Below the pieces are notes generated by a model. It was not told the DNA's origin, did not search any database, and saw only the letters and a program-made list of their open reading frames with translations. Source: Hexactinellida sp. DTS-2022 (lineage: Eukaryota; Porifera; Hexactinellida). Taken from it: 64,000 nt of DNA. How positions within the stretch are numbered: the first letter of the stretch is position 1; every line of letters starts with the position of its first letter. The position numbers and the translations under genes are program-made. The stretch spans positions 434,001-498,000 of the forward strand of contig JAPNXP010000008.1 in assembly GCA_028753945.1 (NCBI GenBank), given 5' to 3'. This document shows, in pieces, positions 1-64,000 of this stretch.

Positions 1-388
1 TCGAGATTTCTCTTTCAAATCAAAGTTTAAGAATGAAATTTTTAGAGCACCTCTCGATGTTAAACTTTCCAAAGAATTCATACTTGTTCTTGACCAAACT
101 GATCCATGTCTCCATCTATTTAGCTATAACAACCACATTCTACAAAAGAGTGTTATTTCACGAGGGAGTCGATTACAAGTTGAAAATCCATTTTATTTCT
201 TCATCAACCATACTGATATGATTCTCATATCAGATTACGATTCAAATTCTATTAATATCTTCAGTCATGAGTATGAGTTAGTGCATACCATTCCTGTATT
301 AACGTCTCCAATGGGAATTACCATTGATACTAATGGAAGAATTATTGTAGTAACTCAGGGTGAAGAAAATTGTCTGCAAATATTTTGA
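1..388 (+). CDS. NHL-propeller protein, 3' end only (5' part outside window)
   Basis: Reading frame 2 is open from the window edge to TGA at 386-388. It encodes about 128 residues that align with the last three propeller blades of the complete copies downstream (motifs DVKLSKEF, DPCLHLF, GRIIVV, NCLQIF). It is one of the more divergent subfamily A copies, for example VLTSPMGITID where most have TSNxPTGITVD. The internal ATG at 33 lies in another frame and is not a gene. Whether the whole gene is intact cannot be judged. Confidence 0.75.
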   Translation, partial: RDFSFKSKFKNEIFRAPLDVKLSKEFILVLDQTDPCLHLFSYNNHILQKSVISRGSRLQVENPFYFFINHTDMILISDYDSNSINIFSHEYELVHTIPVLTSPMGITIDTNGRIIVVTQGEENCLQIF

Positions 389-789
389 ATTTATATTTTA
401 ATATTTCTCCTTTATGAAAGTTAAATATTTTTATTCTTTGTAAATTTAGTAATTTGGAATTATTTAACACGTATTCTAAAATTTAATTTTTATACACTGT
501 CAGGGTAATTTTACTCAAAAATTCTCACTAATATTTGTATTAGTTAATTGACATTTATTCTCATGCTCATGCTCCTATTCCAAGAGATCTATTAGCAATA
601 TTATATTATATTATATTAATTTGTTTAGCTAACTACACTAAGTACATTTTTGGACCCGCTATTTTTAGAGTTATAACCTTTTAAACTTTTCTGGAATTAA
701 TTCATTGAAATATTTTGTGTAGTTATGTTATTATACAAAAATATTAATTTACATTACCTGTGTGATATTTTATTTTATATTTAGCGAGA
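389..789. other. AT-rich intergenic spacer
   Basis: No open frame or recognisable repeat. The sequence just before the next ATG (TTTAGCGAGA, 780-789) could be a short 5'-UTR splice acceptor. Confidence 0.5.
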
Positions 790-2031
790 ATGGCAACTGC
801 ATTCCCAATTGAAGCAGGCAATAAAGATAATTACCAGTTAGAATTGAGTCGAGTGAGAGAGAAGGTTAAAACTAAATTTGTTGAATTAATTGGTTGCTTG
901 AAAGCTAGAGAAAGTGAGCTATTGAGAGAGTTGGATAATATTCTAGCTTCTTATCTCCTCTATTATAGAAGCGAATTGAATAGAGTAAATGATAAGATAC
1001 GAGATCTTGAAATAACAAAAACATTTCATCAAAATCAAATTCAAACTTCTCCTATAAAGACTGTTCATGAAGATTGTATTGTGCGAGTAAATACAGAAAT
1101 CCAATTAATTAAGACTCCCATAGAACCTAAAATGGTTAGTTTTCAGTGTGACAGCAACAAAATGTTAGCTGAATTGAACAAGTTGGGTAAGTTGGTAGCG
1201 AAAGTGAGAAGTGGAATTGACTATAAAAGTAAGAAACAACCTCTAGTGAGTGTTTGTGAGAAAGGAAAGGGAATGGAACAACTTAACAATCCACTAGGAG
1301 TAACAGTCGATAATAAAACAGGAAATATTTACGTAGCAGATCAAGATAATAACTGTGTGAAGGTTTTCGATAGTACTGGAAAGTATTTGTTAAAATTTGG
1401 AGACTATGAAGGAGAAGGAATGATGTTCTGCCCGAAAGGTGTAGCTATTTGTGGAGATATAATTCTTATTTCTCAAGGTTACCAGTGTATTCTCAATTAT
1501 CAACTCAATGGGAAGTTTGTTTCTAGAATCCGTAGACAGGGAATAGGAGAGTTAGAATTTAACTTTCCCTTTGGTCTAACAATTGATGAGTCGAATGGAG
1601 ATATTTACATTTGTGATCGTAGCAATCATTATATTCAGACACTCAATAGAGATTTCTCTTTCAAGTCTCAGTTCGGGAATGATACACTCAAACACCCTCG
1701 TGATGTTAAACTCTCCAAAGAATACATTTATGTTCTAGATAAATCTAATCCTTGTCTCCATCTCTACAACTATAATCACATTCTACAGAAGAGTGTTATA
1801 TCTCGAGGCCAAGGAATGGAAGTTATTACTCCTGGGTTCTTCTTCATCGACCAAACTAATAATATTCTCATTTCAGATAGTAGCTTTAACTCTATTCATA
1901 TTTTCAGCCCTCAATTCCAGAAGATTCATACAATATCTACCTCTAACAATCCTACAGGTATTACAGTGGATAAAGAAGGAAGAGTCATTGTAGTTACTCA
2001 AGCTGCTAAGAACTGTCTACAGATATTTTGA
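790..2031 (+). CDS. Coiled-coil/NHL beta-propeller protein, subfamily A
   Basis: Single-exon 413-residue protein, beginning MATAFPIEAG where most paralogues begin MATANPLRED, so it is the most diverged at its N-terminus. A Leu/Glu/Lys-rich coiled coil (about residues 15-135) precedes NHL-type blades (VTVDNKTGNIYVADQ, GLTIDESNGDIYICD) running to the terminal CLQIF. It is 4 residues longer than most copies because of a short coiled-coil insertion (LLYYRS) and two extra residues near the N-terminus. No Cys/His zinc-finger pattern (RING, B-box) is present, unlike canonical TRIM-NHL proteins. Start chosen at the first ATG, matching paralogues. Function unknown; scaffolding or ligand binding through the propeller is inference. 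Confidence 0.85.
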   Translation: MATAFPIEAGNKDNYQLELSRVREKVKTKFVELIGCLKARESELLRELDNILASYLLYYRSELNRVNDKIRDLEITKTFHQNQIQTSPIKTVHEDCIVRVNTEIQLIKTPIEPKMVSFQCDSNKMLAELNKLGKLVAKVRSGIDYKSKKQPLVSVCEKGKGMEQLNNPLGVTVDNKTGNIYVADQDNNCVKVFDSTGKYLLKFGDYEGEGMMFCPKGVAICGDIILISQGYQCILNYQLNGKFVSRIRRQGIGELEFNFPFGLTIDESNGDIYICDRSNHYIQTLNRDFSFKSQFGNDTLKHPRDVKLSKEYIYVLDKSNPCLHLYNYNHILQKSVISRGQGMEVITPGFFFIDQTNNILISDSSFNSIHIFSPQFQKIHTISTSNNPTGITVDKEGRVIVVTQAAKNCLQIF

Positions 2032-2529
2032 TTCCTTCTTTTCTTCCTTTCTATTAACTGAATTGAATTCTTTAGCTTTTATTTCTATCTATTTTCTACA
2101 TGTTATACTGTGAAGTTTTCCTTTAGTATAATCCCTTTCTGCGTGTTTGAATTGGTTTCTACATATGCTTTTACTGATTTTAGTCGCATTGATATTTAAT
2201 CGTGAATATTCTTTTGTAATCCATTGACTATACATACTATAATTATTTAATTTAATAAAATTCCATAAATAATAAACTTTTACTGACACTCAAATATTAT
2301 ACTAGATCTTTCCGCATCTACTAAAGTTTTATAAATTAATTCCAATTCTCAAGTTTTGTCGAAAAATTCCACATTTACTCAACTTTTCAATAAATTGATT
2401 AATTAAATTCACAGATCTACTCAAGTTTTAGAAAGGCCATATTCGATCTATCTTCTATATTAAATCACAAATCTGTTTCGTTTTTTTTTTTTTTTGTTCA
2501 GAACTGTTTCAGGAACTGGAAGAGCTACA
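2032..2529. other. Intergenic spacer shared among array units
   Basis: Near-identical to the sequence downstream of the genes ending at 6041 and 16597, so it is part of the duplicated unit. It includes a poly-T run near 2481. No gene seen. Confidence 0.6.
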
Positions 2530-2765
2530 TAATTTAATTCGGCAGGGTGTGGGAGAGACAGCGGCCAGCCTGATCACACGTTTGTCGACATATGTTACTT
2601 TCCATGCGCGGTCAACGTCTGAATCCACGCAAGCAGAGCCCCAGCTCGCTACAAATGCGCCACCGCCGACCCACCCGCACCAGGCCGGAATATCGTCAGT
2701 GCTACGTCTCTTCCGTCGTACGGCACCCAGGCTATCGTTATCGCGCAGGGAATTCTTTTGTGGGA
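2530..2765. repeat. GC-rich dispersed segment, copy 1 of 3
   Basis: A GC-rich island in AT-rich DNA, repeated at about 6850-7085 and 17180-17405, each time preceded by a T-rich or GTTT-rich run and GGAACTGGAAGAGCTACAT. Short frames occur on both strands but are not homologous to anything I recognise. Probably a fragment of a mobile element carried along in the duplicated units. Confidence 0.55.
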
Positions 2766-3204
2766 ATAGCTTTTTGCAGAAATTCCAATTTATTTTGTAT
2801 AGGATACATTGGTGTGTATTCTTCATAAGGCACTTTCTCACTTAGTACAGCATATTATTTTGTTTTATCCTGTTTCATTTATTAATTCTGACGTTTTGTT
2901 ACAGGTTTTCTCGCGAGATTTGAATAAAATGGGTATCTTGCATCAACTCCCTCTATTTCCAGAGGTGCAATGGATGTCTCATATAATTTGATGATTCTGT
3001 AATTGGTGAGTTGTCAGTTTTAAGTGTAAATGGATTGTATGATTTGTATCCCAAACTACGACTTGACTTTCGGTAGATTTATCCGTTTGCTTTCTTTCAA
3101 ACGAATGTCTTTAATTCTTCTCAGTTTTCCTTCCGGAATAGCATTTGATGAGACAAATGGAGACAAATTTTATTTGCATACCACACATATCGTGATGAAT
3201 GCGA

Positions 3205-4264
3205 ACAACAAATGCAAAATAAGCGAGAATTAGAGGGAACGCGAACCTTGCTAATAAAAGCATTGGAAAACTCATCAGGAACAAAATCATTCCAACAGAA
3301 TCTATTGGAACAAACAGAAGCACAAATAAGCGCGATTTCTATTACTATTGAACCGAAAATGGTTAGTTTTGAATGCGAGAGTACTAAAATAAAGGAAGAA
3401 TTAAATGAACTAGGCAAACTCATTGAAAAAGTAGTTGCTATTGATTATAGTTGCAAACTACAACCGTTTCTAAGTAAGTGTGAAATTGGGAAAGGAAGAG
3501 AACAACTATGTAGTTCTCATGGTCTCTCTGTTGATAAAGTTAATGGAAACATTTACATTGCGGACTAGTTAAATAACTGTATTAAAGTTTTTGATATATT
3601 TGGTGAGTTTAAATTTAAGATTGGTGATATAGAAGGTGAAGGAAAGATGAGTTATCCAAGAGGAATAGCTATTCACGGCAATCGTATAGTTATAACGCAA
3701 AACTGTTTGTTTGGAAACCTAATTTAATTTTAGTTTATGATATTGAAGGTAAATTTCTGTTTAACTTTGGTAGAAATGGAAAAGGCGAGAGTGAATATAA
3801 CTTTCCTTCCGGGATAGCATTTGATGAGACAAATGGAGATATTTACGTTTGTGACTGCAATAATAATCGTGTGAAAGTACTCGCGAATGATTACACATTT
3901 AAATCACAATTTGGTAATTCATATCTAATTTCACCTCGTGACGTTAAATTGTCAAAAGATTATATTTATGTTCTAGATGTCTCAAATCCATGTGTCCATC
4001 TATTCGACTGCAACTACCTACTACAAACAAATGTTCTTTCAAGAGGACCTGGAATGCAAATAATCGATTCATTCTGTTTCTACCTTGACAACACGAATAA
4101 TCTTTTGGTATCTGACGTAGTGCAAATGCTGTATTGATTTTCAATCAACAGTTCGAGTTAGTACATAGGACTGTAGTACCAAAGCATCCAATGGGATTAT
4201 CTGTTGACAATATGGGGAGAGTTATTGTAGTTAATCAGGCTGATAAGGACTGTCTACAGATATT
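3205..4264 (+). pseudogene. NHL-propeller pseudogene, subfamily B
   Basis: Relic of a second NHL subfamily, recognised by motifs not used in A copies: CEIGKGREQL, FDETNGDIYVCD, NPCVHLFDCNY, LSRGPGMQII, VVPKHPMGLSVD. Breaks: an in-frame TAG just after GNIYIAD (about 3567), a frameshift near 3718 before NLILVYD, and another near 4120. The 5' coiled-coil half is truncated and joined to unrelated sequence. The normal stop is altered and a hAT-like element sits right after the last codons. All B copies in the window are dead. Confidence 0.8.
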
Positions 4265-4270
4265 CTACAT

Positions 4271-4527
4271 CAGGGTTCCGCAAACTTTCATCTATATCAG
4301 GCCATATAATCTTAACAAATTTTTCCTCAGGCCACAAACAATATCGAGAAATTTTTCGAAATTTATAACAAAACTATTATGTTGTTGTAATACTAGAACT
4401 ATACTAATTTCTAAGCAAAAAGTGCATAAAGGCCACACATGATACAACTTTCCATTGGGCTATCAGGCCACACATAAGGTTGTTTCAGGCCGCATGCGGC
4501 CTGAAAAACCTAGTTTGCGGAACCCTG
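4271..4527. mobile_element. hAT-type non-autonomous element, 8-bp TSD
   Basis: Terminal inverted repeats CAGGGTTCCGCAAAC / GTTTGCGGAACCCTG bound 257 bp. The element is flanked by a perfect 8-bp direct duplication TTCTACAT (4263-4270 and 4528-4535). Internal GGCC-rich repeats (caggccacac, aggccgcatgcggcct). No coding capacity. It landed at the very end of the subfamily B pseudogene. Confidence 0.85.
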
Positions 4528-4772
4528 TTCTACATGCTAATTTTAGCTGTTTGTAATTATTTGTAGATACTACGTATATATATTTCCCTGCATTTATTTT
4601 TTCTGTGTTAAGTTACTATTAACCATAATAATTGAAGAAATTATTATTTTATTCTATAGATAAGGTCGTTATTCTAACTGAGAATATTATTTATATGAAA
4701 ACAGATTGGGTTTCAATATGTGCTAAATAGGATGATCTTATAGTATATGAACTTTGAATATAGTAATTTAAT

Positions 4773-4811
4773 ATTTCAGAAAACTATCTCTATATTTCCT
4801 AAGATATACGA
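4773..4811 (+). promoter_or_regulatory. Conserved splice-acceptor-like leader before NHL gene start
   Basis: TTTCAG followed by about 33 nt (AAAACTATCTCTATATTTCC...) then ATG. The same block precedes the ATGs at 11654, 15389, 18630 and 23291 almost unchanged. It reads as a 3' splice site ending a 5'-UTR intron, or as a trans-splice acceptor; no matching donor was identified. Confidence 0.4.
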
Positions 4812-6041
4812 ATGGCTACTGCTAATCCTTTGAGAGAAGATAACTACGAGTTAGAATTGAATCGAATGGGAGAGAAGATTAAAACTAAGTTTATTGAATT
4901 AATTGATTGCTTGAAAGCTAGAGAAAGTGAGCTGTTGAGAGAGTTGGATAATATTCTAGCTTCTTATCTCTCTTATAGAAGCGAATTGGAGAATGTGATA
5001 TATAAAGTTGAAAGCCTTAATGTAATGAAACAACAACAAAAAGAGGCACTTATCTCGTCACCAGTTAAACCTTTAATTGAAAGAATACTGACTGAAATAA
5101 ACACAGAATTAGAATCAATTGAGACTCCCATAGAACCTAAAATTGTTAGTTTTGAGTGTGACAGCAACAAAATGTTAGCTGAATTGAACAAGTTGGGTAA
5201 GTTGGTAGAGAAAGTGAGAAGTGGAATTTACTATAAAAGCAAGAAACAACCTCTAGTGAGTGTTTGTGAGAACGGAAAGGGAATGGAACAACTTAATTTG
5301 CCTCTAGGAGTAACAGTTGATAATAAAACAGGAAATATTTACATAGCAGATCAATGTAATAACTGTGTAAAAGTATTCGATAGCACTGGTAAGTATTTGT
5401 CCAAATTTGGAGACAAGAAAGGAGAAGGAGAGATGTACTTAACGAGAGGTGTAGCTATTTGTGGAGATATAATTCTTATTTCTCAAGCTAACAGCTGTAT
5501 TCTAAATTATCAACTCAATGGGAAGTTTGTTTCTAGAATCCGTAGACAGGGAAGAGGAGAGTTAGAATTTAACTTTCCCTTTGGTCTCACAATTGATGAG
5601 TCTAATGGAGACATTTACATTTGTGATCGTACTAATAATCGTATTCAGATACTCAATAGTGATTTCTCTTTCAAGTCTCAGTTTGGTATTGATACACTCA
5701 AACACCCTCGTGATGTTAAACTTTCCAAAGAATACATTTATGTTCTCGATGAATCTAATCCTTGTCTCCATCTCTACAGCTATGATCACATTCTACAGAA
5801 GAGTGTTATATCTCTAGGCCAAGGAATGGAAGTTATTAATCCTTGTTTCTTCTTCATTGACCAAACTGATAATATTCTCATTTCAGATAGTAGCTCGAAC
5901 TCTATTCATATTTTCAGCCCTCAATTCCAGAAGATTCATACAATATTTACCTCTAACATTCCTACAGGTATTACAGTGGATAAAGAAGGAAGAGTCATTG
6001 TAGTTACTCAAGCTGATAAGAACTGTTATCAGATATTTTGA
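4812..6041 (+). CDS. Coiled-coil/NHL beta-propeller protein, subfamily A (reference copy)
   Basis: Complete single-exon 409-residue protein. Residues 1-60 (MATANPLREDNYELEL...) are nearly invariant across the array; 61-95 form a variable coiled-coil block (here NVIYKVESLNVMKQQQKE); 105-165 are conserved again (TPIEPKIVSFECDSNK). Six NHL-like blades follow at about 160-200, 207-243, 250-290, 296-330, 340-372 and 382-409, with GVTVDNKTGNIYIAD and GLTIDESNGDIYICD as the clearest repeats. No signal peptide, membrane helix or zinc finger, so a cytosolic protein is likely. NHL propellers of TRIM/Brat-type proteins bind RNA or protein; the ligand here is unknown. Specific features: IRRQG where many copies have IGRQG, and a final CYQIF. 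Confidence 0.87.
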   Translation: MATANPLREDNYELELNRMGEKIKTKFIELIDCLKARESELLRELDNILASYLSYRSELENVIYKVESLNVMKQQQKEALISSPVKPLIERILTEINTELESIETPIEPKIVSFECDSNKMLAELNKLGKLVEKVRSGIYYKSKKQPLVSVCENGKGMEQLNLPLGVTVDNKTGNIYIADQCNNCVKVFDSTGKYLSKFGDKKGEGEMYLTRGVAICGDIILISQANSCILNYQLNGKFVSRIRRQGRGELEFNFPFGLTIDESNGDIYICDRTNNRIQILNSDFSFKSQFGIDTLKHPRDVKLSKEYIYVLDESNPCLHLYSYDHILQKSVISLGQGMEVINPCFFFIDQTDNILISDSSSNSIHIFSPQFQKIHTIFTSNIPTGITVDKEGRVIVVTQADKNCYQIF

Positions 6042-6849
6042 TTCCTTATTTTCTTCCTTTCTATTAACTGAATTGAATTCTTTAGCTTTTATTTCTATCT
6101 ATTTTCTACATGTTATACTGTGAAGTTTTCCTTTAGTCTAATCCCTTTCTGCGTGTTTGAATTGGTTTCTACATATGCTTTTACTGATTTTAGTCGCATT
6201 GATATTTAATCGTGAATCTTCTTTTTGGGTACAATATATTTTTTACAATGGGCAAAATAGTTCCACCATTATTACACTACATTTGTGTTTATATTAACTA
6301 ATTAAATTACTTATATAGAGCTCAGCTCTAGTAGAGTTCAGTTTTTAAGTTTGTATATTCAGGCACTGAGAAAGGTCAGTTTTCCCAAACTTTGAAATTG
6401 ACCTTTAGAATGTAAGCCTGGGCTTTTAGTATGGGAAAAAATCTGAACTCTACAAAGCTCAGCTCTATATAAGCATTCTCTTTACTAATTAAGTTTGCAA
6501 TAATCCATTGTCTATACTACATCTATAATTATTTAATATGATAAAATTCCAAAAATAGTGAAGTTTTTTCAAAATTTCCAAAAGTAGTAAAGTTCTACTG
6601 ACACTCAAATATTAAACTAGATCTTTCCGAATCTAATCAAGTTTTATAAATTAATTCCAATTCTCAAGTTTTGTCGAAAAATTCCACATTTACTCAACTT
6701 TTCAATAAATTGATTAATTAAATTCACAGATCTACTCAAGTTTTTGAAAGGCCATATTCGATCTACGTATCTTATATATTAAATCACAATGTGTTTTGTT
6801 TGTTTGTTTGTTTGTTCGGAACTGTTCGAGGAACTGGAAGAGCTACATA
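6042..6849. other. Intergenic spacer with shared unit sequence
   Basis: Starts with the conserved NHL 3' flank, then carries about 260 bp not seen at the same place in the other units, including a mirrored pair GAGCTCAGCTCTAGTAG (about 6317) and CTACAAAGCTCAGCTC (about 6449), which look like the inverted ends of a small element. It then rejoins the shared spacer. No gene seen. Confidence 0.5.
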
Positions 6850-7085
6850 ATTTAATTCGGCAGGGGGGTGGGAGAGACAGCGGCCAGCCTGATCACACGT
6901 TTGTCGACATATGTTACTTTCCATGCGCGGCCAACGTCTGAAGCCACGCAAGCAGAGCCCCAGCTCGCTACAAATGCGTCACCCGCCGACCCACCCGCAC
7001 CAGGCCGGAATATCGTCAGTGCTACGTCACTTCCATCGTACGGCACCCAGGCTATCGTTATCGCGTAGGGAATTCTTTTGAGGGT
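6850..7085. repeat. GC-rich dispersed segment, copy 2 of 3
   Basis: Same segment as at 2530-2765, with a few substitutions and small length changes. Short frames on both strands are not conserved well enough to call coding. Confidence 0.55.
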
Positions 7086-7324
7086 ATAGCTTTTTGCAGA
7101 AATTCCAATTTATTTTGTATAGGATACATTCGTGTGTATTCTTCATAAGGCACGCGCTCACTTAGTACAGCATATTATTTTGTGTTATCCTGTTTCATTA
7201 ATTCATTCTGACGTTTTGTTACTGGTTTTCTCGCGAAATTTGAATAATATGGGTATCTTGCATCAGCTCACACTATTTCCAGAGGTGCAATGGATGTCTC
7301 ATATAATTTGATAATTTGCTTTGC

Positions 7325-7715
7325 CCACAGCATGTTCCTCGGAGGCACTATCCTTTGGTGCTTGGTTATTTAAAGTGGCTCCAAAAGAAATGCTGTGATT
7401 GCTGTCGGCAACGCTGTAATTTTAGATTTTGTCATGTCATCATCAATGTAAAGGTGTTTAGGACGGAAACGACCCTTAGCGTGTTGGAAGTTTCCTTTTA
7501 GCTCACTTTATTTCAGAGATATTCAAGTTTCATTGGAATATAATAGTTGATGTGTCATCATTTTTCCAGTATATGTTGAGTGATCACTATACGCCAAACC
7601 AATACTTTCGATATATCAAATTCACAATATTGTAAAAGCACATATTTTTGACGATATCATCACTTCATGGTGTCAAGACCATTTGTAGAGGTGCTACGTG
7701 GCATAAGGATAATTT
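7325..7715 (+). repeat. Dispersed repeat, inverted partner at 33450-33865
   Basis: About 390 bp beginning CACAGCATGTTCCTCGGAGG and ending near TAGAGGTGCTACGTGGCAT. A clear reverse-complement copy lies at about 33450-33865, and a short piece of the same termini at 38097-38177. The end is internally palindromic (GGAGGCACTAT ... GCTCCAAAAGAAATGCTGT). Probably a non-autonomous mobile element. Confidence 0.6.
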
Positions 7716-7966
7716 AATATTCATCACATAAATAATTCATAATTTTAAGTTTTTATCCATTATTCATTGAATTAGTGACCTTAGTTTAATTTAATACTTA
7801 ATAGATAATACTGATTTCCAGAATTTGTGGCTGAATCTAGTTATCTGTAGTTTACAGATTAATGTCTATAATATTATTATACTATATATGCATAGTCGAG
7901 TCTATTATTGTAATATAAGTTCAATCTGTGTTTCGAAACTACCTCTGAATTATCCTAATTTAACTA

Positions 7967-9217
7967 ATGGCTACTGCTAATCCTTTGAGAGAAGATAACT
8001 ACGAACTAGAATTGAATCGAATGAGAGAGAAGATTAAAACTAAGTTTATTGAATTAACTGATTGCTTGAAAGCTAGAGAAAGTGAGCTGTTGAGAGAGTT
8101 GGATAATATTCTAGCTTCTTATCTCTCTTATAGAAGCGAATTGGAGAATGTTAATGGAAAGATTTTAGCTCTCGATATATTGAAAACATTTCATCAAAAT
8201 CAAATTCCAACTTCTCCAATTAAGGCTGTTCATGAGGAAGGTATTGCACGAGTAAACACAGAGCTCAAAGCAATCGAAACTCCAATAGAACCTAAAATGG
8301 TTAGTTTTGAGTGTGACAGCAACAAAATGTTAGCTGAATTGAACAAGTTGGGTAAGTTGGTAGAGAAAGTGAGAAGTGGAATTGACTATAAAAGCAAGAA
8401 CCAACCTCTGGTGAGTCTTTGTGAGAAAGGAATTGGAATGGAACAACTTAATATGCCACTAGGTGTAACAGTCGATAATAAAACAGGTAATATTTATGTT
8501 TCAGATCAATGTAATAACTGTGTAAAAGTATTCGATAGTACTTGTAAGTATTTGTTCAAATTTGGAGACAATGAAGATGAAGGAAAGATCTACTTACCGG
8601 GTGGTGTAGCTATTTGTGGAGATATAATTCTTATTTCTCAACGTAACAACTGTATTCTCAATTATCAACTCAATGGGAAGTTTGTTTCCAGAATCGGTAG
8701 ACAGGGAAGAGGAGAGTTAGAATTTGACAATCCCTTTGGTAACTTAAACTATACATTTGGGCTAGCGATTGATGTGTCTAATGGAGACATTTACATTTGT
8801 GATAATAATAATAATCGTATTCAGATACTCAATAGTGATTTCTCTTTCAAGTCTCAGTTTGGTAAAGATACACTCAAACACCCTCGTGATGTTAAACTCT
8901 CCAAAGAATACATTTATGTTCTCGATTCATCTAATCCTTGTCTCCATCTCTACAACTATAATCACATTCTACAGAAGAGTGTTATATCTCGAGGCCAAGG
9001 AATGGAAGTTTTTAATCCTTTGTTCTTCTTCATTGACCAAACTAATAATATTCTCATTTCAGATAATAGTTCTCACTCTATTCATATTTTCAGCCCTCAA
9101 TTCCAGAAGATTCATACAATATCTACCTCTAACAATCCTACAGGTATTACAGTGGATAAAGAAGGAAGAGTCATTGTAGTTACTCAAGCTGCTAAGAACT
9201 GTCTACAGATATTTTGA
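7967..9217 (+). CDS. Coiled-coil/NHL beta-propeller protein, subfamily A
   Basis: Complete 416-residue single-exon copy. The coiled-coil cassette (VNGKILALDILKTFHQNQI) closely matches the copy at 26004 and differs from its immediate neighbours. The third blade carries a 7-residue insertion (GNLNYTF before GLAIDVSNGD), shared only with the copy at 11654. Variable loops: DQCNN, KIYLPGG, SQRNNC, CDNNNNR, NPLFFF, SDNSSHS. The upstream flank is shared with the 26004 gene and lacks the TTTCAG leader block seen before five other copies. Ends CLQIF like most copies. Confidence 0.86.
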   Translation: MATANPLREDNYELELNRMREKIKTKFIELTDCLKARESELLRELDNILASYLSYRSELENVNGKILALDILKTFHQNQIPTSPIKAVHEEGIARVNTELKAIETPIEPKMVSFECDSNKMLAELNKLGKLVEKVRSGIDYKSKNQPLVSLCEKGIGMEQLNMPLGVTVDNKTGNIYVSDQCNNCVKVFDSTCKYLFKFGDNEDEGKIYLPGGVAICGDIILISQRNNCILNYQLNGKFVSRIGRQGRGELEFDNPFGNLNYTFGLAIDVSNGDIYICDNNNNRIQILNSDFSFKSQFGKDTLKHPRDVKLSKEYIYVLDSSNPCLHLYNYNHILQKSVISRGQGMEVFNPLFFFIDQTNNILISDNSSHSIHIFSPQFQKIHTISTSNNPTGITVDKEGRVIVVTQAAKNCLQIF

Positions 9218-10399
9218 TTCCTTCTTTTCTTCCTTTCTATTAACTGAATTGAATTCTTTAGCTTGTAGTTCTATCTATTTTCTACATGTTATACTGTGAA
9301 GTTTCCTTTAGTCTAATCCCTTTCTGCGTGTTTAACTTGGTTTATACATATCCTTTACTGATTTTAGTCGCATTGATATTTAATCGTGAATATTCTCTTG
9401 GGTATAATTAATTTTGACAATGGGAAAAATAGTTTCTCCATTATTACACTACACTATGTTTAGATTTTTAATGTGCTTCTTCTAGTAAAAAACGTTATAG
9501 TAGGGTCCTACTATAGTTTATACTATAAGATGCACAGTTCTAAATTTACCTCTGTCGGACTTCCGGCCGTACGCGATGGCCTGACTAGACCATTGGCGAT
9601 AGAGATTTAAAATTTGGACAGGAGATATAGAATTTCCTGGAGTTGATCACCTCGAAGCCCGATTTCTCAATTTCGCTTTTGTTCGTCAGTTATATCGAAA
9701 TTCGTGTTCTGGTCCAGTGACTCTTTAATAATTTGAATTAGCATTGAAATTATAGAGGTTGTATTCCCCTAAGGATGTTCTTTCTATATATCATTTTAAA
9801 ATTATTAGGTCGCTAATCAATTCTACGTTTTATTAACGATTATTTACATAAATCAGCCATCTTCTCCATATTGTAATTACACTTTCTTTACTATTAAATC
9901 CTTCCTTGTATCTACAATGCAATACTATTCAAGGTTTCAAAATTAACCAGAAGAAGCACACTCCCATCCCGTTTGTGAGGGGTTTTTAAATATCTATTTT
10001 TAATATCTAAACATTCTGTAACACAAGACGATATGCAAAATACGTATGTATGATACTAGTCAATCAATTAATTTTGATAGATTTCTAATACCAAAGAAAT
10101 TACCTCTACTGTTTCTGGTAAATTGGTTTCTCATAGGATGATTATGTTCCTTGCATCAATCTAGTATTTCTATGCGCATAATCATGACGATAATCATAAG
10201 TAATTCGTGCTATAACTGGACAAACATCGAAATTCCAAATGGGTCATGGGTCACAGAGCCGTGACCCATCGACCCATGGTCTTATTGGTATATTCTGCAG
10301 TAGACCCACACGCGTTTGTTAATACCACTTATTAACTTTGCGTTCTCCTTTCATGTTGTCAGCATAATCACCATACTAGTCTCAGCTTGGCATTTCATT
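9218..10399. other. Intergenic spacer of the tandem unit
   Basis: AT-rich, with a partly palindromic GGCCGTACGCGATGGCC segment and a GGGTCATGGGTCACAGAGCCGTGACCCATCGACCCATGG cluster of inverted GGGTC motifs at about 10240-10276. No open frame of note. The same spacer recurs at 12911-14100. Confidence 0.55.
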
Positions 10400-11409
10400 T
10401 GTAGAAAACATTGAACAAAATCATTCCAACAGAATCTATTGGAACAAACATAAGCACAAATAAACGCGATTTCTATTTCCATTGAACCGAAAATGGTTAG
10501 TTTTGAATGCGAGAGTAGTAAAATAATGGAAGAATTAAGTGAACTAGGCAAACTCATTGAAAAAGTAGTTGCTATTGATTATAGTTGCAAACTACAACCG
10601 TTTCTAAGTAAGTGTGAAATTGGAAAAGGAAAAGAACAACTATGTAGTTCATGGTATCTCTGTTGATAAGGTTAATGGAAACATTTACATTGCGGACCAG
10701 TTAAATAACTGTATTAAAGTTTTTGATAAATTTGGTGAGTTTAAATTTAAGTTTGGTAATATAGAAGGTGAAGGAAAGATGAGTTATCCAAGAGGAATAG
10801 CTATTTACGGCAATCGTATAGCTATAACGCAAAACTTTTGTTTGGAAAACCTAACTTGATTTTAGTTTATGATATTGAAGGTAAATTTCTGTTTAACTTT
10901 GGTAGAAATGGAAAAGGCGAGAGTGAATATAACTTTCCTTCCGGAATAGCATTTGATGAGACAAATGGAGATATTTACATTTGTGACTGCAATAATAATC
11001 GTCTGAAAGTACTCGCGAATGATTACACATTTAAATCACAATTTGGTAGTTCATATCTAATTTCACCTCGTGACGTTAAATTGTCAAAAGATTCTATTTA
11101 TGTTCTAGATGTCTCAAATCCATGTGTCCATCTATTCGACTACAACTACCAACTACAAACAAATGTTCTTTCAAGAGGACCTGGAATGCAAATAATCGTT
11201 CATTCTGTTTCTACCTTGACAACACGAATAATCTTTTGGTATCTGACGTAGATGCAAATGCTGTATTGATTTTCAATCAACAGTTCGAGTTAGTACATAG
11301 GACTGTAGTACCAAAGCATCCAATGGGATTATCTGTTGACAATATGGGGAGAGTTATTGTAGTAAATCAGGCTGATAAGGCTGATAAGGACTGTCTACAG
11401 ATATTCTAA
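10400..11409 (+). pseudogene. NHL-propeller pseudogene, subfamily B
   Basis: Most complete B relic. Compared with its sister at 14107-15121 it has a 2-nt loss near 10650 (AGTTCATGG instead of AGTTCTCATGG), a 1-nt loss near 10838 before TTGTTTGGAAAACC, and a 1-nt loss near 11199 in the ATCGTTCATTC stretch. A 9-nt duplication near the end repeats ADK. It begins in the distal coiled coil; no N-terminal exon comparable to subfamily A is visible upstream. Ends CLQIF plus TAA. Confidence 0.82.
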
Positions 11410-11653
11410 ATGCTGATTTTAGCTGTGTGTAATTATTTTTAGATAAATATACAATTCCCTGCATTTATTTTTTGTGTATTAAGTTACTACATATTAACCA
11501 TAATAGATAGTTGAGCTTATTATAGAAATTATTATTAAGAAAACAGATTAGGTTTCAATACGTGCTGAATAGGATGATCTTATAGCATATAATCTTATAA
11601 TATATGAATTATATATTTCAGAAAACTATCTCTATATTTCCTAAGATTTACGA

Positions 11654-12910
11654 ATGGCTACTGTTAATCCTTTGAGAGAAGATAATTACGAGTTAGAATT
11701 ACATCGAATGGGAGAAAATATTAGAAATAAATTTGTTGAATTAATTGATTGCTTGAAAGCTAGAGAAAGTGAGCTGTTGAGAGAGTTAGATAATATTCTA
11801 GCTTCTTATCTCTCTTATAAAAGCGAATTGGAGAATGTAAATGAAAAGAAAAGAGATCTTGAAAACATGCAAAATGCATTGAAAGGAGTTGAAAGCACTT
11901 CTCCGGTAAAGGGTATGCAAGAAAATATGTTACTTCAAATCAGCACAGAGCTCAAAGGAATTAAGACTCCAGTAGAACCTAAAATGGTTAGTTTTGAGTG
12001 TGACAGCAACAAAATGTTAGCTGAATTGAACAAGTTGGGTAAGTTGGTAGAGAATGTAAGAAGTGAAATTGACTATAAAAGCAAGAAACAACCTCTAGTG
12101 AGTGTTTGTGTGAAAGGAAAGGGAATGGAACAACTTAACAATCCACTAGGAGTAACAGTTGATAATAAAACGGGAAATATTTACATAGCAGATCAATATA
12201 ATAACTGTGTGAAAGTATTCGATAATACTGGTAAGTATTTGTTCAAATTTGGAGACAATAAAGACGAAGGAAAGATGTACCAACCGTGTGGTGTAGCTAT
12301 TTGTGGAGATAGAATTCTTATTTCCCAAGATAACAGCCGTATTCTCAATTATCAACTCAATGGGAAGTTTGTTTCTAGAATCGGCAGACAGGGAAGAGGA
12401 GAGTTAGAATTTAACAATCTCTCTCTCTTTGGTAACTTAAACTATACATTTGGTCTAACGATTGATGAGTCTAATGGAGACATTTACATTTGTGATCGTA
12501 ATAATAATCGTATTCAGATACTCAATAGTGATTTCTCTTTCAAGTCTCAATTTGGGAATGATACACTCAAACACCCTCGTGATGTTAAACTCTCCAAAGA
12601 ATACATTTATGTTCTCGATTCATCTAATCCTTGTCTCCATCTCTACAGCTATGATCACATTCTACAGAAGAGTGTTATATCTCGAGGCCAAGGAATGGAA
12701 GTTATTACTCCTTATTTATTCTTCATCGACCAAACTAATAATATTCTCATTTCAGATCATAGTTCTAACTCTATTTATATTTTCAGCCCTCAATTCCAGG
12801 AGATTCATACAATATCTACCTCTAACTATCCTACAGGTTTTACAGTGGATAAAGAAGGAAGAGTCATTGTAGTTACTCAAGCTGCTAAGAACTGTCTACA
12901 GATATTTTGA
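11654..12910 (+). CDS. Coiled-coil/NHL beta-propeller protein, subfamily A
   Basis: Complete 418-residue single-exon copy, the longest in the array. Its coiled-coil cassette (KRDLENMQNALKGVESTS) is unlike any other copy. The third blade has an insertion (LSLFGNLNYTF) related to the one at 7967. Variable loops: DQYNN, KMYQPCG, SQDNSR, CDRNNNR, TPYLFF, SDHSSNS. Preceded at 11615-11653 by the conserved TTTCAG leader. Its tandem sister gene at 15389 differs from it in cassette and loops far more than in the flanking spacers. Confidence 0.86.
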   Translation: MATVNPLREDNYELELHRMGENIRNKFVELIDCLKARESELLRELDNILASYLSYKSELENVNEKKRDLENMQNALKGVESTSPVKGMQENMLLQISTELKGIKTPVEPKMVSFECDSNKMLAELNKLGKLVENVRSEIDYKSKKQPLVSVCVKGKGMEQLNNPLGVTVDNKTGNIYIADQYNNCVKVFDNTGKYLFKFGDNKDEGKMYQPCGVAICGDRILISQDNSRILNYQLNGKFVSRIGRQGRGELEFNNLSLFGNLNYTFGLTIDESNGDIYICDRNNNRIQILNSDFSFKSQFGNDTLKHPRDVKLSKEYIYVLDSSNPCLHLYSYDHILQKSVISRGQGMEVITPYLFFIDQTNNILISDHSSNSIYIFSPQFQEIHTISTSNYPTGFTVDKEGRVIVVTQAAKNCLQIF

Positions 12911-14106
12911 TTCCTTCTTTTCTTCCTTTCTATTAACTAAATTGAATTCTTTAGCTTTTAGTTCTATCTATTTTCTACATGTTATACTGTGTAGTTTTCC
13001 TTTAGTCTAATCTAATCCCTTTCTGCGTATTTAAATTGGTTTCTACATATGCTTTTACTGATTTTAGTCGCATTGATATTTAATCGTGAATATTCTCTTG
13101 GGTATAATTTATTTTTGACAATGGGCAAAAGAGTTTCTCCATTATTACACTATAACAGTTTAGATTTTTAGTGTGCTTCTTCTCGTAAAAAACGTTATGT
13201 AGGGTCCTACTATAGTTTTATACTATAAGTGCACAGTTCTAAATTTACCTCTGTCGGACATCCGGCCGTACGCGATGGCCTGACTTAGGCTGACTAGACC
13301 ATTGGCGATAGAGATTTCAAATTTGGACAGGAGATATAGAATTTCCTGGAGATGTGCACCTCGAAGCCCGATTTCTCAATTTCGCTTTTGTTCGTCAGTT
13401 ATATCGAAATTCGTGTTCTGGTCCAGTAACTCTTTAATAATTTGAATTAGCAATTGAAATTATAGAGGTTGTATTCCCCTACGGATGTTCTTTCTATTTA
13501 TCAATTAAAATGAATCGGTCGCTAACCAACTCGAGGTTTTATTAACGATTATTTACATAAATCAGCCATCTTCTCCATATTGTAATTACACTTTCTTTAC
13601 CATTAAATCCTTCCTTGTATCTACAATGCAATACTATTCAAGGTTTCAAAATTAACCAGAAGAAGCACACTCCCATCCCGTTTGTGAAGGGTTTTTAAAT
13701 ATCTATTTTTAATATCTAGACATTCTGTAACACAAGACGATATGCAAAAATACGTATGTATGATGCTAGTCAATCAATTAATTTTGATAGATTTCTAATA
13801 CCAAAGAAATTACCTCTACTGTTTCTGGTAAATTGGTTTCTCATAGGATGATTATGTTCCTTGCATCAATCTAGTATTTCTATGCGCATAATCATGACGA
13901 TAATCATAAGTGATTCGTACTATAACTGGACAAACATCGAAATTCCAAATGGGTCATGGGTCACAGAGCTGTGACCTATCGACCCATGGTATTATTGGTA
14001 TATTCTACAGTAGACACACACGCGTTTGGAAATACCACTTATTATCTTTGCGTTCTTCTTTCATGAAGTCAGCATAATCACCATACTAGTCTCAGCTTGG
14101 CATTTC

Positions 14107-15121
14107 ATTTGTAGAAAACATTGAACAAAAGCATTCCAACAGAATCTATTGGGACAAACAGAAGCACAAATAAGCTCGATTTCTATTACTATTGAACCGA
14201 AAATTGTTAGTTTTGAATGCGAGAGTAGTAAAATATTGGAAGAATTAAGTGAACTAGGCAAACTCATTGAAAAAGTAGTTGCTTTTGATTATAGTTTCAA
14301 ACTACAACCGTTTCTGAGTAAATGTGAAATTGGGAAAGGAAAAGAACAACTATGTAGTTCTCATGGTCTCTCTGTTGATAAAGTTAATGGAAACATTTAC
14401 ATTGCGGAACAGTTAAATAACTGTATTAAAGTTTTTGATAAATTTGGTGAGTTTAAAATTAAGTTTGGTGATATAGAAGGTGAAGGAAAGATGAGTTATC
14501 CAAGAGGAAAAACTATTTACGCCAATCGTATAGTTATAACGCAAAACTATTTGTTTGGAAAACCTAATTTAATTTTAGTTGATGATATTGAGGGCAAATT
14601 TGTGTTTATGACTGTTTAACTTTGGTAGAAATGGAAAAGGCGAGAGTGAATATAATTTTCCTTCGGAATATCATTTGATGAGACAAATGGAGAAATTTAC
14701 GTTTGTGACTGCAATAATATTTGTGTGAAAGTACTCGCGAATGATTACACATTTAAATCACAATTTGGTAATTCATATCTAATTTCACCTCGTGACGTTA
14801 TATTGTCAAAAGATTCTATTTCTGCTCTAGATGTCTCAAATCCATGTGTCCATCTATTCGACTACAACTACCAACTACAAACAAATGTTCTTTCAAGAGG
14901 ACCTGGAATGCAAATAATCGCTCATTCTGTTTCTACCTTGACAACACGAATAATCTTTTGGTATCTGACGTATATGCGAATGCTGTATTGATTTTCAATC
15001 AACAGTTCGAGTTAGTACATAGGACTGTAGTACCAAAGCATCCAATGGGATTATCTGTGACAATATGGGGAGAGTTATTGTAGTTAATCAGGCTGATAAG
15101 GACTGTCTACAGATATTCTAA
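14107..15121 (+). pseudogene. NHL-propeller pseudogene, subfamily B
   Basis: Open from about 14107 to 14619 (TIEPKIVSFECESSK, NGNIYIAEQLNNC), then a frameshift at about 14600 where an extra MTV-stop replaces NFGRNGKG. Further shifts at about 14665 (CCTTCGGAATATC), 14920 and 15057 (TCTGTGACAAT instead of TCTGTTGACAAT). Sister of the 10400 relic, but most lesions are at different positions, so the two decayed largely after the unit duplicated. Confidence 0.82.
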
Positions 15122-15388
15122 ATGCTAATTGTAGCTGTGTGTAATTATTCGTAGATATATATATTTCCCTGCGTTTATTTTTTGTGTATTAAGTTACTAT
15201 TAACCATAATAATTGAAGAAATTATTATTTCCTTCGATAAGGTCGTTATTCTAACTGAGAATATTCATTATAAGAAAACAGATTAGGTTTCAATACGTAA
15301 TAAATAGGATGATCTTATAGTATATGAACTTTAAATATATTAATTTTATATTTCAGAAAACTATCTCTATATTTCCAAAGGTTAACTA

Positions 15389-16597
15389 ATGGCTACTGTT
15401 AATCCATTGAGTGAAGATAATTACGAGTTAGAATTACATCAAATGGGAGAGAAGATTAAAACTAAGTTTGTTGAATTAATTGATTGCTTGAAAGGAAGAG
15501 AAAGTGAGCTGTTGAGAGAGTTGGATAATATACTAGCTTCTTATCTCTCTTATAGAAGCGAATTGGAGAAAGTAAATGAAAAGAAAAGAGATCTTGGAAG
15601 AACAAAAACATTTCTTCAAAATGAACTTGAAACTTCTACTATAAAGAATGTTCATGAAATTTGTATTGCACATGTTAACACAGAACTCAAATTAATTAAG
15701 CCCCCAGTAGAACCTAAAATAGTTAGTTTTGAGTGTGACAGCAACAAAATGTTAGCTGAATTAAACAAATTCAGAATTGGAATTAACTATAAAAGCAAGA
15801 AACAACCTCTAGTGAGTGTTTGTCAGAAAGGAAAGGGAATGGAACAACTTAACTATCCACGTGGTGTAACAGTCGATAATAAAATTGGCAATATTTACAT
15901 AGCAGATCAAGATAATCACTGTGTAAAAGTATTCGATAGTACTGGCAAGTATTTGTTCAGATTTGGAGAGAATGAAGGTGAAGGAAAGATGAACAGCCCG
16001 AGTGGTGTAGCTATTTGTGGAGATATAATTCTTATTTCTCAAGTTAACAACTGTATTCTCAATTATCAACTCAATGGGAAGTTTGTTTCTAGAATCGGTA
16101 GACCGGGAAGAGGAGAGTTAGAATTTAACTTTCCCTTTGGTCTAACGATTGATAAGTCTAATGGAAACATTTACATTTGTGATAATAATAATAATCGTAT
16201 TCAGATACTCAATAGTGATTTATCTTTCAAGTCTCAGTTTGGTAAAGAAACACTCAAACACCCTAGTGATGTTAAACTCTCCAAAGAATACATTTATGTT
16301 CTTGACTCATCTAATCCTTGTCTCCATCTCTACAACTATAATCACATTCTACAGAAGAGTGTTATTTCTCGAGGCCAAGGAATGGAAGTTATTAATCCTT
16401 TGTTCTTCTTCATCGACCAAACTGATAATATTCTCATTTCAGATTACAATTCGCACTGTATTCGTATTTTCAGCCCTCAATTCCAGAAGATTCATACAAT
16501 ATGTACCTCTAACTATCCTACAGGTATTACAGTGGATAAAGAAGGAAGAGTCATTGTAGTTACTCAAGCTGCTAAGAACTGTCTACAGATATTTTGA
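15389..16597 (+). CDS. Coiled-coil/NHL beta-propeller protein, subfamily A
   Basis: Complete 402-residue copy, the shortest open one. It lacks seven residues (GKLVEKV region) between ELNKF and RIGINYKSK compared with its paralogues. Cassette KKRDLGRTKTFLQNELETS is close to the copy at 18630. Variable loops: DQDNH, KMNSPSG, SQVNNC, CDNNNNR, NPLFFF, SDYNSHC. The leader block with TTTCAG lies at about 15351-15388. Frame and stop are clean. Confidence 0.86.
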   Translation: MATVNPLSEDNYELELHQMGEKIKTKFVELIDCLKGRESELLRELDNILASYLSYRSELEKVNEKKRDLGRTKTFLQNELETSTIKNVHEICIAHVNTELKLIKPPVEPKIVSFECDSNKMLAELNKFRIGINYKSKKQPLVSVCQKGKGMEQLNYPRGVTVDNKIGNIYIADQDNHCVKVFDSTGKYLFRFGENEGEGKMNSPSGVAICGDIILISQVNNCILNYQLNGKFVSRIGRPGRGELEFNFPFGLTIDKSNGNIYICDNNNNRIQILNSDLSFKSQFGKETLKHPSDVKLSKEYIYVLDSSNPCLHLYNYNHILQKSVISRGQGMEVINPLFFFIDQTDNILISDYNSHCIRIFSPQFQKIHTICTSNYPTGITVDKEGRVIVVTQAAKNCLQIF

Positions 16598-17179
16598 TTC
16601 CTTCTTTTCTTCCTTTCTATTAACTGAATTGAATTCTTTAGCTTTTATTTCTATCTATTTTCTACATGTTATACTGTGAAGTTTTCCTTTAGTATAATCC
16701 CTTTCTGCGTGTTTGAATTGGTTTCTACATATGCTTTTACTGATTTTAGTCGCATTGATATTTAATCGTGAATATTCTTTTGGGTACAATTTATTTTTAA
16801 CAATGGGCAAAATAGTTCCTCCATTATTACACTACAACTGTGTTTAGATTTACTAATTAAGTTTGCAATAATCCATTGACTATACATACTATAATTATTT
16901 AATTTGATAAAATTCCATAAATAATAAACTTTTTACTGACACTCAAATATTAAACTAGATCTTTCCGCATCTACTAAAGTTTTATAAATTAATTCCAATT
17001 CTCAAGTTTTGTCGAAAAATTCCACATTTACTCAACTTTTCAATAAATTGATTAATTAAATTCACAGATCTACTCAAGTTTTAGAAAGGCCATATTCGAT
17101 CTATCTTCTATATTAAATCTCAATGTGTTTTGTTTGTTTGTTCAGAATTGTTTCAGGAACTGGAAGAGCTACATAATTT

Positions 17180-17405
17180 AATTCGGCAGGGGGGTGGGAG
17201 AGACAGCGGCCAGCCTGATCACACGTTTGTCGGCATATGTTACTTTCCATGCGTGGCCAACGTCTGAAGCCACGCAAGCAGAGCCCCAGCTCGCTACAAA
17301 TGCGCCACCCGCCGACCCACCCGCACCAGGCCGGAATATCGTCAGTGCTACTTGTCTTCCGTCCTACGGCACCCAGGCTATCGTTATCGCGCAGGGAATT
17401 CTTTT
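17180..17405. repeat. GC-rich dispersed segment, copy 3 of 3
   Basis: Third copy of the segment at 2530 and 6850, in the same relative position after an A gene. The flank from 16598 to about 17640 parallels 2032-3000. Confidence 0.55.
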
Positions 17406-17756
17406 GATGGAATAGCTTTTTGTAGAAATTCCTATTTATTTTTGTTTAGGATACATTTGTGTGTATTCTTAATAAGGCACGTTCTCACCTAGTACGTTAT
17501 ATAATTTTGTTTTATCCTGTTTCATTAATTCATTCTGACGTTTTGTTACAGGTTTTCTCGCGAAATTTGAATAATATGGTTATCTTGCATCAACTCCCTC
17601 TATATTTGTCTCATCTATTGTCATATAATTTGATGATTCTGTAATTGGTGAGTTGTCAGTTTTAAGTGTCAATGGATTGTATCCCAAACCACGACTTGAC
17701 TTTTCAGTAGATTTATCCGTTTGCTTTCTTTCAAAAGAATGTCTTTAATTCTTCTC

Positions 17757-18223
17757 AGTTTTCCTTCTGGAATAGCATTTGATGAGACAAATGGAGATAT
17801 TTAAGTTTGTGACTGCAATAATCGAGTGAAAGTACTCGCGAATGATTACACATTTAAATCACAATTTGGTAATTCATATCTAATTTCACCTCGTGACGTT
17901 AAATTGTCAAAAGATTCTCTTTATGTTCTAGATGTCTCAAATCCATGTGTCCATCTATTCGACTGCAACTACCAACTACAAACAAATGTTCTTTCAAGAG
18001 GACCTGGAATGAAATAATCGATACATTCTGTTTCTACCTTGACAACACGAATAATCTTTTGGTATCTGACGTAGATGCAAATGCTGTATTGATTTTCAAT
18101 CAACAGTTCGAGTTAGCACATAGGACTGTAGTACCAAAGCATCCAATGGGATTATCTGTTGACAATATGGGGAGAGTTATTGTAGTTAATCAGGCTGATA
18201 AGGAATGTCTACAGATATTCTAA
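17757..18223 (+). pseudogene. NHL-propeller pseudogene, subfamily B (3' half)
   Basis: Begins in blade 3 (SGIAFDETNGD) and runs to ECLQIF plus TAA at 18223. An in-frame TAA interrupts the NGDIYVCD motif (about 17802); a few codons are missing in CNNR; a base is lost near 18013 in the LSRGPGM-K segment. The 5' half is absent. The upstream junction sequence is shared with the B relic at 3205. Confidence 0.78.
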
Positions 18224-18262
18224 ATGCTAATTTAGCTGTTTGTAATTATTTGTAGATGTATA

Positions 18263-18361
18263 CAGGTAAACCTCTCAAAGCGGCACCCATCGGGAGAATG
18301 ATTTTGTGCCGCTTCTCGGAGGTTGCCGCTTTGGGAGGTGCCGCTTTGGGAGGTTTTACTG
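18263..18361. mobile_element. Short TA-flanked inverted-repeat element (MITE)
   Basis: Ends CAGGTAAACCTCTCAAAGCGGC / GCCGCTTTGGGAGGTTTTACTG, flanked by TA on both sides. 99 bp, with an internal repeat of the GCCGCTT motif. Pogo/Tigger-like by its CAG...CTG ends and TA target. Confidence 0.75.
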
Positions 18362-19290
18362 TATATATATACGGTATATATTTCCCTGCATTTATTTATT
18401 GTGTAATAAGTTTCTATTAACCTTAATAAATAGTTGAGCTTATTAAATAAATTCTTATTTCCTTCTATAGATATTAGATAAGGTTGATATTCTAACTGAG
18501 AATATTCATTATAAGAAAACAGATTAGGTTTCAGTACGTGCTAAATAGGATGATCTTATAGTATATGAACTATAAATATATTAATTTTATTTTTCAGAAA
18601 ACTATCTCTATATTTCCTAAGATATACGAATGGCTACTGTTAGTCCATTGAGTGAAGATAACTACGAGTTAGAATTACATCGAATGGGAGAGAAGATTAA
18701 AACTAAGTTTGTTGAATTAATTGATTGCTTGAAAGCTAGAGAAAGTGAGCTGTTGAGAGAGTTGGATAATATTCTTGCTTCTTATCTCTCTTATAGAAGC
18801 GAATTGGAGAAAGTAAATGAAAAGAAAATAGCTCTTGAAAGAACAAAAACATTTCATAAAAATGAACTTGAAACTTCTCCTATAAAGACTGTTCATGAAA
18901 TATGTATTGCACATGTTGACACAGAGCTCAAAGCAATTGAGACCCCAGTAGAACCTAAAATGGTTAGTTTTGAGTGTGACAGCAACAAAATGTTAGCTGA
19001 ATTGAACAAGTTGGGTAAGTTGGTAGAGAAAGTGAGAAGTGGAATTGACTATAAAAGCAAGAAACAACCTCTAGTGAGTGTTTGTCAGAGTGGAAAGGGA
19101 ATTGAACAACTTAACTATCCACTAGCTGTAGCTGTTGATAATAAAACTGGAAATATTTACATAGCAGATCAATATAATAACTGTGTAAAAGTATTCGATA
19201 GTACTGGTAAGTATTTGTTCAAATTTGGAGACAATGAAGGAGAAGGAAAGATGTACCAACCGAGAGGTGTAGCTATTTGTGGAGATATTA

Positions 19291-20561
19291 TTATTACAAG
19301 CTGCTCGTCCGCGCTACGCGCGTTCTTACAACTTGCACTCGGGCCTGCGGCCCTCGCTTGTATTCATGGCAAATACCTTTTCAAATGTTATGCCTGTTGT
19401 ATTTAGATACTGTGCAGTGTAACGGAAATTTGACGAAAATTATACATCCCTTTCCTTACGTCACGTTTTTTGCCATTTTGGAATAAAAAGTACGATCTGT
19501 GACATTCGTAATCCTTCTCCCCCCTCGAAAGCGTCACGTAACGTTCGAAGGCCTCATACGCAGGTAAATTATATTACGGGAAATCATTTAGGAATTATAA
19601 TAGCTGTCCGCTAGCCTATGTACAAATGACCGTGTATAGAGTAATCTTTAGCAGATTCTACTTTACAGTATGTAGTGGCCCCCTAAGCAGTATATTTAAG
19701 CTGTTCTCACAAATTATTCTCGAGCCTTCGGCCCTCGCGTGAATTTACAACAATTTTGATTCCTTAATTAGAATAGACAAATTTGTTATTTCAGAAAGAA
19801 AGTAAACAGCTCAAAATTTTAGACTAAATAATAATAATATATGCTCATGATCCTCGGTAAATTCATCATACAATAATTCATGCTAAAAAATCATTGATAC
19901 GAAATTTATTCCTAACTAACAAATATATCTTTTTTCGGGTTTATGAGTAGCAAATCTGACATCTAATTGATTAATTAATCAAAAGTTTGGAAATGAAGAG
20001 TTTATAAGGTGGAATGAAAGGTTTGAGTTTAACTTTTACTAAATAGACTATTTATGCGATTAATGGGACTATTGAAGTACAGTCGAAATCGGATTATTTT
20101 GTCACTGGATTATTTTGTCTTATCGGATTATTTTGTCCTAATATTCTAGGAAAAATTTGATTTACCATTACGAATTATCGGGTTTATTTGTCTTATCGGA
20201 TTATTTTGTCGAATTATCCATGCAAAGAATTGGACAAAATAATCCGATTTCGACTGTATACTAACTTATAGGGTAAAATTTATTGGTCAAATTTATTGAC
20301 CCAGAATTATTTTTATTTATTTTTTCAGCCAATTAAATTGCAGTCTCAGTTAGGCTTTCTATAATGCATACTTAACAGCTGATAGTTTTGACACATTTTG
20401 AGAGGGAAGACATGAATATTTTTCTTAGATATTAGAACTTGTTCCTAGAAACATTATTTCCCAACCCTCTGCCAAATTTCAAGTCTGCAGCTCTTACCAG
20501 TTCCTCAATCAATTCCGAACAAAAAAAAAAACAAATCATTGTGATTTAATATATAAGATTT
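19291..20561. mobile_element. Composite repeat insertion inside an NHL gene
   Basis: Starts with GC-rich TCGTCCGCGCTACGCGCG; a related GAGCCTTCGGCCCTCGCG motif occurs near 19722. The right end (about 20485-20561) is an inverted copy of the CTTATATATTAAATCACAATG ... GGAACTGGAAGAGCT segment found near 2430, 6770 and 17100. A TA-flanked element is nested inside. No long frame. Confidence 0.6.
20080..20256. mobile_element. TA-flanked inverted-repeat element (MITE)
   Basis: Ends CAGTCGAAATCGGATTATTT / AAATAATCCGATTTCGACTG, TA on both sides, with internal repeats of TCGGATTATTTTGTC. 177 bp, non-coding; nested in the larger insertion. Confidence 0.8.
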
Positions 20562-21120
20562 CTCAAGGTAACGACTGTATTCTCAATTATCAACTCAATG
20601 GGAAGTTTGTTTCTAGAATCGGTAGACAGGGAAGAGGAGAGTTAGAATTTAACTATCCCTTTGGTCTAACGATTGATGAGTCGAATGGAAACATTTATGT
20701 TAGTGATAATCATAATAATCGTATTCAGGTTCTTTCTCAAGATTTTCGTTTTATATCTCAATTTGGAAAAGAAACTCTCAAAGACCCTCTTGATGTTAAA
20801 CTCTCCAAAGAATACATTTATGTTCTCGATAAATCTAATCCTTGTCTCCATCTCTACAACTATAATCACATTCTAGTTAAGAGTGTTATATCTCGAGGCC
20901 AAGGAATGGAAGTTATTGATCCTTGTTTCTTCTTCGTTGACCAAACTGATAATATTCTCATTTCAGATAGTAGCTCTAACTCTATACATATTTTCAATAC
21001 TGAATTCAAATTGATTCATAAGATCTCTGTGTCTCCCGATCCTATGGGAATTACATGGACAACAGAAGAAGAATTATAGTGGTGTGTCGAGCTAACTATA
21101 ACTGTCTACAGATATTTTAG

Positions 21121-21613
21121 TTAACTATATAAACTTCTTCTTTCTTGTATTGTTCACTAACTATTCTACTCTTTATTTGTTTCCATTCGTTCTATTATTG
21201 AATTATTTCTAATATTTCTTACAGCTTTGTTTGCTAGTACACAAAATTATGAACCTCAATTATTATCATTTTGCAAACTATTTATTTTTAAATGCCTTAA
21301 TTATCTTAATATCGAGACTAAATGGTCTAGGGACTCTATAGCTCTAGTCCCACTAAACTAGAAGGGAATTTTAGAATTTTTAAGTTTCAGTTAATCACAA
21401 GCTGTGTAATATAATTTACTAAAAAATATCTGGATAATCCCTAGGTTAAAAGATATAAGTATATCCCCTTGAATTATAGGTTCACAACATCAATGTTTCT
21501 ATTATTGGATTTGCTACTGAAAGAAATGTGAAACAAACAAATATAAATTCAAATGATAATTGACCCTTCGTGTTACCCATTGACCTTTTTAGTGTGCTTC
21601 TTCTACTACAAAA
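21121..21613. other. Intergenic spacer shared with 24521-24989
   Basis: 3' flank of the split NHL gene; nearly the same sequence follows the gene ending at 24520. No gene seen. Confidence 0.55.
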
Positions 21614-22895
21614 GGGGCTGAATGAATAGTGGAATCTAATGGAAACTAGTGGAATTACTAAATTTAGTGGTATTGACTGAACGGTGGAATCGAGTGGAAT
21701 ATTTGATTGAATAGTGGAATCGAGTGGAATCTAATGTAATCTAGTCGAATTACTAAATTTTAAATGAATACAAACTGGATTTGAACAGGAATTGTTGATA
21801 AATAATGTTTATAAGATGTGTCTAAATAACATGGTAACAAAGCCTAACAAATAAATACTATTGAGTTTCTGATTGTCTAAATATCTAATTGTTTAATAAT
21901 AACTACACTATATAACCACGGGCTATTAGCAAAAGTTCTATGAATGATCTACTTGCTCTTTGCACACTCTGTTCTGCCTTTGCTCTTCCGCTTTTCGCGC
22001 CCGGGCTTTTTCCCCGCCCAAGGATTTTTCTTTAGAATCAGTATTCTATCCGAGGAACAAACTTCTCTATCCTCCTTCTTAATATTAAATTGTAAAAACT
22101 TGAGGAAGTATGTTTTTCTTTCAGCTTCTGTTTTTCTCAAATAATGACTGTAATCAATTCTAAAATTATAAAAGTGTGAATTCAAACTGTAGTTTCCCCT
22201 TCCATAGAGTGATTTTTCTAAGTCTGAATACTGAGTTTTAACAGTGATGTACTCCGTTACTAGTAACGGAGTAACGGAGTAACGATAACGGTAACGGGCA
22301 TCCGTTACTTTTGACTAGTTACCGTTATCTTTAATCAGTTATCTTCCCAATACTTTACTTAACACAGTAACCGTTACTACGTAAAACTTATTCCATAGCC
22401 ATTACGACATTATTTTAAATCAGTTACCGTTACATTAAGGTAAACTGTACTGAATAAAGGAAAACGGATAAACTTAACAAAAGTAACGGAGTAACGGTAA
22501 CGGAAGAAATAAAGTAACGGTAAAGGAGTAACGGAAGATTTAGTAACGGAGCACATCACTGAGTTTTAACATGGGATATCAAGGTATTTAAAAGCGTGTG
22601 AACTGGTTGTGGTTTATAATTTATCAGATGCTTCATCAAACTATTACTCGATTCCACTATTCAGTCAAATTCCACTCGATTCCACTATTCAGTCGGTTTT
22701 TAGAAAATCCACTCGATTCCACCGTTCAGTCTATTCCACTAAAATTCATTAATTCCACTAGATTCCACTAGATTCCACCGTTCAGTCTATTCCACTAAAA
22801 TTCATTAATTCCACTAGATTCCACCGTTCAGTCTATTCCACTAAAATTTATTAATTCCACTAGATTCCACTGGGTTCCACCATTCAGTCAGCCCC
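21614..22895. mobile_element. Inverted-repeat element with sub-terminal repeats
   Basis: Ends GGGGCTGAATGAATAGTGG and (reverse complement) GGGGCTGACTGAATGGTGG, with about 85 bp of imperfect inverted repeat built from iterated TAGTGGAAT / ATTCCACTA motifs. 1.28 kb, no coding frame, carries a nested hAT-like element. No target duplication is visible: the left flank is array spacer and the right flank is a subfamily B fragment. Confidence 0.65.
22242..22561. mobile_element. hAT-type non-autonomous element, 8-bp TSD
   Basis: 320 bp with ends CAGTGATGTACTCCGTTAC / GTAACGGAGCACATCACTG and many internal GTAACGG motifs in both orientations. Flanked by a perfect 8-bp duplication AGTTTTAA (22234-22241 and 22562-22569). 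Confidence 0.88.
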
Positions 22896-23019
22896 GTTCT
22901 CATGGTCTCTCTGTTGATAAAGTTAATGGAAACATTTACATTGCGGATTATCTGTTGACAATATGGGGAGAGTTATTGTTGTTAATCAGGCTGATAAGGA
23001 CTGTCTACAGATATTCTAA
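22896..23019 (+). pseudogene. Subfamily B fragment with internal deletion
   Basis: About 55 nt of the first blade (CATGGTCTCTCTGTTGATAAAG ... ATTGCGGA) are fused directly to the last blade (TATCTGTTGACAATATGG), removing the middle of the propeller. It then continues into the normal 3' flank. A deletion remnant, useful as a marker of the array unit. Confidence 0.75.
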
Positions 23020-23290
23020 ATGCTAATTGTAGCTGTGTGTAATTATTTGCAGATATATATATTTTCTTGCATTTATTTTTTAAGTATTAAGTTACTATTA
23101 ACCATAATAATTGAAGAAATTATTATTACCTTCTATAGATAACGTCGATATTCCACCTGAGAATATTCATTCTAAGAAAACAGATTAGGTTTCAATACGT
23201 GCTAAATAGGATGATCTTATAGTATATGAACTTTAAATATATTAATTTTATATTTCAGAAAACTATCTCTATATTTCCTAAGATTTACGA

Positions 23291-24520
23291 ATGGCTACTG
23301 CTAATCCTTTGAGAGAAGATAATTACGAGTTAGAATTACATCGAATGGGAGAGAAGATTAGAAATAAATTTGTTGAATTAATTGATTGCTTGAAAGCTAG
23401 AGAAAGTGAGCTGTTGAGAGAGTTGGATAATATTCTAGCTTCTTATCTCTCTTATAGAAGCGAATTGGAGAAAGTAAATGATAAGAAACGAGAAATTGAA
23501 AAGACTAAAGTATACCACCAGAATGAAATTACATCGTCTCATATCAAATCTATTCACGAAAACTTTATTTCGCAATTGAACACAGAGCTCAAAGCAATTG
23601 AGACTCCAATAGAACCTAAAATGGTTACTTTTGAGTGTGACAGCAACAAAATGTTAGCTGAATTGAACAAGTTGGGTAAGTTGGTAGAGAAAGTGAGACC
23701 CGAAATTGACTATAAAAGCAAGAAACAACCTCTTGTGAGTGTTTGTGAGAAAGGAAAGGGAATGGAACAACTTAACAATCCACTAGGAGTAACAGTCGAT
23801 AATAAAACGGGAAATATTTACATAGCAGATCAATGGAATAACTGTGTAAAAGTATTCGATAGTACTTGCAAGTATTTGTTCAAATTTGGAGACAATGAAG
23901 GTGAAGGAAAGATGAACTTACCGAGTGGTGTAGCTATTTGTGGAGATATAATTCTTATTTCTCAAGGTAACAACTGTATTCTCAATTATCAACTCAATGG
24001 GAAGTTTGTTTCTAGAATCGGTAGACTGGGAACAGGAGAGTTAAAATTTAACTTTCCCCTTGGTCTAACTATTGATGAGTCCAATGGAAACATTTATGTT
24101 AGTGATAATCATAATAATCGTATTCAGGTTCTTTCTCAAGATTTTCGTTTTATATCTCAATTTGGAAAAGAAACACTCAAAGACCCTTGTGATGTTAAAC
24201 TTTCCAAAGAATACATTTATGTACTCGATGAATCTAATCCTTGTCTCCATCTCTACAACTATAATCACATTCTAGTTAAGAGTGTTATATCTCGAGGCAA
24301 AGGAATGGAAGTTATTTATCCATTTTGCTTCTTCGTTGACCAAACTGATTATATTCTAATTTCAGACCGAGATTCAAACTCTATACATATTTTCAATACT
24401 GAATTCAAATTGATTCATAAGATCTCTGTGTCTCCCCATCCTATGGGAATTACAATGGACAACAGAAGAAGAATTATAGTCGTGTGTCGAGCTAACAATA
24501 ACTGTCTACAGATATTTTAG
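23291..24520 (+). CDS. Coiled-coil/NHL beta-propeller protein, subfamily A (diverged C-terminus)
   Basis: Complete 409-residue copy, stop TAG. The N-terminal half is standard A type with its own cassette (KKREIEKTKVYHQNEITSS). From blade 3 onward it is a distinct lineage: SDNHNNRIQVLSQDF, HILVKSVIS, FNTEFKLIHKISVS, DNRRRIIVVCRANNNC. Only the split gene at 18630 shares this C-terminal half, so the protein looks like a chimera of a common N-terminal half and a rarer C-terminal half, probably made by gene conversion or unequal exchange. Leader with TTTCAG at about 23252-23290. Confidence 0.86.
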   Translation: MATANPLREDNYELELHRMGEKIRNKFVELIDCLKARESELLRELDNILASYLSYRSELEKVNDKKREIEKTKVYHQNEITSSHIKSIHENFISQLNTELKAIETPIEPKMVTFECDSNKMLAELNKLGKLVEKVRPEIDYKSKKQPLVSVCEKGKGMEQLNNPLGVTVDNKTGNIYIADQWNNCVKVFDSTCKYLFKFGDNEGEGKMNLPSGVAICGDIILISQGNNCILNYQLNGKFVSRIGRLGTGELKFNFPLGLTIDESNGNIYVSDNHNNRIQVLSQDFRFISQFGKETLKDPCDVKLSKEYIYVLDESNPCLHLYNYNHILVKSVISRGKGMEVIYPFCFFVDQTDYILISDRDSNSIHIFNTEFKLIHKISVSPHPMGITMDNRRRIIVVCRANNNCLQIF

Positions 24521-24989
24521 TAAACTATATAAACTTCTTCTTTCTTGTATTGTTGCTAACTATTCTACTCGTTATTTGTTTCCCCATTCGTTCTATTATT
24601 GAATTATTTCAAATATTTCTTACTGCTTTGTTTGCTAGTACACAAATTATAAACCTCAATTATTATCATTTTGCAAACTATTTATGCTTAAATGTCTTAA
24701 TTATCTTAATATCGAGACTAAATGGTATAGAGACTCTATAGCTCTAGTCCCAGTAAACTATAAGGGAATTTTAGAATATTTTATGATTCAGTGAATCACA
24801 ACTGTGTAATATAATTTGCTAAAACTATCTGGATAATCCCTAGGTTAAAAGATATAAGTATATCCCTTTAAATTATATGTTCACAACATCAATCTTTCTA
24901 TTATTGGATTTGCCACTGAAAGAAATGTGAAACAAACAAATATCAATTCAAATGATAATTGACCATTTGTGTTGCCCATTGACCTTTTA

Positions 24990-25740
24990 ATAACGAGCAA
25001 TCCCAACTGGATAAACTATCCAAACCTCCTAATGCCAAACGGCCCAAACCATTTGGCTACGGTAATACCTCCAAAACTCAAACCAGTGTTTTCGGAAGGG
25101 TTCCACTTGGGGAGCGGGCCCCAGTGGGACGAACCAGCATTACCGTCCAAACCAGTATCCCAAGCCAAGCCCACACAAGGGCAACGACAGGAGGGCACAA
25201 TGCTCCCCGGGGGAGGAAATAACTCCCACGACCTCTTCAAGAGGTTCATGCGCCCACATTGGTGCCCCGAAACAATTAGCTGCTAACCGTCCTGGACCCG
25301 TAATTCTGCACTACGTAAAAGGTGTCCAGTTGGACATCCCCCATAATCTATAGAATCGACAACTCCGCCTCACAACTGCATATCTACCGCAGAGGAACAC
25401 CTGGCAGCAAGCCAGGAGATCGACCGCCTATTGGTCATGGGAGCCATAGAGAGAGTGGAAAACCATATTTCCTAAATCCCTTCTTTCTCCGGCTCAAGAG
25501 CTCGGACCAATGGAGATTAATACTAAATCTCAAAGTCTTGAACAGAAACATAGTCTACCAGATTGGTCACTCAAAGTCCTGGAAGAAAAGACATATGAAA
25601 CCCATTGTCATATCTGGTTTATCCGATATCCGATCGCCCAGCGAATTGACTTGTTTAGAAATAATAACTTCAGCCCTTGCCCAGCTACGAAATTGTTCTG
25701 TGGTGAACTTTGAAGGTCACTCAATGTATAATATAAAGTA
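24990..25740 (+). mobile_element. Degraded retrotransposon fragment (reverse-transcriptase-like)
   Basis: A GC-richer block inserted in array spacer. One frame contains a Pro-rich gag-like stretch (LPSKPVSQAKPTQGQ). Another, about 25450-25560, contains PFFLRLKSSDQWRLILNLK followed by LNRN, resembling the fingers motif of reverse transcriptases of the DIRS or gypsy type. Frames are broken and no terminal repeats were found. The left flank stops matching the sibling spacer at about 24989. Confidence 0.5.
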
Positions 25741-26003
25741 ACGTTAGTGTACTAAAGGATATTAAAATCAGACGCAACAGTACCTTATTATAGGAAATTA
25801 ACGCGCCATGAAATTAACGCGAATTTCTACTTGATAAATAATAATGATTTCCACAATTTGTGGCTGAATCTTCTTATCTGTAGTATACAGATTAATGTCT
25901 ATAATATAATTATACAGTACTATATATACATAGTCAGTCTATTATTTGAATATAAGTTCAATCTATGTTTAGAAACTATCTCTGAATTATCTTAATTTAA
26001 CTA

Positions 26004-27233
26004 ATGGCTACTGCTAATCCTTTGAGAGAAGATAATTACGAGTTAGAATTGAATCGAATGAGAGAGAAGATTAAAACTAAGTTTGTTGAATTAACTGATT
26101 GCTTGAAAGCTAGAGAAAGTGAGCTGTTGAGAGAGTTGGATAATATTCTAGCTTCTTATCTCTCTTATAGATGCGAATTGGAGAAAGTAAATGAAAAGAT
26201 TTTAGCTCTCGATATATTGAAAACATTTCATCAAAATCAAATTCCAACTTCTCCAATTAAGTCTGTTCACGAGGAAGGTATTGCACGAGTAAACACAGAA
26301 CTCAAAGCAATTGAGACTCCAGTCGAACCTAAAATTGTTAGTTTTGAGTGTGACAGCAACAAAATGTTAGTTGAATTGAATAAGTTGGGTAAGTTGGTAG
26401 AGAAAGTGAGAAGTGGAATTGACTATAATAGTAAGAAACAACCTCTAGTGAGTGTTTGTGAGAAAGGAAAGGGAATGGAACAACTTAACAATCCACTAGG
26501 AGTAACAGTCGATAATAAAACTGGCAATATTTACATAGCAGATCAATGGAATAACTGTGTGAAAGTATTCGATAGTACTTGCAAGTATTTGTTCAAATTT
26601 GGAGACAATGAAGGTGAAGGAAAGATATACCAACCAAGAGGTGTAGCTATTTGTGGAGATATAATTCTCATTTCACAAGTTAACCACTGTATTCTCAATT
26701 ATCAACTCAATGGGAAGTTTGTTTCTAGAATCGGTAGACAGGGAATAGGAGAGTTAGAATTTAACAATCCCTTTGGTCTAACAATTGATGAGTCTAATGG
26801 AGACATTTACATTTCTGATCGTTATAATAATCGTATTCAGATACTCAAAAGTGATTTCTCTTTCAAGTCTCAGTTTGGAAAAGATACACTCAAGCACCCT
26901 AGTGATGTTAAACTCTCCAAAGAATACATTTATGCTCTTGATAAATCTAATCCTTGTCTCCATCTCTACAACTATAATCACATTCTACAGAAGAGTGTTA
27001 TATCTCGAGGCGAAGGAATGGAAGTTATTAATCCTTTGTTCTTCTTCATCGACCAAACTGATAATATTCTCATTTCAGATATTAGTTCTCACTCTATTCA
27101 TATTTTCAGCCCTCAATTCCAGAAGATTCATACAATATCTACCTCTAACTATCCTACAGGTATTACAGTGGATAAAGAAGGAAGAGTCATTGTAGTCACT
27201 CAAGCTGCTAAGAACTGTCTACAGATATTTTGA
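26004..27233 (+). CDS. Coiled-coil/NHL beta-propeller protein, subfamily A
   Basis: Complete 409-residue single-exon copy, last of the plus-strand array. The coiled-coil cassette (EKILALDILKTFHQNQIPTS) and the 5' flank are those of the 7967 gene, but the blade-3 insertion of that gene is absent. Variable loops: DQWNN, KIYQPRG, SQVNHC, SDRYNNR, NPLFFF, SDISSHS. Start ATG follows AATTTAACTA as at 7967. Clean frame to TGA. Confidence 0.86.
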   Translation: MATANPLREDNYELELNRMREKIKTKFVELTDCLKARESELLRELDNILASYLSYRCELEKVNEKILALDILKTFHQNQIPTSPIKSVHEEGIARVNTELKAIETPVEPKIVSFECDSNKMLVELNKLGKLVEKVRSGIDYNSKKQPLVSVCEKGKGMEQLNNPLGVTVDNKTGNIYIADQWNNCVKVFDSTCKYLFKFGDNEGEGKIYQPRGVAICGDIILISQVNHCILNYQLNGKFVSRIGRQGIGELEFNNPFGLTIDESNGDIYISDRYNNRIQILKSDFSFKSQFGKDTLKHPSDVKLSKEYIYALDKSNPCLHLYNYNHILQKSVISRGEGMEVINPLFFFIDQTDNILISDISSHSIHIFSPQFQKIHTISTSNYPTGITVDKEGRVIVVTQAAKNCLQIF

Positions 27234-27853
27234 TGCCTTCTTTTCTTCCTTTCTATTAACTGAATTGAATTCTTTAGCTTGTTGTTCTATCTATTTTCTA
27301 CATGTTATACTGTGAAGTTTTCCTTTAGTCTAATCCCTTTCTGCGTGTTTGAATTGGTTTCTACATATGCTTTTACTGATAGTTGATATTTAATCGTGAA
27401 TATTCTTTTGGGTACAATTTATTTTTGACAATGGGCAAAATAGTTCCTCCATTATTACACTACAAGTGTGTTTAGATTTTACTAATTAAGTTTGCAATAA
27501 TCCATTTTCTATGCATACTTAATTATTTAAAAATGATAAAATTCCAAAAAATGTAAAGTTTTTTCTGGGTGGTTCCTGGGTGGTCAAGGGGTAATTACCC
27601 TCCTGATTTGTCCCTGTGGTGGGACGAAACCACCACGATTCACGAGTGACATTGAATGAGCCTGAGATCGGCAAGACTGGGCACGGCCCGGTCTCAGCGC
27701 TCATTCACAGTAACATTATAGAATCTTAAATATCCTGTCAATTCATGTTGTACCTATCTAGTACTTGGTATATGATTGTTTTCCATAATTTCATGAATTT
27801 AGTAATCCTTGGGCCAAAGTAACTCCATGGGCCAAAGTCACCCCAGTTTATGG

Positions 27854-27864
27854 TATATAAATAG
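27854..27864 (+). promoter_or_regulatory. TATA box of the left fucosyltransferase copy
   Basis: TATATAAATAG about 85 bp upstream of the ATG at 27947, mirrored in the other arm. Confidence 0.55.
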
Positions 27865-27946
27865 TTGATTGAATGGTATTGTATTTTCTCCCAACGATGA
27901 AATTTAAAATTTATATTTACTGTGGTTATTAATTGCAATTGACATC

Positions 27947-29120
27947 ATGATTTTGTCTAATATTTCTTTATATTTCCTGAGTTATTGTGTACTGATGAAT
28001 CATTCAATACATGTTAAGATGGTACCCGAATTTTTCTGGAAGTATCACCATGGAGGAGACTTTACAAACAAGTGTAATATGTCATGTGTGTTTGCAGAGA
28101 ATCCCTCTCAACCAGATGCCATATTCTTCTTGTCAATGCGTAATAGGCATGTTACTGATGCGATAAGATATGAAACCAACGTCTCCATAAAAATCCTAGG
28201 GACCTGGGAAGCTCAACACTATTATCTATTGCATAATATCCAATTCTTGAACAGGAACTTCCAGGGCACAGCACTCCTTGACTGGACATCAGATATACCA
28301 TGGCTTATGTTGATGGATTATCATCATAATATGCATGGATGATATTAAGGTGATTAAAATGCCAAAAGATCCAGCACCGAAGGTTTCATTCATAGCAAAT
28401 AATTGCGATACAAAAAACAATCGTAGTGAGTATGTGACGGCCATTGATAAATTGTTTGGCGTAGTAGCAATGAGCAGTTGTTTTCATAATACACCATGGC
28501 CACAGTGTGGAGGAAGAAATTGCACAAAGATAGAAGCGATTCGAGGCTATAAAATAAATCTCGCATTTGAGAATGGCGACTCACCCAAATATGTAACGGA
28601 AAAAATTTACGATGCATTCGCAGCTGGTGTGCTGCCAGTGTGGATGGGGACTCGAGACATTGCAGAGGCTGTACCTAAAGGCTCCTACATCGACGTAGCT
28701 AATTTCAATTCCCCGGACGAATTAGCGCAGTATCTTGCATTGGTTCTGTTTGATGTAGATCTCTATATGAGCTACTTTGAATGGAAGTGGAAACCTTTTG
28801 ATAAGGAGTTTTCGGATAGGTTTAGAGTTCTATGGACTGTTCCATTTGAGTGCAGAATGTGTAGATACATTGAGGCCCTACGAAAAGGTTGGAAATGGGA
28901 CCAACTAAAGCAAGTAGCAATTATTCCTGAAGATATTCCAGTTGAGCAAACAATAAACAAGATGCAAGACCAAAAAGTTAGTTTTATGTTACTTGGTGCC
29001 TACCAACATCAATTAGAAAATGATACAATGTTAATTTTCTTCATATTTCTCCCACTTTCAATAACTTTAACTCTATTTCTCATCTTAAAAAAATCTATTG
29101 CAAGGGTTTTTAGATACTAG
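27947..29120 (+). pseudogene. GT10 fucosyltransferase-like gene, frameshifted copy
   Basis: Nearly identical to the open gene on the other arm (31030-32199), but a 4-nt insertion at about 28332-28335 (ATATGCATGGATG instead of ATATGGATG) breaks the frame after codon 129. The first frame ends at 28342. The rest reads on in another frame from 28335 to TAG at 29120 and keeps the GT10 signature FENGDSPKYVTEKIYDAF. The downstream frame could give an N-truncated protein without signal peptide. Probably a recently inactivated gene. Confidence 0.82.
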
Positions 29121-29742
29121 TCAATCATATGCTGTTAATTTATTTTTTAAAATCCTTTGTGTGTATATGAATGAGGCTTGCTGTTGGAATATTTATACAA
29201 CTACTCTCTTTGAACTTGTTATTTTTATGGTTGTTAATAAATTTAAATAATATTGTATAATTGTATAGTTTCAGGCAAACATAGTATACCACAGGAGGTT
29301 TAAGGAGAAAACATTCAAGAAGTGAAAGGACATTCATAAGGGTAGGTTTGGTAGCAGTGATGTGTTCCGTTGTAAAATCTTCCGCTAATCCGTTCTTGTT
29401 ACTTATCCCCCTTTCCGTTACTACGTTGTTCCGTTACAGAATAAATAACGGCATTTACCATTACGGTATTACTAAGTAACGGAAACATAACTGCTGCCTA
29501 GGAATAGAAATGTAGATTTCCTGTTCTCATTGATAAAACTACTCAAACAGCATCACAGGAACAGGTTGACAGTAAATAATTTATAATTTAGATTGAAAAC
29601 TAGATTTCTAAACGATACTAGTTACGATTATAACCTATATACCGATTACCAATTTCTTTTTGCGTTATTACTAACCAGAGCCACCGAACTTTTTAAAAAG
29701 TCCTAAAACTGAAGGGGGGGCTCGAAACCTTTATTCAAACTT

Positions 29743-30399
29743 TCTTGATGAGTTCATACTTAGAAAATTCTTTCAATCTAAGTTTTTGATACTCATCATT
29801 TTTAATTTGCCGGGAGTTAAATTACTGTTAATAATCACATATCTGATTATATTATGGCTCAGTCTGCTGTGGGTTCTGTTATACTTGATTATATTTGGTA
29901 TCTATATGAGACCCGCTTAGCGCCATAAAAATATGTGCAGTTTTGGTATTATTACATTTCACATATAATTTTATAACACCAACCAATTACTTGATACCTT
30001 CCAGCCACCAAATTCATGAAACAAAAGATAAATTCTAATAGTGTAACCCAGTAGAACTACAATAATGTATATCAGCATTCAGGATCATTTCATAATATGG
30101 TTAGTAATTATAATCTAGAAAAGAGTCTATTCAACCAACTCAATGTTTGAATGAGTTGAACCATTTCAATTCATTTTCCACTGCTAACAACTCATTCAAC
30201 TCATTCATTTTTGCATCACCAACTCATTCAACTCATTTAAAAAACGTGTTTTTTGCCAACTCAAAATGAGTTGATACAGCCCTCCATTCCAATGAATGAT
30301 CAATGCCCTCGGCAAATCAATTATCATCTGGGTTATTATATTAAGAAAAAATACTGTACGTAATTTTATTCTTATTATCGATTATACATTGTTGGTGCC
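29743..30399. other. Spacer at the centre of the palindrome
   Basis: About 650 bp with no counterpart in inverted orientation. It contains iterated CAACTCATTCAACTCATT motifs at 30120-30290 and their reverse complement nearby. No gene seen. Confidence 0.6.
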
Positions 30400-31029
30400 A
30401 AACTTCTACAAAGTTTGATTAAGAGTTTCGAGCCCCTCTTCAGTTTTGGGACTTTTTAAAAGTTGGTGGCTCTGGTTAGTAATAACGCAAAAAGAATTGG
30501 TAATCGGTATATCGGTTATAATCGTAACTAGTATCGTTTAGAAATATCGTTTTCAATCTAATTATAAATTATTTACTGTCAACCTGTTTATGTGATGCTG
30601 CTTGAGTAATTTTATCAGTGAGAACAGGAAATCTACATTTCTATTTCTAGGCAGCAGTTATTTATATTCCCGTTACTTAGTAATACCGTAATGGTAACTG
30701 CCGTTATTTATTCTGTAACGGAACAACGTAGTAACGGAAAGGGGGATAAGTAACAAGAACGGATTAGCCGAGATTTTAAAACGGAACAAATCACTGCTAC
30801 CAAACCTACCCTTATTATCGTTCCTTCATTTTTTGAATGTTTTCTCCTTAACCTCCTGTGGTACATGTTTGCCTGAAACTATACAATTATACAATATTAT
30901 TTAATTAAATCTATTAACAACCATAAAAATAACAAGTTCAAAGAGAGTAGTTGTATAAATATTCCAACAGCAAGCCTCATTCATATACACACAAATGATT
31001 TAAAAAATACATTAACAGCATATGATTGA

Positions 31030-32199
31030 CTAGTATCTAAAAACCCTTGCAATAGATTTTTTTAAGATGAGAAATATAGTTAAAGTTATTGAAAGTGGGA
31101 GAAATATGAAGAAAATTAAAATTGTATCATTTTCTAATTGATGTTGGTAGGCTTCAAGTAACATAAAACTAACTTTTTGGTCTTGCATTTTGTTTATTGT
31201 TTGCTCAACTGGAATATCTTCAGGAATAATTGCTACTTGCTTTAGTTGGTCCCATTTCCAACCTTTTCGTAGAGCCTCAACGTATCTACACATTCTGCAC
31301 TCAAATGGAACTGTCCATAGAACTCTAAACCTATCCGCAAACTCCTTATCAAAAGGTTTCCACTTCCATTCAAAGTAGCTCATATAGAGATCTACATCAA
31401 CCAGAACCAATGCAAGATACTGCGCTAATTCGTCCGGGGAATTGAAATTAGCTACATCGATGTAGGAGCCTTTAGGTACAGCCTCTGCAATGTCTCGAGT
31501 CCCCATCCACACTGGCAGTACACCAGCTGCGAATGCATCGTATATTTTTTCCGTTACATATTTGGGTGAGTCGCCATTCTCAAATGCGAGATTTATTTTA
31601 TAGCCTCGAATCGCTTCTATCTTAGTGCAATTTCTTCCTCCACACTGTGGCCATGGTGTATTATGAAAACAACTGCTCATTGCTACTACGCCAAACAATT
31701 TATCAATGGCCATCACATACTCACTACGATTGTTTTTTGTATCGCAATTATTTGCTATGAATGCAACCTTCGGTGCTGGATCTTTTGGCATTTCAATCAC
31801 CTTAATATCATCCATATTATGATGATAATCCATCAACATAAGCCATGGTATATCTGATGTCCAGTCAAGGAGTGCTGTGCCCTGGAAGTTCCTGTTCAAG
31901 AATTGGATATTATGCAATAGATAATAGTGTTGAGCTTCCCAGGTCCCTAGGATTTTTATGGAGACGTTGGTTTCATATCTTATCGCATCAGTAACATGCC
32001 TATTACGCATTGACAAGAAGAATATGGCATCTGGTTGAGAGGGATTCTCTGCTAACACACATGACATATTACACTTGTTTGTAAAGTCTCCTCCATGGTG
32101 ATATTTCCAGAAAAATTCGGGTACCATCTTAACATGTATTGAATGATTCATCAGTACACAATAACTCAGGAAATATAAAGAAATATTAGACAAAATCAT
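31030..32199 (-). CDS. GT10 family (alpha-1,3-fucosyltransferase-like) enzyme
   Basis: 389-residue single-exon protein. Residues 1-21 look like a signal peptide or short N-terminal anchor. The C-terminal half carries the GT10 GDP-fucose-binding signature (FENGDSPKYVTEKIYDAF, residues 206-223, followed by AGVLPVWMG). A Cys-rich motif CRMC lies at 301-304, and a hydrophobic helix at about 360-379 is followed by a short basic tail. Family members transfer fucose from GDP-fucose to GlcNAc in glycans, normally in the Golgi. A C-terminal membrane helix is not the usual type II layout of vertebrate FUTs. N-glycosylation sequons occur (NMS, NVS, NRS, NCT). Closely related to the broken copy on the other arm. 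Confidence 0.82.
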   Translation of the reverse strand: MILSNISLYFLSYCVLMNHSIHVKMVPEFFWKYHHGGDFTNKCNMSCVLAENPSQPDAIFFLSMRNRHVTDAIRYETNVSIKILGTWEAQHYYLLHNIQFLNRNFQGTALLDWTSDIPWLMLMDYHHNMDDIKVIEMPKDPAPKVAFIANNCDTKNNRSEYVMAIDKLFGVVAMSSCFHNTPWPQCGGRNCTKIEAIRGYKINLAFENGDSPKYVTEKIYDAFAAGVLPVWMGTRDIAEAVPKGSYIDVANFNSPDELAQYLALVLVDVDLYMSYFEWKWKPFDKEFADRFRVLWTVPFECRMCRYVEALRKGWKWDQLKQVAIIPEDIPVEQTINKMQDQKVSFMLLEAYQHQLENDTILIFFIFLPLSITLTIFLILKKSIARVFRY

Positions 32200-32281
32200 G
32201 ATGTTGATTGCAATTAATAACCAAAGTAAATATAAATTTTAAATTTCACCGTTGGGAGAAAATACAATACCATTCAATCAA

Positions 32282-32292
32282 CTATTTATATA
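32282..32292 (-). promoter_or_regulatory. TATA box of the right fucosyltransferase copy
   Basis: Reverse complement reads TATATAAATAG, about 85 bp upstream of the ATG at 32199; conserved with the other arm. Confidence 0.55.
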
Positions 32293-32575
32293 CCATAAAC
32301 TGGGGTGACTTTGGCCTATGGAGTTACTTTGGCCCAAGGATGACTAAATTCCTGAAATTATTGAAAACAATCATATACCAAGTAGATAGGTACAACATGA
32401 ATTGACAGGATATTTAAGATTCTACGTATAATGATACTGTAAATGAGCACTGAGACCGGCCCGTGTCCAGTCTTGCCGATCTCAGGCTCATTCAATGTCA
32501 CTCGTGAATCGTGGTGATTTCGTCCCACCACAGGGACAAATCAGGAGGGTAATTGCCCCTCGACCACCCAGACAA

Positions 32576-33449
32576 CGCCCGTGCGTCCCTTGATACCAGC
32601 GTACTGCCGTGCTCCCACAGGTCTATAAACCTCGAGCACCGCACTGATCCTATGGCTGCACCCACAGCCATACTCATTCCGCACTCTATGACAATACTTC
32701 TATAGGCATTTTGAACTCTTGTAACAGCGAATTTCAAAGCAAGAGTTATTTTGCGATATTGGTATTAGTGGGGTCAAAAATTAAGGTTCCGTGACCAACC
32801 TCTGGCTAGTTAAGTTTTATGCCTGATTCTGATACTTTAGGATATAACTCGCGATTCAAGCTCCCATGCCACTCTGGAAAGTTTGGGCAAACTTTTTTCT
32901 AGCGACAAATTCAAAGGGCCTCCGGCAATCATTTTGAAAAATTAAGGCCCCTCTCTGAACATTTCATAAATTGAGATTAGAGTATTTTTGAACAGTATGC
33001 AATAAGTAGTAGCTGCACTGAAAATTTCAACTCAATCGGGACTATACTTTTATTGTAATAACCTTTTGAAGATTCTCACGTCATTTGTCACCATGGGAGG
33101 TCCCTTCTTTAAACTATTTTTTTAAGGGATTTGAAGCATATCTCATCCTATATACATGCAATAACCTTTTAACTCGCTATATAGTATGTCTCCATGTAAA
33201 TCTCGGTAATAGACCTAAATTTACCACTTTGACTATACAAAAATTAAAAAATCCAGTCATTTGACGTCAAAATTGTGATAATTATATAGATAAAGTGGTC
33301 GAATAAAACGATTATGGGTCAATTTTTTTTGCTTCGTCACCCCCATGTGAGATCTCCAGAAGAGTATTTAGACTAATTAGCTAAATATCAATAATCTCGG
33401 AGATGATACATGATTTAAAATAACTTCCAATTTATCAATTGATCCATAT
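32576..33449. other. Non-coding stretch outside the palindrome
   Basis: The first 160 bp are GC-rich with a minus-strand frame that enters the palindrome arm (ending WWDEITTIHE), probably a LINE-like 3' fragment. The rest is AT-rich without frames. Confidence 0.4.
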
Positions 33450-33865
33450 GCCACGTAGCACCTCTACAAATGGTCTTGACACCTTGAGGTGATGATGACA
33501 TCGTCAATAAAATGTGTTTTTACAATTTTGTGAATTCGATATATCGAAAGTATTGGTTGGCGTATAGTGATCACTCAACATGAACTGTGAAAATGATGAC
33601 ACATCACCTATTATATTCTACTGAAACATGCATATCTCTGAAATAAAGTGAGCTAAAAGGAAACTTCCAACACGCTAAGGGTCGTTTCCGTCCTAAACAC
33701 CTTTCTGAAATTGATTTGACACCTTTACATTGATGATGACATGACAAAAAAGTTTAAAATTACAGCTTTGCCGACATCAATCACAGCATTTCTTTTGGAG
33801 GCATTATCAAACAACCAAGCACAAAATATAGTGCCTCCGAGGAACATGCTGTCGGCACAGCTTTA
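33450..33865 (-). repeat. Dispersed repeat, inverted partner of 7325-7715
   Basis: Reads CCACGTAGCACCTCTACAAA at the left and AACATGCTGTCGGCACAG at the right. The reverse complement matches the earlier copy, including AGGGTCGTTTCCGTCCTAAA (the complement of the copy's TTTAGGACGGAAACGACCCT). Confidence 0.65.
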
Positions 33866-33869
33866 ATTT

Positions 33870-34060
33870 CAGATTTTTAACATTGATAGATTTTTACATT
33901 GAAAGAATACATAAATATATTCTTTGGAGAGTTTAACATCACGAGGGATTTTGAGTGTATCATTTCCCAAACTGAGACTTTTAAAGAAAATCACTATTTG
34001 AGTATCTGATACGATTATTATTACTATCACAAATGTAAATGTCTCCATTAGACTCAATTG
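33870..34060 (-). pseudogene. NHL subfamily A fragment
   Basis: The reverse strand encodes part of blades 3-4 (ESNGDIYICDSNNNR, DVKLSKEYIYV) with a lost base after NNNR and a base added in the FGND segment. No flanking coding sequence. A relic in opposite orientation to the main array. Confidence 0.75.
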
Positions 34061-34124
34061 TTAGACTTAATTAAATGAGGTCTTAGAACTATGTTTTTGA
34101 CAGAAACCTTTGATTTGAGTGATG

Positions 34125-36794
34125 CATAGCCTACTCTATATATGGCCTGACAGTAGATGTACCAGGGATGCACAAGAAGATGGGAAATTTTATTTTTTTA
34201 ATGTTTTCTATATTGAACTACTAAGTTCTTTATGGGTCTCTAGGTCGTAAACATAACTCAGCAGTGCTAGCCCGTGATTAGTATTAGCTGTAATGAGAAC
34301 GGTGATTTGATTTTCATAATTTAATAGTAATAATAAACACAAACAGTACAATTTCTAATATTAATATACAGTAAATAATACACAATTATTTGCTTTCTTT
34401 CCTTTCGCCTCTTTCTCCTTTCTCTCTCTGGATCTAGCAGTGACACACGACACACTTAACTACATAATAGAAATAGAAATAAGAATAACAGAGTAATACA
34501 AATCAAGGTAAATAGTAAATACAAATAAGTAGACACATAATTAAGAGAATTTCTTAAATTTACGCTTTCTATACTTTTTGAAAGAACCAGCGAGTTATAA
34601 TTCTTAACTTTGTTAATGTTTGCAAGAAAGCAATTCGCTGCAGTAAAGACGAGCTTCGATAAGATGTTCCAACTAAACACACCACAGCTAATACAAGTAG
34701 ACTTCCAAATACTTGGACTTCCAAATACTTGGATCTTCCAAATACATCAACGTGAGTTCAACTAGTGTTTTCTAGAAGGTCCACTTACAAGCTTCGCCAT
34801 CAGCTCTTTATTGTTTTCGATGGCACTAAAGGTCTTCCATATAATAAATATGGAATTTAAACTGGCTCAGATGGATATTTAAGTCCGCCACGGTCCGTTA
34901 GCTGCAGAAGTTTATACTGAGAGTCCAGGTCTAAATCAAGGAGAATCAACTGTTAGCATATGTACAGGCATGACACGGTTTTGTTTGTTTCAGGTACTGA
35001 TGGACAGTATAGCCTGCAATAAAGGCTAATGATTGAAGCAACTGTGAACCACAATCAATTGTTGATAAATCATTAATCGCATCAAGAAATGGCTCCAAAT
35101 TGAACTCACCATCAGTAGTGGAATACGCTATACGGAGAAGAAAATTACTTAACAAATGACTGAATAGATTGAAAGGAAGTGTCTTGTTGGTCAGTAAATA
35201 TGTTTGATTATGCTAGAAAGTTTAAGTCGACGCTCGGTTCAAGGATTTGAAGATAGGAGATGTGATAATTAGAACCCGACATCATACGGTATAGACCGAA
35301 ATGGTGTTCCAAGGGATCCGTCTGTAGAAAGGAGGACAACAGATATGTAAAGCCACAAGATTGAGTCAAATGATTGGTAATTTGTGGTAAGGTAATACAA
35401 GCATGTCTAAAACTGGTGTATGTTTGTATACTCAGTTTTCCAATTTTTTCTGGTAAAGTTTGCCAAGCATCTAACCAGAACTACATGAGTCAAAAATAGA
35501 AATCGCTCTTCATTAAAAGTCAAAGGTCTAGAGAAATTATCGTTCAAACGTATTCCTTTAAATGGTGTGTTAACGTTGAATAATTTCCAAACAGTAAGAA
35601 GGGTACAACAAACTCCGGAGTATTATTTCTATATTCTGGATAGTTAGCGCAGATATTGTTAACTCGTTAACGACTTTCAAAACCAGTTTTACATTTTGAC
35701 GCTCTATGCTAGACGGAAAACATGACTCCATAGTCAAATGAGGAGCTAACTTGGATAAACTTGTTCTTTCTGAATTATATAATTGACATACATCTTCAAA
35801 GGATGCACAACCGAACTTAAGGGGATAATCACAATAAGAACTAGAGTTGTATTTTAAAGCAAGTTCCTGCAAAACAGATTCTATTTCTCGGATGCCACTA
35901 ATTGCAGCAATGGAAACAGATATACTCTGTCTATTAAAATAAGCTGAGGTGGATAAATAAGCATTGATTTCAAGGTACAAATCTACTGAGATATTTTTTT
36001 CAGCCATTTTAGCGAGAACAAACGTTATGTTGCTTTCATTACGGAACCACACCAACCAACTATAAGGTAAATAAATCAAGGTTAACTTATCTTTCAAGTC
36101 CTGTGGAGAGTTACCACAAACTTCTCTTTCTCTTTCTCTTAACTCTCGGATCTCAAGCTGAGTTGTAGTGTTTGGTTCATCAATTCTTCCTCTTTTGCAT
36201 CGTATGAGAAGCGATTCCGTTTATAAGGTTTGGATAAGTAATATGCTGGGCAACGAGTTAGTAAACTTGGTACAGCGCCTTCCTTCAGCTTTGGCTTTGC
36301 CCGCGGTACTTCAGTAAAAGTATTATCTCCTCTTGGGACTTGGAAAGTGTAGTCTATGTCTTCTTTCTGAAAATAGTTGATACATACATAGACCACCTTC
36401 AGGTCACCGATATCCTCGCGACGAAGAGCGTATGTCCAGGCATGATTCAGGGTTGGTGGATTTTGAGGCATCTTGAACACAAGGAACATGGTCATCTGGG
36501 TTGTAGTTGCTCTTGCATCCGGGAACAGAACACGAGTTAGGCATGAATAGAAGCTAATATGAATAAAATACCAAAGCGAAAATAAAAGGATGAGATTTTA
36601 CGTCAATAGAAGAGTTTGGAATAAAATCTGATCAATAATTGTATATATTTCAAGAATATTTCTAATTAATGTGGTTGATTATGATTATTATTTTTGAAAT
36701 TAAATATTGTGGTTGGATAAATATTACCATCTTCTCCTTCATCCTTGGTCCACATTTTCTAGGTTACTGTCAGGCCATATATAGAGTAGGCTAT
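34125..36794 (-). mobile_element. P-element-like DNA transposon relic
   Basis: 30-bp terminal inverted repeats: left ATAGCCTACTCTATATATGG continuing CCTGACAGTA from 34126, right the exact reverse complement ending at 36794. The element is flanked by the 8-bp duplication GAGTGATG (34117-34124 and 36795-36802). Size 2.67 kb, 8-bp target duplication, ~30-bp TIR and an internal THAP transposase all match the P-element superfamily. The TIR homology extends imperfectly inward (ACCAGGGATG, GAAGATGG). Confidence 0.85.
34946..36534 (-). pseudogene. Broken THAP/P-element-type transposase
   Basis: The reverse strand at about 36534 encodes CSVPGCKSNY, the C-x(4)-C start of a C2CH THAP domain. A frameshift follows and the frame from 36495 continues with MPQNPPTLNHAWTYALRRED, then a Cys and a motif like AVPSLL. 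The next frame (36097-35570) carries LTMESCFPSSIERQNVKL and a later segment (35155-34946) FIAGYTVHQYLKQT plus C-x-x-C, resembling the C-terminal part of THAP9/P transposases. At least two frameshifts and stops between segments: inactive. Confidence 0.75.
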
Positions 36795-37089
36795 GAGTGA
36801 TGTAATCAGATATTTTTGGAATTACATTTTAGACCTCCATAGGCGGTAACATATTTATTATTTGTATGGATTTATATTTATATTTCATTCAACTTACTTC
36901 AATAGGCCTATTCAAGTGGTTCTGAGTCTGTTCAAATTTTTTAGACAGGTCATTAATAAATTTTGATTTTTGCATCGGTTTTTTTATTTATTTTTCCTCA
37001 TTTAGTGAATTTTTATTCGATTTTTGGACTAATCGAACTTTAAGAGATAGTCAAATTATATCTCTCCTCTTCCCTGTCTACCGATTATA

Positions 37090-37885
37090 GAAACAAACTT
37101 CCCATTGAGTTGATAATTGAGAATCCTGTTGGATGGTTAGAGACTGGAATCTTATGAATCAATTGGAATTCAGTATTGAAAATATGAATAGAGTTAGAGC
37201 TACGATCTGAATTAGAATATTATCAGTTTGGTCAATGAAGAAGAACCAAGGAATAATAACTTCCATTTCTTTACCTCGAGATATAACACTCTTCTGTAGA
37301 ATGTGATTATAGCTGTAGAGATGGAGACAAGGATTAGATTCATCGAGAACATAAATGTAATCTTTGGAGAGTTTAACATCACTAGGGTGTTTGAGTGTAT
37401 CATCCCAAACTCAGACTTGAAAGAGAATTCTTTTGACAGTATCTGAACAAATCTCCACAAATAGCTATATTACCTTTCGGGTAGTACGTCTTTCCTTCAT
37501 CTTGATTGTCTCCAAATTTGAACAAATGCTTACCAGTATATTTTCGAATTCGTTCACACATATTTATATATGCTTTCTCTTGTATATGTATAGGCTATCG
37601 AATTCTGACGAGAACGAAATACAAATGACTGTTACATACTCTCACACAGTTAACAAAATCTGAAATATAAATATTTCCTGTTTTATTATCAACAGTTATA
37701 CACCACGTGGCAAATAAAGTTATCTTTCTCACAAACACTCACTATAGGTTGTTTCTTGCTTTTATAGTCAATTCCACTTCTCACTTTCTCTACCAACTTA
37801 CCCAACTTGTTCAATTCAGTTAACACACACTCAAAGCTAAACATTAGGTTATATTGGAGTCTCAATTTAATTCATTTTCTGTGTT
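37090..37885 (-). pseudogene. NHL subfamily A pseudogene
   Basis: The reverse strand runs from the distal coiled coil (TELNKLGKLVEKVRSGIDYKSKKQP) through blade 1 (NRKYLY-type remains, FVNCVRVC) to HPSDVKLSKDYIYVLDESN, HILQKSVIS and FNTEFQLIHKI. Internal deletions remove blade 3, about 60 bp are inserted near 37560, and a fragment of blade 2 (NYQLNGKFVS) is misplaced at the 3' end, showing rearrangement. Not a gene. Confidence 0.75.
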
Positions 37886-37992
37886 TATTAAACTTACATT
37901 ACTCTGATGTGTTACACTGTACTTTCCAAATACTTTAAACTTAGGTTATAAGCAAATTTCTTTATAAATGGAGTAAAATTAAGAAATTACAT

Positions 37993-38301
37993 TATGTAGA
38001 CCATCTATTTCTAGACCAGGTTTTTGTGATTTATTTGGTCGAAATATATTCATGCATCCAATCAGTTATTTGTGTTACATCAGTTATTTTACAGCATTTT
38101 CTTTTGGAGGCACTTAATCAACCAACGACCAAAATATAGTGCCTCCAAATGATATGCTGTCGGCACAGTTGTAATTTTAGATTTTTTCTTAAAATATTAT
38201 TACCCATATACGGAAGGTGCTTTTGGTCTAAAGAAATAATTGACGGTCTACAAGTTTTTTGCTTATTTTGCATGGGCTTTTATAGACCGTCTACATATAA
38301 G
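37993..38301. mobile_element. Inverted-repeat element (TAGACCGTCTA family) with nested insert
   Basis: Ends ATGTAGACCATCTATTTCTAG / TTTATAGACCGTCTACATA. A similar compact copy lies at 55762-55928. Nested at 38097-38177 is a palindromic piece of the CAGCATTTTCTTTTGGAGG repeat. Confidence 0.6.
38097..38177. repeat. Short palindromic repeat fragment
   Basis: TTTTGGAGGCACTTAATC ... AGTGCCTCCAAATGATATGC; the termini match the ends of the repeats at 7325 and 33450. Confidence 0.6.
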
Positions 38302-38427
38302 GAAGTTCTAGAATTAACTACATGATCCAAATTGGGAATATCGTTTCGTAAAAACCGCGTATTTATTATTATGGCCCGTTCAAACATTATGTAGCGCATA
38401 TAATTTTGACAGACCATCCTTTGTATT

Positions 38428-38586
38428 CAGTAGACTCTCGTTAGTACGAACCGGGTTAATACAAACACTATTTCAGTCCCTTCAAAGCAATTCAATACAA
38501 ATGATATCGTTTAATACGAATTCCGGATAAGGCGAACACATTTTGACGGTCCCCTGGTGTTCCTACTTCCTAACGAGGTTCTACTG
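38428..38586. mobile_element. TA-type MITE, GTTAGTACGAAC family
   Basis: Ends CAGTAGACTCTCGTTAGTACG / ACGAGGTTCTACTG with internal GTACCCTG-like filler (GACGGTCCCCTGGTGTTC). It lies immediately upstream of the ERp44 start. Confidence 0.75.
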
Positions 38587-38652
38587 GATTACAAATTGGT
38601 CAAAAAGCGTGTCTAATTTTCCTGAAATTTTTTGAATACTATCCCATTAGCA

Positions 38653-40649
38653 ATGAACACACACCACTTGATACTATTCCTTTTCTCTATCTTCCTACAA
38701 ACAACTATAACACATGGAGAAGCAATCGAATTAAATGGAGAATCATTTGACGATATTATTTCTATTCACAAACTTGTATTGGTTAATTTCTACGCTGATT
38801 GGTGTCGATTTAGTACAATGTTAAAGCCTATTTTTAACCAGGCAGCATTGGAAATATCTACCATTCATGACAGTGTGTTATTGGTTAGAGTCAACTGTGA
38901 TTCTTCCAAAGAATTAGCCCAGCGATTCCATATTTCGAAATACCCGACTATAAAGTTATGGCGTAATGGCCAACCCGCAAGACGTGAATACAGGGGAGAA
39001 AGATCAGTGGAAGCATTCAAGAATTATATAGAAGAACAGTTGAAAGATCCTATACATTATGTGGATAATTTGAAAGATTTGGAAGAAAGGCATGCTGAAA
39101 ATAAGAAATCTATTATAGGTAATATTATTATTAATTCCTTTCTTTCTATAGTATAATTCGGCCATTTCCGTAAATAAGACAGTTATAACAATACAAGTTA
39201 ATCCAAAATCAAAAGTGATCTCGAATATCTAACAATCTCTATATATGTATAGTATTAACCTATAAATCTTGTTACAATGAATTTCCTCTGTTAATACTAC
39301 ATTGATATATTACTGATCCTTATCATATTACGAAACAATTTTTGATAATTTTCTTTGGATTTATTGTTTTCCCTAGATTTCCATACCAAAAATCAAAATC
39401 TTATAGTTTCTAGTATACTTTTCGAGTTATTTTCTTGAAGAATTACTATTTCAATTGTTTCCTTATTTTTGGGACAATTATATTATATCTTCTTTAGACA
39501 TGTGATAAGTTGTATATACAGTAGACTCTCGTTAATACTCAGACCAAGGAACCTCCGAAATATGTTCGTATTCACTTATCCGTGGTCCTATTAACGAGAA
39601 TCTACTGTATCCTTGTTTCTAATATAGACACATTTCAATATACAATAGAACCTCGTTAGTCCAAACCGGGTTAATATAAACACTATTTCAGTCCCCTTCA
39701 AAGCCTTTTCAAAACGAATGATTTTTGTTAATACGAATTCCGGATAAGGCGAACGCATTTAAACGGTCCCCTGGTGTTCATATATTAACGAGGTTCTACT
39801 GTACAGTCGACTCCGCTTAATAGAGCCACCTCGGGACCAGGTTGTTTTGACCCGATTAAGCGGAGAAACCGATTAACCGGTGGCTCTATTAAGCGGAGTT
39901 GACTGTATATTCTATTAAATACAGGTTTCTTCGAACATAACGAAACACAGCCATACAACCTATTCTCTAAGTTATCTCACTCACTGAGAGACGAATGTAA
40001 ATTCATTGTTAGTTTCAAATCAAATTCTCCGCTTAACCCAGTTGTATCATTTCCACAAGTGTCGTATAGAGATAGGGAATTAGCCCAGGAATTATACAAA
40101 TTCGGTTACGAACTAGAAAGCGCATTTCGTACTTGGGTAAAGCAGAAATGCATTCCTTTGGTCCGTGAAATAACTTTTCAGAATGGGGAGGAAATGACTG
40201 AGGAAGGTTTACCATTCGTAATTCTATTCTACGATCCCGATGACACAAGTCCGATTCAATCATTCAAACAAATCGTTGAGAAAGAACTTTTAGACCAGAA
40301 AGATAGTGTTAATTTCTTAACAGCTGATGGTGTAACATTCGCACATCCATTGTCACACCTTGGAAAACGCCGTAATGACCTACCTCTTTTAACAATTGAC
40401 AGTTTCAAACATATGTACATGTTCCCTGATTACAATGATGTGAGTATTCCTGGGAAATTAAAACAATTTATTGAAGATTTATTGTCCGGGAAATTACATC
40501 ATGAATTTCACCATGGACCGTCTATGGAACAAAAACTAGTTGAACCTGAAAATAATGAGAAAATTAGAGACCCAATACAACCACCTTTAAGTACTTTTAA
40601 AAATCTTAAACCTTCAGGAAATAGATATAGCTTTAGAGATGAATTATAA
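38653..40649 (+). CDS. ERP44: ERp44-like thioredoxin-domain ER protein (2 exons)
   Basis: Exons 38653-39118 and 39925-40649 join in phase (ATAG/GTTTC) to give 396 residues, close to the ~406 of vertebrate ERp44. Signal peptide about 1-22; thioredoxin domain with the diagnostic CRFS active site at 51-54 (one Cys instead of CxxC) in FYADWCRFS; RISKYPT-like cis-Pro loop (HISKYPTIKLWRNG). The second exon gives the b and b' thioredoxin-like domains (LVREITFQNGEEMTEEGLPF) and ends in the ER-retrieval tetrapeptide RDEL. Family role: pH-dependent retrieval of Ero1, oligomeric IgM-type clients and others from the early Golgi. Start set at ATG 38653, in front of the signal peptide. The 806-nt intron is largely three MITEs. 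Confidence 0.93.
39519..39607. mobile_element. MITE in the ERp44 intron
   Basis: CAGTAGACTCTCGTTAATAC / ATTAACGAGAATCTACTG with flanking TA. Confidence 0.75.
39643..39801. mobile_element. MITE in the ERp44 intron
   Basis: CAATAGAACCTCGTTAGTC / ATTAACGAGGTTCTACTG, TA-flanked; same family as 38428-38586. Confidence 0.78.
39804..39905. mobile_element. MITE abutting the previous one
   Basis: CAGTCGACTCCGCTTAATAG / CTATTAAGCGGAGTTGACTG, 102 bp. It shares the TA at 39802-39803 with the element on its left and ends 19 bp before the ERp44 exon 2. Confidence 0.82.
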
Positions 40650-41570
40650 TTTAATTTGATTGTGTTAATAAATGTTTTATTAAGGTAGTTAATTGATTAT
40701 ATAACTGTAGGAATTTTAATTCAATTGTAGAATACATTGATTTAATTTATGCCCAGTTACTATGTAATTATATTAACCAATTAATTTTTGCTTATAATTT
40801 TCACAGATTTGGGGTTCTCATCGAAATTTTGAATCTGGCTTTTCTCTTTCAACATTTGCAAGCATTTTAAATTTAATATTTCAGGTTCACTGACTCGGTG
40901 ATATTATCCATGGTTATATAATTGGACACAACTTGATTATAAGTATTTCATTAAAAAATTTCGTTCCTAGATCCAATAATTGCCAATTTACAATCGAGAC
41001 AATATTATAGGAACTGTTAAATAGATTTGGTCAATCCTTGCATTGAACAGTTCCACTAAATATAGGTTTTTAATAGCAAGTCGCATTTTGCACACGAAAT
41101 TTAATATCATTAGAGGAACAAAATTCAACAAATAACATCAAATGCTCGCTTGGTGATCAAAGGCATTTATTATATTATATTTATATAACGTCTCAAATGT
41201 TCCAAAAATAATTGTTGTTTAATTAAATTACAAACATACTCATTCATTGTACAAGAAGCTCTTATAATAACTTTTTCTATCAAAAAGTGAACATTAAATT
41301 TACCCTTCTCACTGCGTCACCAATTCACACATACAAACACGAATAATGGAATGCACAATAGTGAATTATAACAGCTGGTGTGTACCTTAACGTCCACACC
41401 TTATGGGGATCAGCTTAACCTGATTAGCCATATGTTATTGCTAATTCTTTCGTAATACTGCTTTCGGCTCAGTATTATGAGAAGGGTTCGGCTCACTAAT
41501 TTACTTAAATTTGAAAACTATTTATACTAAACACTGGTAACAAACAAAGATTGTGGTTTGTTATGATATA
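40650..41570. other. AT-rich region after ERp44
   Basis: No long frame. The right part (from about 41265) is the first copy of the module described at 41454. Confidence 0.5.
41454..41526 (-). other. TATA-plus-hairpin module, copy 1
   Basis: Hairpin AATACTG-CTTTCGGCT-CAGTATT at 41454-41476. On the minus strand a TATAAATA (41526-41519) stands about 45 nt before it, with GTGAGCC between. Similar modules at 42675, 43485 and 49066 keep the loop while stem bases vary. Confidence 0.5.
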
Positions 41571-41778
41571 CAGTTAAACTCTCGTTTGTTAAAACCTGTA
41601 AATTATGTAAATTATAAATTATAACCAAGTCGGATATACCGAAATAACCGCTTATAACGAAATTGAGATTTCCCCCAGAGCACTAAATTCATTAATTATT
41701 ATCCGCTTATAATGACTGTCCGGATATAACGAAGGAATTTACAGGTCCCAAGCACTTCGTTATAACGAGAGTTGACTG
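41571..41778. mobile_element. TA-type MITE, CCGCTTATAACGA family
   Basis: CAGTTAAACTCTCGTTTGTT / GTTATAACGAGAGTTGACTG, TA-flanked. Same family as 48470, 50805 and 56694. Confidence 0.75.
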
Positions 41779-41919
41779 TATTCGTCTTGTACAGTAGAAC
41801 CTAACTATAAATGCGAAATTCGTTTTCAGGATACTTGTTCAATGTTTACTATATTACCCGTTGAAAGCTAACATCTAGGTTGATTTTGAATTCTCATTAA
41901 TTTGTGTACCTATTTTTGT

Positions 41920-42080
41920 AAACAACAACAACAATCAATATTCATATTAGAAATTTGTAAATCCGCAATTGGAAATCAGAATAGTTGTCTACCTATACAG
42001 ACATTTGGAAGTTACGTAGTTTCTATCTTAATTTATATGTAGTATTTATTCCCCATCACTTTAATACAATCCGGACAAAC
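41920..42080 (+). repeat. Inverted repeat arm (partner 44225-44395)
   Basis: AACAACAACAATCAATATTC ... CCCCATCACTTTAATACAAT. The reverse complement appears at 44225-44395, bracketing 2.1 kb of duplicated modules. Confidence 0.6.
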
Positions 42081-42539
42081 AACAATCAACTTTAAATAGA
42101 TTGATATTAAACTTTGGATCAATGCGTCCTATAACTTCATAATACGAATACGTACGTCTCAAAATGTTCCATATATTTATCCTGTACAAGACGGTTTACA
42201 AATCACTTTTTATATCAAAAAGTGAACATTAAACTCTTAGTTACCAATTGAAAGTGAAAGTGAATTTTAATTTAATTTCAATTGAAAGTGTTTTTTTCTT
42301 CTATTTATATCTTGGACCCCAATCTATGTCATAATATTATATAAGTTACATAATATGATATATTAATTAATTAAATTTACCCTTCTTACTTGCGTTACGA
42401 ATCACACATACATACATACACAAATAATGAATTCATAACTGCTGGTGTATACATATAATCGTAGACACCTTAATGGCTATTTCAACTTTCTCAAATTCGA
42501 ATGTTGAAAATTCACCAAGTGTTCCCCTTAAGTTTATAA

Positions 42540-43140
42540 AGCTTTTTTTATCAAAAAGTGAGCATCAAATTAACCTTCTCAATGGTTTATGAATCCATCC
42601 ATTTTCATTCTTTTGAACAGAAGTTCTTATTGAACTAGGATAATTCATAGAAATGATTCTTTCTAATTCCATTGTACGTACTGCTTTCGGCTCAGTAGTA
42701 TTATTGAGTTAATTGCTCACTAATTATTTCAATTTTTAAAAAGTATTTATACTTAAGTCTGCAAATTTATAAAGCTTGTGGTTTTATATAATATCAATAC
42801 AAACTCTGTATATTCAATTATAAGTACATGCCGGTACATGTAGTTAAAATTATTCAAATTATAATGCACTCACAAATTCTGGAGATTGAGTATCTTTGAG
42901 TACATCATTTTGAGGAAAGGACTCACTTATATATTGGTCAACACCTTTTCCAATATAAAAACCCCGACTTCGCAAAAGTCAATTTATGATGTTAAAAACA
43001 TTACTTTTGTCTAGATTGGAGAGATCATAAATATATATAAATTGTGTAAAATTCCTACCTAAATTAGTTGTATAGTAAGTTAGTAACTAACTAGTGTCTA
43101 ATACACTTTGTAACTATTTATATTAAACTATTGTAACATT
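42540..43140 (+). repeat. Locally duplicated module, copy 1
   Basis: TATCAAAAAGTGAGCATC through the hairpin module to AACTATTGTAACATT; repeated at 43280-44110 with an extra element inserted. Confidence 0.65.
42675..42751 (-). other. TATA-plus-hairpin module, copy 2
   Basis: Hairpin TACGTACTG-CTTTCGGCT-CAGTAGTA at 42675-42700; minus-strand TATAAATA at 42751-42744. Downstream on the minus strand a 35-codon frame follows (MELERIISMNYPSS...), not kept in the other copies. Confidence 0.5.
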
Positions 43141-43484
43141 AACAAAAAACTATTTTCCACTGTATTTTAGTCTTGAATTTGATTTAATTAATCCTTAGTC
43201 ATCAAAACGAACGAATATTCGAATATTCTTCGTATAGAAAAAGGTTTGTTCGTTACATTTCGAACATTCGTTTCAGCCCTACTTTTTTTAATCAAAAAGT
43301 GAGCATCCAAGTTAACATTCTCAATCTATGAATCCACACACACTTATTCTGTTGATCAAGTCTAGAAGGCCGTACACACGGTACATGTACACTCATTACG
43401 CCATAATTAGGACTCCGAACAAACCAAATTGAATCAAGCTTAGTATTCATAAACTCCATAAATTATTTTTGTTAATTCCATTGT

Positions 43485-43570
43485 AATACTACTGCTTTCG
43501 GCTCAGTAGTAATAATTATTGAGAATGTTAGTGGCTCACTAAATAATTTAATTTTTAAAAAGTATTTATA
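43485..43570 (-). other. TATA-plus-hairpin module, copy 3
   Basis: Longest stem: ATACTACTG-CTTTCGGCT-CAGTAGTAAT at 43485-43513; minus-strand TATAAATA at 43570-43563. Confidence 0.5.
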
Positions 43571-43636
43571 CTAAACACTGCAAATGAATAAAGCTTGTGG
43601 TTTTATATAATATCAATACAAACTCTGTATTCTATT

Positions 43637-43832
43637 CAGTCAAGTCTGCTTATTGTGAACAATTTTTCGTCTGCTTAATATGAAAAACTTTTTATTATGA
43701 GCAAGGCCCATGGTCCCAAATTTACAACTTACATAGGGTTTGTATTTTAAATTGAGTTCGCTTATTATGAAGCCTCTCTATTAAGAACACGCTTTATGGT
43801 CGATTGTATGTTCATAATTAAGAACCTGACTG
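43637..43832. mobile_element. TA-type MITE, GTCTGCTTATT family
   Basis: CAGTCAAGTCTGCTTATTGT ... AAGAACCTGACTG. Related copies at 49353, 55270, 57048 and 62209. Confidence 0.72.
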
Positions 43833-44186
43833 TAGTTAAATTATTCAAATGATAAAACACTCACAAATTCGGGAGATTGAGTTTCTTCTGTACATCATAT
43901 TGAGGAAAGGACTTACTTATATATTGGCCAACAACTTTTTCATTATAAAAACCCGACTTCGCAAAAGTAAATCTTTTATGTTAAATACCTGACTTTTGTC
44001 TAGATTGGAGAGATCATTAATATGTAAATTCCTACCTAGATTAGTTGTGTAGTAAGTAACTAGTGTCTAATACACTTTGTAACTATTTTTAAACTATTGT
44101 AACATTAAATTGAATAAAACTCCACTTTTAAAACAAGGAGGGTTACGGGTTTGTGAAAATCTATATTATTAAAACTCGATTGTTGT

Positions 44187-44222
44187 GTGTGTGTTTGTTT
44201 GTTTGTTTGTTTGTTTGTTTGT
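44187..44222. repeat. (GTTT)n microsatellite
   Basis: Eight or so GTTT repeats after a short GT run. Confidence 0.85.
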
Positions 44223-44224
44223 AT

Positions 44225-44395
44225 ATTTGTCCAGATTGTATTAAAGTGATGGAGGAATAGAAACCGCAATTAATATTTGAGATAGAGACTAACTTCCAAA
44301 TGTTATAGTAGGTAAACAAATATGCTGATTCGAAATTAGCATTTACAAATTTCTAATATGAATATTTATTGTTGTTGTTTACAAAAATAGATAAA
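44225..44395 (-). repeat. Inverted repeat arm (partner 41920-42080)
   Basis: GATTGTATTAAAGTGATGG ... GAATATTTATTGTTGTTGTT, reverse of the earlier arm with substitutions. Confidence 0.6.
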
Positions 44396-44506
44396 CAAAT
44401 TAATTATACATTAATTATAATAAAAAGATCAACCATTTTTTGTGTTACTTACAAATTTAGCAAATATTCCTGTGATGATCGAAGCTAGGAAGCTTTTCTA
44501 ATAAAA

Positions 44507-45138
44507 ATGTTTCCAAATCGCGGTCAGTTGACTACTAATTCAGATCGATGGGCCGCTTGTCCAATAGGCGCATATTCTATTCGCTACAGACAGGTGCAGG
44601 AGAACTTTGCTAAGGAATTAGAGGAGAGAAAGAAGGAAGAGAAGAAGCGAATCTCAGAAAGATTCCGGTTAGTATTTATCATATTTTCTGCTGTTACAGT
44701 ACAATACAGTAGAAACTCGTTAGTACGAACACGGTTACTAATTTCAGGATAAGACGAACAAACAGTTCCACAAAATCAGGTTCCTACAATGGCTATTCAA
44801 TGGGTATTACTCCGGTTAATACGAACTCCGGATAAAGCGAACAGATTTTACAGTCCGTTGGTGTTCGTATTAACGAGGTTCTACTGTATTTATTTCAACC
44901 CTAATCTGTTGAAATTAATTACACTATATTACTTGTGTATAACCTGAAAAAAAGAACTATTCATACTAACGAGGTTCTATTTATAGTTTCAACGCAGAGG
45001 AAACTCTCCGTAGACAGAAAGACACGCGCGAGAAAAGAAAGGCTTTTGAAGCGGCAGAAGAGAAACACAGGAAAGATATTCTTTCTCAGAGAAAGCAGCA
45101 ACAAAGACAGGTGCTCACGCAGGCTAAACCCAATGCAA
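44507..45138 (+). CDS. Coiled-coil gene, exons 1-2 (CEP126/KIAA1377-like, tentative)
   Basis: Exon 1 44507-44667 (MFPNRGQLTTNSDRW..., ends TTC CG) and exon 2 44987-45138 (starts T TTC AAC) join in phase 2. They encode a charged helix rich in Lys, Arg, Glu and Gln (ELEERKKEEKKRISERFR, then FNAEETLRRQKDTREKRK, ending with SQRKQQQRQ). This resembles the N-terminal helix of CEP126-type centrosomal proteins, but low-complexity coiled coils match many things, so family confidence is low. Exon 2 ends A|GTAAGTA in phase 1, which the exon at 55987 satisfies. The intron between the two exons holds a MITE at 44707-44886. Confidence 0.6.
44707..44886. mobile_element. MITE in intron 1
   Basis: CAGTAGAAACTCGTTAGTACG / CGTATTAACGAGGTTCTACTG, TA-flanked, 180 bp of a 319-nt intron. 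Confidence 0.8.
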
Positions 45139-45145
45139 GTAAGTA

Positions 45146-46025
45146 CAGTAGATGTCGGATATAAGCACACCGGTTATAAGAACATATCGGATATAAGCAC
45201 ACCGGTTCTAAGAACATTTCGGATATAAGCACACCGGTTATAAGAACATATCGGATATAAGCACATCGGTTATAAGAACATATCGGATATAAACACATCG
45301 GTTATAAGAACATATCGGTTATAAGCACACCAGTTATAAGAACATATCGGATATAAGCACACCAGTTATAAGAACATATCGGATATAAGCACACTGGTTA
45401 TAAGAACATATCGGATATAAGCACACCGGTTCTAAGAACATTTCGGATATAAGCACACCGGTTATAAGAACATATCGGATATAAGCACATCGATTATAAG
45501 AACATATCGGATATAAACACATCGGTTATAAGAACATATCGGATATAAGCACACCGGTTATAAGAACATATCGGATATAAGCACACCGGTTATAAGAACA
45601 TATCAGATATAAGCACACCGGTTATAAGCACACCAGTTATAAGAACATATCGGATATAAGCACATCGGTAATAAGAACATATCGGATATAAGCACACCGG
45701 TTATAAGAACATATCGGATATAAGCACACCGGTTATAAGCACACCAGTTATAAGAACATATCGGATATAAGCACACCGGTTATAAGAACATATCGGATAT
45801 AAGCACATCGGTTATAAGAACATTTCGGATATAAGCACACTGGTTATAAGAACATGTCGGATATAAGCACACCGGTTATAAGAACATATCGGCTATAAGA
45901 ACATCGGTATAAGAAAACTATGTTGGAAAACGGTTGCCATATATCCTATATAATTTATGCCGGTTATAAGCACATTAAGTGCAATTCCCGACTATGTACT
46001 TATAAGTTATAACCGGAATCCACTG
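45146..46025. repeat. 32-bp satellite grown inside a TA-flanked MITE
   Basis: Termini CAGTAGATGTCGGATATAAG and CTTATAAGTTATAACCGG-AATCCACTG with TA on both sides match the short elements at 52614, 59370 and 62464. The interior is roughly two dozen tandem copies of a 32-bp unit (ACCGGTTATAAGAACATATC plus GGATATAAGCAC). It begins 8 bp after the exon 2 donor. Confidence 0.88.
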
Positions 46026-46045
46026 TATTAATGTTAGTTGTAGCA

Positions 46046-46215
46046 AGGAATTATCCAGGAGCGCGAGACGCTCCTTTTGGAGCATGGTTTTTGGATAAAA
46101 TTTATTTAGGAGCTCGAAAATTTGGAATCCTCTCCTATACCGTAAAGTGATTTGGACTTATGAAAATTGGATCAGATCAGGATTAGGAGCGTGTTTACAA
46201 ATGGCTGTATAATTC
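46046..46215. repeat. Dispersed repeat (CAGGAGCG family)
   Basis: ATTATCCAGGAGCGCGAGACG ... GATTAGGAGCGTGTTTACAAATGG. Other copies at 51955-52125 and, reversed and partial, 55100-55225. Confidence 0.65.
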
Positions 46216-46226
46216 ACTGAGTTATA

Positions 46227-46387
46227 CCGTAGTAGAACTCGGTTATAACGTACCCCCTTGGGAAAGGAAAATAAGTACGTACGTAGTAACCGAGTTTACC
46301 ATACCTAGAAATACATACGCTTTATAAACTTGGTTAAAATAAATTAGTACGTACAGGTACGTTACAAGTTATAACCGAATTATACTG
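46227..46387. mobile_element. MITE, GGTTATAACGTAC family
   Basis: CCGTAGTAGAACTCGGTTATA / TATAACCGAATTATACTG with flanking TA; left end degenerate. Confidence 0.6.
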
Positions 46388-46677
46388 TATAACCGAAGTA
46401 GACTAATTCATTGAATGGTTAATGATCTTCATGATTTGTTATTTGTGACGAATAATTAGTTAATGAATGTTATTAATTTCAAGTTGTTAGCAGACTATAA
46501 CCAACTAATTAATTGACTAATTCTTGAAAATTCAATAATTCCTGAATAATCTATTGTTAGAATAAAGCCATTTTGAAAGAGATTAATTATGAAATTATTT
46601 AGATTTTGCTTTATTTTAACTTCTACCAATCTAACCTATTTAGTGGTTGATTGTAAATCAACTTGGAATTGCTTCTA

Positions 46678-46762
46678 CAGTCAACATTCGTTAATTCTAA
46701 CTCTCAAAGAAAAAAGAAAACATTTCGAATTAGCGAATGTTCGAATTAACGGATGTTGACTG
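46678..46762. mobile_element. 85-bp MITE
   Basis: CAGTCAACATTCGTTAATTC / GAATTAACGGATGTTGACTG, TA-flanked. Confidence 0.8.
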
Positions 46763-46776
46763 TATATGTACGTATA

Positions 46777-46963
46777 CAGTGGAGCCTCCCATAACGGACA
46801 CTCCAAATAGCGGACAACCTCTAAATAACGGACAACCCTCGTGGCACGGATTTATTTAATTAGCATATGTCTAATAGAAAAGCAACCTCTAAATAGCGGA
46901 CAACCTCTAAATAGCGGACAACGGTTCCGGTCCCAAGGTGCCCGTTGTTCAGAGGCTCTACTG
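46777..46963. mobile_element. MITE, ATAACGGACA family
   Basis: CAGTGGAGCCTCCCATAAC / GTTGTTCAGAGGCTCTACTG, TA-flanked, internal TAGCGGACAACC repeats. Confidence 0.8.
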
Positions 46964-47164
46964 TATACCTTTTCTAATTTAATTTAGAAAGGTAATTTTT
47001 GTAACGGCAAATTCCCTTTACAATATTTGTATATTAAAAAGGTGTTGGCCGATATTTTAGTCAACTATTACTCTAGAATATGAATTAAAATATCGAATAA
47101 AGTTGAATAGAAAATAATTTAATACAACTAATTAAATAACAAAAAATTAAACAATCACACTATC

Positions 47165-47225
47165 AACTCAAAAATCAGATTAAAAGTATGAACGAATCTT
47201 CTACTTCCATCTTCATACAAAGTTA
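47165..47225 (-). promoter_or_regulatory. SECIS element of selenoprotein W gene 1
   Basis: On the minus strand: AUGA, a helix ending GGAAGUA, an AA bulge, a small apical stem-loop, UACUU returning, then UGAU (core 47215-47174). It lies about 45 nt after the stop codon. The helix, AA and quartet positions coincide with those of the other two genes despite sequence change. Confidence 0.8.
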
Positions 47226-47261
47226 TAGCATAATTATTTTTATTATAAACATTTCAAAATT

Positions 47262-47561
47262 TCATTTATTCAACGCTTTTCTTATTGAATCGAAAATCCC
47301 TTTTTTTGTATATTCTTCAAAAGGTAGACCACCAGTTTCCATTTTTGAGAACAAAAGATTGGTGCTTTCACTATCAATAATACTAATTTCAAACTCACCA
47401 GTTATCCCCACAGCTCGCTCCGGCTTAACACTGAAACGATTTTCGCCGAATTCTTTAATTACAAGCGTTTTGAATTGCTCGTAGTATTTGCCGTAGCCTC
47501 ATCCACAGCAGTACTTTATATGGATTTCTATTGCAGGATTTGAGCTAGCCATTCTACTCAT
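47262..47561 (-). CDS. Selenoprotein W family protein, Sec-containing (copy 1)
   Basis: Reads from ATG 47561 to TGA 47264-47262 with an in-frame TGA at 47501-47499 decoded as selenocysteine: 99 residues. Motif KYCCGUGYG (C18-x-x-U21) is the redox CxxU of the SelW/Rdx thioredoxin-like fold. The Gly-rich turn VGITGEFEIS and the hydrophobic strand LLFSKM are in family order. It is about 12 residues longer than typical SelW, by an N-terminal extension (a second ATG at 47552 is possible). Family role: glutathione-linked redox protein, cytosolic. Most divergent of the three paralogues. Confidence 0.88.
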
Positions 47562-47585
47562 GTAATTTCGTTAAAATAATATATA

Positions 47586-47886
47586 CAGTAAAACGGTTAT
47601 TACGAAATTTCAGTTAATACGAACACAATTTCAGTCCCCTTTAAAGCCTTTTCAATACAAATGATATTGGTTAATACGATTTTCCGGCGAATACATTTTG
47701 ACGGTCCCCTGGTGTTCGTACTAACTAACGAGGTTCTACTCTTTAGTACGAACACCAAGGGACCGTAAAAATGTATTCGCTTTATCCAGGATTCGTATTA
47801 ACCAATATGATTTGTATTGAAAAGGCTTTAAGGGGGACTGAAATAGTGTTCGTATTAACCGTATTCGTACTAACGAAGTTCTACTG
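47586..47886. mobile_element. Two MITEs of one family fused head to head
   Basis: CAGTAAAACGGTTATTACG ... GAGGTTCTACT then TTAGTACGAACACC ... GAAGTTCTACTG. The second is the inverse of the first, giving a 301-bp dimer in TA context, 24 bp upstream of selenoprotein W gene 1. Confidence 0.75.
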
Positions 47887-48469
47887 TATTCAGTTTTGCT
47901 TATTATATTATGAACAATATTATTATTTACATTAGAACCTCATTAGTACGAAACGGATAATACGAAATCCTGTTTAAAATTTAAAACTTTCATATAATTC
48001 CAGAATTACTTTACCTTTCCACCTATACCTATAATATTGTAATAGAATATCAATTGACGTTTTCAGCATTTTTCTCAAAATTATGCAAACAATGTTATTT
48101 AATCTAAACCCAAAGTTATTTATTAATTTATCCGTTGTGATGTCAAACAAAAGAATTTGATTAAAACACTGAAGCATTAATCAAGAAGGCGTCTTTAAAT
48201 TAATCGTAGTTGCATGTGTTGTAATGGTGTAAAAACCTTGTGATTAAATTATGTCCGTACCAACCAACGTACTTTAGTAATCAGTCACTTATGACTACAT
48301 TTGTTCCAGGAATGGGTCAGTCATTTTTCAATGGGCAGAGCAAAGAGCATGCTTGCTTGAATGTATTTCATTTTTTTCAAATTTGTTAATTACGTATTTA
48401 TTCTTTCTATACAAACTCCATACTTGATTATGTTTGAATGCACTTTGTCAATAATTCACTGTGAAAATA

Positions 48470-48624
48470 CAGTGAACTCCCGTTATAATGAAGTCGGATA
48501 TAATGAATTAACCGCTTATAACGAATTGGATATTTTCCCAGAGCACTAAATGCATTAATTATTATCCGCTTATAACGAAGGAATTTAGAGGTCCCAAGCA
48601 CTTCGTTATAACGAGAGTTGACTA
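48470..48624. mobile_element. TA-type MITE, CCGCTTATAACGA family
   Basis: CAGTGAACTCCCGTTATAATG ... CGTTATAACGAGAGTTGACT. Confidence 0.75.
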
Positions 48625-49065
48625 TAAATGACATTTGTAGATTGAAAAGAGGAAAATTTTAAATTTAGGAGCGTTATCGTGCTCTGTCCAAAATTGAGAA
48701 ATTGACCGTGAGTACATAAACTTAATTTTCCTAAGGAACTATTTTGAAATTAACTAAAATATATTTTGATCTTGGATTTAGGGTGGATTTGGAATGTTCT
48801 ATAAACAATCCCTATAATTACGAATTAATGATTTGTTGTTAATCATAATTTAGTTGAAAAAGTGAGTTTCAAATTTAGACTCTCTCTCTCTCAGTGTAAC
48901 ACTGTTACAAATAGGTGCAGTTATGAGTCAATGGAGCTGCTATAACATTATATCTCACCCAGATTAGTCAATAGGGAGATTCGAAAGCTCTATAATTATT
49001 ACTGTGCCGCTATATACTATAGTATAGTGGCCCAGTTCTATTTTTACAATCTCAAATAAATTATA

Positions 49066-49141
49066 AATACTGCTTTCGGCTCAGTATTGTAGAGAGTTTG
49101 TGGCTCACACAAACTTATATAGCATTTGAAAATTATTTATA
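49066..49141 (-). other. TATA-plus-hairpin module, copy 4
   Basis: Hairpin AATACTG-CTTTCGGCT-CAGTATT at 49066-49088, minus-strand TATAAATA at 49141-49134, GTGTGAGCC between. Five kilobases away from the other copies, with a different flank. Confidence 0.5.
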
Positions 49142-49352
49142 CTCGAAATATACAAATTTTAAGTGTTTATGGTTAATTTATAACTTATTTACGCTTACTA
49201 GGATTCATTCACATCTAAAGTTTCTAAACCGAATACAGACATTTAAATGCACGACTATTTGATACACGATATACGTACTAATTAAACCCATCTCATGTAG
49301 CAAATCGTCGTTTATGTCACGTATCGACTTGTTTATATCGAAATGTCATGTA

Positions 49353-49579
49353 CAGTCAAGGTCTGCTTATTGGAACAACTTTTCGTCTGCTTAATATGAA
49401 GTTTTATTATTATGAACAAGCCTTATGGTCCCAATTTAACAACTTACATAGGGTTTGTATTGAATGAATGAATGAATTAATGAAATTAATGAGTTCGCTT
49501 ATTATCAAGTCACGTCTCTATTATTAACACATTCTTTGGTCCCTTGAATGTTAATATTCAAATTAAAAGAACCTGCCTG
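49353..49579. mobile_element. TA-type MITE, GTCTGCTTATT family
   Basis: CAGTCAAGGTCTGCTTATTG ... AAGAACCTGCCTG; ends partly degenerate. Confidence 0.65.
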
Positions 49580-49654
49580 TAGTTCTAGTTGATAAAGTAG
49601 AATAAACTAACGAAATAGCAGAATACAGAATAGACCACAAAAAACAATAAGAAC

Positions 49655-49723
49655 CTAACTATCGAACATATAAAATCAGATTGGAAGTATGACTGAGTCT
49701 TCTACTTCTATCGTCACAGTTAG
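49655..49723 (-). promoter_or_regulatory. SECIS element of selenoprotein W gene 2
   Basis: Minus strand: basal stem CUAACU/AGUUAG, 5' quartet GUGAC, helix with GAAGUA/UACUUC, AA in the apical bulge, mini-stem GAC-UCA-GUC (form II), 3' quartet UGAU at 49678-49675. It starts about 67 nt after the stop codon. Confidence 0.88.
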
Positions 49724-49789
49724 TTTGATAGCTAATGTTACGAACTGTATTGGAGTATACCCTGTAGACTACTGGAAGGAAGCTGGCTA

Positions 49790-50056
49790 TTACAACAGCT
49801 TAGCTAAAGATTCTTTTACTAGTGCAAAATCTGCATCAACAGGAAATTTGTTTTCATTAGCCTTCTTTGAGTAGATTAGTTCACCACCGCATTTCACATC
49901 AAAGTTCCCTGTAATCGCTGGGTCAACTATGGCATTTACTTTGAATTTCTTAGGGAATGCCTCCTCAACAGCCTTTACAAACCTATTGTAGCGACTGGCA
50001 TAGCCTCATCCACTACAATATTCAACTATAATCTCAATAGGATCTCTTTCTGCCAT
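49790..50056 (-). CDS. SELENOW: Selenoprotein W (copy 2)
   Basis: 88 residues from ATG 50056 to TAA 49792-49790, with TGA at 50008-50006 read as selenocysteine: VEYCSGUGYASRYNRF holds C14-x-x-U17. The body follows the SelW pattern: hydrophobic VEEAFPKKF strand, ITGNFDV turn, ELIYSKK strand, C-terminal helix AKLL. Length equals vertebrate SelW (~87). Without recoding, the longest frames here are shadow frames on the other strand. Sister of copy 3; their 3' flanks with SECIS are nearly identical for about 100 bp. Confidence 0.93.
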
Positions 50057-50355
50057 TAGACTTGTAGGAGAAAAATTGAATTCCAGTAATATTGGTAACT
50101 AAATAAAGCTTATTCTATCATCTAAATTCATAATTAACTTTTGTAATCCGACTAATTTAGTGCCTATACTCATGAGAGAGTAATAAAATCCCTTAGAATA
50201 TTCTAGAATATATTTTGATAATGATAAGGGTACTTAGAAATTTTAAAATTTGTAAGACAAAAGGATTGCTGGGGGTAAAAATAAGTAAGGGTCACGAAAG
50301 TTAGAGATTAGTGTACGATATATTTTGGGACGCAAATTGATATATGTACGTACAG

Positions 50356-50799
50356 CAGGGTTGCCGTGGGAATGGAATTTCCGTTCCCATTCCCATCCCA
50401 TTCCCATAGGAATCCTGTGGAATCCCCATGGGAATCCCCATAGGAATCCTGTGGGAATCCCCATGGGGATCCCCATGGGAATCCCCATAAGGAATCCTCA
50501 TGGGTTATTCAAACTGAATAGGGGAGTATAATATATACATAAAAACGAATTTAATTACTAGAGGAGATTCGTATCAATAGTAATGTCTATATTAATTAAG
50601 GATGACTTAATGAAACCATATTCGAATATCCCATGGGGATTCCCACGGGATTCCTATGGGGATCCCCACAGGATTCCAATGGGGATCCCCACAGGATTCC
50701 AATGGGGATCCCCACAGGAGAAAATCTGATTCCCATTCCCATCCCATTCCCATGGGTATGGGGATCCCCATGGGAATTCCCATACCCACGGCAACCCTG
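50356..50799. mobile_element. hAT-type element with CCATGGGGAT repeat interior, 8-bp TSD
   Basis: TIRs CAGGGTTGCCGTGGG / CCCACGGCAACCCTG, perfect 8-bp duplication ACGTACAG (50348-50355, 50800-50807). The interior has GGAATCCCCATGGGGATCCC-like repeats in two blocks (50390-50510, 50630-50770). Confidence 0.88.
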
Positions 50800-50804
50800 A
50801 CGTA

Positions 50805-50983
50805 CAGTGAACTCCTTTTATAACAAAGTCGGATGTTACGAAATATTCGCTTATAACGAAATGGACATTTTCCCCCAAGAGCACTGCACTAAATGCATTA
50901 ATTATTATCTGCTTATAACGAATATCTGGATATAACGAAGGAATTTACAGGTCCCAAGCATTCGTTATAACGAGAGTTCGCTG
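50805..50983. mobile_element. TA-type MITE, CCGCTTATAACGA family
   Basis: CAGTGAACTCCTTTTATAAC ... ATAACGAGAGTTCGCTG. Its first bases CAG are part of the hAT target duplication, so the hAT element inserted at its left end. Confidence 0.78.
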
Positions 50984-51175
50984 TACTAGAGTCTATTTTT
51001 TCAATAATAAAAATTTGAACTATAATATTTGCCTCGCCCCCCCAAAAAAGGGTATACTCATCTAGTCGATTTATTGCAGGAACCTAATAATGGCAGTAAT
51101 AACTATATCTAGTAAAGTATAATTTTACTAACGAAATAGCAGAATACAGAATAAACCACCAAAAACAATAAGAAC

Positions 51176-51244
51176 CTAACTATCGAACATATAAAATCAG
51201 ATTGGAAGTATGACTGAGTCTTCTACTTCTATCATCACAGCTAG
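51176..51244 (-). promoter_or_regulatory. SECIS element of selenoprotein W gene 3
   Basis: Same architecture as the element at 49655: 5' quartet GUGAU (around 51237-51234), GAAGUA/UACUUC helix, AA bulge, GAC-UCA-GUC mini-stem, UGAU at 51199-51196. Confidence 0.88.
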
Positions 51245-51310
51245 TTTGATAGCTAATGTTACGAACTGTATTGGAGTATACCCTGTAGACTACTGGAAGG
51301 AAGCTGGCTA

Positions 51311-51574
51311 TTACAACAGCTTAGCTAAAGCTTCTTTAGCTGGTGCATAATCTGCATCAACAGGAAACTTGCCAGTTGATTTCTTTGAGTAGACTACGAC
51401 GTCACCGTGTTTGACTTCAAAATTCCCTGTAATCCCTTGGTCAATGATGGCATTGACATTGAACTTCCCAGGGAAGTCCGCGTTAACAGCCGCGACAAAC
51501 TTGTTGAAGCGGCTGGTGTAGCCTCATCCGCCACAGTATTGAACAGAAATATTATGAACGCTTGCGTCTGCCAT
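51311..51574 (-). CDS. SELENOW: Selenoprotein W (copy 3)
   Basis: 87 residues from ATG 51574 to TAA 51313-51311, with TGA at 51526-51524 as selenocysteine in VQYCGGUGYTSRFNKF (C14-x-x-U17). The closest of the three to canonical SelW length and pattern (GITGNFEV, VVYSKKSTGKFPVD). Near-identical 3' flank to copy 2 indicates tandem duplication of about 1.5 kb. Cytosolic redox role by family. Lies inside intron 2 of the coiled-coil gene on the opposite strand. Confidence 0.93.
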
Positions 51575-51954
51575 TGTAGTTGAGCGTGAAAGTCAGATAA
51601 ATTGATTCAATTCGAATAGATAATAATGAGTAAGATAAAGATAGATTATGTCCAATAGACTGTATATTCACTTTTATAGTCTGACTAAGCCTACTATTCA
51701 TGAGAAAGTATAATACAATACATTAGAAATATGCTAATTTCTAGAATGGAATTCATGTTTACGTAAAATGAATTAGCTAATCAAATTAATTGTGATACTA
51801 ATATTAGTATCACAGTTAATTTGATTATTAGTCACTTGCAGTGATGATTATAATTATTATACTTTATATTATGGCATTACTAATTCCTATCACAGTTGTA
51901 ATGCTAATTTAACAAATTTAATTGAAAGTAAACTAACGAATAAGCAGACATTCA

Positions 51955-52125
51955 AGTAATTATCCAGGAGCGTGAGATGCTCCTTTTGGAGTATGATTTT
52001 TTGGATAATATTAATTAGGAGCCGCGAAAATTTGGAATCTTCTCCTATACCGTAACAATTTGTGATTTAGGCGTATGAAAATTGGTTCAGACCAGGATTA
52101 GGAGCGTAATTACAAATGGCTGTAC
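51955..52125. repeat. Dispersed repeat (CAGGAGCG family), copy 2
   Basis: ATTATCCAGGAGCGTGAGATG ... GATTAGGAGCGTAATTACAAATGG, as at 46046. Confidence 0.65.
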
Positions 52126-52161
52126 ACTGCAGACAGACAATGTTGTCCTATTGGTTATCAA

Positions 52162-52275
52162 CTAACTTGTGACAATAGAATTAGAAGACTCATACTTATT
52201 TTAAATGTTCAATGGTTAGGTTCTTATTGTTTTTGGGTGGACTATTCTGAATTCTGGTCTTAATTCGTTAGTTAA
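52162..52275 (+). pseudogene. Orphan SECIS / SelW 3'-UTR relic
   Basis: Plus-strand copy of the SelW 3' flank: CTAACTTGTGACAATAGAAT, AGAAGACTCATACTTATT, then GGTTAGGTTCTTATTGTTTT and ATTCGTTAGTT. The 3' UGAU is gone and no SelW coding sequence precedes it, so it is a decayed inverted duplicate. Confidence 0.65.
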
Positions 52276-52613
52276 ATTCTATTTATTATTAGGGGTCAAA
52301 CTTTCCTCGGACCAAAGTATTTATTGTTGATGCATTAATAAGTTAATAATAACCATATGAATGAGAAATATTTTTTACTACATGCCTTCAACTTTATAGA
52401 TCCTAACCTATACGGTATACACAATGTAACTTTGTTGCACCATGTACTTATATTGAGTTTTCATGCAAATTTGTTGAATTAAACATGTTTTCAAAATTAC
52501 GCGCCTGGATTAAACCCTGATCTCAAGTATTGAAAGTAGACAATAGAGAATAGACAGTAGGATACATAATTCAGCATTTTGGTTACGTTGTTTCTGGATA
52601 TTTGTAGCAATTA
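52276..52613. other. AT-rich intronic stretch
   Basis: Nothing recognisable; no frame of note. Confidence 0.5.
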
Positions 52614-52697
52614 CAGTAGATGTCGGATATAATGGTTATAACTTATAAGCACATTAAGTGCAGTTCCCGACGATGTGCTTATAACCGGCATCCACTG
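52614..52697. mobile_element. Short MITE, satellite-progenitor family
   Basis: CAGTAGATGTCGGATATAAT / ATAACCGGCATCCACTG, TA-flanked; only 84 bp, no tandem expansion. Confidence 0.8.
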
Positions 52698-54071
52698 TAT
52701 TGAGTGTACAAACTCGCAACTAGTTAATAAACAGATTTATGAAAATTCCGTTTGTTAATTAATTTATATCAAATTTATTCCGAAAGTACTTATGTTAATA
52801 ACAATACATTATTCCTTTAGCAATTAAACGACTGCAAGATTAAATTAGACACGTCCAAAATTCTAAATCCTTAGTGCTTGAACTTTCTATGCTAAAATGA
52901 TGGTTTTAAACATTCAATACTGCCTTAATGTATTTATGCGTATAAAAACAAAACGTTTTTATGACCAAATTATTTAATCAAATATGACCTAATAATTTTA
53001 AGATTTGAAGTTTTTTTATCAAAATGAGAGGAAATGTAGATTTCAATGCAATGCTGTTGGTGTTTATCCATTTAAAATAAAAACTAAATTGATTTTTATC
53101 AAATTAGGGAACTTTTATCATCATAGGAAACAATCTTTAATTAAAAACGTCCTTAGTTCTAATTAAATTTCAATTACATTTATTAATTAAAGTCATTATC
53201 TAAATAATTATATCAAGAACCAAATTTCCAAAATATAATCCCAATCGAAAATATGTAAGATAATCATTCTAAAACTTCAAATTTCCTGGATTTTATGTTA
53301 AAACAATGGCGGCTTATATCCTAACGACTTATCTACTTTATGTTTACATCTATAATTATGTTAATTTATCTAGAAAATATAGAAATCTCATTTCTTAGAC
53401 ATTTTGGAACCACCTAGAAGCTCTATATTATAATCTCGATAGTATGAATTGTATAATTAATTAATTCGAAAGGTAGCATGAATTGTATAATTAATTAATT
53501 AAGGAGTACAAGGTTTATTTCCATACTATGATAGCCTATACAAATGCATGCAAGTGACTCCAGTTAATAACTTAATAAGAATACCGGATATACAAACAAA
53601 TTACGAAATTCCCCTGGTGTTTGTAATTATGAGAATCTACTGCCTTTTAATGACACTGGTTAATACGAAATTCAATAAGGAACATAATTTATAGTCCATG
53701 GTGATTTTATAACGAGAGTCAAGAGGACTGTATTTCTAAGATTAAATTATTTCTAAAATTGACTTTAACACCAGATATTTACTTTATCTAAAAGGTTAAA
53801 ATTATTGGGTTTATATTAATCGCGTGTTTGGATTTTTTTCTTAAATTTCTTCCATAATGTTCAATTCTATAAATACGTTCGTTCTATAATATGCAGTAAG
53901 ATATTGTAAGATTACTTCCTTATCATAAAACTACCCTTATCAGACAAAAATTAAATTAGTGGAATTTCTAAATACAAGATTATGTTTCAGTGCTACTTTA
54001 TTAGGCCTTTGGTATTGTTTATAACTAACCAAAAATACAAAGTTGTAGAATTTATACTAATCGGTTATACG
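52698..54071. other. AT-rich intronic stretch
   Basis: No coding signal. About 53550-53735 holds a degraded GTTAATACGAA-type MITE (GAGAATCTACTG remnant). Confidence 0.5.
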
Positions 54072-54079
54072 GTATAAAT
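54072..54079 (+). promoter_or_regulatory. TATA box
   Basis: TATAAATA 35 bp upstream of the ATG at 54114; implies a very short 5' UTR. Confidence 0.5.
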
Positions 54080-54113
54080 ATATTTTCGCGATTCCGCTTG
54101 TTACTTTTGCTAA

Positions 54114-54368
54114 ATGGAAGATGAAAAATTGGTTACAGTACAAATTGAGTATATTGATGTGATGGATTTCGAAATCTTCAAAACTGTGACTGAAAACGCA
54201 CTTGGTGTTGGTAGATTCCTATTCCACGGATCGGTTGGGAAGAGATTTATTGTTACAATTGGTAATACATTAATATGTGAAGCAATGCCTAAAGATATTA
54301 CACGAACTAACGGTTGCTATAAGGAGGAATTTGATGTAATTCTTGAGAAATTAAAATCATTGTGTTAA
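54114..54368 (+). CDS. SelW/Rdx-like small protein lacking CxxU (tentative)
   Basis: 84 residues, single exon. The spacing resembles SelW: beta strand VTVQIEY, then IDVM where CxxU should be, an amphipathic helix, a Gly turn GSVGKRFIVTIGNTLI matching the ITGNFEVKHGDVVV region of copy 3, and a final helix ILEKLKSLC. Length matches SelW (87). No TGA recoding is needed and no SECIS is seen downstream. If homologous it would be a redox-dead paralogue. The similarity is by eye and weak at residue level; it may instead be an unrelated small protein. Confidence 0.6.
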   Translation: MEDEKLVTVQIEYIDVMDFEIFKTVTENALGVGRFLFHGSVGKRFIVTIGNTLICEAMPKDITRTNGCYKEEFDVILEKLKSLC

Positions 54369-55099
54369 TTCATTAATTTATGGATTTATTGTTATTTCAT
54401 ATACAAGTTTAATGATATTTTTGTACCGTTTAATTAAACTGTGAACATGTATCTATATCTTTATCTAATATATGTTTTATATTGATAAATACAATTGTAT
54501 TTCAAAAAAATTCAGTTTTAAAACAATTTAATTTAGATTGTTTACTCAATTAATATAGAGTAAATTTTGTTAATACGAACATCAGGGCAGGGATCGTCAA
54601 ATTTGTTCGTATTTACCCGGAAATTCGCATAAACAGTGTCACTTGCATGCATTTGTATAGGCTAAAGGAATTAAACCTTCTATTCCTTATTCCTTAACCG
54701 ATATTTCGCCTTATCCTGTTCCTATTAATTATCGAGTCTACTGTATAACTACTTTAGCATTCTAATAATTAATAATTAAATATGGTCACATTTATTCTAC
54801 TGTTTATTTGCCTTTCACAACACGAGATTATAGTTGAATGTCAAAAGGGATTTAATTACCTTATGTGGCTTATTATTAAGAAATCTTATTTATATCACAT
54901 GTACTAGCTATAAAGTTATATATAAGAATATTTCCCTATATATTGTGTAATATTTATATAATACTTGTGATCACATTGTTATCGTTATTTAATTAATTAA
55001 AAGTATCGGTCAAACTAACTAGTTTATTATTAATATTCTCTTAACTGTAAAGAATTTTTCCGAAAAATATAATACACCCTCGCCAGTGTATTATACTGC
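54369..55099. other. AT-rich intronic stretch with MITE remnant
   Basis: About 54560-54745 is a degraded MITE (AATACGAACATCAGG ... ATCGAGTCTACTG). Otherwise featureless. Confidence 0.5.
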
Positions 55100-55225
55100 C
55101 ATTTGTAAATACGCTCCTAATCCTGGTCTGATCCAATTTTAATACGCCTAAATCACAAAATAATGTTACGGTATAGGAGAGGATTCCAAATTTTCGCGCT
55201 CCTAATTAATATTTTTGACCCTCGC
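55100..55225. repeat. Dispersed repeat (CAGGAGCG family), partial, reversed
   Basis: CCATTTGTAAATACGCTCCTAATC ... TTTTCGCGCTCCTAATT, inverse of 46046. Confidence 0.6.
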
Positions 55226-55269
55226 TAATCCGAACAATTGGCATGTTTTTAAAATTGTCATAGTATATA

Positions 55270-55425
55270 CAGTCAGGCCTGCTTATTGTGAACAATTTAT
55301 CGTCTGCTTTAATATTATAAAGGTTTTATTCCCAATTTAACTACTTACATAGGGTTTCAACTTTGTATGAAGTGAGTTTATTAACCCAATTTTTGGTGAA
55401 TGTTCATAATAATAGAACCTGACTG
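55270..55425. mobile_element. TA-type MITE, GTCTGCTTATT family
   Basis: CAGTCAGGCCTGCTTATTGTG / CATAATAATAGAACCTGACTG, TA-flanked. Confidence 0.75.
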
Positions 55426-55520
55426 TATTCTTATTGGTATTCTTATAAACTAAAGTTTTCTCATCTGAATATGTACGTACAGACATTTGGGTCGGTAATT
55501 CCTTAACAAATTGCATACTA

Positions 55521-55737
55521 TAGTAGACTTTCGTTAATACTAACGCCAACGTCGAAATTTGTTTGTATTATCCGTAAATTCTTTTAATTGCATGTACTTA
55601 TAGGCTAGGATAATTAAACTTTGTACTTAACCGTGTATTTCGCCTTATTCGTGTTCGCATTAACGAGAGTATAATTAAATATGCTAAATTATATTTTTCA
55701 CTATTCCGATATTTTTCGGGTTATCGAGAGTCTACTG
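55521..55737. mobile_element. TA-type MITE, degenerate
   Basis: TAGTAGACTTTCGTTAATAC ... GAGAGTCTACTG. Confidence 0.6.
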
Positions 55738-55761
55738 TATTAAATTTAAAGAGATATCTTA

Positions 55762-55928
55762 TATGTATGTAGACCGTCTATTTCTAGACCAGGTTTTTTT
55801 ACATATACATTAGTATTACCCATAAAAAGCAGGGCAAGTGGTCTACAGAATTTATAGACGGTCTACAAATTTTTGGCTTATTTGTATGGGCTTTTATAGA
55901 CCGTCTAGAAATAGACCGTTTACATATA
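55762..55928. mobile_element. Inverted-repeat element (TAGACCGTCTA family)
   Basis: ATGTAGACCGTCTATTTCTAG / CTAGAAATAGACCGTTTACAT; compact copy of the element at 37993. Confidence 0.7.
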
Positions 55929-55986
55929 TGGATGCTCAAATTTAAACTATGTTTGTTATACAAATTATATGCACCTAATATCATAG

Positions 55987-56095
55987 GTAAGAAGAATATT
56001 AAGTCTATGAATGAGAATCCCACTGGAAAACAGGATATACAAGATACTACAGATATTAGTACTGTTAAGAGAGTGCATTCATTTCAATCTCAAAG
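55987..56095 (+). CDS. Coiled-coil gene, probable exon 3
   Basis: Acceptor ATCATAG, 109 nt open in one frame (KKNIKSMNENPTGKQDIQ...), donor AG|GTTTGT. It accepts the phase-1 end of exon 2 (A+GT gives Ser) and its phase-2 end fits the exon at 59588 (AG+T gives Ser). The double phase match is the main support. No homology recognised. Other exons of phase 1/1 could exist within the 10.8 kb intron. Confidence 0.5.
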
Positions 56096-56693
56096 GTTTG
56101 TGATTACAGTGTTTACAGTATATTATGAATAAACATTATATTATTTATTCAAATTCTAGGGATTGTTTGTTGTTGTTGTTGTTGTGCTTGTTTTGTTTGT
56201 ATTTAAATTAATAGAAGAACTGGTAAGTGCTACAAATTTGAAATTTGCAAGATATATAGTATAAACAGTATACAAATTTCATAATAATATTACAAAGTTT
56301 ACAATAGGTATGAATTTAGTTAGCTGGTTTAAAAAAATCCCATTTACAATAATGTTAAATCACAATAGAATAATGTTATCAATTATGCATTATGTATGAC
56401 AAAAATACTTTTTAATAATGCTACATAATATTTCCTTATTTCTTCATATATTGTTTCTACCATTAACATAAAACTTCGCAATACTACCTAAGTTAGGTTG
56501 CATAATTTTATATTTCTTTTGTTGTTGGTTTGAATTTAAACTTAGTTTATCTTGCACGAATCATTATTTTAATTTCTGTTTTTTATATACCTAATAACGA
56601 ACATTTTTTTGTTTTCCAAATGTAACAATTTGTCCTATTACTCTCATATAATTCTTTGAATCACTTTCTCAACAAATAACTTACTAGGATTTA

Positions 56694-56866
56694 CAGTAAA
56701 CTCTCATTATAACAAAGTGCTTGGGACCTGTAAATCCCTTCGTTATATCCGGACATTCGTTATAAGCGGATAATAATTAATGCATTTAGTGCTCTGTGGG
56801 AAATCTCCATTTCGCTATAAGCGGTTATTTCGTTATATCCGACTTGGTTAAAACGGGAGTTCACTG
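56694..56866. mobile_element. TA-type MITE, CCGCTTATAACGA family
   Basis: CAGTAAACTCTCATTATAAC ... TTAAAACGGGAGTTCACTG; reverse orientation relative to 48470. Confidence 0.75.
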
Positions 56867-57047
56867 TATTAGAATATTTATTTATTTAATATAGGAAATA
56901 ACAGTTATTTATTTATTTTCATTATTAAAACTCGATTGTTGTTTGTTATTGTCATAAGGAAATTTAAACTGCATTTGTAACTTTTGAATGCTTTATAGTA
57001 TTTTTTGTTGTTATTGTTGACAAAATGTGTTAACAAATCTATAAATT

Positions 57048-57212
57048 CAGTCCGGTCTGCTTATTGTGAACAATTTTCGTCTGCTTAATTATTATGGAAA
57101 ACTTTTTATTATGAACAAGTCTTATGGTCCCATTTAACAACTTACATAGGGTTTGTATTAAGTTGAGTTCACTTATTATGAAGTCTCTCTATTATGAACA
57201 CAATGTAGTCAA
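57048..57212. mobile_element. TA-type MITE, GTCTGCTTATT family, right end eroded
   Basis: CAGTCCGGTCTGCTTATTGTG; right end only ATTATGAACACAATGTAG. Confidence 0.55.
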
Positions 57213-57694
57213 ATTATTGGTATATTTATTTCTGTTATAATAATAATTGCATAATTTGTTATACATATTTCTAAAAATTCTGCCATCAGTTCACGTCAAT
57301 TTTTATTAATCACAGTAACCTTATTACTGATTACAATAATTAGTTACTAATTTAAGACACATTTACTTAGAAATATTTTCAGCTCTTTCATTATTATTAT
57401 TGAAACAGGATTTATTCTATTAAACCATTTTTTCCTTGAACTGATTAACTCTTTTATGCATAGTAAGATATAAATAATTGCTATAGATTAATGAACTTTT
57501 TGTAGTCAATTGTATTATATTTTTTATAACATTAATGATCTTACCTATACCTGTTTTTTGTCTATTATGATATTAAATGATTTCACAATAGGGAAATATA
57601 TACCTTATGATTTCTGGACATGATTGTATTGCTGTTTTCTTTTACTATAAATTGCTATTTTTACCCTGACTTATAACAACAAAGAATTTCACAA
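57213..57694. other. AT-rich upstream region of the membrane-protein gene
   Basis: No repeat or clear core promoter seen. Confidence 0.4.
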
Positions 57695-58831
57695 ATGTCT
57701 CGACCTTATACTAATATTGGTGGACTAAGTTTCCCAACAAACATTTCAATTTTTATTGATTGTTTGACAGGATTTGTAGCAATTTGTCTTTTTTCATCAG
57801 GTCTGTTTTTCATCTATTACATTTCAATGTTGTTACGGAATTCGTATCGTTCTTATAAACTGAGATTAAAGCGTGGAAATGCGTCATCAAATGCCTTAAT
57901 GAGAATAACTGATCACTATGCAATGCTTGTTAAATATGCATTAATATTAATCGTGTCCATAATGGAATTCGTGACTTTTTTATTCGGTTTATTTGAGAGA
58001 ACTTTTATAATATTATTCGTCGATATCAGGAACATTTCAAACGTGAATCAATCTTGTGCTATTGACCGTATAACTCCACATTTCTATAACAACTTTCCAT
58101 TCACTGGAATACTAGTTTCACTCTCATCAATGTCAGCTCTTATTTTCTTATTATTTCTTGTCATCCTCTTGAAATATCTTTTTCAATACTACTCGTCAAA
58201 AGGTAAAATTGTTCGATTTCGCTACTATCGAATTATAACCGCGACAATAATCAGTATTTTCTTACTCTCATTCCTCTTTTTATACCGATTTACGTTCTAT
58301 TTTGGATATCTTGCATTGTTAATTACACTCGTATGCACCTATATTTACGTGGTTCATTTGCTCATTAAAGTATATAAAGAATTGAAAATGCGAACAATAA
58401 TTCTCAAAGAAAATACTTATGAAGATATAGATAATAAATATTTGAGACAATTAAATATGTTGAAAGATTTCAAACGATGGTCAATATTGATTTACAGTGT
58501 TTTCAGCTTCTTTGTTTATTCAGAAGTTGTTGGACATTTTTCAATTCTTTACAAACTAATTGTTTACCACTTATGTCAGAACTCAGAATTTTTATTTGAA
58601 AACAAACAGGTTTTCAATATATTTAAAATAATAGAAGGAGGAGTGGAGTATACTGTTTTGTTTGCATTCCTATTTGCAGGATTAAGTTTAATACTTTCAT
58701 ATTTTGGGTATGCTTTTATTTTTAAATTTTGTATTCCATTGAAAGCAAGGCTATTTGGTAGCGGTCAAAGGTTCAGATTTACTCCACAATACCATTCTGC
58801 AGACCTTGTCGTTAAATTTATTGATAACTGA
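57695..58831 (+). CDS. Seven-helix integral membrane protein, family unknown
   Basis: 378-residue single-exon protein. Hydrophobic segments at about 21-46, 79-100, 137-160, 180-198, 200-225, 262-290 and 318-345. Basic residues crowd the first loop (RNSYRSYKLRLKRG) and the C-terminal tail, suggesting an extracellular N-terminus and a cytosolic tail. The N-terminal region has an N-glycosylation sequon (NIS, residues 16-18). No DRY, NPxxY or other GPCR hallmark is visible, so I do not call it a GPCR. It lies in intron 3 of the coiled-coil gene model on the same strand, or is an independent gene that would split that model. Confidence 0.8.
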   Translation: MSRPYTNIGGLSFPTNISIFIDCLTGFVAICLFSSGLFFIYYISMLLRNSYRSYKLRLKRGNASSNALMRITDHYAMLVKYALILIVSIMEFVTFLFGLFERTFIILFVDIRNISNVNQSCAIDRITPHFYNNFPFTGILVSLSSMSALIFLLFLVILLKYLFQYYSSKGKIVRFRYYRIITATIISIFLLSFLFLYRFTFYFGYLALLITLVCTYIYVVHLLIKVYKELKMRTIILKENTYEDIDNKYLRQLNMLKDFKRWSILIYSVFSFFVYSEVVGHFSILYKLIVYHLCQNSEFLFENKQVFNIFKIIEGGVEYTVLFAFLFAGLSLILSYFGYAFIFKFCIPLKARLFGSGQRFRFTPQYHSADLVVKFIDN

Positions 58832-58925
58832 TATATCTTTAATTGCAATCAGTTGGAAGGTAAATTCTTATACATTTTCATTATAATTCAATTAAACAAA
58901 TTATCCTTATAATCTGATTATACTA

Positions 58926-59063
58926 CAGTATATCCTTTAGAAAGTGAACACCCTGGGGACCAGCCAAAAACGTTCACTTTTCATGATTTGTCATAATGTA
59001 TGTCTAAAGTAATGGGGAAATTTGGGACCGAGAAAATGTGTTCATTTCTTGGAGGTTTTACTG
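58926..59063. mobile_element. TA-type MITE
   Basis: CAGTATATCCTTTAGAAAGTG / CATTTCTTGGAGGTTTTACTG, TA-flanked. Confidence 0.7.
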
Positions 59064-59369
59064 TATCTGTTTTACAGAAATACGTTACGTAACGTAAAAT
59101 TAGAGGTAATTTTGACACCCCTCCCTATATCACGCATTTTTACCATTTTTGTAGTGAAAATAATGCCCGTCACACCAACACCTAGTTTGTAATTTTTTAA
59201 CAAAATTTATATGAACTCTTATGAATTTAGATTATTATTTGTTGTTATTTGTTTATTGTTTGTATATGGTATTATTGATAAGAAAATTCAACTTTATTGC
59301 AATTTTAAGATCCATAGTTAAAATTCTCTATGAATTTACCATTTCAATCTACTGTAACATTTATAAATA

Positions 59370-59546
59370 CAGTAGATGTTGGATATAAACACACCGGTTA
59401 TAATAAGAACATATCGGATATAAGCACACTATGTTGGAAAACGGTTGCCATATACCCTGTATAATTTATGTCTGTTATAAGAACATGTCGGTTATAAGCA
59501 CATTAAGTGCAGTTCCCTACGATGTGCTTATAACCTGCATCCACTG
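59370..59546. mobile_element. MITE, satellite-progenitor family
   Basis: CAGTAGATGTTGGATATAAAC / CTTATAACCTGCATCCACTG; one or two copies of the 32-bp unit, compared with about two dozen at 45146. Ends 41 bp before exon 4. Confidence 0.82.
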
Positions 59547-59587
59547 TATTGATTTAACGATAAATACCAGTATATTAATCCTTATAG

Positions 59588-62500
59588 TTCACAACCAAAG
59601 ATTTCTTCCAAACTTACTTCTTATGATTCAGAACCAAATATAAACTTGTTAAAGGGTGATTCCCCTCACCCAATAGGACAGGGCCGTATTGTATTAGCAA
59701 CTGATGCAAACAGAGATCAACTTTATGAAGAGGATCAGAAAGGTGTTGAAAACCGCAATTATATGAGTTCAGCTTTAGAGCAGCTAATTGAGGAATTGAA
59801 ACAACCGAATTTGGATATAGAACGGTTTACAAAGCAAATGTCCACCACTCCTTTCACTGCGAAATCTAACAAATATCCTGACACTATAAAACTCTTTTCC
59901 GATCCCAAACCAATTAAAACAACAATTGAGCTAAATAAAAACAATCAAAGAGGTAAGAATTGAAACAAATGTAGGGATGAAACGAATATTCTAAATGTAA
60001 CGAACGAATTAACCTTTTTCTAAACGAACGAAAATTCGAATATTCGTTCATTTTGATGAGCATTAAATCAAATTCAAGACTCAAAAAACAGTGTTTATAC
60101 TTTATACACACAAGTTAGTTATTAATTAACTACGTAATATTGGTAGGAATTTATATTTGCGATCTCTCCAAACTATACAAAACATATTTGTTGTCCAAAA
60201 TTAGTAACGAATATTCGTTTCAACCTAAATTCGTTTAAACAATGTTTAGTATATTCGTTTCAGCCTACTAGAATGAAGGACACATATTATGGCTACAACA
60301 GTCCAAATGAACTGAAAACATGTTATGTGAAAATTAATCACTATGATAATTAATAGAATATCAATCTAGCATAAATACTGAATATCCATTGTGTATCATT
60401 CTAGCATACAACAATACAATGTATAACTGTATAATTACCAACCATGATAAGAGAGCTAAACAATCTAAAATATAACTTTCCAGATCCTACACTAACAATG
60501 ACGTCACGCAACACATGGATTTCACCATCAACAGAATCTTCTACAAATCTAATACAAATTCCACTCACACTAACCACTATAGCAGATAGCCCAATAGCCC
60601 CATTAATGCACAGACCAAGCAATGAATTAATCGTAAACAACAACAACAAACTTCTAGCAGACTCATTAGACGCTACAAACAAGTCTATACATTTAAATAC
60701 AATGGATAGACCTAATGATGTTATACGTGTTATTTCTATGGAATCTGATAGTGCTAGCTATAATTCTCCACCTCTTTCACCTACTTTTGATAATGGTAAC
60801 TTTTATTAGTACAGTACACCCTCGCTAATCCGAACACGAGATACCTAATATTTTCCTAATAAAAGTTGGAAAAAATCGTAAATATAGGATATTGCAATGG
60901 AAGTATAAAAAATAAGTCTCAGGCAAGTAATTAAGGAGTACTCTAGATGTTTAGTTCGGATTATCAAGGTTTGTACAAGTTTGGTTCGGATTATCGAGAT
61001 TCTCATTTATAGATGCCTATAGAAAATGCATTACTTTGCTAATCCGAACGAATTCACTAATAGGAACCGAATTTTTTGAATCGGAACACCTCTGTTCGCA
61101 TTAGCGAGGGTGTACTGTATAATGAACTCTGTTATAATGAAATACCCGCTTATAACAATGTAATATACAGTAGAACCTCGTTAATACGTACACCAAGGGA
61201 CCGTGAAAATGTGTACTCTATCTGAGCAATAATATATATTGCTCTATTAGCAAGTTATTTTATGTCCCCAAGCGAGCATTTAATGTTAATTCTGTTCATC
61301 TAATAGCAAAGTTGCCTATTAGCAAGAAATTTAGTGCAAAATTCGACTTACTATTACGCAAACTCCACTGTCAGGGTTTGATACAGAAATTTTTCCTTGC
61401 GGGGGGAAACTTTCCTAGAAACAGACTGTTCCCTTGATAAAGGAGCAGCATATACATATACATGTATAGGCCAAAATAAATGTATTTAGTTTAAGACAAT
61501 TCCTGGGATGGAGACATCTTTCCTGGTGGGGGGGAGGAAATCCCAGGGCTCCCCCCCTCTGTATCACATCCTGACTGTATTTATCTTATAGACGATTACC
61601 CGATTGACTTACAAGATTCGCTAGAAGAGGCTCGTATTCCCACGCCACCGCTTCCAGACTTAGTGCCGCACATAATGCCTAGCATTGCTATACAACCTGT
61701 TCTTGATAAACCTGAGAGCATCGAGTGTAATCCATGGGATTTTGTAGGGCTCAGTGATAGTTTGGATATTCATGAAAGTCAATCTCTGATTTTGAAAGAG
61801 AGTGATATACAAGATCTATTGGATGAAAAGGAAATTGAAGGTTTATTTAGAGTTTACTTATATATCGGTCAACGCCTTTTTATATAAAACCCGGTTTCGC
61901 AAAGTGAATTTTAGTAAATATTCGCCTTACCAGTGCCTGAAAATTACATTAGGAAAGGGTTGGCAACTATTAGTAATTCCTTTATTTTACAAGAATAATA
62001 GTCTAGAGCTCAGTTATTAATACTGAAATTATATTAGTAAACCATGTAGAAGTATCACAATTTAATAATCATTTGATCATTAATTATACTGTAGACTAGT
62101 TAGTTAATACGTCAAATTTTATTCGTATTATTGGAGTTCATATTAACGGGAATCACTTGCATGCATTGTACAGGCTAGGGCAATAAACCTTGTGCTCTTT
62201 GCCAGATACAGTCAGGTTCATTTATTATGAACATTCAAGGGACCAAAAATTGTGTTCATAATAGAGAGAACTCAACTTAATACCAATCCTATGTAAATTG
62301 TTAAATTGGGACCATAGTTCTTGTTCATAATAAAAAATCTTCACATTCAGCAGACGAAATCTTGTTCATAATAAGCAGACCTGACTGTATTTCACTTTAT
62401 CCGTATTTTCCTTGTGTTATTTGCCAGATATTTACTTTATTCGTGTTCGCATTAACAAGAGTACATTAGATGTCGGATATAAGCACACTGGTTATAAGAA

Positions 62501-63730
62501 CATATCGGATATAAGCACATCAAGTGCAGTTCCCTACGATGTGCTTATAACCGGCATCCACTGTATACTATATATTTATTCTCAATATAGTCGCTGCTCC
62601 GAAACTCGTAGGTATTCTTAAAATATCAAAATCTCCCTCTCCCTCTCCCTCCCACTCAGTTCGTTCTAAGTCGAAGAGAAAAGTTAGATTCGCTGGAGCT
62701 GAATATATGACAACAGGTCCCCAACAACACAATGCTACCCCTGGTATGTACACACAAGGTACATTTCCATATCGGGTGTCGACACCTAGTAAAGGTAGGT
62801 ACTGAATTATCAGCAATATTTTAAGATTACTATTTACAGTAGGACCTCGTTAGTATGAACGAACACCAGGGGACCGTCAAATGCGTTCGCCTTATCCAGA
62901 ATTCGTATTAACCAATACCATTTGAATTGAGAAGGCTTTGAAAGGGGACTGAGATAATGTATGTATTAACCGGAATTTAGAATTAACCGTGTTTTTACTA
63001 ACGAGTTTCTACTGTATATGTAACTCAGTTTGTGGTTGTCATATAAGATATTATTTAATATTTAAAGAACAAAAAAAGAGGAATAAATTTTAAGGACATA
63101 TGCAAAATATTTTTTAATAATTTTATTAATTTTATTTGGTCCAAATTTTAACCACCGTTTTTGTTAATTTTATTATTATCTCTAGTTTCTGTAGAAACTA
63201 CGTAATTATTAGCAGAATAATTGTGTGAAGTAAGTATTCTTCATATTTCAATTTGATAAGTCTTGAATTTATATTTGGCATTGTGATTCACATATTCACA
63301 TAACAGTAATAATTATTGTTTGACTTACTAAAATGAAATATAAAAATCCCATCGGGATTTCTAAAAAATGGGTGATAACAAGTAATTATTTTATATGTAC
63401 AAATAAAGATCTCACTTATAACTTTATATGAATAATTAGGAAGTAACCTCAATTCATTGAGTATAATCGGGGACAGCAAATCTTTCACGAGCAACCCAAT
63501 CACTATACACAAATCCCATCCACATCACCAAGACACTGAATTCTCACTCGACGCTACGCCAACTGATGTAGATATACATCTTATATGGAATCAAATTCGC
63601 GAAAATTTACGCAAAAGCAATAATGCTGTATCTGCAAAGAAATTCACGAATTCTGATTCAATAACACTGACACACAGACCGACTAGATTGCTAACAAAGA
63701 GACAACCAAAGATAAATAGAGTTACTATTG
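59588..63730 (+). CDS. Coiled-coil gene, exons 4-8
   Basis: Exons 59588-59952, 60484-60795, 61592-61840, 62591-62794 and 63440-63730 each have AG/GT borders, and every junction is phase 1 and in frame (for example AGAG|AT gives Asp, AATG|AC gives Asp, GAAG|TC gives Val). The protein is polar and probably disordered: SALEQLIEELKQ in exon 4, Ser/Pro-rich tracts in exon 5, acidic DLQDSLEEA in exon 6, GILKISKSPSPSPS and KRKVRF (a PP1-docking-type RVxF motif) in exon 7. With exons 1-3 it totals about 614 codons and continues past the window or ends in exon 8. Homology to CEP126-type proteins is tentative. Confidence 0.65.
60812..61117. mobile_element. 306-bp TA-type MITE in intron 5
   Basis: CAGTACACCCTCGCTAATCCG / TTAGCGAGGGTGTACTG, TA-flanked. 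Starts 16 bp after the donor of exon 5. Confidence 0.82.
61169..61373. mobile_element. Partial and composite MITE remnants
   Basis: CAGTAGAACCTCGTTAATACG without a matching right end, then a TTAGCAAG-repeat stretch ending CAAACTCCACTG. Confidence 0.5.
62209..62387. mobile_element. TA-type MITE, GTCTGCTTATT family
   Basis: CAGTCAGGTTCATTTATTATG / CATAATAAGCAGACCTGACTG, TA-flanked; sits inside an older, eroded element (about 62090-62460). Confidence 0.78.
62464..62563. mobile_element. MITE, satellite-progenitor family
   Basis: CATTAGATGTCGGATATAAGC / GCTTATAACCGGCATCCACTG; a single 32-bp unit. Ends 27 bp before exon 7. Confidence 0.82.
62837..63014. mobile_element. MITE, GTTAGTACGAAC family
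   Basis: CAGTAGGACCTCGTTAGTATG / TTTACTAACGAGTTTCTACTG, TA-flanked, in intron 7. Confidence 0.78.
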
Positions 63731-63891
63731 GTTTGTTTATTTATATAAATAGTATATTCATAATCACCATTCTTGTTGCTAACATAACTATTTGGACTAG
63801 CCATATTATATTTAAATTTCACAACTTTAAAATTCTTTTGTCAAAACAACTACATTTGGTTAGATTTGGTCTCTCAACTACATGCACTTTT

Positions 63892-63993
63892 AACAAACAA
63901 ACAAACAAATAAATAGATAAATAAACAACCAAACAAACAACAAACAAACAAACAAACAAACAAACAAACAAACAAACAAACAAACAAACAAAC
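63892..63993. repeat. (CAAA)n microsatellite
   Basis: About 25 CAAA repeats with a few interruptions near the right edge. Confidence 0.9.
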
Positions 63994-64000
63994 GAATGAT

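Follow-up and report, generated by a model that had tools for sequence, protein, structure and literature searches.

In this study, we describe a SelW family on a single contig in which single-Sec genes stand beside two relatives, M1 and M2, that would encode clusters of Sec, and in which a SECIS-bearing 3'UTR cassette appears to be maintained by gene conversion among most members. We put the probability of this whole reading at about 0.7; it draws on reading frames, homology, SECIS sequence and fold, machinery genes and constraint. Three of the genes (B1, B2 and B3) lie in the window, that is, the whole 64-kb stretch of DNA analyzed (Table 1).

Table 1. Positions in the window of the predicted SelW-type genes, their 3'UTR tracts and SECIS elements, and a cassette relic
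Feature	Positions	Strand	Description
B1, predicted SelW-type selenoprotein	CDS 51311-51574	minus	87 aa; Sec TGA 51524-51526, YCGGUGY; stop TAA
B2, predicted SelW-type selenoprotein	CDS 49790-50056	minus	88 aa; Sec TGA 50006-50008, YCSGUGY; stop TAA
B3, predicted SelW-family selenoprotein, perhaps SelW2/Rdx12-like	CDS 47262-47552	minus	96 aa; Sec TGA 47499-47501, YCCGUGY
3'UTR tract of B1	51133-51310	minus	about 178 nt; common to 6 of 8 genes; 3' edge approximate
3'UTR tract of B2	49612-49789	minus	common cassette; 3' edge approximate
Cassette relic	52150-52234	plus	77% identical, inverted; no SelW frame beside it by eye; no SECIS fold
SECIS of B1	51175-51257	minus	helix I, UGA quartets, helix II, AA bulge with apical mini-helix
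SECIS of B2	49654-49736	minus	near-identical to B1 SECIS
SECIS of B3	47152-47234	minus	own sequence type; same architecture with apical AA held open

Results

The original prediction held that three minus-strand frames of the window are full length only when TGA is read as Sec, always in a YCxGUGY context, and both the in-frame TGAs and the motif were found as proposed. All three genes (3/3) carry the CxxU motif with an in-frame TGA; they are apparently single-exon, and the terminator of B3 is apparently a TGA as well (47262-47264). Scanning the entire genome in six frames recovered the same frames, each with "1 TGA" inside, and the SelW family was also matched in 2 of the 14 control genomes. 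With U typed as C, B1, B2 and B3 exceeded the cut-off of Pfam Rdx (PF10262; E 1.8e-13, 5.8e-14 and 2.8e-10, respectively), and the recoded proteins likewise exceeded that of TIGR02174 (8.2e-16, 1e-14 and 9.3e-12). Their proposed nature as SelW-type proteins with SECIS is supported, with the qualification that the closest solved relative in single-sequence searches was C17orf37/Rdx12 (2ljk; 1.4e-6, 9e-8 and 1.8e-6). The SelW structure 2npb was matched by B1 at 1.1e-4, by B2 at 4.9e-7 and by B3 barely, at 0.61, while a profile built from all five distinct family proteins matched it at 9.3e-10. Because its match to 2ljk is good and that to 2npb is barely there, B3 may be a member of the SelW2/Rdx12 branch.

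The host genome (112 Mb, eukaryotic) encodes tRNA-Sec (75.8 bits; UCA anticodon read by eye), SepSecS (E 2.8e-126) and eEFSec (domain III, E 4.7e-34); among the 14 control genomes, the tRNA-Sec model was over cut-off in five and SepSecS was found in three. An altered genetic code in which TGA is sense everywhere was ruled out, as TGA is an ordinary stop that ends 7 of 10 picked window ORFs, six of these seven being related NHL genes. We consider B1, B2 and B3 very probably to be selenoproteins, and ordinary gene callers likely miss or shorten the genes of this family.

A SECIS-like hairpin had been proposed to follow each gene. Both strands of the window were searched with a custom SECIS grammar (UGA quartets, helix II, unpaired AA, helix I) that was tuned knowing the B1-B3 elements, two earlier versions having missed them. 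It gave six candidates, and the top three, with B3 first and B1 and B2 tied second, are precisely those that follow B1, B2 and B3 (-16.6 to -17.3 kcal/mol; 0.01 expected at <= -16, from 200 dinucleotide shuffles). In 204 kb of the same contig (30 + 90 + 84 kb, both strands) the grammar gave 24 candidates, exactly eight of which lie at <= -9, one directly 3' of each of the eight family genes. The hairpins stand where they were proposed. Free-energy z-scores alone are weak for B1 (-0.94) and B2 (-1.19), the shared type giving -0.94, -1.19 and -1.18; that of B3 is strong (-3.28), but its apical AA is paired in the unconstrained fold, and to open it takes some 2.4 kcal/mol from the inner stem. The Rfam SECIS_1 model had no match in the window, and positions 46800-52200 gave none even when scanned at E<=10; over the whole genome at E<=10 it marked seven places, one above cut-off and none at B1-B3. 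The Rfam list at E<=10 (31 entries, none of them SECIS) was topped by GGGGATCCCCAT repeats and a palindrome, which were taken as spurious. No SECIS base pair was altered on both sides among the five distinct rows, which hold too little diversity for covariation.

The SelW family on contig C17 comprises eight genes: the window trio (trio B), trio A and the inverted pair M1/M2. Trio A is a collinear near-copy of the window trio located about 67 kb upstream, in blocks of 87-98% DNA identity that end inside repetitive NHL arrays. A2 and B2 differ by two synonymous and no other changes, A3 and B3 by three and none, and A1 and B1 by about 4.8 synonymous and 2.2 other changes (dS between the trios 0.04-0.09); the SECIS elements of A3 and B3 differ by one base. 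This low dS and the collinear blocks ending in NHL arrays would be expected if both trios were haplotypes of one locus set in tandem by the assembler, leaving three genes plus M1/M2 and not six, an explanation to which we assign a little less than even odds. The same pattern would be expected of a true duplication by unequal crossover between NHL genes, however, and the two copies are not alike in their insertions or in the distances from gene to gene, though alleles may differ in this way too.

A near-identical SECIS-bearing 3'UTR of about 178 nt is present in six of the eight genes and absent from A3/B3. It starts sharply at the stop codon, shows one or two differences in its first 147 nt (five pairs counted among B1, B2, M1 and M2), and positions 49606-49850 and 51127-51371 are 96% identical. 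Identity falls to 32-45% in the flanks downstream of the cassette, and the coding dS between different genes of the family runs from 0.44 to saturated. Because the cassette is near-identical while the coding regions are those of old paralogues, it looks homogenized, and gene conversion is the likely process keeping it alike. Little 3'UTR divergence next to divergent coding regions could also mean that the paralogues are recent, the 3'UTR simply being young and the coding regions having diverged fast under positive selection. This is highly improbable: synonymous sites are strongly diverged as well, dN/dS lies below 1 for M1/M2, B1/M1 and B1/M2, although not clearly so for B1/B2 (range 0.30-1.22), and the sequences beyond the cassette show little likeness. 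The upstream 300 nt retain 57-61% likeness within B1/B2 and within M1/M2, and for that reason the duplications cannot all be of the same age.

Purifying selection over the whole tract, instead of gene conversion, would be another way to keep the 3'UTR alike. The sharp start at the stop codon fits it, and the available text of PMC9337670 argues that non-SECIS elements of a 3'UTR exert control. We nevertheless find it unlikely, since the 3'UTR of A3/B3 is quite different and shares little beyond the SECIS, which indicates that a fixed sequence is not required over most of the 178 nt. In addition, two cassette sites 7 nt apart occur in all four combinations among the six genes, as exchange predicts, with the reservation that one site is a CpG where recurrent mutation is possible. 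A dispersed repeat was ruled out as the source of the 3'UTR: the genome holds eight matches to the cassette, six at the genes and two relics.

The inverted relatives M1 and M2 lie on the same contig as the window trio, upstream of it by about 230 kb. Each has five in-frame TGAs, no TAA or TAG ahead of a terminal TAG, and one SECIS at <= -9 by the custom grammar (234-264k of C17). The chance of such an 81-84 codon frame without TAA or TAG is 0.013-0.016 at window frequencies, which is not small. M1 is 46% identical to B1 over its full length (pairwise E 3e-23) and M2 43% (5e-19), and with the common 3'UTR this shows that the pair shares descent with the SelW genes. M1 falls below both profile cut-offs (Pfam Rdx 15.7 bits vs 22.6; TIGR02174 25.4 vs 34.2) and M2 has no match to either at E<=1. 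As their CxxU site is replaced by CURUUUKUK and CUCUCUUUK, respectively, we file both as SelW-derived, not SelW proper. Against Pfam, neither matches the SelP family; SelP_N found no match in the whole genome, where the control for this search was silent too.

The rows of TGA invite a rival account, in which M1 and M2 would be SelW copies in decay: a TGA microsatellite has spread over the active site, translation ends at the first UGA and the remainder is relic, B1-B3 being ordinary single-Sec genes. The run is indeed a simple (TGA/TGC) repeat that slippage in a decaying gene could create, M2 goes unrecognized by the family profiles, and a gene-less cassette relic exists in the window. This account is possible, if doubtful to us, in view of several features. 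Both bodies remain in frame with a dN/dS of 0.44 between them (bootstrap 0.21-0.86; P(dN>=dS) 0.0075). Start, terminal stop, SECIS cassette and a promoter-like box are retained in both, the box being the TATATAAATA seen by eye in both, some 112-114 nt upstream of the ATG, whereas the true relic has decayed to 77% identity and lost the SECIS fold. Four TGAs are common to M1 and M2 and occupy every second codon; none of their 12 bases differs, whereas the three intervening codons differ at 5 of 9 (Fisher 0.006), although these four TGA codons are not independent, being part of a simple repeat. The 18-base TGC-TGA string of the M genes matches nowhere else in the genome. An antisense gene at M1, where one antisense frame is open, was ruled out because the same frame in M2 has one TAA and one TAG. 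On balance we lean toward M1 and M2 producing a multi-Sec protein.

Discussion

It seems that the UGA of each CxxU motif would be decoded as Sec by the eukaryotic machinery of the host, directed by the SECIS in each 3'UTR. Six members of the family would have their cassette homogenized, most likely by gene conversion, even as their coding regions drift apart within the limits set by constraint. The CxxU site of M1 and M2 may have expanded in frame via TGA/TGC codons to five Sec codons. The product would be a protein with a fold derived from SelW and a cluster of selenols, and its putative role is likely to store selenium, to bind soft metals or to act as a multi-selenol redox relay. We only tentatively go as far as to propose M1 and M2 as selenium-cluster proteins in the full sense, in which five in-frame UGAs, three of them consecutive, arose from one catalytic Sec codon, are served by one SECIS per gene and form in UxUxUxU a selenol counterpart of metallothionein CxC arrays, the cassette being maintained by conversion with single-Sec paralogues 160-230 kb away.

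If real, the five-Sec form would pack an unusual density of selenium into a known redox protein. Its translation would require one SECIS to direct the reading of three successive UGAs as Sec. This bears directly on processive Sec decoding and would offer a compact test case besides SELENOP, and it would also mean that Sec-rich proteins can originate when a catalytic Sec codon is multiplied by repeat expansion. The cassette common to old paralogues would be a clear case of a recoding signal that evolves in concert while the coding region it serves does not.

Comparison with known systems

The window genes resemble SELENOW (Rdx PF10262, 2npb) in size and in a CxxU near the N-terminus, and B1 and B2 match it by sequence. 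They differ from it in being apparently single-exon and arranged as a trio, two with a common SECIS cassette, and M1/M2 differ further in having a five-Sec cluster where SELENOW has CxxU. SelW2/Rdx12 (C17orf37, MIEN1, 2ljk) is the best solved match for B1, B2 and B3, but Rdx12 has Cys where the window genes have Sec, and B3 is apparently TGA-terminated besides. As given in the available text of PMC3316567, SelW2 is a Sec protein in fish and frog, and zebrafish SelW2a/SelW2b form a tandem pair of SelW-family selenoprotein genes. The tandem trio of the original prediction is thus real but less unusual than was held, and because of the zebrafish pair the cluster alone is modest news. That pair has two genes, and the same available text makes no mention of a homogenized common 3'UTR or a multi-Sec member. 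A five-Sec or triple-consecutive-Sec SelW was not found in our limited search of the literature.

With regard to M1/M2, amphioxus SELENOW is likewise a SelW with more than one Sec in its redox motif, having two in UxxU according to the portions available of PMC3473315 and PMC7539508, as compared with five, and none consecutive. The algal PDI_e with GUGUU, called the first selenoprotein with two consecutive Sec in the portion available of PMC7539508, is like M1/M2 in being thioredoxin-like with consecutive Sec codons. It is a PDI and not a SelW, however, and has three Sec, no more than two of them adjacent, where M1/M2 have five, three of them consecutive. SELENOP shares with M1/M2 the dense placement of several Sec codons in one protein, and its tail has UxU spacing. 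It differs in having a Trx-like domain, a Sec-rich C-terminus and a role as plasma selenium carrier, and the human protein uses two SECIS, as described in the text at hand of PMC9337670, whereas M1/M2 have one each and lack a Pfam SelP match. To metallothionein the likeness of M1/M2 is one of the alternating UxUxUxU pattern only, by analogy with which metal binding is putative.

Results

The three minus-strand frames with an in-frame TGA claimed in the original prediction (B1, B2 and B3) are present, each TGA in the context listed in the table, and the assignment to the SelW family is borne out by the recoded proteins, all three of which exceed the cut-offs of Pfam Rdx and TIGR02174. A six-frame PF10262 scan of the genome (112.4 Mb in 18 contigs) recovers the same frames among six matches, all on the window's contig (C17), the others being A1, A2 and A3 at 414-419 kb. 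In single-sequence searches of solved structures the best match of all three window proteins was C17orf37/Rdx12 (2ljk), and SelW (2npb) was matched at 1.1e-4 by B1, 4.9e-7 by B2 and only 0.61 by B3; a five-protein profile (B1-B3 with the relatives M1 and M2) matched 2npb best (9.3e-10). Judged from these sequence comparisons, B3 may belong to the SelW2/Rdx12 branch, and B1-B3 would be redox proteins of SelW type with Sec in the CxxU motif. Two more SelT/W/H-type matches (C18:707779-707889 and C7:3383969-3384190), each with one in-frame TGA, lie under the family cut-off. Between B1 and B2, window 50392-50789 consists of dense palindromic repeats of GGGGATCCCCAT type, which attract many weak Rfam microRNA matches.

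SelW-type genes and their five-TGA relatives (B1-B3, window positions; M1 and M2, contig positions)
Gene	Position	Strand	In-frame TGA	Remark
B1	51311-51574	minus	one before end	YCGGUGY
B2	49790-50056	minus	one before end	YCSGUGY
B3	47262-47552	minus	one before end	YCCGUGY
M1	C17:251091-251345	minus	five	search match reported from 251097
M2	C17:254106-254351	plus	five	search match reported to 254345

In a self-comparison of C17 344-518 kb (matches of at least 600 nt), collinear blocks join ~400-436 kb to 464-503 kb, the second copy covering window ~30000-64000 and beyond. Identity is 94-97% in 7 of 12 blocks by our count (full range 87-98%), and the block ends fall within NHL-repeat gene arrays. 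A2 and B2 differ by two synonymous changes and A3 and B3 by three, with no others in either pair; A1 and B1 differ by ~4.8 synonymous and ~2.2 other changes. The two trios are either a tandem duplication or two haplotypes assembled side by side. The window's NHL-repeat array (790-27233 and beyond) consists of genes with single-exon open frames; the one tested is confirmed as Pfam NHL, and four copies retain, in a different reading frame, a second ORF of 136 codons. Two very similar genes of fucosyltransferase type stand in inverted orientation at window 27947-29120 (plus) and 31030-32199 (minus), with Glyco_transf_10 found for the part tested and the first copy broken into two frames.

The SECIS-like hairpin predicted after each gene was recovered by our own SECIS pattern (UGA quartets, helix II, unpaired AA, helix I), whose first two versions missed known elements, so that the final one was tuned with their positions known. 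On both strands of the window it gave six candidates, the best three being the expected B1-B3 elements (<= -16.6 kcal/mol), and 200 dinucleotide shuffles gave a mean of 0.01 candidates at <= -16 kcal/mol. Over 204 kb of C17 it gave 24 candidates, exactly eight of them at <= -9, one behind each of eight genes. Inspection by eye, together with folding, shows in every 3'UTR a basal helix, UGA quartets, a helix of roughly nine pairs, and AA followed by an apical mini-helix. Energy z-scores were weak for three folded sequences of the shared type (-0.94, -1.19, -1.18) and stood at -3.28 for B3 and -3.41 for A3; in the B3/A3 type the AA is paired in the unconstrained fold, and holding it open costs ~2.4 kcal/mol. 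Rfam SECIS_1 had no match in the window and, genome-wide at E<=10, only seven places, one over cut-off; the SECIS set held no covariation to count.

The genome encodes a tRNA-Sec that scores 75.8 bits, where the model's gathering score is 47; four other matches lie under that score, and 5 of 14 control genomes also have a match over it. It further encodes SepSecS (2.8e-126), whose profile passes its cut-off in 3 of 14 controls, and eEFSec domain III (4.7e-34), whose profile does so in none. TGA is an ordinary stop in this genome; in a sample of window ORFs that we picked it terminates 7 of 10, six of the seven being related NHL genes. The apparent terminator of B3 (47262-47264) and of its copy A3 is also TGA, the same codon as their Sec. 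In B3 it stands shortly before the SECIS, and since read-through would stop at 47223, within SECIS helix I, it is taken as the terminator. This ending is noteworthy because TGA terminators are, according to a passage of PMC3473315, virtually absent from selenoprotein genes.

A 150-nt probe from the B1 3'UTR matched A1, A2, B1, B2, M1 and M2 with 99-100% identity; its other matches, at 76-77%, were two inverted relics. The shared cassette runs from the stop codon to ~178 nt downstream, with 94-99% identity across 15 pairs (first 190 alignment columns); beyond it, pairs of different genes drop to 32-45%. Upstream of the ATG (300 nt), B-type and M-type genes share 37-46%, and B1/B2-type and M1/M2 pairs 57-61%. 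Only one or two sites differ in the first 147 nt of the 3'UTR in each of five pairs counted, while synonymous divergence between the coding regions of different genes runs from 0.44 to saturated; recent duplication followed by fast protein change would not produce such high synonymous divergence. That A3 and B3 manage with a different 3'UTR makes purifying selection across the entire tract unlikely. Gene conversion fits these sequences best, and the presence of all four combinations at two cassette sites 7 nt apart is consistent with it, though one site is a CpG. The relic at window 52150-52234, with 77% identity and no SECIS fold, shows what becomes of the cassette without upkeep.

With B1 as query the genome gave eight places, among them M1 and M2, an inverted pair outside the window; M1 as query gave six and no new family member. 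The predicted M1 protein begins MADANVNNLTVKCURUUUKUKSRYDKF and that of M2 MAEVKAINLTVKCUCUCUUUKSRYDKF; both frames lack TAA and TAG until a terminal TAG, with 46% (M1) and 43% (M2) identity to B1 along their length. Against Pfam Rdx and TIGR02174, M1 falls under the cut-offs and M2 has no match, because the CxxU site is lost. Our pattern finds one SECIS apiece, and by eye TATATAAATA stands 112-114 nt upstream of the ATG in both. An alignment places in both a CxxxxC pair, absent there from B1-B3, at about the position of human SelW Cys37.

Discussion

M1 and M2 share the ancestry of B1-B3 and would carry a selenol cluster. On an extended strand alternate residues lie on one side, and UxUxUxU would set four Sec on one face; metallothionein CxC arrays place residues likewise. 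Selenium storage or soft-metal binding is weakly favoured over catalysis. The main rival, decay through repeat expansion, is a serious but less likely contender. M1 against M2 gives a dN/dS of 0.44 (bootstrap 0.21-0.86; P(dN>=dS) 0.0075; TGA codons excluded). Four TGAs occupy identical alternate codons in both, with 0 of 12 bases differing against 5 of 9 in the three intervening codons (Fisher 0.006), a test that slippage can blur. The 18-base TGC-TGA string of this run occurs genome-wide only in M1 and M2 (three matches, two overlapping).

A limited literature search turned up no description of any SelW that has five Sec or three consecutive Sec. Sections of PMC3473315 describe clustered selenoprotein genes and one duplicated SECIS in invertebrates, and a table there lists a single SelW for the sponge Amphimedon and three for Lottia. 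Zebrafish has a tandem SelW2a/b pair, as noted in part of PMC3316567. Amphioxus SelW has two Sec, as UxxU, and algal PDI_e, with GUGUU, is termed the first selenoprotein to have two Sec in a row (both in passages of PMC7539508), while SELENOP reaches up to 133 Sec, in a bivalve, according to a portion of PMC8744743.
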